From a virus, in IMG/VR virus record IMGVR_UViG_3300025849_000117, positions 1 through 33,794 of that record: 33,794 nt of DNA; one strand, given 5' to 3'. The position numbers and the translations under genes are program-made. The notes beneath the pieces are model-generated. The model made no database searches and was not told the DNA's origin. It was given only the letters and a program-made list of their open reading frames with translations. Positions 1 to 33,794 of the stretch are shown here, in pieces; within the stretch, counting starts at the first letter, position 1; each line of letters opens with the position of its first letter.

Positions 1-33
1 GCTTAGCTTGTGATGGTTAATCACTATTATGCT

Positions 34-50
34 ATACATAGTGTATGTAT
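34..50. repeat. Perfect 7-bp inverted repeat
   Basis: ATACATA and TATGTAT flank a 3-nt GTG spacer. The symmetry and the position just past the late terminator suit a protein-binding operator or a small hairpin. No T-tract follows on either strand, so it is not a terminator by itself. Function is unknown. Confidence 0.4.
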
Positions 51-57
51 GTAAATC

Positions 58-87
58 AAAAAAGGGCTCTCGTAATGAGGGCCCTTT
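58..87 (-). terminator. Intrinsic terminator ending the late operon
   Basis: Positions 61-71 pair with 77-87 in an 11-bp stem with one G-T wobble and a GTAAT loop. Read on the minus strand, the stem is followed at once by six T residues (63 to 58). The plus strand has no T-tract after the stem, so the terminator acts on leftward transcription. It lies about 50 nt after the last small ORF and closes the amidase end of the operon. Confidence 0.88.
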
Positions 88-137
88 CTGGTTACAGGAA
101 CTTTTAGGTATGGTACGCCTATTTATTTTTGTTCCTT

Positions 138-269
138 TTATTTAATTTTTTTGCAATCATTTACTCTTTTAGGCTTGCCTTTAGAGTCCTTTTTGCCTGA
201 AGGTGAATTTTTAGTTTTTCCGTTGGCGGAGTACCCAGGCCAACACTTCATTTTAAATGGTGAACTCAT
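138..269 (-). CDS. Small basic protein, 43 aa
   Basis: Translating 269 to 138 on the minus strand gives a 43-aa lysine-rich protein that begins MSSPFKMKCWPGYS and ends in CKKIK. The ATG overlaps the TGA of the preceding 26-aa ORF (ATGA), which supports coupled translation. The leader is A-rich without Shine-Dalgarno, as usual in Bacteroidota. I do not recognise a functional family. The N-terminal SPFKMK resembles the start of several other small proteins in this window. It has no membrane segment and is likely cytoplasmic or virion-associated. It is the last gene before the terminator. Confidence 0.6.
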   Translation of the reverse strand: MSSPFKMKCWPGYSANGKTKNSPSGKKDSKGKPKRVNDCKKIK

Positions 270-346
270 TTTTTTTCTTTTTTAAACATTAATTTATACA
301 TTAAAGAGTTCCATTCGCTTTTCAAAAACTTTATTATTTTTTTCAT
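266..346 (-). CDS. Tiny cationic peptide, 26 aa
   Basis: A 26-codon ORF lies between the amidase and the 43-aa gene. Its ATG shares the A of the amidase TAA stop (TAATG), and its TGA overlaps the next ATG (ATGA). It is therefore coupled on both sides, the best argument that it is translated. The product starts MKKIIKFLKSEWNSLMYKL and ends MFKKEKK. It is strongly cationic, with hydrophobic residues spaced as in an amphipathic helix. A role in lysis or membrane binding would fit its place beside the amidase, but that is inference. No family is recognised, and a non-coding spacer cannot be excluded. Confidence 0.45.
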   Translation of the reverse strand: MKKIIKFLKSEWNSLMYKLMFKKEKK

Positions 347-792
347 TATTTCCACATGTTAGTTATGTTATCGTATTCTTCTGTTGCGTTAAAACTAGGA
401 CAAGCTTTATTAGCAAAATCATTATGACCGTGTATCGTAGCGTGGGCATGTTGTATCTTCAAATACTCTAGTATATATACTAAAGCTTCTTTCTGCTCTT
501 CAGTTCTAGTATCTTTAGGTTTAAAATTAACCTTATCAATCCCACCAACGTAAGCTATTCCAATAGATCCTTTGTTATGACCCTTGCAATGAGCTCCTTG
601 CTTTTCAACAGGTCTTCCCGCGTGCAGAGAGCCATCTAGATAGATTAAAAAATGATATCCAATATCAGACCAACCTCGATCTAAATGCCATCGTCTAACG
701 TCCTCTACTGTAGTATGTCTACCCTCAGGTGTTGCGGTACAGTGAACAATAATCTTATTTATTTCTCTCAATTCTTCTTCTTTCTCGTTCAA
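346..792 (-). CDS. T7-lysozyme-like N-acetylmuramoyl-L-alanine amidase
   Basis: This is a zinc amidase of the Amidase_2/PGRP family, which cuts the bond between MurNAc and L-alanine in peptidoglycan and serves as phage endolysin. The 148 residues are close to the length of T7 lysozyme. The key residues match it almost position for position: H17 (in IIVHCTAT), Y46 (GYHF), H123 (IHGHNDF), K129 and C131 (NKACPSF). H17, H123 and C131 would be the zinc ligands, Y46 and K129 the catalytic helpers. There is no signal peptide, so access to the wall would need a holin; two candidates lie about 30 kb upstream. The start overlaps the end of the giant gene by 38 bp. Whether it also inhibits an RNA polymerase, as T7 lysozyme does, cannot be seen. 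Confidence 0.93.
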   Translation of the reverse strand: MNEKEEELREINKIIVHCTATPEGRHTTVEDVRRWHLDRGWSDIGYHFLIYLDGSLHAGRPVEKQGAHCKGHNKGSIGIAYVGGIDKVNFKPKDTRTEEQKEALVYILEYLKIQHAHATIHGHNDFANKACPSFNATEEYDNITNMWK

Positions 793-3700
793 ACTCTCTT
801 TGTTTTCTAATTTTAGCTCTCTCAGCTTCTCTTTGCTTTCTATATTCTCTTTTTTCTTCTCTAGTCATTTCAGAAACTTTTTTCTTTTCAACCTCTTCGT
901 CGAAACCTCCATAATAACCAAGATCTACATCCCAAGTTGACCAACCAAGACCTAAAGCAACTTTCTGCCAACGAGCAGATTTTTCGCTGTATATACCTCT
1001 TATATTGTTAATTTTCTTAGCAACTCTATCAAGTGGAACGTTAGTAAAACCTGTCACGATTTGTGCTCCCGCTAAATAAGCTGGATTATCTAAGCTGTAA
1101 CCTTTACTTTGTATCTCTTTTCTATTCCAGCTAAAACTTCTAAATCCACCTTTTATCTTACTAATCTTAGACCCAAGTGGTGGTGAAAAGCTAAGTAAAT
1201 CAGCAACTGCTTCGTCATACTTAGGACTTTTCTTACCATGTTGTTCATATAGAGTCATTAAAGTATTTTTCATAGCAGCAGAGGCAGCTCCAAATATACC
1301 TAAGCCTTTTAACTGCGAATCGATCATACCGTTTGCAACGCTCAAAGCTTTTTTGTTTTTCTTTTCAGCTTTTTTCTCGTCGTCTTCATCGTCATCTCCA
1401 AAACCTAAAGCAAACACAGCTTGTTGCAATGTATTAAATATTAAATTCTGAACAGCACCGTAGTAAACTATCTTAGAAACATTTGTTTTCCAGTCGCCAC
1501 GACCGTTTATAAGATCCTGAGCTGCGCGCTTTTGTATACGAGCATACTGCATTGGCGTGTTTGCCCAAGCAAGTATTACACGACCAGCTGCTGACGCTTG
1601 TTGTTGGCTAATTTTACTAGGTGAACTAGACTGTTGGCTTTCTTCTGCTATAGCTTTAAAATCTGCGAACGCCTGAGCTTCTGCAGCTTTCTGATCCATA
1701 CCGCTTTTAAGTAGAGACTTTAATCTGTTTCTATAAAAAGTAGAACCACCAGATGCAATAGCAAAACTATCTGCAAATCTAGTCATCACAAAACCTTTAC
1801 TAAGTAAGAAAGCAATAGCCGCTTTAGGTTTGTTCTTAGATTCTCTAACTGCATCAGCGATTTCAGATTCACTTACGTTAATCTTAAGACCATTTCTACG
1901 TTCTACTAAGTAATCAGAATTCATAAGTGTCATAAAGTCACCCCAGAACTGCTTTTGGTTAGCAAACGCTACTCCTGCTTTCACTATATTATTATCACTT
2001 AAGTTTATAAAGTTTACTGCAGATATAGTTTGTAGTAATGCAGATCTTGTGTTTAAGAACATTACAGCACCGACAGAGTTGTTTAACCAAGTTAACAAGC
2101 CTTCTGTTACTCTATTACCTCCGATGGGTTTATTGCTACCGGACTTCATTCTACGTATAGAATCTTCCATAGCTTCACGCCATCTAGTTCCATATGCAGC
2201 CTCCATCTTGTTCATATTATCCTCAGAGAATATAATGTCGATGTTTTCTCTCCACTCTTGCTGATACTCAGCTCTATTAACTTTGTTTATGTCACCTATT
2301 ATATCAGTTGTAATATTTCCACCCAACCAGTCTTTAGTAGGTTTAGGATATTGTTTACCTTTCTGTATAACTATGAGCTCATTAGTAAACTCATTTAGCT
2401 TTGAGTCGTTTGCTACAAAGTCATTTAGCTCTTTAACATCTCTTTTAGATAAACCAGGCACTTCCATACCTTGTCTAGTCCAAGCAGCAACACGAACCGC
2501 TTGTGAGTAAGTAAACTTGCCAATACCAGTTTGCTTACTTAGCGTCTTAGGTAGTGTCTTAAGTTGGTTTTTTAAAGCTTTAAAGTCGTTTGCAGCAGCT
2601 ATCTTAGCTTGTGTAACCGCTGATTCAGCTCTATTATAAGGATCAAGTAAGTTAGCCTTCAAGAAAGCAAATTGAGCATCTCCTTTTTTGCTTTTACCTA
2701 TCATTTTATATAGTAACCCTGTAAAATCTTCAGCAGATGGTGGAATAAGGAAATTATATTTACCTTTGCTAGCGCCAACTGTTTTAGCTTTAGCTGCAGA
2801 GTAATTTTTATAGGCTTCAATACCAGAAGAATCCTCAATCATATCATTTACGATAGTATCGAAAGTTGCTGATTTACTAAATTTTGCTAATTGAACTTTA
2901 GACTTAACATCGATTTGACTTAATACATCTTTAACCGCCTTAACGTTTCCTGTGTGATCGTCAGCAAAGTAAAAGTCGTTATAACCTTCAGCCGCTTTAC
3001 CCATAATCCACCCAGCTTTAGCCTGTGGAGTACCATCACCTAAACCAGTTATATTAGCAAGTGGAATATCTAATCCCATGCTAGCTAAGAATTCTTTAAT
3101 TGGTCCTGCTGCATCTGCAGGTCTTGCCGTTAAAACAAATACATCTTTAGTTCCACGTTTATCTGCTATGATCTTAGCTACATCTAATAGTGGCCCTTTA
3201 CTTCCTTGCATCACTTTACTAAACTCAGAAAAATCCCATTTAGCTCCTTCAGCTTCCATTTTACCAGCTTCTTTAGCAAATGTAGCAGCGTCAATTTTAC
3301 CAGTAGTTCCATCAGGCATAGTGTATAACACATTGCTTTTAGTTCTAGCTAACGTGTCGTCAAAATCAAATACTCTAATCTTTCTAACTGGTTGATCTAG
3401 CTTTCTAGCAAGCTCTAATGCTTTATCAGTTTTAGCTAAAGCGTTTATAAGAGTTTGAGTAGTTACTGGTTTACTGTATTTTATAGAATCAGGAACTAAG
3501 TCACCATCTAAGTCGTTAGCTTTAGATCTAGAGAATTTAGCTTTAGCGTCAACTTTAGTACCTGTTGATGTTATACTATAAGTTTCATAAACAGTCTTAC
3601 CATTGGATAAAACTATATTACTAGGATCTATACCTCCTCCTGTTAAACCTACGTTCACATTGAAGTATCTAGCCCATATATTGTCAGATATTTTCCACCC

Positions 3701-6700
3701 TTCTGGTGTCATTTCAGTATAGTTAAAAGGTTTACCGTTAGGTTTAGTGCCTTTTAATTTTTTATCGTCAGCATACGGTAGTGCACCTTGAAAATAGTTT
3801 TTTTCAATACCACTAAAGTCTTTATCTAAAGTTCCAGCAAATGCAGAATTAAACAAGTATTTAGCAACTAGACTAGCAGGCATGGTGTGCTCTTCCACTA
3901 TACCACTAGATACATCTTTAGCATAAAACTTAACTGGCGCTGAAGTTCTTACAAAATGCCCCATGCCTTGACTTGTACTACCTAATAAAGCTATTATAAA
4001 AGAAGCATTGCTTTTATCTTCTTTCATTAAAGTTTCAAACACTTTAAACACATCTTTTAAACCATCGAGTTTTTGTTGTTGCTCTTGTTTAAACTTTTTG
4101 GTTTCAAAGTTCTTAACAAACGCCTTACTAACCTCTCCATATCTCCCTCCAGTTACATAAGTTTTTCTACTTACAGCTTGAGATATGTTTTCGTTTTCTT
4201 TAGCAAAAACCGCATCTTTTAGTAAAACACCTAGCTCACCAAGACTCCCATCTTTTTTTAATAAACCTGAAGTAAAAAAGAAATTCCTTTTAGCAGCGCT
4301 GACACCAGCGTTAGCAAAAGTACCGTTAGTGAAAAACGACTTTGGAACTCTTGGAGCTAAAACGTTTAAAACCCAGTCTTGCATTTTTTTAACATCTTCA
4401 GGTTTTTTAGAGTCAATAAATTCAACATCAATTGTTTTAGCTATATACCTCCATCTTTTAGCTTCAGCCGCTAGTTCGTCTGACGTTTTTTCAAGAGTTT
4501 GGTTTTCTAAAAAAACATTAATATCTTCAACAGCTGCGCTTTTCTTAAACTTCATAGTAGAAGGTCTATCTATTTTCTTAGAAACTTTATCTGTAGTCTG
4601 TCCTTTATCTAAGAACTCTCTTTTTGTAGCAACGTCTTCAGTTTGAATAGTCTCCATGGTTGCGTCAAAAGCAAACTCTTCAGCTAACGCTTCAGCTAAA
4701 GCATCTTTTCTAGTACCCTTAGTAGATCCACCTACTTCACTACCTAAAAAGTATTTTATAAACTCTGCTTTTACTATTGGCTTTTTCTTAAACACTGGAT
4801 TACCTTGAGGTGTCTTTTCTCTTTTTTGTTTTCCATTACTATCTAGTACAGGCTCTATAAAAGCTTTAAACCTTTTGTTCATTACACCTTGAGGTATAAC
4901 TTCGAATATAGTTTCAAAATTATCTCTTAAAAAAGTCTCAAAAGCTGCTCTGCTACCCATAACATCTTTAGCCATAGTAGTTTTTAGCTCTGTCCTAAAA
5001 GCTTTCTGTAAAGCCGTTTTAAACTTAGGTGAGTCAATATCTGGCAGCTTGGTCCCAAACGTCTTAGAAACAGCGTCTCTAACTTTCTGAGTTACTTCAG
5101 GGGTTAATTCTATTTTTTTTCTTAAGCTTTCTCTTTCTTTTGTAGGTTTTACAGTTTCTGTTTCCACGCTGGCATCTTCATCTACTACAGATGTAGCTTC
5201 TTCGTTTATTTCTTGAGTAAACTGACTTTGCTCGTCTTTACCTAAGATTCTATCAGCTATCTCTATGTACCTTTTAAAACCAGTTTTTGTTGAAAAAGAA
5301 TTGTTTATATAACCAGATAAAGGTGCTGTTTTTATTTTATCTGCTTCTTTTCGTTTTCCTTGACTAATTAAACCCTGCCTTTCAGCTTCTTGTTTTTTAA
5401 CGTAAGCTGGGTAATCCATGACGGTTTCCATCATACCTCTTTTACCCGTAAGTATTTCGTCTGTTAATTGATCTTTGAATTCAGAAAACTTTGGTCTATT
5501 TCTATAAGAATCAGCCAAGCCTCTTGCTGTAGGTTCCATTAAATCAACTACATCCATTAAAGCAGCGTCACCTTGAGTCTCGTAAAGCTCATTTACTTTA
5601 GCTGAGTCATTAGCTGATAAAGAAAACTTACTTCCCTTCATATCAACTTCGCCTTCTGTAGCTTTTTTTATACCCTTGCTTAACTTCCCTTTTTCAACAC
5701 TCTTACTGTATTCTCTTAAAAAATCATAAACATCTTTACCTGTTTCAAATTTTATCTGCTTAAATCCAGCAGCTCTAAGTATAGGTTTTATTAAATCACC
5801 TATTTTTGTCATTATGCTTTCGTTAAAAGAAATTTCTTTATCTTGTATAGCGTCAGAAAACATAGTCAAGTATTCGTCTGGGTTTTCTTTTAAATACTCT
5901 TCACTATATAATCTATTACCGTCTTTATCTACAGCTAAAACTCTCTTGTCTATAGCTGCGTTTTGCTCAGCAGTTAGCATGCTTCTAAAATCGGACACCA
6001 AACCTGGAGCACTACCTTCTATTAAAGCGTTTTTAAGAATACCATGTAGCAGTTCATGACTACCTACGTTCACTGCTTTTGTGTTTTTAGCTACTTCTTT
6101 ATTTATAAATATAACACCGTCAATCACGCCTCCGTCAGCTGTACCAGCTTCTTCACCGTATTTAGCAACTACATCAGAAGCTTTTTCAAATGTTTCAACT
6201 TCTAAACCGTAAGACCCAGCTTCTTTTTCAGCAAAAGAAATAGACTTTTTTAATCTAGAGCCAACTAGCTCTGAGTCTGATATACTTTTAAGCTCATTGT
6301 TTATTTCTGTTATTTCGCTTTTTTGATTTTCAGAAAGAGCAGAGTCTAACCCTTCAACTTCTCGCTGAAGCTTGTCTCTCTTAAGTATAAGATCAAAAGC
6401 TTTCTCTTTGTTTTCAACGCTATAGTTTGATGGTATTTTTAAACCTGTGTTTCTAGCATTGCTAAGGCTTTGAAGCTCTGTGTTGTACTCTTCCTGAGAT
6501 ATCTCGTTAGTATCTAGCTTATTTTTTATGTTTGCTTCAGACTCTTTAAAGAAAGCATCGACTACCTTTATACTCTCTGCGTCTTTCAAATTAAATCTAG
6601 TGCTGACTGTTCTAGCTGCTTGTCTTGCTTCTATAGAAGACTGTCCAGCTACTTTACCAGCAAAAGGCATCATAACACCTATAAAACCACCTTGCTGCAT

Positions 6701-8440
6701 AGATTGTTTTACTTCTTCTGGATCTAAAAAAGTTCTTAAATCTTTATCTAGTTGAGCACCTATACTTACTTGGCTTAAAATAGCTTGACCACCTTCAGTA
6801 AGCGCTTCGCCTGTACCTGAAACGGCCATGCTTTTTAGCTTCTTAGGCGCGTTTTTAATGAACTGTTTTACTTCTCCTTTAAACAAAGACGCTGTAGCTT
6901 TTTTAAAGTCAGTTCCAAGTCCAACACTTTTAGTGAAGTTTTTCATAACACCAGTAGCACCGACTCTTTCTAAGCTAGCTTGCATAACCGCAAAGGCAGC
7001 AGCTTCAGCTCTATCAGCGTATTTACCTCCAGCTATAGCGTTTGCTATGTTATCACTAGTAGGCTCAATGCCATCAGCCACTAGACCTTCTGTTAAAGCT
7101 GTGTAGTAGTTTGAACCATATTCTTGAGCAAATATTAAAGACAAACCAATTCCACCGCTAACAAGTCCACTTGCTCCAGCTGCTACTATTTGAGGCGTTG
7201 CCTCACCAAGGGAAAGCATTGCTTCCTCTAGAGTTATTCCATCATCAAAGTCTGACTCTTTAAACAAGCTCATTCTCTGTTCTTTTTCACTTATAGTTCC
7301 AACGTTTGAAACTATTCTCTTTATAGCACTATCTCTTTGCTTGTTTAATTCGTCTATTTTTTGTTTAGGAGAACCTTTAGGTGCATCACCTGTTTTTTTG
7401 AATCTTTGTAATTTAAGCTCGCTTTCTTCTGTTAAAGAGCCGTCGTCTAATCCAGCTTGTATTTCAAGTATTTTTTTGTCAATATCTGCTACACTACCAT
7501 GTAAAGCACTAACATCAGCTTGCCTAAGACCAACGTTCATTTGAATTAATCCTTTTTTAGCTCCTTCAATAAAAGCATAAGGATCATCTTTTAGAAAAGA
7601 ATCTTTACTACGGCCAAATTCTTTGTTTCGCTCAGCCATTACAGCTGTTGTTATATCTTTATATTGATCCTTTACTGTTTCAAAAGTCTTTGAACTCTCA
7701 AAAGGAAGAACTATTTCATCTCTTATATAGTTGTTGAGCTCTGTGTTGGCTTTATTAACTTCTTCAGGAATTGTTAGGTCATATTTACCTGATATAACTT
7801 GCATCTGCTCGTTAACATCTTCAGATGCTATAGCTTCAAAAGCTTTTCTTTCTATATTAAGAACTGGATCGTTTATTAAAGCTTGATTTACACCCTGATC
7901 TAAAGCGTTTTGAAACTCCTCATTCGTAGTGTACATGTCATAATCATCTGGTAAGTAAGAAGACACGACTTCAGCTAAGTCTTTAGTTGGTTTTATTTCG
8001 TAAGAATCTTTGTACTCGTTATAAACGGATTCTGAATAAGTAGGTTTAGCCACTAACTTTTGAGACAGCTTTAGTCTTTCTTTTTTTGTTTTACCTTTTA
8101 AATATTCAAACTTGCCAGTAGCGTTAACAGCGTCGCTAAGCTGCTGCTCATAGTCTTTTATTTGAGAATCTAAATCTCTTTGATCTCCAAACACTAATTC
8201 ACCCTCTTGCTTATTAAGAGTTGTTGATCTTGGAGATTCTAAAACTCCATCTGCCAATTCTAAGTTCTCTTGTAAAACCGCTTCTTGATCTATTGCTGTT
8301 ACACCCGCAGTTTCCTCCGCAACAGCTTCTTGGTTTCCCGACACTTCAGGAGATTGATAGTTTTCTATAACAATCTTAATATTTTCTTCTGATTCGCCAG
8401 CAGACACCATTTGCTGGATAATTGATTCTAATTCATTCAT
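755..8440 (-). CDS. Giant (2561 aa) multidomain virion/ejection protein with HExxH peptidase motif and HAD domain
   Basis: This is the largest gene in the window and the last of a four-gene ejection-type cassette, in the position of T7 gene 16. Visible parts, in order: an acidic N-terminus; a glycine/alanine-rich hydrophobic stretch at about 415-437; an HELLH zinc-peptidase motif (H795, E796, H799) in a GSHELLHGIL context; long Lys/Glu-rich helical segments; a DLDGD acidic turn (1643-1647); and a HAD phosphatase domain with DFDDT (nucleophile D1692, D1694), LTAR (T1771) and ADDH (D1827, D1828). The rest is helical. A hydrophobic region starts near 2120, an acidic run (DDDEDDE) lies near 2350, and the tail is an Arg/Glu coiled coil. 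The C-terminal third resembles domains of phage 'large polyvalent proteins'. I see no lytic transglycosylase motif. It is probably packaged and ejected with the DNA; substrates are unknown. Confidence 0.85.
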   Translation of the reverse strand: MNELESIIQQMVSAGESEENIKIVIENYQSPEVSGNQEAVAEETAGVTAIDQEAVLQENLELADGVLESPRSTTLNKQEGELVFGDQRDLDSQIKDYEQQLSDAVNATGKFEYLKGKTKKERLKLSQKLVAKPTYSESVYNEYKDSYEIKPTKDLAEVVSSYLPDDYDMYTTNEEFQNALDQGVNQALINDPVLNIERKAFEAIASEDVNEQMQVISGKYDLTIPEEVNKANTELNNYIRDEIVLPFESSKTFETVKDQYKDITTAVMAERNKEFGRSKDSFLKDDPYAFIEGAKKGLIQMNVGLRQADVSALHGSVADIDKKILEIQAGLDDGSLTEESELKLQRFKKTGDAPKGSPKQKIDELNKQRDSAIKRIVSNVGTISEKEQRMSLFKESDFDDGITLEEAMLSLGEATPQIVAAGASGLVSGGIGLSLIFAQEYGSNYYTALTEGLVADGIEPTSDNIANAIAGGKYADRAEAAAFAVMQASLERVGATGVMKNFTKSVGLGTDFKKATASLFKGEVKQFIKNAPKKLKSMAVSGTGEALTEGGQAILSQVSIGAQLDKDLRTFLDPEEVKQSMQQGGFIGVMMPFAGKVAGQSSIEARQAARTVSTRFNLKDAESIKVVDAFFKESEANIKNKLDTNEISQEEYNTELQSLSNARNTGLKIPSNYSVENKEKAFDLILKRDKLQREVEGLDSALSENQKSEITEINNELKSISDSELVGSRLKKSISFAEKEAGSYGLEVETFEKASDVVAKYGEEAGTADGGVIDGVIFINKEVAKNTKAVNVGSHELLHGILKNALIEGSAPGLVSDFRSMLTAEQNAAIDKRVLAVDKDGNRLYSEEYLKENPDEYLTMFSDAIQDKEISFNESIMTKIGDLIKPILRAAGFKQIKFETGKDVYDFLREYSKSVEKGKLSKGIKKATEGEVDMKGSKFSLSANDSAKVNELYETQGDAALMDVVDLMEPTARGLADSYRNRPKFSEFKDQLTDEILTGKRGMMETVMDYPAYVKKQEAERQGLISQGKRKEADKIKTAPLSGYINNSFSTKTGFKRYIEIADRILGKDEQSQFTQEINEEATSVVDEDASVETETVKPTKERESLRKKIELTPEVTQKVRDAVSKTFGTKLPDIDSPKFKTALQKAFRTELKTTMAKDVMGSRAAFETFLRDNFETIFEVIPQGVMNKRFKAFIEPVLDSNGKQKREKTPQGNPVFKKKPIVKAEFIKYFLGSEVGGSTKGTRKDALAEALAEEFAFDATMETIQTEDVATKREFLDKGQTTDKVSKKIDRPSTMKFKKSAAVEDINVFLENQTLEKTSDELAAEAKRWRYIAKTIDVEFIDSKKPEDVKKMQDWVLNVLAPRVPKSFFTNGTFANAGVSAAKRNFFFTSGLLKKDGSLGELGVLLKDAVFAKENENISQAVSRKTYVTGGRYGEVSKAFVKNFETKKFKQEQQQKLDGLKDVFKVFETLMKEDKSNASFIIALLGSTSQGMGHFVRTSAPVKFYAKDVSSGIVEEHTMPASLVAKYLFNSAFAGTLDKDFSGIEKNYFQGALPYADDKKLKGTKPNGKPFNYTEMTPEGWKISDNIWARYFNVNVGLTGGGIDPSNIVLSNGKTVYETYSITSTGTKVDAKAKFSRSKANDLDGDLVPDSIKYSKPVTTQTLINALAKTDKALELARKLDQPVRKIRVFDFDDTLARTKSNVLYTMPDGTTGKIDAATFAKEAGKMEAEGAKWDFSEFSKVMQGSKGPLLDVAKIIADKRGTKDVFVLTARPADAAGPIKEFLASMGLDIPLANITGLGDGTPQAKAGWIMGKAAEGYNDFYFADDHTGNVKAVKDVLSQIDVKSKVQLAKFSKSATFDTIVNDMIEDSSGIEAYKNYSAAKAKTVGASKGKYNFLIPPSAEDFTGLLYKMIGKSKKGDAQFAFLKANLLDPYNRAESAVTQAKIAAANDFKALKNQLKTLPKTLSKQTGIGKFTYSQAVRVAAWTRQGMEVPGLSKRDVKELNDFVANDSKLNEFTNELIVIQKGKQYPKPTKDWLGGNITTDIIGDINKVNRAEYQQEWRENIDIIFSEDNMNKMEAAYGTRWREAMEDSIRRMKSGSNKPIGGNRVTEGLLTWLNNSVGAVMFLNTRSALLQTISAVNFINLSDNNIVKAGVAFANQKQFWGDFMTLMNSDYLVERRNGLKINVSESEIADAVRESKNKPKAAIAFLLSKGFVMTRFADSFAIASGGSTFYRNRLKSLLKSGMDQKAAEAQAFADFKAIAEESQQSSSPSKISQQQASAAGRVILAWANTPMQYARIQKRAAQDLINGRGDWKTNVSKIVYYGAVQNLIFNTLQQAVFALGFGDDDEDDEKKAEKKNKKALSVANGMIDSQLKGLGIFGAASAAMKNTLMTLYEQHGKKSPKYDEAVADLLSFSPPLGSKISKIKGGFRSFSWNRKEIQSKGYSLDNPAYLAGAQIVTGFTNVPLDRVAKKINNIRGIYSEKSARWQKVALGLGWSTWDVDLGYYGGFDEEVEKKKVSEMTREEKREYRKQREAERAKIRKQREFERERRRIERNK

Positions 8441-8441
8441 A

Positions 8442-10061
8442 TTAATTTTGTTTGTATTTTTCTATCAAGTCTTGCGCTTTTTGAGCATCAGATCTTTTAT
8501 CTTTACCACCTTCTCTTTTAGACTTTCTTTCGTCTAACAATATTTTTATAGCGTCTTTTACATCTTCCGCGCTAGCATCACCACCGTATTGACTTGCAAC
8601 AAGTTCGTCTATAAAAGTTTCTAACTCCTCCTGTCTATTTAAGTTAAAGCTTACAAAGGTTTCTTTTTCTGGATCATCAGATGTTTTAGATGATGTGTAT
8701 AATTCTATAACGCCACCATTAAAACTAACATCTACAATAGGTCTACCGTTTATTTCTTTGTTTTTAAAATAACTTTTATTTTTATTAGAGCTAGCTTTTA
8801 AAACTTCATTCATTAAGTTTTCTGCTCTTTTCTTGACTTTTTGAACTTTAATACCTCTATTAATAGAAGCCTCTGTTGGTTTTTTAGTTTTTACTTCTAC
8901 GGTTTTTATTTCTCTAATTTGACCACTAGGGTTGTAGTATTTTTTATCTTCACCTTCACCTGAGGTTTCAAAAGCAGAAACAAGTCCAGTGTCTTTGTCA
9001 TACATAAACTTTTTAGACATAGCGTCAGCTAATATATTTCTTTGAACAACAGGGTCAGATATATTGTTAAATTGATTCCAAGTCATACCCTCTGGAGTGA
9101 AACCATCTAAGTTAACTTCAAAAGTATTCTTCATGTAGTTACGATTATTCCTAGCAAGAACACCTGCGGCTGCTGGTGTAAAAACCTCTTTTTTAACTTG
9201 AGACTCTAAAGATTTTACGTTAACTTCTTTAGCGCCTAAAAGCTCATATTTACCTCCTCTTATAGGTACAATATCTCTTCCTTCTATTAAAAAACCTGGT
9301 TTAATACTGGTTGCACCAGCTCCTTTACCACCTACGATTGAATAATCTTTAGCTCTTTGGTTTTGCTCTGAAAAACTTGGAACTTCAGATATAAGACCCG
9401 CATTAACACCGTCAGCTGTCATGTAATCTTCAGCATTAAGCTTTACAGAAAAATCCTTACCATCTTCTCTTTTACCTGATATACTAAGTGTTAATTGCTC
9501 GGTATTTTCATCAAAGTTTAAATTCACTTTTGAAGATTCAGGATATTTGTTTTGTTTGTTTAAAACATTTATAGCTGACAGATAGTCTAAAGACTCTTCT
9601 TCGTCTTTACCATTAACTATGTAACTACCATCTTGGCCGTAAACACTAGGCGCTTGTTCTTTTATTTTCTTAGTCTCATCTAATAAAGCTCCAGTGAAAT
9701 CACCCATTAAACCAACTACTTTCTCAGCGTTTCTAACTTTATTCTGTAAAAGTTTTCTAATTTCAGGGTCTGTCTCATTAACTAAACCTATTTGAGCATC
9801 TGCAGCGCTTTGAATATTTGTATTTATAACACTATGTATTTGGTCATCAATAGCCGTGTCAGTTTTGCTTACTTTAGATTTAAGATCAGATACTTTGTCA
9901 TTCCAATAAACCTCAGTTTCATTTATAGTCTTACGAAGAAGCTCTGTTTTATTTCTTGTTTCTTTAGCTTTTTCTTTAAAAACTCCAGCTACTTGTTCAA
10001 AACCGCTTCTTACTCTAGCGGCTGTTCTTGCTTCTTGTGCTAATATACTTTCTCTACTCAT
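8442..10061 (-). CDS. Putative internal virion/ejection protein, 539 aa
   Basis: This hydrophilic protein of 539 aa has a helical, coiled-coil-prone N-terminus (roughly 1-140), a mixed middle with beta-rich segments, and a Lys/Glu/Asp-rich C-terminal helix ending in LIEKYKQN. It has no signal peptide or membrane segment. I recognise no enzymatic motif. It sits between the alanine-rich core-like protein and the giant multidomain protein, with TAAAATG and TAATATG spacing, which is the place of T7 gene 15. A role as inner-core or ejection protein is therefore inferred from gene order and not from sequence similarity. An unrelated tail-associated protein is the alternative. Confidence 0.7.
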   Translation of the reverse strand: MSRESILAQEARTAARVRSGFEQVAGVFKEKAKETRNKTELLRKTINETEVYWNDKVSDLKSKVSKTDTAIDDQIHSVINTNIQSAADAQIGLVNETDPEIRKLLQNKVRNAEKVVGLMGDFTGALLDETKKIKEQAPSVYGQDGSYIVNGKDEEESLDYLSAINVLNKQNKYPESSKVNLNFDENTEQLTLSISGKREDGKDFSVKLNAEDYMTADGVNAGLISEVPSFSEQNQRAKDYSIVGGKGAGATSIKPGFLIEGRDIVPIRGGKYELLGAKEVNVKSLESQVKKEVFTPAAAGVLARNNRNYMKNTFEVNLDGFTPEGMTWNQFNNISDPVVQRNILADAMSKKFMYDKDTGLVSAFETSGEGEDKKYYNPSGQIREIKTVEVKTKKPTEASINRGIKVQKVKKRAENLMNEVLKASSNKNKSYFKNKEINGRPIVDVSFNGGVIELYTSSKTSDDPEKETFVSFNLNRQEELETFIDELVASQYGGDASAEDVKDAIKILLDERKSKREGGKDKRSDAQKAQDLIEKYKQN

Positions 10062-10062
10062 T

Positions 10063-10980
10063 TTAAGCTATTTTTTTAAATTCAACGTCGATTCTTGAAT
10101 AATCTACTAAATCATAGCCGTCGAATGGAATCACAGCTTCTTTAGGTATTTCATCAGACATAACGCCTTGGAATATACCATCACCTAGATTCTTATCAAT
10201 ATACTCAAACGAGTAAATTTTTAACCCACTATCAGAGACACCTATTCGTTTTATATTTTTCTTTAATCTTCTATCTGAAAAACCTCCAACAATACTTCCA
10301 AGACCGCTAGCAATTCCACCGTAAGCAGCATTTTGATTTCCTTTAGCTTGAGCTTTATTAGCTTCGGATTGCTGTTGTTGACCCGCTAAACGGTTTAACT
10401 GTTGCATGGTTCTGTCTTCTTCACCTTTAAATTGATAGTCTATTCCTTGAGCCTCTGCTGCTTGCATTCTTTGTGCTTCAGACATTTGAACATCCTGTAG
10501 TCTAGTAGCTTCACCAACCTTAGCTGCTTGTAACACTTCTTCTCCACGAGCGGCTGCTTTTGCATTATCGGCCTCTTGTTTTTCTATAGTAGCTGATACA
10601 CCTTTTTTGCTTTCTAAAGCGGCTCTAGCTAAAGCCGTTGCGCCACCCGCGCTTGCTCCGCTGGATCTTAATGTATCTAATGTATTAGCTAAAGCTATAT
10701 CTGCTTCCTCTGCTTGAAATTCTGCGGCTTGAGTTGCTACTCCTAGGTTTAAATAAGGATTAGACATCATTCCTGATAAATCCTTAGCCATTGAACTTAC
10801 GTCTTCAAAATTAGCAAATGGATTTGGCACCGCTTGCCTGTTTGCTTCTATGCTTCTTATCTCTGCTGCTCTACCATTTGCATCGTTAGCAAACCCTTTA
10901 GCGGCTTGCTTTTCCTGGTGCGCAGATATTAAACCTCCACCTACAACCACCGCGGCTCCTATTGCTGCTACTACTGCCAT
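10063..10980 (-). CDS. Alanine-rich internal virion protein with C-terminal S74-type chaperone motif
   Basis: The protein has 305 aa. Residues 3-20 are a hydrophobic helix (VVAAIGAAVVVGGGLISA). Residues 20-215 are Ala/Gln/Glu-rich and probably coiled coil. A Gly-rich linker (220-234) leads to SDRRLKKNI at 235-243. This last motif is typical of the Peptidase_S74/intramolecular chaperone domain of endosialidases and tail spikes. The Ser and Lys that perform autocleavage there are five residues apart, and S235/K240 keep that spacing. In the family the released chaperone helps a trimer fold. The rest of the protein looks like a core/ejection protein (T7 gp14 position) and not a fibre, an unusual pairing. 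The domain is short, about 70 residues, so activity is uncertain. Confidence 0.72.
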   Translation of the reverse strand: MAVVAAIGAAVVVGGGLISAHQEKQAAKGFANDANGRAAEIRSIEANRQAVPNPFANFEDVSSMAKDLSGMMSNPYLNLGVATQAAEFQAEEADIALANTLDTLRSSGASAGGATALARAALESKKGVSATIEKQEADNAKAAARGEEVLQAAKVGEATRLQDVQMSEAQRMQAAEAQGIDYQFKGEEDRTMQQLNRLAGQQQQSEANKAQAKGNQNAAYGGIASGLGSIVGGFSDRRLKKNIKRIGVSDSGLKIYSFEYIDKNLGDGIFQGVMSDEIPKEAVIPFDGYDLVDYSRIDVEFKKIA

Positions 10981-10983
10981 AAT

Positions 10984-11394
10984 TTATATATTTTTTATTA
11001 TCTCATGAGAAGGATCTGGATCAACAGTCCAACCTAGTTTTTTATGTGTTTCAATTAAATGTTTGTTTCTACCTATGGTAAACATGTGTTTTTTACCAAG
11101 CCCTTTACATGTTGCCTCCGCGCTTGCTATAAGCAATTCTAAGGCATCTTTACGATCCTTATCTCTGTATTCTGGATCTGACACTATCCATTCTAATAAA
11201 ACCGCGTCAGAGTTTGTTATATATAAAAAACCAGCTACTATTGGTTTACCTTCTTTTTCTATCATAAGACCTCCTTTGCCATTGTCTGGCAAAAAAGACT
11301 TTGGAGGATTAACCCATTTAGGCCATGATTCCCACCATTGACACAAAGTTTCCCAATCACTATCTTTTAAAAGTCTTGATTTTAATTCACTCAT
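10984..11394 (-). CDS. GNAT acetyltransferase-like protein (T7 gp13 position)
   Basis: The 136 residues have the pattern of a small GNAT fold: an N-terminal helix with DSDWETLCQWWESWP, a strand pair ending GFLYITNSDAVLLEWIVSDP, and a helix with ALELLIASAEATCKGLG followed by HMFTIGRN. The usual acetyl-CoA P-loop (Q/R-x-x-G-x-G/A) is not clear: DPEYRDKDRKDAL stands in its place, so catalytic activity is doubtful. GNAT-like proteins occur in front of the internal-core genes in several T7-like phages, in the place of T7 gene 13. The same context holds here, since the next genes look like gp14-, gp15- and gp16-position proteins. A structural or packaging-associated role is as likely as an enzymatic one. 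Confidence 0.72.
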   Translation of the reverse strand: MSELKSRLLKDSDWETLCQWWESWPKWVNPPKSFLPDNGKGGLMIEKEGKPIVAGFLYITNSDAVLLEWIVSDPEYRDKDRKDALELLIASAEATCKGLGKKHMFTIGRNKHLIETHKKLGWTVDPDPSHEIIKNI

Positions 11395-11403
11395 TGATTT
11401 GAT

Positions 11404-12681
11404 TTAATATGATGATTCCTTATAATTACTAGACACTGAAAACAATTCGTTAGTTCCTGAATCAGGGTCGTTTGTTGCTGTTAAAACAGCTGTCGCTGTA
11501 AATCCTTTTATACCTGAAATTGATTGCCCAAAAATAACTTCACCGTCCATTGCTGGAGATATGTTTATTAAATTTGCAAAATATTTATTTTCTTTTTTCT
11601 TGAATTTGTTTTGAAACAATAAATTATCCATAGCTGCTAAAGATGTAGCAAAAGAATACGTGCCTATAGAGTGAGCCGAATCACCACTGTTTGTAGTGAT
11701 AGATGTTAAAGCCCAATTACCTTCACCTTCGTAGTTAATTGTTTTAAAACTTTTAACAACAGAAGGTATAGCGTTGAATACAGTTGTTACCGATGAGTCA
11801 TTTGCTGCTCCATAGAAATTACTTCTGTTTACTACAGATGGATCTTGATAGTGCCTCCAAATACCACCTTGGTAAGTTGAAAAGAATTCACTTTGAACAC
11901 TAAAAATACCGCTAGGTGCATAACTATATCTACTAGTCCAACCGTTTATTTGCTCGTCAAAAGATAGTGTTTCAGTAGTATGAGTTGTGGAAGCTAAAGA
12001 TAAAGTGTAACACTTGTTGTGCACGTCCCAACCGCCAATGGCTCTTCCGTTGTTAAGATTGTTTAATCGATCTCTAAAAAAGTCATACATACCATAATTA
12101 GATATTTCTGTTATGCCATCTCTAGAAAGCCTTAAAACAGCTCCCTGGTTAACGTCTGTAAAGTATTTTTGATACCCATATACAGCAAAGCTTTCAGGGT
12201 TTTTACTTATTCCAAATTCACCAGCGTATGGCGTTATAGCTCCTATTACCACGTTAGAAGCAGTCTGAATGGGTTGGCCTTCCTGAGAATATATAGCGTC
12301 TTTATCTATTAAAGCTCTATTAACTTTGTTTTCTTGAAATATAATTAAATTAGTATCTTCCGCATAAAGCTTTTGTATAGTTCCTTTACCAGGGTCGACA
12401 CTTCTTGTTATATCTTGTCCAGAAGGAAATTGATTTGACTCATTAATACCTGTTCTAGAATTTAAAACACCAGAATAAGTAATAGAATTACCTAAAACTT
12501 GCTGTCTAGTATTGTCTGATCTTATAAAAGCTCTAGGTGCTAAACCTGTTTGAACATTGTTATAACCTCCTTTTATTCTAGCCTCTTCAACATACCAGTT
12601 ATATGAAGAGGATATATCCCCTTCCACTAGCTTTTTAAGAATGTATGTGTTGTAATATTTTACTGGTATTGTAACTGCCAT
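11404..12681 (-). CDS. Muzzle-like tail protein, C-terminal part
   Basis: This 425-aa protein contains the stretch GAVLRLSRDGITEISNYGM, preceded by ITPYAGEFGISKNPESFA and followed by GGWDVHNKCYTLSLA. I associate these with the later portion of the large 'stabilization' or muzzle proteins of crAss-like and related marine phages. There the chain forms a beta-propeller-like body around the tail exit. Here that part is a separate gene, 54 bp after the 1688-aa gene carrying the N-terminal muzzle signature. The protein is beta-rich and polar with no signal peptide. It probably assembles with the 1688-aa protein at the distal end of the short tail. The family link is by recollection and needs a profile search. 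The 54-bp gap upstream is almost pure A/T and has no clear promoter. Confidence 0.7.
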   Translation of the reverse strand: MAVTIPVKYYNTYILKKLVEGDISSSYNWYVEEARIKGGYNNVQTGLAPRAFIRSDNTRQQVLGNSITYSGVLNSRTGINESNQFPSGQDITRSVDPGKGTIQKLYAEDTNLIIFQENKVNRALIDKDAIYSQEGQPIQTASNVVIGAITPYAGEFGISKNPESFAVYGYQKYFTDVNQGAVLRLSRDGITEISNYGMYDFFRDRLNNLNNGRAIGGWDVHNKCYTLSLASTTHTTETLSFDEQINGWTSRYSYAPSGIFSVQSEFFSTYQGGIWRHYQDPSVVNRSNFYGAANDSSVTTVFNAIPSVVKSFKTINYEGEGNWALTSITTNSGDSAHSIGTYSFATSLAAMDNLLFQNKFKKKENKYFANLINISPAMDGEVIFGQSISGIKGFTATAVLTATNDPDSGTNELFSVSSNYKESSY

Positions 12682-12735
12682 GTTATATTATAATTACTTA
12701 TTTCTATATTAATTACCTTTATATTTAATTTATCT

Positions 12736-15700
12736 CTATATAGGTTCTGTTGGTCCTATATTTTGAGTACTAAACTTCACGTTAGTAGGGTACGTGTCAA
12801 CGTTACCGTCAGTTTCATTTACGTAAAATCCAACACCTGTCGTTAAAACGTTGTAGTTTCCAGGTTGCTTATTTGGTGAATTTGGATTAGAACAGTTTTG
12901 ATTTTCATGAGACCATCCCATCGTGCCTTGTACACTAGCGGTTGATGGAAGTCTATTTAAAACAGCGCCGAAGTTAACAATAGCACAACCGGTAAAGTCG
13001 TAGTTACCTAAAGTACCGCCAGCTGTATTTTTCATTCCAGGTCTTACACCAGCCGCCATTAAATCGTCTATTGTTGAGCTAGCACCACCAGACGCTTGCG
13101 TGAAAGGTTGAAGAATTGCACTTACTAAAACACCCTGTAACTGACTCACGTCATAACATGGGTCAGTTACACAATAACATGGATTAAAAGGACCTATACC
13201 CTGTGATGTGGTGGTTGAGGTTGAGTTTTGTGGGCCTATATCAGTAACGTATGTATCTCCTAAAGCATCGGTAAATGATTGATTGTAGTCCAAAAAAGTA
13301 GGACCAAACACCTCTGAGCTTGTACCACCTGGATTAGGGAATGTAAAAGGAAATGTAATTATCCGGGTCAATTGACCACCTCCAACACCTGAAACTATAG
13401 CTCCACCGCTATATATGTAAACAGGTTGGTCCGTCCAATTAGTTAACTGGCCTAACACTTGAGTATCAGGTCCGGCTCCAATCAAACGTGTGTATGGAAG
13501 TGATGATTTCCAGTTAGATAACTGGTCGCTAGTGTTCCAATCGCCAGCGCCATTAGTGTTGTTAAGTCTTTGGTAAGGAATCCATTGAACTGTACCTTCG
13601 TAGCTGGTTATAGCGCCTATCGTATAGTTTAGCGTAGACTCTTCGTTAACAGCTCCTAAGGTATCAGTCAATCTCATTTTTACAGAGTAAGAATAACCAT
13701 TTTTGTTTCCTTCACCTGGGTAATTTCCATTAGTATCTGGTGCACCTGACAGAGTAAAAACTTGATAATCTGCAACTGTAGTTTGAAACGTAGGTCTATC
13801 CGTAGATCCAGAGGCTGTTTGATACCAAGCGTTAAAGCCGCTAGTTATAGTTTCTGTGACACCAGTGCTTTGTCTAGTTCTAGACGCTTCATATATAGTC
13901 CACCCAGAGCTGCTTGAGAATGTTGATTGACCAGGTGACGTTACTTTAGCTGACCCGTTTCTACCTTGAGGAGATTGACTAACTATAGTACCATTACCCT
14001 GCGTTGTAACTATAGTAGCGTTTGATTCTGAAGGTAGATCAAAGTTAATTAGAGTCGGGTTTGGGTTTAAAACCGTTGGCACAGAGTTTTCTAATTGAAT
14101 TTCAAAACTTTGAGCGACTACCGTTCCGTCTTCTTGTTCTATATTTAAAACAAACTGATACCTGCCTCTCCAAGTTACATTGTACGCTGGCTCTTGAGAT
14201 GATCCAGCATAAAAAGTGTCATTAGTTAAAACTCTATAACTACCTGGTGAAGCACCACTAGAAACAAGGAATTGACTAGTCACCGGGTTTATTGTATCTA
14301 ACGTTTGCGTAGCTGGGTCGTAATTATATACTTGAAAGCTTTGCAAAGAAGTTGTAAGCAGTGGGTTACCTCCAGCTATAGGAAAAAAATCTGTTGTTAT
14401 AGGAGTATTTAAACTTGCGGATTCTGAAAAGTCAGACTCGAAAGTCGTAAGTCCAGTTATATCAGAGCTAGTATTAACAATACTCAAGTTCAAGTCTGAT
14501 ATTAGATCTGCTGTAGAAGTCTCATAAAACAAGTCTAAATTAGAAACAAAAGGAGATGTTTCATAAACAGCTAATCCCATGTTTTCTGGGTATGGATAGT
14601 TACCATCACCTTCCGCAGGCAGGGTGTATAAAGTTTCTTTTATACCTATAGCGTTTCTAGTAGATATTTTTGCTAGAATTGGGTTCGTGTCGTAGTTGTA
14701 AACACTGAAAGAATTTACATCTCCAGAAAGTGGGTCTAAAGGATCTGCTGGCTGTAATTCTGGAAATGCGTTTAAAGTGTTAGCTATCAAATCAACTTTA
14801 TCAGCAGAAGGCACAGGATCATACTGCACATTATAAGTAGAAAAAATACCGGTTGTAGATTCAACCTCCGTTATGTTTGTTACGCGCCCAAACATGCTGA
14901 CATCACTGGTAAATTGGTTTTGAGTTGGGCCAACATCTTGTAGGCTTCTAGGTACTTTATTTACATTATCTGCTATCAAAGTTACAAAGCCAGTTTCACC
15001 TTTTTCTTTCGTTTCATCAACTATTGGATATCCATTAACTATGCCTGGTAAATATACATTGTAATAATCCTGTTGCTGTTGTTTAACGACAGGTTTATAC
15101 ATATAAAAACCTAAGGGGTTTATAGTGTAAGTAGCGTAAGTATGTTCTTTAGCTTGCTTGCTAGGTTCTGTTGTGACTGGGTTAGGTGTATTATCAAATA
15201 AATAATCAGTGGCAACCTCTTCATCTGTATAAAAAACAACCGCCTTCGCGTCGTTGTTATTATCTAAGATAGCTGTAACGTCGGAAATTTGAGTGTAATC
15301 TATGTAAAGTCCTCTTAGTTTTTGACCTGAAAAGAAATAATTCTGATAAGTTGCAGCAAAGTTAGGGAATAAAGACCTAACCGCATCCCCAGTACTAGCG
15401 CCTGTTGTGTATTTATATTTTTTACTTGATGTATATAAAACTTCTACTTTAATAACTACACCTAACTCAACCCCATCATTGAATGTTATCCTCGTGTAAT
15501 CATCGCTATAAGTATTATAAGGCGACTGCGTGTAACTAGATTCTTCTTGAAGCACCCATCCATTTCCAAAGTTCTTAAAAACATTGAATGTATTGTCTAG
15601 ACCTGTAGCATCTAAAAACAAAACAGAGGTATCAAAAACTGTTTGATCTAAAGTAGAGACAAGACACTGAGTTCCTAAACTTAAAAAGAAAGGATATAAA

Positions 15701-17802
15701 GCGCTAGGTGAGTCTGGAGTTCTTGAATCGACAGTGTAATAATTACCAGTTGCATAAGCTCCAGGATAACCTGATATACCTATGTCTCCCTCTGGTATTT
15801 GCTGTAAATAAAACAAAGCTAAGTTGTCACCTTTCCAATCAGCGACTTTACTTCCAAAATTACCTTTTTTATAATCATTAAAGTAGTTAGATCCAGGTTG
15901 TGGATTTCCATCAGAATCTAATAAACCGTCTTGAGACGACAGAACTACATCCGTATGTCTTCCGTACTTGTCAGCTAACACTAAACCTACTTGATAGTTT
16001 CTATTTTGCTTAGCTGAATGCTGTGGATATTCTATAAATTGTTGTGTTGATTTTTCTTTAGAACCTACGTAGTAACTTAAACTATCTGGAGCACTGTGGC
16101 TAGATAAGTAATTGCCATACATTATTCTATTGCCCGAGGTTTCTTGAGCTAAGGCTCTAACTGGCACTTTGTCAAAAACTCTAATGTTTTGAGCCTCCGG
16201 AAGAGTTGTAACAGGCAGTCTTGATTGGTAAGAGTATTGATATATATTAGTGCCGTTTAAAGATGCTATAAAAGAATCATTAACTCTAATAGTTTCTATA
16301 ACTTTAAAAGCTAAAGAATCTGACTCTGTAAACAATATATCTATTTCAGTTATCTTGTAATTAGTTATAACATCATTGCAGGGAAGTGTTATATTTAAAA
16401 CAGCATTATTTATAGAGTTCTGCATCCAATCAACAACTGTAGTTACAAAAGCGTTGTTTTCGTCATTATTAACAAATCTACCTTCTTGGTGAGGTATAAA
16501 AACGTCTTGGCTAAAAGGAGCAACAGTAGAGTACTCGTTATCTTCAAACTTAAATCTATAACTAAATCTAGCAAACTTTTCAGATAGAAAATCAGGATCA
16601 CCATTCCAACCGTTATACCCAGCGTCTCTAATAACTCTAACAGAATAACCATCTCCAGTGTTTCCGTCTGAGTTTTGTGTTATGACAGCTGTTGGATTCC
16701 ATTGAGCGTAGTTATTGGTAGCTGAGTCACTAGCCCAAAACCTACCAGCTGTTGTTAATGAGTTAAAACCATCCCCACCCGTACCAGCTGTTCTTCTATA
16801 TCCAGCTGGTTTAATGTTAGTACCAACTAAATTATTACCTTCTTGGTAACCAGGAGCTGTAACATCCCATAGATCTATAGACCTCCAGTTTTGACCTGAA
16901 GACGATGGACCAGCAGATATGATATTACTCCATTCAGCAGCTGTAGGTATTCTAAAACCAGTTGGAGCAAGTTGTCTTGGATCTAAAACAGCCCACTTGT
17001 TATATAAAATTCCGTAAGTAACACCATTACCTAGAGAGTTGTCATAGTAGCACCACCTGCCTTCTTGAGCTACATCAGCAGCGTCCCATTCAGTCCTGCT
17101 TTGCGCTTCAATTATTTCTTCTCCATTTCTATATCTTTTTACAGCTAAATTTTCTGTGCTTAGGTCATATATACCTACCTCAACGATAACAGGGTCTTGA
17201 GCGTCAGACATGGTAGAAGGTTCTAGGCTATCTGTGTAGTTAGCAAAGTCTTGTGGATTAGCCCTAAGATTTGTAAATTCAGGAGCCTTGTAGGGAGAAA
17301 ATTTAGCTACAGATATTTGGTCTTCATTGAAATAATGAGTACCTGGGGCAGCGTCTACTTTTATTTTTCTAGGTTGATTTCTATTGTCAGTAAAAAATAA
17401 CTGGTTTTCAATTAAGCTAATACCATTCATGTATTCTGTTGTGGAAAAGTTTAAAAAACTTCCACTAACAAGTGTTACATTTATATTAGTTATAGTATTG
17501 TAAGCACCGATAGTGCATGTGGCATTAAAGGGTGCTTTAACCTCTGACGTGTGGTTTGTTCTAAAATAGTAAACTATAGAGTTTGTTTCGTCTACGTATG
17601 TTCCTATTATAAAATGGCCACCTCCAGAAAGTAAAGACGTTTGAGAATTGCCTCTAATAGACTCTAAAGCTCCAACGTCACTGTTTTCTGATCTAGAAAC
17701 AGCTATATTTAAAGCGTCTCTGTATTCTGAGTTAGGAATTAGTCTTTCGTCTAAATCCTTATTCATTTTAGATTTTATAAAACTATTTTTAGCTTCTGCC
17801 AT
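12736..17802 (-). CDS. Large muzzle/stabilization-type tail protein with inserted FISUMP domain (1688 aa)
   Basis: The N-terminus (KMNKDLDERLIPNSEYRDA, residues 12-30) is the signature of crAss-like 'stabilization'/muzzle proteins, tail proteins at the DNA exit. Further family-like segments are FARFSYRFKFEDNEYS (about 407-422), and VRALAQETSGNRIMYGNYL with HSAKQNRNYQVGLVLADKYG (about 540-615). Between them, residues 250-393 form a FISUMP (Fibrobacter succinogenes major paralogous) domain: WCYYDNSLG, YGILYNKWAVLDPRQLAPTG, IPTAAEWSNI and YSVRVIRD. It has a C-type-lectin-like pattern and is normally seen in secreted Bacteroidota proteins. From about residue 1000 the chain is Ser/Thr/Gly-rich and beta-like, with possible Ig-like modules. 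It ends with a Cys-containing region (PCYCVTDPCYDV). The lectin-like insert and the beta-rich tail probably face outward and bind the host surface. Confidence 0.82.
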   Translation of the reverse strand: MAEAKNSFIKSKMNKDLDERLIPNSEYRDALNIAVSRSENSDVGALESIRGNSQTSLLSGGGHFIIGTYVDETNSIVYYFRTNHTSEVKAPFNATCTIGAYNTITNINVTLVSGSFLNFSTTEYMNGISLIENQLFFTDNRNQPRKIKVDAAPGTHYFNEDQISVAKFSPYKAPEFTNLRANPQDFANYTDSLEPSTMSDAQDPVIVEVGIYDLSTENLAVKRYRNGEEIIEAQSRTEWDAADVAQEGRWCYYDNSLGNGVTYGILYNKWAVLDPRQLAPTGFRIPTAAEWSNIISAGPSSSGQNWRSIDLWDVTAPGYQEGNNLVGTNIKPAGYRRTAGTGGDGFNSLTTAGRFWASDSATNNYAQWNPTAVITQNSDGNTGDGYSVRVIRDAGYNGWNGDPDFLSEKFARFSYRFKFEDNEYSTVAPFSQDVFIPHQEGRFVNNDENNAFVTTVVDWMQNSINNAVLNITLPCNDVITNYKITEIDILFTESDSLAFKVIETIRVNDSFIASLNGTNIYQYSYQSRLPVTTLPEAQNIRVFDKVPVRALAQETSGNRIMYGNYLSSHSAPDSLSYYVGSKEKSTQQFIEYPQHSAKQNRNYQVGLVLADKYGRHTDVVLSSQDGLLDSDGNPQPGSNYFNDYKKGNFGSKVADWKGDNLALFYLQQIPEGDIGISGYPGAYATGNYYTVDSRTPDSPSALYPFFLSLGTQCLVSTLDQTVFDTSVLFLDATGLDNTFNVFKNFGNGWVLQEESSYTQSPYNTYSDDYTRITFNDGVELGVVIKVEVLYTSSKKYKYTTGASTGDAVRSLFPNFAATYQNYFFSGQKLRGLYIDYTQISDVTAILDNNNDAKAVVFYTDEEVATDYLFDNTPNPVTTEPSKQAKEHTYATYTINPLGFYMYKPVVKQQQQDYYNVYLPGIVNGYPIVDETKEKGETGFVTLIADNVNKVPRSLQDVGPTQNQFTSDVSMFGRVTNITEVESTTGIFSTYNVQYDPVPSADKVDLIANTLNAFPELQPADPLDPLSGDVNSFSVYNYDTNPILAKISTRNAIGIKETLYTLPAEGDGNYPYPENMGLAVYETSPFVSNLDLFYETSTADLISDLNLSIVNTSSDITGLTTFESDFSESASLNTPITTDFFPIAGGNPLLTTSLQSFQVYNYDPATQTLDTINPVTSQFLVSSGASPGSYRVLTNDTFYAGSSQEPAYNVTWRGRYQFVLNIEQEDGTVVAQSFEIQLENSVPTVLNPNPTLINFDLPSESNATIVTTQGNGTIVSQSPQGRNGSAKVTSPGQSTFSSSSGWTIYEASRTRQSTGVTETITSGFNAWYQTASGSTDRPTFQTTVADYQVFTLSGAPDTNGNYPGEGNKNGYSYSVKMRLTDTLGAVNEESTLNYTIGAITSYEGTVQWIPYQRLNNTNGAGDWNTSDQLSNWKSSLPYTRLIGAGPDTQVLGQLTNWTDQPVYIYSGGAIVSGVGGGQLTRIITFPFTFPNPGGTSSEVFGPTFLDYNQSFTDALGDTYVTDIGPQNSTSTTTSQGIGPFNPCYCVTDPCYDVSQLQGVLVSAILQPFTQASGGASSTIDDLMAAGVRPGMKNTAGGTLGNYDFTGCAIVNFGAVLNRLPSTASVQGTMGWSHENQNCSNPNSPNKQPGNYNVLTTGVGFYVNETDGNVDTYPTNVKFSTQNIGPTEPI

Positions 17803-17808
17803 TTTATT

Positions 17809-19077
17809 TTAGTGTTTAATCTGTTTAGATTTACCTCTCATTACTTGAGCAATTTCGCCTAGTTTAATATTAGATAACCTAATTTTAGCGTTTCTAAGTT
17901 TTGCGCTTTTTTCTCGTTTAAGCCTCTGAACAACGTATTCTGGTTGGTTTCTTCTTGTAGATATTACAGCATGCAATATATACGCGTATAAAGCTTCCTC
18001 AGCCATTTTAGGTACTCTAGAGTCCATGTCATAAGCTAAGCCATCTGATACGTATTCTAACAATATTAAGTTACCAACTAAACCGCTAGAAAAAGACATC
18101 TTACCTTCTCTTTCGCTGAGATTAAAATAACCATTGCTTTGCGCGTATTGAGGATCTAAGCCATACTTTTGCCCCCAATCTCTACGTATTAAAGAACCGT
18201 CTTCTTGAAAAGAAGTTCCATAAAAATTAGAACTAGAGCCCGTGTCTGGGCTAGAGTTTAAGTAATTATTTAAGTCTTGATTGCCAGCACTATGCCATCT
18301 TTCTTGTATAATAGAAGTACCCTCTATGTTGTTACCAAAATTGTCTTGAGTAGGTATACCTGTAGAATCTTGTATATTAGTATAATAAGGACTATTAGTC
18401 AAGTTATTAGTAGGGTATATAACATGTTTAACGCCAAATCTATCTATCCAAGAAGTTCTAACGTAATTTACGTAGTCTTGAGGTAGCGGTAGTGTTAAGC
18501 TTGGTGGAATCGTTAATTCCGATGTCTTGATGCTTTTTAAAGTGTCAAAGCTAAATTCTTGTAATCCTCTCTTAGCATGAAATATTATATCCGTTCTTTT
18601 TACGTTAGGTATTAACTTTTCATTACCTACATATGCTACTAAAAAATTATTTATAACATCATTTAAAGTTGTATAAGCGTAACCCCCATAGTTGTCTTCA
18701 ACCACTTGACCGTAAGCTTTTTCTGTATCGTTGTTACCATATTTCCCACCTGTTAATATTTTTAACTGAACGACTACATACAGACTACTAGCAGGTTCTG
18801 ATCCAACTGGAAAGGTTATAGTATTGCCAGACACTGAAAACTCAGATAAATACTCTAAATAAGTGCCAGGAATTCCTGTTGGGCTGGTGTAAAGTTTAAA
18901 ATTATTAAGAGTGTACTCCGGTAAATTCTCGTCCCATGTTTTAAAACACAAATCGGTATTAAAGTCTGTAGTAAAACCAGCATCGCTATAGTTGTACCCT
19001 CTAAATTCTTGAGCGCCTTCGTAGTACTGTCTAGCATTCTCAGTTATCAATCCATTACTTTTCGGTGTTATAGCCAT
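17809..19077 (-). CDS. Putative ring/tail adaptor protein, 422 aa
   Basis: The central part (AKRGLQEFSFDTLKSIKTSE, then LPQDYVNYVRTSWIDRFG) is a combination I associate with a connector protein that recurs between the capsid and muzzle genes of crAss-like and marine Bacteroidota phages. The N-terminal 110 residues are beta-rich and read like a small inserted or decorating domain (YTLNNFKLYTSPTG). The C-terminus is helical and strongly basic, ending RGKSKQIKH. There is no signal peptide or membrane segment. It follows the 317-aa candidate adaptor by 6 bp and precedes the muzzle gene by 6 bp, which fits a stacked-ring neck like that of crAss001. Which ring it forms cannot be told from sequence alone. 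Confidence 0.66.
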   Translation of the reverse strand: MAITPKSNGLITENARQYYEGAQEFRGYNYSDAGFTTDFNTDLCFKTWDENLPEYTLNNFKLYTSPTGIPGTYLEYLSEFSVSGNTITFPVGSEPASSLYVVVQLKILTGGKYGNNDTEKAYGQVVEDNYGGYAYTTLNDVINNFLVAYVGNEKLIPNVKRTDIIFHAKRGLQEFSFDTLKSIKTSELTIPPSLTLPLPQDYVNYVRTSWIDRFGVKHVIYPTNNLTNSPYYTNIQDSTGIPTQDNFGNNIEGTSIIQERWHSAGNQDLNNYLNSSPDTGSSSNFYGTSFQEDGSLIRRDWGQKYGLDPQYAQSNGYFNLSEREGKMSFSSGLVGNLILLEYVSDGLAYDMDSRVPKMAEEALYAYILHAVISTRRNQPEYVVQRLKREKSAKLRNAKIRLSNIKLGEIAQVMRGKSKQIKH

Positions 19078-19083
19078 TTTTTA

Positions 19084-20037
19084 TTAACTTTTTTCGTTTT
19101 GTTCTTCTTTTTGAATTTCAGCTGAAGCTGCTTGAACGATCGTGTTGTCTTTTATTACTATCCCTGCGTATAACAATATCTGTAATATAACGTTTGTTTG
19201 CTCTGTTTTATTTAATTCAAAATCAACAGAAGTATCAGGATCCCAAACATAATAACCATTAACAGGCGTAGATGTGTTGAAGTTCCAAATAACATCGTTT
19301 GGTTTTCTAATATAAGTAGCTTCTATATTACTACTTATGGTTTGTGGGTGAATTATTATCTTATTGTTGTTATATACATAAACCGGATAATACTCAGAGG
19401 GTTTAGTTATTGAAGATAAGTTAAGCAAAGCTAATTCATTTCTTTGTACTGGCTCAACAGCTTTGTCTCCATTATACAAAACAGTACCTAGCTTGTAAAA
19501 GTTTTCAGGATATAAAACAATTCTTATTTGACTACCTGTTGGAATAGCTCCGTTAGTTAATAGAAGAGCACCACCTGTTATACTGTAATCTAAGTAAGGA
19601 ACTCCAGGACTACCTATTGGAGACTCTAAAGTAACAACTACATTACTGGTTTCTACTTGTGCTTGTGTTATTGAAGTAAGTGGATAAGAGAGTATAGTAT
19701 TTTGAGTGGCAATTACTTGAGCGCCACTAGCTCCACCTGAAGCAGCTGGCGTTGAGAAAAACGCTTGTGTTGATGCTGTCGCAGGGGTGAAAGTACAAGG
19801 TCCTATTTCTTTAAAAGTATCTAGTGACTCTTGAGCTGTTTTAAGTCGGTTAGAATATTCCGTCTCGTTTTGTGGCCCACGTGATTGTTGGTTTATTGTT
19901 TCAAAGTAAGTATCAACAATGTCTAACTGAACTTGAGTAGCTAGCTTGTTAAACTCACTAGGAGTTAAGTAACCTCTTTGTTCTTTGTTTATTATTAACA
20001 AGACTGTTTTATAAACTTGATCTACGTTTATGGCCAT
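19084..20037 (-). CDS. Putative head-tail adaptor/ring protein, 317 aa
   Basis: The first 75 residues (VYKTVLLIINKEQRGYLTPS, then LATQVQLDIVDTYFE) form a helical domain I recall as conserved in this phage group, placed between the capsid gene and the muzzle. The middle contains a Thr/Ala/Gly-rich segment (about 80-130), then beta strands, and a conserved patch VQRNELALLNLSSITKPSEY. The C-terminus is acidic and glutamine-rich, ending in KEEQNEKS. No enzyme motif, signal peptide or membrane segment is present. Its position right before the 422-aa protein supports a role as connector under the portal. A tail-tube-like function is the alternative. Confidence 0.63.
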   Translation of the reverse strand: MAINVDQVYKTVLLIINKEQRGYLTPSEFNKLATQVQLDIVDTYFETINQQSRGPQNETEYSNRLKTAQESLDTFKEIGPCTFTPATASTQAFFSTPAASGGASGAQVIATQNTILSYPLTSITQAQVETSNVVVTLESPIGSPGVPYLDYSITGGALLLTNGAIPTGSQIRIVLYPENFYKLGTVLYNGDKAVEPVQRNELALLNLSSITKPSEYYPVYVYNNNKIIIHPQTISSNIEATYIRKPNDVIWNFNTSTPVNGYYVWDPDTSVDFELNKTEQTNVILQILLYAGIVIKDNTIVQAASAEIQKEEQNEKS

Positions 20038-20063
20038 TTTATATTTTTATTAATTATAGCAGT

Positions 20064-20086
20064 TAGGCCACTTTTAAAGTGACCTA
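20064..20086. repeat. Hairpin without T-tract between two neck genes
   Basis: The sequence AGGCCACTTTT...AAAGTGACCT can fold into a stem of up to 11 bp (one G-T wobble) with a very short loop, in the 73-bp gap between the 272-aa and 317-aa genes. No run of T follows on either strand, so it is not a standard intrinsic terminator. An RNA-processing or mRNA-stability element is possible. Function is inferred only from structure and place. Confidence 0.45.
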
Positions 20087-20110
20087 GCTACTACATAGTA
20101 TTACTTGTTT

Positions 20111-20929
20111 TTATAGTTTTTTATCTATAGACTTGTAAATTTCTACACCTTCATCGGTTTTTAAATAAGCCGCGAAAGCTGAGAAAGGATTTTCGTCAAA
20201 TGGTACGTTCATTAATTTTCTACCGTTTGATCCCCATGTGAAAACTCTTTGGTCTTGAGATAACTTAATTATGCTTGCCTCAGAAGCTCTGATAGCAAAG
20301 TTTCGTAGCATAACGTTTTCGTCGTTAGCTAAGTTTATAAACAATGCAGGGTTTTGTCTAGCAAATAAAAGTAAGTCTCTTCTAAGCTCTTTAGAACTCA
20401 TCGAGTTAACTTTAGATCCTAACTCAACTCTTAATATTGCCTCTGCTTGATCTACATCCATTGATCTAGCTGCATTTAAAGCATCGATTTGAAGATCTAA
20501 AACATCAAGTTCGTCTTCTGCTTTTGCAACAGCACTAAACTCTTGATATATCCTATCTTTTAATGGGTGATATATAGATAACAACTTCTGTAAGTTTTGT
20601 TTTTCTTTTGGTACTACTAGTTTCCCATCCAAAAACATGATGTGACCCATAGTACATTCCCCTTTTTGTTCATCTGCAAGTGGAGAATCTTGATTTGTTG
20701 CATATCTTATTTCTTTTTGTACTCCAGCTATAGGGTCAAAATAAAGTAAAGCATGTTTTCTAGTATGTTTACTAGGTATTGTATGTGTTAAAGGTGTTTT
20801 TCTACCTTTTAAGTAGTAAACTCTATCTTTAATTTCCCACGTTGGTTTTGTAGGTTTTTGTGGTGCAGTTTTAACTGCTACCTCTTGAGGTGCAACCTCA
20901 ATTGTTTCTGCTGTAGCTTTTTTAGCCAT
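20111..20929 (-). CDS. Conserved head-associated protein, 272 aa (unknown function)
   Basis: This hydrophilic protein has a low-complexity Ala/Pro/Lys N-terminus (about 1-30). A beta-rich domain follows (WEIKDRVYYLKGRKTPLTHT, SKHTRKHALLYFDP), then a long helical C-terminal half with ELGSKVNSMSSKELRRDLLL and ARQNPALFINL. I recall the combination of LKGRKTP and SKHTRKHALLYFD as common just after the capsid gene in related phages, but I know no function for it. Its place directly after the terminator that follows the capsid gene suggests separately set expression. It could be a head-completion, decoration or cargo protein. It has no signal peptide. Confidence 0.65.
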   Translation of the reverse strand: MAKKATAETIEVAPQEVAVKTAPQKPTKPTWEIKDRVYYLKGRKTPLTHTIPSKHTRKHALLYFDPIAGVQKEIRYATNQDSPLADEQKGECTMGHIMFLDGKLVVPKEKQNLQKLLSIYHPLKDRIYQEFSAVAKAEDELDVLDLQIDALNAARSMDVDQAEAILRVELGSKVNSMSSKELRRDLLLFARQNPALFINLANDENVMLRNFAIRASEASIIKLSQDQRVFTWGSNGRKLMNVPFDENPFSAFAAYLKTDEGVEIYKSIDKKL

Positions 20930-20948
20930 AATATAATATAATTAAATA
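20927..20948 (-). promoter_or_regulatory. Repeated A/T leader before the 272-aa gene
   Basis: The 19 bases directly in front of this ATG, plus the ATG itself, are identical to those in front of the scaffold-like gene (23684-23705). The leader consists only of A and T, with TAATATAATATAA on the plus strand. It probably forms the translation-initiation region, because Bacteroidota use A/T-rich unstructured leaders in place of Shine-Dalgarno. It could also include the -7 part of a promoter. The identity was seen by eye, and chance convergence of A/T-only sequence is possible. Confidence 0.45.
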
Positions 20949-21004
20949 GTTTAAAATTGTGACAATAGCCATAGTATATAACTAGTAAGGGGCTAATGTC
21001 ATAT

Positions 21005-21032
21005 AAAAAATCCCCACCCGAAGGCAGGGATT
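21005..21032 (-). terminator. Intrinsic terminator after the major capsid gene
   Basis: On the minus strand AATCCCTGCC pairs with GGTGGGGATT (10 bp, two wobbles) around a TTCG loop closed by C-G. This is the extra-stable cUUCGg tetraloop. A T-tract follows directly (21010 to 21005). The hairpin begins 15 nt after the capsid TAG stop. It should end most transcripts there or set a lower level for the neck and tail genes. Confidence 0.9.
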
Positions 21033-21047
21033 ATTATTGTTAAGTTA

Positions 21048-22520
21048 CTATACTCCTTTGAAAAGTACAAAGTTGTTAGCAGCTTGAGTTACTAAACATC
21101 TTTCAGATAGGAAGTTTACTTCCATAGCATCTAAAGTTGATGTGTAAGCTCCTCCAGCAGAACCAGTTAACCAAGACTTCATACGACGATCATCAGCTTG
21201 TGAAGCTCTGTATCGTACGTGTAAGAATGGTCGACGAATGTTAGTTCCTAAAACTTGATCGTAAACAGTAGAAGTTCCAGCAGGAATTAATACTCCTTCG
21301 ATAGAGCTAACACCATCAATACCTCCACGAGTAGAAGCATCGTTTAAGTATTTCCAGTCAGTCTTATAGAAATCGTAAGATCCTCTACGGAAACCGCTAA
21401 ATCCTAAGTTCAAAGCCATATCTTCTGAATTTTCAAATAATCCAAAAGAGCTACCACCTTGGTAAAGTCCAGTAGAAGGTCCACCAACACCAGCTAACAT
21501 ATCATCAAAATCAAGAGATGTTTGTCTTTGTAAGAATAACATGTTTTCTTCAATTGCTCCTTGGGTATCTAAGTTTTTCAAGATAGCATCAAAATCAGCT
21601 AATCCAGTAGCAGCGGTAAAACCTGTGTTTACATTACCACGATCCTCGATAGCAGCAAATAAACCTTGAGTACCAGGTAAAGCAGCAGCACCGTAATTAG
21701 CTAGTGGAGAACCGTTAGTGTTTAATTCGCCTTCAACTACAGACATTTCTAAGTGATCTTCAAAACGTAAACGAGTTTCAGATTCAGCTTTTAAATACCA
21801 TAAATATCCAGATGTTCCATCTTCAGTTGCAACTTCAACCCATCCAATTTGTGCCATATCAGATCCAGATACTACGTATTGATCTCTAATAATAACAGGA
21901 GAGTTTGCGTACTGAGTAAGCACAGGCTCTACACTAACTCTGTCAGCAGAATTTCCACCACCAGCGCCAATGCTAGTTCCTTTACTATACGCAGAACCGT
22001 ATACAAATACTTTCAAAGTAGCTGCAGGTGTTGCAAATCCATCAGTTGTAAGAGAAGTAGCTCCAAAAGGTTGTACTGTAATAGTTCCAGCAGCAGCACC
22101 TGTTCCGGTTACAGCTGTAACAATACCTTTTGATTCTAGTCCAGCAGGATCTAAAACAACTACAGTATCATTTATAGATATAACATTCAAAGCAGTTGCT
22201 CCACCACCTAAAGTGATTATAGAAGCTTCGTTAGCTCCAGCATCTACAAATGAACAGCTGTCATATGCAATATGTAATCTATTTTGTTCTGACCAGATTA
22301 CTTGATCTGAAGTCATTGGTAATTCAGCACCTACCATGCGTAAGAATCCAGATAACGTACGGTTTCCGTAACGCTCTACTTCTTGTTCATAAATTTCAGG
22401 TAAATACTGTTGTGCGAAAGTTCCGCCTCCAGCGGCATCGTTAAATGTTAGGTAGTTTGTGTTTAATACCTGCTGCGTTTGAGAAGGTACTATACTACCA
22501 AATGGATTATCTAATCCCAT
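21048..22520 (-). CDS. Major capsid protein (HK97 fold, crAss-like type)
   Basis: The N-terminal segments GGGTFAQQYLPEIYEQEVER, YGNRTLSGFL and VGAELPMTSDQVIWSEQNRL are those I associate with the capsid proteins of crAss-like and related marine Bacteroidota phages. The C-terminal HVRYRASQADDRRMKSWLTG, and the 490-aa length, agree. Residues of about 80-190 are Gly/Ala/Thr-rich and probably form an inserted beta domain. Gene order (TerL, portal, scaffold-like, this gene) supports the call. Arginine codons here are often CGT/CGC/CGA, while neighbouring genes prefer AGA, as expected for the most highly expressed structural gene. A strong terminator follows. The start ATG lies 14 nt after the preceding stop in an A-rich leader. 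Confidence 0.9.
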   Translation of the reverse strand: MGLDNPFGSIVPSQTQQVLNTNYLTFNDAAGGGTFAQQYLPEIYEQEVERYGNRTLSGFLRMVGAELPMTSDQVIWSEQNRLHIAYDSCSFVDAGANEASIITLGGGATALNVISINDTVVVLDPAGLESKGIVTAVTGTGAAAGTITVQPFGATSLTTDGFATPAATLKVFVYGSAYSKGTSIGAGGGNSADRVSVEPVLTQYANSPVIIRDQYVVSGSDMAQIGWVEVATEDGTSGYLWYLKAESETRLRFEDHLEMSVVEGELNTNGSPLANYGAAALPGTQGLFAAIEDRGNVNTGFTAATGLADFDAILKNLDTQGAIEENMLFLQRQTSLDFDDMLAGVGGPSTGLYQGGSSFGLFENSEDMALNLGFSGFRRGSYDFYKTDWKYLNDASTRGGIDGVSSIEGVLIPAGTSTVYDQVLGTNIRRPFLHVRYRASQADDRRMKSWLTGSAGGAYTSTLDAMEVNFLSERCLVTQAANNFVLFKGV

Positions 22521-22534
22521 AATTTTTAGTTTTT

Positions 22535-23686
22535 TTAGTTAAATTTTTTTGTTTTAATTTTCAGCTTTGAAGAGTCCATGCCACTAATAGCTTTAACTTT
22601 GAAACCATTTACAAAAACATTACCGTCACTAGTAGGCCTTGGGCTTGTACTAGGGTTTTTTGAGCTGTTAACAACATCTCTTACGGCATCAGCTTTACCT
22701 TGTTCGTAAAAATGATTAGCTAGTTTATCAGTATTCATGGCAGCGTATAGAGCTTTGTGATATTCTTTGTGATTTATAACATTACCGTCATCGTCTAAGA
22801 ACTTCTTAACGAAATTGTTAATGTCAGATTGTTTTTCAGCAACAGCATCTTTGTTTTGTAATCCGTATCTAAACTTTTTATCTCCAACTTCGAAATCAAA
22901 ACCTTTGAAGTCGTCATTGAATAATTCTTTAGTTTGGGACTTAAACTGATCCTGCTTCTGCACAGCTCTACTCTGGTCTTCTTGGTAGCGATTGAAAAAA
23001 TCCGTAGCTTTTTGTTGGTCTTGAGTTACGCCCGGTCTCAACTTGATCTCGTCGTAGTACTTACTCTTTGTTTCCTCTAAAAAGTTTTTGGCTTTAGCAA
23101 CCTCTTCCTTTAACGCAAGCTTTTTTTTGCGTATATCTATATCCTCATCTAATTCTTCGTCATAACTATAGTCTTCTAATAAAAGACTCACGTCATCGTT
23201 TTCTAGATAAGGTTTTGTTTTTAAATAATATTCTTTAAGCAACACCTCGTCAGACACGTTTGAATAGTCAGCGTTTAATCTAACATAGTCTTCAACCGTT
23301 CCACCTGTGTCTTCCATGAAAGAAACTAATTTCTCTACATTTTCAGGTAAAGCTTTTCCTAGTATTTTTTCATCTCTCAAAGCTTCTTTAGCTTCTGTTA
23401 CCACTTGTTTTACCTCTTCTTTCTCTTTTTCAGTTACCTCTTGTATTTGTTGAAAATCTTGAACAGCTATAGGTTCTGGCACGGAAACTTCTTTAGCTTC
23501 TTCTTTGACAGGCTCTTCACTAGGTATTACTACCTTTGTAACTTCTGGTTCAGTTTCAATTAAAGGTTCTTTGATGTTAACCTTTATAGGTCCATCGTTT
23601 TGTGGTGTTAATTTTTTTGGAGTTTTCTTTTTAACTTTAAACTCACCTTCCTGCTTAACAGGTTCTTCTTGTTTTACTTCTGACAT
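22535..23686 (-). CDS. Putative scaffolding protein
   Basis: This is an acidic, Glu/Lys/Val/Pro-rich protein of 383 aa without predicted globular character at the start (about 1-90, with repeated EEP/PEP-like patches). It then becomes helical: LPENVEKLVSFMEDTGGTVE near 113-132, and long charged helices to about 330. The C-terminus is basic (KLKIKTKKFN), as in many scaffolds whose basic tail binds the capsid shell. Its place between portal and major capsid genes is the classic scaffold position. No protease motif is seen here, so maturation by proteolysis cannot be inferred. Assignment rests on order and composition, not on a named family. Confidence 0.75.
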   Translation of the reverse strand: MSEVKQEEPVKQEGEFKVKKKTPKKLTPQNDGPIKVNIKEPLIETEPEVTKVVIPSEEPVKEEAKEVSVPEPIAVQDFQQIQEVTEKEKEEVKQVVTEAKEALRDEKILGKALPENVEKLVSFMEDTGGTVEDYVRLNADYSNVSDEVLLKEYYLKTKPYLENDDVSLLLEDYSYDEELDEDIDIRKKKLALKEEVAKAKNFLEETKSKYYDEIKLRPGVTQDQQKATDFFNRYQEDQSRAVQKQDQFKSQTKELFNDDFKGFDFEVGDKKFRYGLQNKDAVAEKQSDINNFVKKFLDDDGNVINHKEYHKALYAAMNTDKLANHFYEQGKADAVRDVVNSSKNPSTSPRPTSDGNVFVNGFKVKAISGMDSSKLKIKTKKFN

Positions 23687-23705
23687 AATATAATATAATT
23701 AAATA
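23684..23705 (-). promoter_or_regulatory. Repeated A/T leader before the scaffold-like gene
   Basis: This is the second copy of the A/T-only leader, identical over 22 bases including the ATG to 20927-20948. It sits in a 33-bp gap after the portal gene. It is probably an initiation region or promoter-proximal element shared by two head genes. Confidence 0.45.
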
Positions 23706-23719
23706 ATTGTGTTTACTCT

Positions 23720-26128
23720 TTATCTAGGACTGAACTGTTCTAAGCCAAAACCTCCTAGGCTATCATTACTTGACTCAAAGTTTTTAGGTAACAAGTCATT
23801 TTTTCTTTGATCTATTAACTCAGACTGTTGAGTTGCTTGGATTTTAGTTCTTTCGTCTTTTCTATCTTCTATTTCTTTTTCTCTTTCAGCTTCTCTTTGT
23901 ATAGTAGCTTGAGCTAGTTGCATTTGATAATTAAACTCTTCTGCCATTAACTCTTTTTTAATTGCAGCCTCTGTTTGCATTCTTTGCGTTTCAAATTGCG
24001 ACTTAGCTTGCTCTATATTAACTTTTTCTTGAGTTAAAGCTTGTTGTTTTTGTACTTCAAATAAAGCTGCTTTTTCTGCACTCTCAGCATTAGCCTGAGC
24101 TTGGGCTTGTATGTTAGCCATTTGCTTAGCTTGCTCTTCTTTAGCTTTAACAGCTCTTTTTTGCTTAAGCATTTGATTTGCTAGCTTTAAGTTTTTAACC
24201 TGTCTAATATCTATAGCATCGTCAAGGTCAATGCCACCTGCCTGCAAGGCTATTTGTACGTTTTGTTCTAAAAGTTGTTTTTCTTCTTCGTCTGGTTCTA
24301 ATTCTAAAAATATACCAAAGTCATGTAAATTTAAGTTTTGAACTTCTTTAAGCGTGCCTACGTTGTACGAAGATATACTTTGTTGTAGAGCGTTAGCTGT
24401 TAATGGATTGTTTAATACATCAGAAATCCTAAGAGATATGTTTTCGCAGGTTTTAAGGGTTAAATATAGACTAGACTGTAATATGTGTCTAGTTGCAACA
24501 TTGGATGCATTAGCAGCCATCTTTTGCAGTCCTACCAAAGAGTTTTTATCCATAGCAGAACCATCTCTAGCTTCATTCAATCCAGTTACGTCACGTATCA
24601 TTTGTAAATAATACTGATAAGTTTGTATTAAGCTTTGTATTTTAGCTTGTCCGCTGGAAGAATTAAGCTCTTGAATAGGTACTTTACCTCTGTTTAATTC
24701 ACCGTCTTGGGTGAGCGATCTACCAACTATAGAACCAGTCTGAAAATACATATTTAATGCTTCCGCAGGGTTGTAGTTAGTTCCATTACCAAGATCTACC
24801 TCAGCTAAACCATCCATGTCTAAGAAAACACCGTCTGGCACTATTCTAGACATAACTTGTTGCAGTTTCAAATGAGTCAATTGAATCATATCAGCAAAAC
24901 CAGTTACCTTACTTACGATAGAGTCTATGCGACCTTTGTACATTCTAGGTGCCGTTATAGCGTAATTCATTTCTACTTTAGTAGTGTCAGCAAACGGTCT
25001 TGTCATATTTTCAGACATTTCCCATTGTAACATTTCTTGTGTTCCAATTATTTTAGCGCCAGTATATAATACTTCAATAGATCTAGAAACTCTTTCAAAG
25101 TTATCGCTAGGTGGTGGATTAAAAGCGTCTGTTTTTTCAATAGCTTTTTCTAAACCGTTATTTCCAATTTTAATCTTAAAAACCTGGTCCATATAAGTTT
25201 TGTACTCAAAGTACATGACCTGTACAGTGTTTTCATCATAATTTCCCCAACCTGATATGTATTGACGGTTTCCAGGCATTGATTGTATTCTCTGTAATTC
25301 CTCATCTGTTATATGTGGAAACTGCTTTTTAAGCTCAGGTATTGTAACAGCTTTAACCTCACCTACGTAGTAAACGTCGTCAAAATTAGGGTCTTCCGTG
25401 TAAGAATACACCATATAAGCAGGATCAACATAATCAACAGTTATACCGTTAGATGTGTTAAAGTTTGTTTTTACCGCTGCAATACCTAAAACTGTTAGAT
25501 CATAATTTAATCTTCTTCTAGTTAAATCCCATTTATTAAAAGCTAGCGTGTTTGAAATAGCTTCTTCTTCAGCTATTTCTATAGACTGCTTGTAAGAAAG
25601 TTGCATATGTAGGTCAAGTTCTTCTTGAGTTTCCGGCAACTCATTTTGAGGTAAACCAGAGTTCATAAAGTTTTGTCCTGTTACAGCGTTAGCCTTTGCT
25701 ATTAAATCTTTAGAGTACATATCTCTAAGTATAGCTTCAGCGTAGCCACTACGTTTTTTCATAGACTCAGGGTCTTGAGCAAACGCTTTAATGTCATATG
25801 TTTTATTAGACATACCGTTAACAACTATGTCTACAAACTTAGATATAACAGGTACAGGTTTCCAGTCTAAATTAAGATAAGACAAATCACCGTTTATGGA
25901 CAATTCATCTTTGTATTTTTGAGTAGATTGCTCTCCTCTAGCATAAAGTCTTAGTTGGTGAAAGTTGTTTGAATTACTTAAATATCTATTACCACTAGTC
26001 CTACCCTGGTCAAACCACTCGTTTTCAATAGCTTGAGAAACCTGCAGGCCGTAATCCCAGCTTGCTTTCTCTTCGTCACTAACAACTTGGCTAGGAAAAG
26101 CACTATTGGTATTTGTGTATATCTTCAT
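23720..26128 (-). CDS. Portal protein (crAss-like type)
   Basis: The protein has 802 aa, the size of the large podovirus portals in crAss-like phages. The core includes YLNLDWKPVPVISKFVDIVV and the segment NGMSNKTYDIKAFAQDPES, which I associate with that group, and helical stretches around MIRDVTGLNEARDGSAMDKN. The last part (about 656-776) is an Ala/Gln/Glu/Lys coiled coil that would form the portal barrel extending into the capsid. It ends with a conserved-looking tail, SLGGFGLEQFSPR. The portal forms the dodecameric DNA channel at one capsid vertex and docks the terminase, whose gene is directly upstream (TAAATG, no gap). Confidence 0.9.
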   Translation of the reverse strand: MKIYTNTNSAFPSQVVSDEEKASWDYGLQVSQAIENEWFDQGRTSGNRYLSNSNNFHQLRLYARGEQSTQKYKDELSINGDLSYLNLDWKPVPVISKFVDIVVNGMSNKTYDIKAFAQDPESMKKRSGYAEAILRDMYSKDLIAKANAVTGQNFMNSGLPQNELPETQEELDLHMQLSYKQSIEIAEEEAISNTLAFNKWDLTRRRLNYDLTVLGIAAVKTNFNTSNGITVDYVDPAYMVYSYTEDPNFDDVYYVGEVKAVTIPELKKQFPHITDEELQRIQSMPGNRQYISGWGNYDENTVQVMYFEYKTYMDQVFKIKIGNNGLEKAIEKTDAFNPPPSDNFERVSRSIEVLYTGAKIIGTQEMLQWEMSENMTRPFADTTKVEMNYAITAPRMYKGRIDSIVSKVTGFADMIQLTHLKLQQVMSRIVPDGVFLDMDGLAEVDLGNGTNYNPAEALNMYFQTGSIVGRSLTQDGELNRGKVPIQELNSSSGQAKIQSLIQTYQYYLQMIRDVTGLNEARDGSAMDKNSLVGLQKMAANASNVATRHILQSSLYLTLKTCENISLRISDVLNNPLTANALQQSISSYNVGTLKEVQNLNLHDFGIFLELEPDEEEKQLLEQNVQIALQAGGIDLDDAIDIRQVKNLKLANQMLKQKRAVKAKEEQAKQMANIQAQAQANAESAEKAALFEVQKQQALTQEKVNIEQAKSQFETQRMQTEAAIKKELMAEEFNYQMQLAQATIQREAEREKEIEDRKDERTKIQATQQSELIDQRKNDLLPKNFESSNDSLGGFGLEQFSPR

Positions 26129-28339
26129 TTATTTTATTATTTTAGACATCGATCCTTTGTTGTCATATCTTTTTATTCCTAAATCGTAAACCTTTCTTTG
26201 AACCGGGCTTGATGGAGCGTACCTATGTTTGTTGCAAGCCATTAAAGCTAAGCCAGAGCTAATAGAAGCATCGTGCTTTGTTCTGTTGTTTATATTAAAT
26301 TTAGCCCAGTCTTCTAATGTTCTTTGAAAATACATATCACCATATCCAGTTTCCTTTAAACCAACAAATAACTCAATGTATGTTTCAATTGCAGCAGCGT
26401 GTGCTTGCTTTATATCTTCACTTGAATTTGGTATTCCACCAAGTTCTCTTTCTGTGACCGATAGCTTATTGTAACTTTTATCTGGTCTATTTATAGAAAA
26501 ACCTCTATAACCTCTTCTTTTAAAATGGTATAATAATCTAGGTTTGTTATTCTCTGCTAGTATCGGCATTCCGTAAAATACGCAAGCCATTAGAACATCT
26601 TCAAAAAATATTTCAGCGGTTTGTGGTCTAGCTATATATTCTAAAAAGAAATGATTTGGAGGTACGTCCTCCATGCTAAACTTAGTTAAACCATGTAAAG
26701 ATCCATTAGATCCTCTTTTGTCAACCGTACCTGATATATCATAACTATCACAACCAAAAGCTCCGCAGTGTTCATTGCCTGGATATTTAAGTCCACCCTT
26801 TATTATCACACGATTTTGTAGATTTAAAGGTGGAACCCAAGAAACTCTGAACCTACCGTTTTTATTTGGTACAAATACAACCTTTGTGTCTTTTTCTCCG
26901 TTTTGCCACTGAAAACTTCCTTGAGTAACGTTGATTGAGTTTTTAAGATCTTCATTGAAATCTATTTGCTCGTATATTTTTGTTAAATTGAATAAAGATT
27001 CTTTAGACTCATCTCTAAACGCGTGTTTTGTTGTGCGTGGAAACTGTCTATAAAATTCATTTAAACCGTCTTGATCTTGTTTTAATCCTTCTACTTCGTT
27101 ATCCCAGTATTCTATTACACCTTGAGTTATAGTGTCTCCAAGAGGACCTACTACTTCTTTTTTTGGTGTGTTGAATACAGGAAAGCCATAAGAATCAATG
27201 TAGCCTTCGTAGTTCCATTCCATAGGTATGAACAAAGAATAGAGTCCTGAGCGAGTCTGTCCATTGGCGTTTCTTTGTGTAACGTCTGAATCATTGTAAA
27301 GTTTTTTAAAGTTATCTCCTCCTTTATCTAAAGCATTTGATGTTGATCCCATCATACACTTACCTATAATTCTTGAACCTAGTCTTAAACAAGTTCTTGT
27401 AACCCTCCAATTGTTTAATATGTTGGTAGGTCTTTCCCACTTTCCACTTTCATCGTGTACTAGTAGTTTTAATTTCTCACCGTCATACGAGTTGTCTCCC
27501 GTGTTTTTCCAGTCGATCGTTGTGTCGAGGCCGGTGATTTCCTGTAGCTTCTCGTTTGAGTCGAGTTTACGCCTTGTGAATTTCGAGGCTGGAACTCTGT
27601 ATGCCAGTTCGGTTTTTGGGCGATCCATACCGTCTTGTATTGGTTTAAAGAAAAATGGATAGTTGACTGATATTGGGACAACTTTGTCAGTAAACATTTT
27701 CTTTGCATCGGGTCCAGATTTCGAGAGTATACCAAAGCGTGCATCTGTAGATATTGTTGCTTGGTTAACTGTCTCCCCGCTTGCCATGAACGAAAAACCG
27801 GATCTTCTGTTCTTAAGGTAGCACATCCCATAGCTACGCGTGTCGGCTTTACAAGCTTCCCAGAATATGTAGAATAATCTGTTTGATTCCCTAAAGTCTG
27901 GTTGCCCGACGTCAATCTTACTCCACTGCAAGTACATATAGTTAGTGCCAGTAATATAAGTAGGCTTGTCTTTGTTAATAAACCAAAAACCCTCTTCACG
28001 CCTTGTAAATTCTTTATCAATGTAATCATACCACTTTTCTTTAAAATCTAACGGGTATTCTTCCCAGTCAAATACGGATTTAATTTTACTTAATTCTTTT
28101 GGGTATTCAGTGTGCGACCATTTGTTTCCTTCGAAGGAAACTATTTCTTTTTCTTTTGGCAAAGCTATAACAAGATCTTGTATCTCATATATCTCACCTA
28201 TTTCGCCAGTTTTACTTATAACTATTAAGTCGTGTTCTTTATTGTACCCATATTCCCACTTCTTATACCTATTCATTCTCTTTAGAACCTTAGGCTTTAT
28301 GTGGTCTTCTAATACTTTATATAAAGTTTGCTCGTACAT
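26129..28339 (-). CDS. terL: Terminase large subunit (TerL)
   Basis: This is the packaging motor ATPase plus nuclease (736 aa). A deviant Walker A reads KNRRSGFS (176-183), in place of GxxxxGKS. Walker B is LLVHDES (D296, E297). A coupling-type motif, MGSTS, lies at 330-334. The nuclease half has GCDSYD (D531) and HDASISSGLAL (D690), placed as in RNase H-like terminase nucleases. The ATG shares its A with the stop of the 91-aa gene (TAATG). Between about 27.49 and 27.95 kb the DNA is clearly richer in G+C (47-48% in two 60-base lines against 30% in flanking lines) and uses C-ending codons. The protein stays in frame throughout, which suggests allelic recombination. Confidence 0.95.
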   Translation of the reverse strand: MYEQTLYKVLEDHIKPKVLKRMNRYKKWEYGYNKEHDLIVISKTGEIGEIYEIQDLVIALPKEKEIVSFEGNKWSHTEYPKELSKIKSVFDWEEYPLDFKEKWYDYIDKEFTRREEGFWFINKDKPTYITGTNYMYLQWSKIDVGQPDFRESNRLFYIFWEACKADTRSYGMCYLKNRRSGFSFMASGETVNQATISTDARFGILSKSGPDAKKMFTDKVVPISVNYPFFFKPIQDGMDRPKTELAYRVPASKFTRRKLDSNEKLQEITGLDTTIDWKNTGDNSYDGEKLKLLVHDESGKWERPTNILNNWRVTRTCLRLGSRIIGKCMMGSTSNALDKGGDNFKKLYNDSDVTQRNANGQTRSGLYSLFIPMEWNYEGYIDSYGFPVFNTPKKEVVGPLGDTITQGVIEYWDNEVEGLKQDQDGLNEFYRQFPRTTKHAFRDESKESLFNLTKIYEQIDFNEDLKNSINVTQGSFQWQNGEKDTKVVFVPNKNGRFRVSWVPPLNLQNRVIIKGGLKYPGNEHCGAFGCDSYDISGTVDKRGSNGSLHGLTKFSMEDVPPNHFFLEYIARPQTAEIFFEDVLMACVFYGMPILAENNKPRLLYHFKRRGYRGFSINRPDKSYNKLSVTERELGGIPNSSEDIKQAHAAAIETYIELFVGLKETGYGDMYFQRTLEDWAKFNINNRTKHDASISSGLALMACNKHRYAPSSPVQRKVYDLGIKRYDNKGSMSKIIK

Positions 28340-28614
28340 TATTTAGATCTCCCTTCTGCAAAGCCTCTAAAAGATTTCTCTTCTTTTACTTCTACTGGTT
28401 TTTCATTTAACATATTCTCTTCAGCTTCTATTCTATTTAATATTTCAAAAGCATCGAATATAGCTAGCTTTTTTGTAGCTGCAGCATTCTTTAATCTATC
28501 AGCTGATATATCGTCATCTGAATCAACAATAGCTTCTTTAGCTACTTTGATTAACTCCTCTACTGCTTTCTGCCCAGCTTGGATTATATTCAACTTCGTT
28601 TCCTTGGTATTCAT
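28339..28614 (-). CDS. Putative small terminase subunit or terminase-adjacent protein, 91 aa
   Basis: A short helical protein with IIQAGQKAVEELIKVAKEAI, then DDDISADRLKNAAATKKLAI, FDAFEILNRIEAE and a charged end, RGFAEGRSK. It is directly upstream of TerL and coupled to it (TAATG), which is where a small terminase usually sits. Length and helix content fit, but no helix-turn-helix is obvious, so the role is inferred from place. The start overlaps the end of the Cpn10-like gene by 77 bp. The ATG at 28614 gives the full helical N-terminus and is preferred. Confidence 0.6.
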   Translation of the reverse strand: MNTKETKLNIIQAGQKAVEELIKVAKEAIVDSDDDISADRLKNAAATKKLAIFDAFEILNRIEAEENMLNEKPVEVKEEKSFRGFAEGRSK

Positions 28615-29164
28615 ATTTAATTACGATATCATTAGATTTCATACAGTATAATCTCTTGCCGTCAACTAAAAACTCCCATTCTCCATTTGGCGTGTAACCA
28701 ACTAAGTCTCCTGAGTTGATTCCTAGCGCATTTAAGGAGCTATTGTCATATTTTAATATACCAACAAGACTCTTCTCTTTATCTAGCGTTAGAGATTCTG
28801 TATCTTTTATGGGTGAAATAAAGCATCTGTCTCCAAAAGACCTCCACTTGTCACCTTTATTATATAAATAGATTTGATCTATTGCGCAAAAATGCAAATC
28901 ATCTTTGAACCAAGACCTACTTTTTTTCTTATTACCCTTCATGTCATAGAATACTCTAAACACGTTTTGGTGTATAACAATTATATCACCAACATCAATA
29001 CCAGTATTAAAAGCTTTAGGTGTTTCTATTACTTTAGCTAGTCTATTTACAAACTTGAAGTCTTCAATCTTTGTGTTTAAAACTAACTCTTTATCACCTA
29101 TTTTTATTTTATTACTGTATTTTTCACCTAAAGGTTCTACTATAAAGTCGTATAATCCTTTCAA
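28538..29164 (-). CDS. Tandem GroES/Cpn10-like co-chaperonin
   Basis: The 208 aa read as two GroES-like halves. Half 1 (about 5-102): YDFIVEPL, NRLAKVIETP, GIDVGDIIVIHQNVF, SWFKDDLHFCAIDQIYLY. Half 2 (about 108-188): FGDRCFISPI, KSLVGILKY, LGINSGDLVGYTPNGEW, DGKRLYCMKSNDIVIKY. Both follow the Cpn10 pattern of a first strand (RV-V-PL), the VGD turn, and a last strand like E-x-D-I-L-A-I. In GroES the mobile loop lies between the first two; here it would be KIGDKELVLNTKIEDF and the shorter DTESLTLDKE. The product could cap host GroEL to fold capsid proteins, as T4 gp31 does. The start is TTG, overlapping the preceding stop (TTGA); a stop codon lies just upstream in frame, so no ATG is available. 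Homology is by pattern, not search. Confidence 0.65.
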   Translation of the reverse strand: MKGLYDFIVEPLGEKYSNKIKIGDKELVLNTKIEDFKFVNRLAKVIETPKAFNTGIDVGDIIVIHQNVFRVFYDMKGNKKKSRSWFKDDLHFCAIDQIYLYNKGDKWRSFGDRCFISPIKDTESLTLDKEKSLVGILKYDNSSLNALGINSGDLVGYTPNGEWEFLVDGKRLYCMKSNDIVIKYEYQGNEVEYNPSWAESSRGVNQSS

Positions 29165-29388
29165 TACTCCAAATCATATTCAACAGATATTGCCATGTGA
29201 GAATTGAATTTCTTCCATGGCATTACCTCGTTGTTTTTCTTAATGTGAATATTGTAAGAGTTATCAGACTCGTCAAGAAGTATATGTGAGATCTCGTGAC
29301 CTCCATAGACTTGTTGACCTACAGAATAATGCATTGCATCATTTTTGTAATCAGAACCAATACTTATTTTTCTTACAACAGATGACAT
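29161..29388 (-). CDS. Conserved small phage protein, 75 aa (unknown function)
   Basis: A small soluble protein with VVRKISIGSDYKNDAMHYSV, QQVYGGHEISHILLDESD and MPWKKFNSHMAISVEYDLEY. It reads like a single beta-rich domain. I recall similar proteins just ahead of the terminase in related marine phages, always without known function. It overlaps the next gene by 4 nt (TTGA) and follows the coiled-coil gene by TAATATG. It has no signal peptide, no membrane segment and no catalytic motif. Confidence 0.65.
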   Translation of the reverse strand: MSSVVRKISIGSDYKNDAMHYSVGQQVYGGHEISHILLDESDNSYNIHIKKNNEVMPWKKFNSHMAISVEYDLEY

Positions 29389-29389
29389 A

Positions 29390-29641
29390 TTAAGCCTTTT
29401 CTAGCTTAGAGTCAGCTTCAATAGACTCATATTCGCCTGTCTTTAAGTCTATATTAACAGGTCCGTACTCTTTTTCTAACACAAGTTTAAAGTCTTCGAC
29501 TTCTTTATTAGCATCTCCAACTTGATGCAATAAACTGTGTTTTTGAGATTCTAACACGCCTATTTGATTAATCAAGCTCATTAGCTTTTCTTGGCTTGCA
29601 TTAATTTTTTCTAAATGTTCTTTTGTGATTTTTTTACTCAT
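29390..29641 (-). CDS. Small coiled-coil protein, 83 aa (unknown function)
   Basis: Residues 5-60 form a heptad-like charged helix (HLEKINASQEKLMSLINQIG, ESQKHSLLHQVGDANKEVED). A short acidic tail with YGPVNIDLKTGEYESIEADS follows. It is a likely dimeric coiled coil, perhaps an assembly chaperone or small structural part. It lies between the 3TM-type holin and the 75-aa protein. I know similar small coiled-coil proteins from the same place in related phages, without known function. Confidence 0.6.
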   Translation of the reverse strand: MSKKITKEHLEKINASQEKLMSLINQIGVLESQKHSLLHQVGDANKEVEDFKLVLEKEYGPVNIDLKTGEYESIEADSKLEKA

Positions 29642-29651
29642 TTGATTTAAT

Positions 29652-30047
29652 TTAATTGTTTGTTATTGATTTTGCTTTTTCCCAAGTACGACCTACAAAG
29701 TAGGCTCCGTATACGGTTACTAGTAACGTTTGAAATATTGGTATATATTCTTTAGCTAGTCCAAACTCACCAATGTTACCATCAAAAAAAGCTAAAGACG
29801 TAAAAATTACAGTCAGATATATTAAGATCATTGGTCTAATGTTTTTACTTAAAAAACTATCAGACTTCATATCTGCTTCCCAACGCTTACTAACCTCTAA
29901 TTGAGCTTTAGTATCTGCGTCTTCTAGTATCTGCTGTATTTGCTTCTTTACTTCTAACCTCTCTTCTTCGGTTGTAGTAAGCTTGTCGATGACGTTACCA
30001 ATCTCTTTGATAACGCCACCTGATAGCCATTGAATTATTTTTTTCAT
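29652..30047 (-). CDS. Holin, GTA/3TM-family type
   Basis: The 131 aa have an amphipathic N-terminal helix (IIQWLSGGVIKEIGNVIDKL) and a charged helix with EVSKRWEADMKSDSFLSKNI. Two membrane segments follow, at about 72-88 (PMILIYLTVIFTSLAFF) and 103-119 (PIFQTLLVTVYGAYFVG), with a final YFVGRTWEK. The WEADM...SKNIRP...YGAYFVGR pattern is that of the holin family found in gene transfer agents and many phages (GTA_holin_3TM, PF11351 as I remember it). It would form inner-membrane holes to release the amidase. It shares its ATG with the stop of the basic 411-aa gene (TAATG). The amidase lies almost 30 kb away at the other end of the operon. Confidence 0.8.
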   Translation of the reverse strand: MKKIIQWLSGGVIKEIGNVIDKLTTTEEERLEVKKQIQQILEDADTKAQLEVSKRWEADMKSDSFLSKNIRPMILIYLTVIFTSLAFFDGNIGEFGLAKEYIPIFQTLLVTVYGAYFVGRTWEKAKSITNN

Positions 30048-31282
30048 TAATTACAACTCTTACAAGGATGTCCACTTCCTCTGTTTTTACGTTTTGATGG
30101 ACCACTGCTTAGATTTAAACCTTTTTTCCTTTTGCTTTTAGAACTTCCGCCAGAGTCTAACACCAAAGGCTTCTTTTTCTTAGGTGTAGGTGTAGGTGTA
30201 GGTTTAGGTGTAGGTGTAGGTTTTGGTTTATCTGGTACGAAAGTTGTGTTAAGGTTTGATCTTGTTTCGTTTTTAGGCGGTGTTGTTTTACCTTCTTTAA
30301 TTTTTATGTATTTTTCTGGATTGTCTTTTATCCATTGTTTTTGTTTAGCTTTTTCTGTAGGATCTGTAGAAAATTCTTTTTTTGTTCTTGGTGTTTTTGT
30401 ACCAGGAGTCTTTCTTCCTTCAGTTATATTAACATCTGTAAAAGTACCTGAAACACCTGCTTCATTTTTACCTTTTCTAGTAGTCGACGTTCTACCTGTC
30501 TCTACCCAACCAGCTTTTGTATCTTGCAGTAGAGGTGTGCCTGCTTTAACTTCTTTACTAGCTTTTCTATCCGCTATAGCTTTAGCTTTTGATTCAGCTG
30601 AAGATTTAGCGTTGGCAGCTTTTTTAGAAGCGCGCACTTCTTTAGCGGCGTTTCTAGCTGACATCTTAGCTTCTTTTTCTTTAGCGCTAGCAGCTTTTTT
30701 AGCAGTATTTTTTACGCTTCTAGCTTCTCTTTCTGCTAATAGCTTTTTGCTTTGTCTTATTGTTTTTGTTTGAGTTGTTCCTTTTGTTACTTTACCGCCT
30801 TTAACTGTAATTCCTTTTCCACCTTCTTTTAAAGTAGACTTTACATCTTTCTTTAATTGTCGTCTTTCTTTTCCGCTAAGAGCTTCGCCTGTACCTAAAT
30901 CACCAACAGTAGTGTATGATCCGGTCCCTGATCTTTTAGTGACATCTTTACCAGCAAGTCTAGTAAACACATTTCCAGTCTTATTTTTGTATTGACCACC
31001 TTGAATAGCCGTATCAAGACTAGAGTCCGTGGTAGCGTTTTTTGATATAAATTTAGCGGCTTTTCTTATCGTCTTATTAGACATTCTACCTCCTTTTACA
31101 TCTACTTCTTTCGCAATGTACTTCTCATTATCCGCAGCTTCTCTTGCTGCTTTTGCTGCTTCTTTAGCTGCTCTTCTAGCTTCTATTTCCGACTTTTGGT
31201 TTAGTGGAGATTGAAAAGACACAGGTACACCTGCTGACTTACTTAGCGGACTATAATCCGCGCTTCTTAATTTAAACGCCAT
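30047..31282 (-). CDS. Very basic, disordered 411-aa protein (possible DNA-binding virion protein)
   Basis: A protein dominated by Lys, Ala, Arg, Ser, Thr and Gly. It starts MAFKLRSADYSPLSKSAG. Alanine/lysine-rich helical stretches follow (ARRAAKEAAKAAREAADNEK; AKKAASAKEKEAKMSARNAA), with a Pro-Thr repeat near 351-370 (KPTPTPKPTPTPTPKKKK) and a tail ending GHPCKSCN. It resembles histone H1- or HU-tail-like basic proteins in composition only. A role in binding DNA inside the capsid, or as ejected cargo, is plausible but not shown. There is no signal peptide or globular domain. The Cys-x-x-Cys end could bind metal. Confidence 0.65.
   Translation of the reverse strand: MAFKLRSADYSPLSKSAGVPVSFQSPLNQKSEIEARRAAKEAAKAAREAADNEKYIAKEVDVKGGRMSNKTIRKAAKFISKNATTDSSLDTAIQGGQYKNKTGNVFTRLAGKDVTKRSGTGSYTTVGDLGTGEALSGKERRQLKKDVKSTLKEGGKGITVKGGKVTKGTTQTKTIRQSKKLLAEREARSVKNTAKKAASAKEKEAKMSARNAAKEVRASKKAANAKSSAESKAKAIADRKASKEVKAGTPLLQDTKAGWVETGRTSTTRKGKNEAGVSGTFTDVNITEGRKTPGTKTPRTKKEFSTDPTEKAKQKQWIKDNPEKYIKIKEGKTTPPKNETRSNLNTTFVPDKPKPTPTPKPTPTPTPKKKKPLVLDSGGSSKSKRKKGLNLSSGPSKRKNRGSGHPCKSCN
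30181..30222. repeat. Tandem hexamer repeat TAGGTG/TAGGTT (7 units)
   Basis: Seven 6-bp units, five TAGGTG and two TAGGTT, lie inside the 411-aa gene and encode Thr-Pro and Lys-Pro pairs on the minus strand. Copy number can change by slippage in 2-residue steps without breaking the frame. The repeat may therefore vary in length between related genomes. Confidence 0.85.
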
Positions 31283-31288
31283 GTTTTT

Positions 31289-31639
31289 TTATTTATAGTT
31301 TTTTCTGTTTATTATTAATGTTTCATTGTAATCTCCTGTAAACTTGCACTCTAGCTTGTTTTCATCTATAACAGTGTACGACATCAAAATTTTATAACCG
31401 TTTTTTTGGTTGTAAATTTTAGTTGTCATAGTTGTATCTGTCTGTGTTAAAATCTTTTCTTCAAGTTGTGCGTGTTCTTTAAAACTGTAATTTATAATTT
31501 GTAAAACCTCATAATCACTTACTAAAATAACTGTTTCGTAAGTAGATCCAGGCGTTACCCAAACACCCTCAAAAGATTTTTGAGCGCTAGATGTTAGTAT
31601 TGTAAAAAATAAAGACAATGTAATAAGTAATTTTTTCAT
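31289..31639 (-). CDS. Exported small beta-rich protein with signal peptide, 116 aa
   Basis: Residues 1-19 are a classic signal peptide (MKKLLITLSLFFTILTSSAQ, cleavage likely after A19), of the kind ending in SAQ that is common in Bacteroidota. No lipobox cysteine is present. The mature part (FEGVWVTPGSTYETVILVSD, then ILMSYTVIDENKLECKFTGD) alternates strands like a small lipocalin or beta-sandwich. It is the only gene here with a clear export signal and stands between virion genes. It may be a moron gene expressed in infected cells, acting in the periplasm or on the surface, for instance in exclusion of other phages or in lysis timing. No function is known to me. Confidence 0.75.
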   Translation of the reverse strand: MKKLLITLSLFFTILTSSAQKSFEGVWVTPGSTYETVILVSDYEVLQIINYSFKEHAQLEEKILTQTDTTMTTKIYNQKNGYKILMSYTVIDENKLECKFTGDYNETLIINRKNYK

Positions 31640-31690
31640 AATATTAAATTTAATTGTTATAATATAATAATTACATATAATTTAAAATGT

Positions 31691-31900
31691 TTATTTTTTA
31701 ATTGGTGTTTCTGTTACGTATTTCGCGCTAGGAAATTTATAATCATATCCTGGGTACATTATTTTTGTATATCCTCGGTCGTCAGTACCTAGTACTTTAA
31801 ACTCGACTCCTTTCATTGTTATATCACCTCCTTGTATAATATTTTGAGGCTTGTTAACATCAGGGCTGTTTCTTAAATAACCTGTCTTAGATGTCTTCAT
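31691..31900 (-). CDS. Small conserved phage protein, 69 aa (unknown function)
   Basis: A soluble 69-aa protein with KTGYLRNSPDVNKPQNIIQG, GDITMKGVEFKVLGTDDRG and GYTKIMYPGYDYKFPSAKYV. The pattern looks like a small beta domain, and I have an impression of similar proteins in marine phages of this kind. The ATG at 31900 shares a base with the stop of the mini-metallopeptidase gene. It is followed by a 51-bp A/T-rich gap in front of the exported protein. Probably a small virion-associated or assembly protein. Confidence 0.6.
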   Translation of the reverse strand: MKTSKTGYLRNSPDVNKPQNIIQGGDITMKGVEFKVLGTDDRGYTKIMYPGYDYKFPSAKYVTETPIKK

Positions 31901-32208
31901 TATGCTCTTCTATAAGCCTCAGCTTCCCAAGGTAAGTTTTTAGCACCTTCTTTCATTTGTGCTCTTGAATATTTTTTACCTTTCCAGTATACGTATTTAT
32001 CGTCGTAATCTAAATCACCTCTATCCATTTGTTCTAAATGAATTTTTTCGTGAGCAACTACACCTTCTACTTGGTCTGGATGTAAATCTTTATTTATGGT
32101 TATAGAACCATTATTGTTAGCTTTTCCCATAACACCATTTTCCATATCTACTCGATATATTGGAGTGTTGTCCATGTGGAAAGGTGGATTGTTTAGTTTA
32201 AAAGCCAT
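31900..32208 (-). CDS. Mini zinc-metallopeptidase-like protein, 102 aa
   Basis: The motif VVAHEKIHLEQMDRGDLDYD holds HExxH (H53, E54, H57), the zincin signature, and PWEAEAYRR near the C-terminus supplies candidate third ligands (E95 or E97). A protein this short would be only the catalytic core of a gluzincin. It starts MAFKLNNPPFHMDNTP, has no signal peptide and sits among small proteins upstream of the head genes. It could process a virion protein, act on the cell wall, or be an inactive structural relative. It belongs to a type I recall as frequent in marine Bacteroidota phages. Activity is unproven. Confidence 0.68.
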   Translation of the reverse strand: MAFKLNNPPFHMDNTPIYRVDMENGVMGKANNNGSITINKDLHPDQVEGVVAHEKIHLEQMDRGDLDYDDKYVYWKGKKYSRAQMKEGAKNLPWEAEAYRRA

Positions 32209-32217
32209 TTGTTTTAT

Positions 32218-32622
32218 TTAAAATGAGATTCCTCTAGCTTTTTTTTCTCTATTAGAAAGTTTTGGCTGTGTTATTTCAGCTAGTCCAAAATCCTCTTGAG
32301 ATGTAGGTAAGCCGGATTTAACATCTTTTTCAAGATTATCACTATCGCTAGATATTTTTCTTGCTATTTCTTTTTTTTGCTTTTGCTCAAACTTGTTGAT
32401 TTTTGCTTTTTTATCAACCTTAGCCGCGTCTTTTTTAGCCATTTTTTGCGCTACTAATCCTCCAGCAACTTTTCCAATACCAGCGATAGCTTCTACAATA
32501 GCTTCATTGCTTCCATACGTGGCAGTTGTTGGTACGTTTTCGTAAGCACCACCTTGAGCACCACGCGAAGACTGAAAAGTTAGTCTAAAAGGAGAACTTG
32601 TGTTTTCTTTAATTAAGCTCAT
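32218..32622 (-). CDS. Small structural-type protein, 134 aa (unknown function)
   Basis: After an N-terminal SPFRLTFQSSRGAQGG (residues 10-25), a short hydrophobic helix follows (IVEAIAGIGKVAGGLVAQKM, about 42-61). Then comes a strongly charged helical segment (KKDAAKVDKKAKINKFEQKQ). The end is KLSNREKKARGISF. The hydrophobic helix followed by a basic coiled segment is seen in minor virion and ejection proteins. I do not recognise a family. It is tightly spaced with its neighbours (3 and 9 bp gaps). Confidence 0.58.
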   Translation of the reverse strand: MSLIKENTSSPFRLTFQSSRGAQGGAYENVPTTATYGSNEAIVEAIAGIGKVAGGLVAQKMAKKDAAKVDKKAKINKFEQKQKKEIARKISSDSDNLEKDVKSGLPTSQEDFGLAEITQPKLSNREKKARGISF

Positions 32623-32625
32623 AAT

Positions 32626-32901
32626 TTATTTTTTTGATTTATTTTTTTGACAAAAGTTTCTAGCAGCTTCTACGCTACCAAAACCCCATTTTGTTAAAGC
32701 TTTAGCTTTTTTAGTTGGCTCTCCATTAGCTTCTTTCATAGCTCCTTTCATGCCCGCAAATCTACACGCAAATGAAACTCTTCTAGGATCTGTACCACTA
32801 GTGAGTCTTTTACCCATCCCTGGGTTTTCTTTACGCATCTTTTGGTTTGAGGCTTCGTAAGCTGCTTCTGTTATGAAAAATGGTGATTGCTTATATGCCA
32901 T
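32626..32901 (-). CDS. DUF6321-like small phage protein, 91 aa
   Basis: The central segment TDPRRVSFACRFAGMKGAMK and the following KALTKWGFGSVEAARNFCQK match a small viral family I remember as DUF6321. It has no known function but is common in marine phages. The ACRFAGMKG part and the two cysteines are its hallmark. It starts MAYKQSPFF and is basic. Its ATG shares a base with the stop of the 51-aa holin-like gene (TAATG). No catalytic motif is seen. The name of the family is from memory and should be checked by profile. Confidence 0.65.
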   Translation of the reverse strand: MAYKQSPFFITEAAYEASNQKMRKENPGMGKRLTSGTDPRRVSFACRFAGMKGAMKEANGEPTKKAKALTKWGFGSVEAARNFCQKNKSKK

Positions 32902-33056
32902 TACTCTTCTTTTTTAAGGTTAACCCACTTAGATATTGTATAACCTATTGTTATTATTAATAAAAATATCTTCAAAGGCGTTTCCAATTGAGTTAGTGTT
33001 GTCACTCCTAATGCCCCAGCATTCATAGCATATAGCTTTATATCTGACAAGTTCAT
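32901..33056 (-). CDS. Holin-like single-TM protein, 51 aa
   Basis: Translating 33056 to 32901 gives a 51-aa protein beginning MNLSDIKLYAMNAGALGVTT, with a clear membrane helix at about 28-45 (PLKIFLLIITIGYTISKW) and a basic tail (VNLKKEE). A weakly hydrophobic first helix (10-24) may make a second span, which would resemble class II holins of podoviruses. Both ends overlap neighbours by one base (TAATG), strong support for translation. If it is a holin, the window has two, since a 3TM-family holin lies at 29652-30047. It could also act as an antiholin or a small inner-membrane pinholin. Confidence 0.72.
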   Translation of the reverse strand: MNLSDIKLYAMNAGALGVTTLTQLETPLKIFLLIITIGYTISKWVNLKKEE

Positions 33057-33256
33057 TATCTATAAGCTTTTGCCTTCTGTGTGATAGGTGTTTCTGGAGT
33101 GTGGTTACAAGGGTATTTAGAAACTTCCATTCCTGAAATACCAGAGCTAGATCCTTTTCCCATTGGAAAACCTTCTTTGCTTAATGGTCCGTCCCAAATA
33201 GCGTTTTCACCTACCTGACCTGATAGATCTACTTTTAAGTTTTTAATGTTTTTCAT
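33056..33256 (-). CDS. Small protein, 66 aa (unknown function)
   Basis: The chosen start is the ATG at 33256, which gives MKNIKNLKVDLSGQVGENAI and follows the previous stop in TAATATG spacing. A longer reading would run deep into the upstream gene in another frame and is rejected. The protein contains GPLSKEGFPMGKGSSSGISG and ends PETPITQKAKAYR. It is soluble and probably partly disordered. I recognise no family. Its TAA shares an A with the ATG of the holin-like gene. Confidence 0.55.
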   Translation of the reverse strand: MKNIKNLKVDLSGQVGENAIWDGPLSKEGFPMGKGSSSGISGMEVSKYPCNHTPETPITQKAKAYR

Positions 33257-33257
33257 A

Positions 33258-33485
33258 TTAGTATTTTTTATTGCATTTTTTAAATAAAGGAGCTGCTCCC
33301 ACTGAGTTTTGTCTTTGATCAACCCCATTATAGATACCTTGAGCGGCTTGTTGTGCTTGAGCGTTAAAAACTGGTTGAGCATTACCTAGCGTATTAGATT
33401 GAGCCGGCGGTACGTTTGTCATTTGTTGAGCTGGTTGACCCGTTAAAGGATCAATAGTGCTTATTTGATTGTTTGGTGAATACAT
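33258..33485 (-). CDS. Small Gln/Pro-rich protein, 75 aa (unknown function)
   Basis: A low-complexity protein rich in Gln, Asn, Pro and Ala (STIDPLTGQPAQQMTNVPPA; NAQAQQAAQGIYNGVDQRQN), ending APLFKKCNKKY. The start MYSPNNQ follows the upstream stop in TAATATG spacing. It has no membrane helix or enzyme motif. Such Q/P-rich short proteins occur in virions and as cargo, but here that is only inference. Confidence 0.52.
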   Translation of the reverse strand: MYSPNNQISTIDPLTGQPAQQMTNVPPAQSNTLGNAQPVFNAQAQQAAQGIYNGVDQRQNSVGAAPLFKKCNKKY

Positions 33486-33486
33486 A

Positions 33487-33794
33487 TTATCTATCTTTAT
33501 CTTTGTTTACATTTTTTATAGAAGTTATAAGAACTTTATCAGTGTACGTCTTACCCTTCATTATACTGTTTCTGTGGTTACTAGTTGGTAAATCATCTTG
33601 ACCTAGTATAATTCTATACATATGCTTGATTAAATGCTTACACTTAAACGATGTTTTGTATATATGGTACTTTTGAGTTGTTCTATTTCTTTTTCTCCAA
33701 ACAACTATCCAACCTTCTTTTAACAAACGATTCCAGCGGCGGTTATCCCAACTATAGGAATAACTACCAGCTTCGAAATCTTTTTTTGTAAACA
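33487..33794 (-). CDS. Basic Trp-rich conserved phage protein, 5' end beyond the window
   Basis: The reading frame stays open to the window edge (codons to 33792), so the gene is cut. The visible 101 residues begin FTKKDFEAGSYSYSWDNRRW and continue LLKEGWIVVWRKRNR, CKHLIKHMYRIILGQDDLPT and KTYTDKVLITSIKNVNKDKD. It is Lys/Arg-rich with five Trp in the first third, a pattern that could bind nucleic acid or a protein surface. I recall related proteins in phages of this group without known function. A TTG at 33726 could be taken as start, but the upstream sequence in frame looks coding, so the true start lies outside. Confidence 0.65.
   Translation of the reverse strand, partial: FTKKDFEAGSYSYSWDNRRWNRLLKEGWIVVWRKRNRTTQKYHIYKTSFKCKHLIKHMYRIILGQDDLPTSNHRNSIMKGKTYTDKVLITSIKNVNKDKDR

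Follow-up and report, generated by a model that had tools for sequence, protein, structure and literature searches.

The window, that is, the whole 33,794-nucleotide stretch of viral DNA that was analysed (IMG/VR record IMGVR_UViG_3300025849_000117), carries two adjacent muzzle genes on the minus strand. The N-terminal gene (12736..17802) encodes a protein of 1688 aa and was assigned from its ORF, a match to phrog_14478 (PHROG 14478), an alignment to gp097 of Cellulophaga phage phi38:1 and a VIA-align match to chain 7qol_P of the phicrAss001 muzzle. It contains the start of the propeller, IG1 with a FISUMP insert, the remaining muzzle core and a C-terminal extension. The C-terminal gene (11404..12681) encodes 425 aa, matches PF25729 (crAss_MUZ_C, E 3.7e-11) and aligns to residues 859-1321 of phi38:1 gp097 and 965-1357 of crAss001 gp44. 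A first-pass annotation of the sequence had taken the 1688-aa protein to be the muzzle; the family assignment stood, but the protein is not the whole muzzle, as the C-terminal part (PF25729) is the separate downstream gene. The muzzle is one ORF in phi38:1, elemoF, Manatee Spring phage and crAss001, a single polypeptide being a form shared by the known members but no formal requirement. It is split into two neighbouring genes both in the window and in 53/53 relatives whose contigs cover the end of the N-terminal gene, with or without FISUMP. In 2 of these 53 (L007 and L023), one of the pair has apparent frame breaks. It would take two chains to complete the muzzle propeller, provided that both products assemble. 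The cultured relative phi38:1 is listed under Pervagoviridae without an order, and 'crAss-like' is meant here in a loose sense. No Rfam match and no tRNA were found in the window.

The FISUMP (Fib_succ_major) insert occupies residues ~201-395 (16618..17202, minus strand), as supported by PF09603, TIGR02145 and the domain model. Pfam PF09603 was matched by residues 216-392 (E 5.5e-22, 79.4 bits against a cut-off of 33.9), covering profile positions 10-187 of 187, and TIGR02145 by residues 246-393 (43.1 bits against a cut-off of 41.65). Both matches exceed the curated cut-offs and agree with the full FISUMP domain of the first-pass annotation; its bounds, residues 250-393, had missed ~45 residues of the domain on the N-terminal side. 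By alignment with relatives, the insert is bounded by the family motif PSTMSDA just before it and WNGDPDFLSEKF just after it. PF09603 was the sole Pfam family matched in all 22 relatives scanned. When phage and bacterial FISUMPs were compared, 40 columns were at least 80% conserved in both sets, with an identical residue in all 40; the conserved core includes N218, L219, G227, W239, Y263, N268, D274, R276, P280, W312, W356 and R389. Sequence searches of PDB chains with the whole protein and with a FISUMP profile gave no useful match, and full-text literature searches for FISUMP found no paper.

The domain was modelled alone (residues 198-396) with a pLDDT of 94.5. Foldseek of this domain against the PDB gave no match with E < 0.001. 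The VIA-align list comprised 50 rows (Z 6.9 to 3.7), dominated by formylglycine-generating enzyme (FGE), EgtB, PorK, C-type lectins and variable proteins of diversity-generating retroelements (DGRs). Z was 6.9 for FGE, 6.5 for the C-terminal domain of Legionella Lcl, 5.4 for both the DGR variable protein TaqVP and the human lectin BDCA2, and 4.7 for the Bacteroides ovatus fimbrial protein 4eps; all values for the domain are below 8 and individually modest. FGE, PorK, EgtB, the Lcl C-terminal domain, C-type lectins, TaqVP and 4eps share one fold. These modest but consistent matches indicate that FISUMP is a compact module of the C-type-lectin/FGE fold, in line with the lectin-like fold first proposed. 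Two BFVD proteins from uncultured phages have the same fold and the domain name 'Fibrobacter succinogenes major paralogous domain': A0A6J5LVS1 (TM-score 0.80 and 31% identity to the FISUMP domain) and A0A6J5N676. They are 878 and 375 aa long, respectively, in contrast to the 1688 aa of the N-terminal muzzle protein of the window.

Muzzle sequence lies on both sides of the domain, as the first reading had it, according to phrog_14478, the phi38:1 alignment and VIA-align. The alignment of residues 1-633 with phi38:1 gp097 (Pervagoviridae, Callevirus), one of the closest cultured muzzle homologues, has an E value of 4.5e-62 and opens a gap of ~200 residues precisely where FISUMP lies; gp097, a single polypeptide of 1324 aa, has no more than about 23 residues at this site. 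A flank model was made of residues 1-631 (mean pLDDT 67). Its best VIA-align matches were the phicrAss001 muzzle chains 7qol_P (Z 11.4) and 7qok_A (Z 10.9), followed by a row at Z 8.9; the muzzle chains alone also covered IG1, the match spanning 53..529 of the model and 61..278 of 7qol_P. Foldseek of the same 631-aa model returned mostly propellers, none under E 0.001, and the muzzle surfaced in VIA-align only.

The phicrAss001 muzzle (gp44; 7qol/7qok) belongs to the same tail-end family and also has an IG1 that interrupts the propeller, at residues 163-292 between blades 2 and 3 (Bayfield et al., PMC10172136). Because of the model alignment to 7qol_P and these published bounds, the insert is placed in the IG1 loop: in the model, IG1 (residues ~165-529; 16216..17310, minus strand) is split by it between strands 175-177 and 410-419. 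Low-confidence segments (pLDDT < 50) lie upstream (residues 180-201; 17200..17265, minus strand) and downstream (residues 399-408; 16579..16608, minus strand) of FISUMP, and these linkers are possibly flexible. The domain had been put at the exit end of the tail; it sits in the IG1 loop instead, and the extreme exit tip in phicrAss001 is the crass domain (PMC10172136). The phicrAss001 muzzle lacks FISUMP and is one polypeptide, whereas that of the window has FISUMP and two genes. Muzzle length variation was described as insertions in the crass and IG2 regions, with no such IG1 insert described (PMC10172136). These comparisons confirm that a domain with clear bounds has been inserted into a protein of a known family; a receptor-binding role for it is putative but reasonable.

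Relatives were collected by a whole-protein search (78 loci), the score of which favours FISUMP carriers, and the search was therefore repeated with the downstream flank only (residues 400-1000). In this second search FISUMP was present in 53/53 of the closest loci and absent in 26/26 more distant ones, these being counts of contigs and not of independent lineages, with several loci from the same or near-identical phages. The carriers make up a group of crAss-like phages that are uncultured and come from metagenomes. Exactly one FISUMP match per contig was found, in a muzzle-sized frame (16/16 large contigs of the clade). Between the anchors SVAKYAPY and KFVRFSYRFKFEDNEYS, L002-L036 have FISUMP, and the remaining loci have a different insert or a short linker. 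Had the domain been in every relative it would be taken as ancestral to the muzzle; all close relatives have it, but sister lineages lack it or have something else in its place, and phi38:1, with a nearly empty site, lacks it as well.

Several of the other inserts could be described. Inserts of ~200-235 residues that bear KIGDIVT-like motifs lie in the IG1 loop, before and after the STMTN motif, in L041-L049, L051, L057, L059 and L066; a PHROG search of three of them (L041, L042 and L047) gave no match. Among the insert types searched against PHROGs, none matched except the L064 insert and a second small domain nested in the FISUMP of L025. The nested domain lies at about muzzle residues 305-380 and is also present in L026; that of L025 resembles phrog_697, a repeat found in structural and in baseplate proteins, and the L064 IG1-loop insert matched the same PHROGs weakly.

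A host-type origin of the inserted domain, as first suggested, agrees with its nearest non-phage relatives, which are bacterial: small proteins from Chlorobiota and Bacteroidota with the domain as their last part. In a genome scan, bacterial relatives, mainly from Chlorobiaceae, Flavobacteriaceae and Chitinophagaceae, were about 30-41% identical over long stretches. L165, a 57% match from a Flavobacteriaceae MAG, is a phage sequence with a muzzle gene; its placement in the MAG may be a binning effect. In a flank tree, made by a quick method with no root inferred, the 50 dereplicated FISUMP rows formed one side of a single branch (SH-aLRT 100). In a tree of the insert against bacterial domains, a check that the first-pass annotation had proposed, the phage FISUMPs formed one clade (support 100) apart from 60 bacterial ones, which are the top-scoring sequences only. 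Flank and insert distances were correlated (Mantel r 0.87; 0/999 permutations as high). Given both trees and this correlation, the simplest history is probably a single old acquisition of FISUMP followed by vertical descent. Since the insertion appears single, ancient, clade-wide and vertically inherited, the domain gives no impression of having switched specificity recently. From the trees and the distance correlation, we reject recent gain of the domain and cassette swapping among clade members, with L025/L026 as a local exception: between these two, FISUMP is far more diverged than the flanks (dS 0.80 versus 0.19).

FISUMP is under purifying selection (dN/dS ~0.05-0.27 in close pairs, above the flanks in nearly all), yet it evolves faster than the flanks, with a median ratio of distances of 1.66 (~1.7 times). 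Relaxed constraint can be an alternative source of faster evolution in a surface domain. The most variable segment is residues 361-380 (16663..16722, minus strand), within the C-terminal ~40 residues, where mean pairwise identity among 33 clade members is 0.17; this stretch also ranks among the most variable parts of bacterial FISUMPs. That the domain is a passive insertion, tolerated by a permissive loop without any selected function, would fit the varied inserts that the IG1 loop takes, which in the dereplicated set range between about 23 residues (phi38:1) and about 300. We regard this as quite improbable: FISUMP is intact in all 53 of the closest relatives, its dN/dS is well below 1, and the core residues common with bacterial FISUMPs are retained.

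The position of the variable segment also bears on whether FISUMP is the hypermutated target of a DGR. DGRs are known to target Fib_succ_major domains (PMC4159848, PMC8143477), target proteins that carry such a domain have their mutations within the last ~35 residues (PMC8143477), and the peak of variability in FISUMP is at the usual position of the variable region (VR). The domain is internal and not C-terminal, however; RVT_1 (reverse transcriptase) was matched in 0/16 viral contigs of relatives (50-68 kb each), no template-repeat-like copy of FISUMP DNA is present in the window, a 33.8-kb fragment, and the changes in close pairs are mixed, spread over the gene and largely synonymous, with no adenine-directed bursts. 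Hypermutation by a DGR is thus highly improbable, and a DGR in the clade was rejected as far as the contigs reach. The Bacuni DGR targets with DUF1566/Fib_succ_major (PMC8143477) are likewise phage-encoded, have a related lectin-fold domain and were proposed to bind the host; they differ in having the VR at the 3' end, in being diversified by a DGR and in lying outside the muzzle, whereas the FISUMP of the window is internal with no DGR seen. Bacuni isolates that do not share a host range have different VR-bearing proteins of the DUF1566/Fib_succ_major type (PMC8143477).

FISUMP was also found outside the muzzle. A related phage without muzzle FISUMP (L324:622-2652, contig of L306) carries it at the C-terminus of a tail-fibre-like protein of 676 aa; the middle part of this protein matched proteins annotated as minor tail and as tail fibre. 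The protein gives independent support for adhesion. The gene that follows it has YadA head repeats, and a chaperonin gene of Cpn60/GroEL type lies on the same contig (L324:5759-7315).

We consider it fairly probable that FISUMP was acquired by one insertion in the clade ancestor, descended vertically and is a lectin-fold module on linkers with a putative role in binding the host surface. A bacterial-type FISUMP would have been inserted once into the muzzle IG1 loop, as a compact module tied to the muzzle through two linkers. If the muzzle is hexameric as in phicrAss001, six copies would surround the tail end of each virion. FISUMP would bind a host-surface molecule, either a polysaccharide or an outer-membrane protein, and might form a second receptor contact near the muzzle gate. 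The analyses show what the domain is, where it was inserted, its single origin, its retention, its fold, purifying selection and faster evolution centred on one C-terminal loop, and from these we infer outside display, receptor binding and any coupling to gate opening; putative binding of a host molecule is the best reading because of the fold, the low-confidence linkers, the variable loop in a constrained domain and the tail-fibre-like FISUMP protein. The domain might instead be a structural or decoration module, which would stabilise the hexamer of the muzzle or offer a docking site to tail fibres and bind no host molecule. Universal retention in the clade, purifying selection and the single copy on each of the 16 large contigs would suit such a role, which we think rather unlikely nonetheless. 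Low-confidence linkers lie on both sides of the domain, its variability is centred on the loop that serves ligand contact in DGR lectin-fold proteins, and sister phages have unrelated inserts or almost nothing at the site, so that FISUMP is dispensable for muzzle assembly in general.

A broader and more tentative proposal, possible though rather doubtful, is that the muzzle itself, beyond the fibres, is a receptor-binding organ, in which six IG1 modules would grip the host and help to trigger gate opening, and the IG1 loop would be a family-wide installation site. The IG1 loop would be a specific site in crAss-like tails where evolution installs surface modules and the insert-bearing muzzle a proposed gatekeeper of ejection, with FISUMP giving a defined domain for testing the role of the muzzle in host recognition.

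Elsewhere in the window, the protein encoded at 29652-30047 matched PF11351, a holin of gene-transfer agents (E 3.3e-6).
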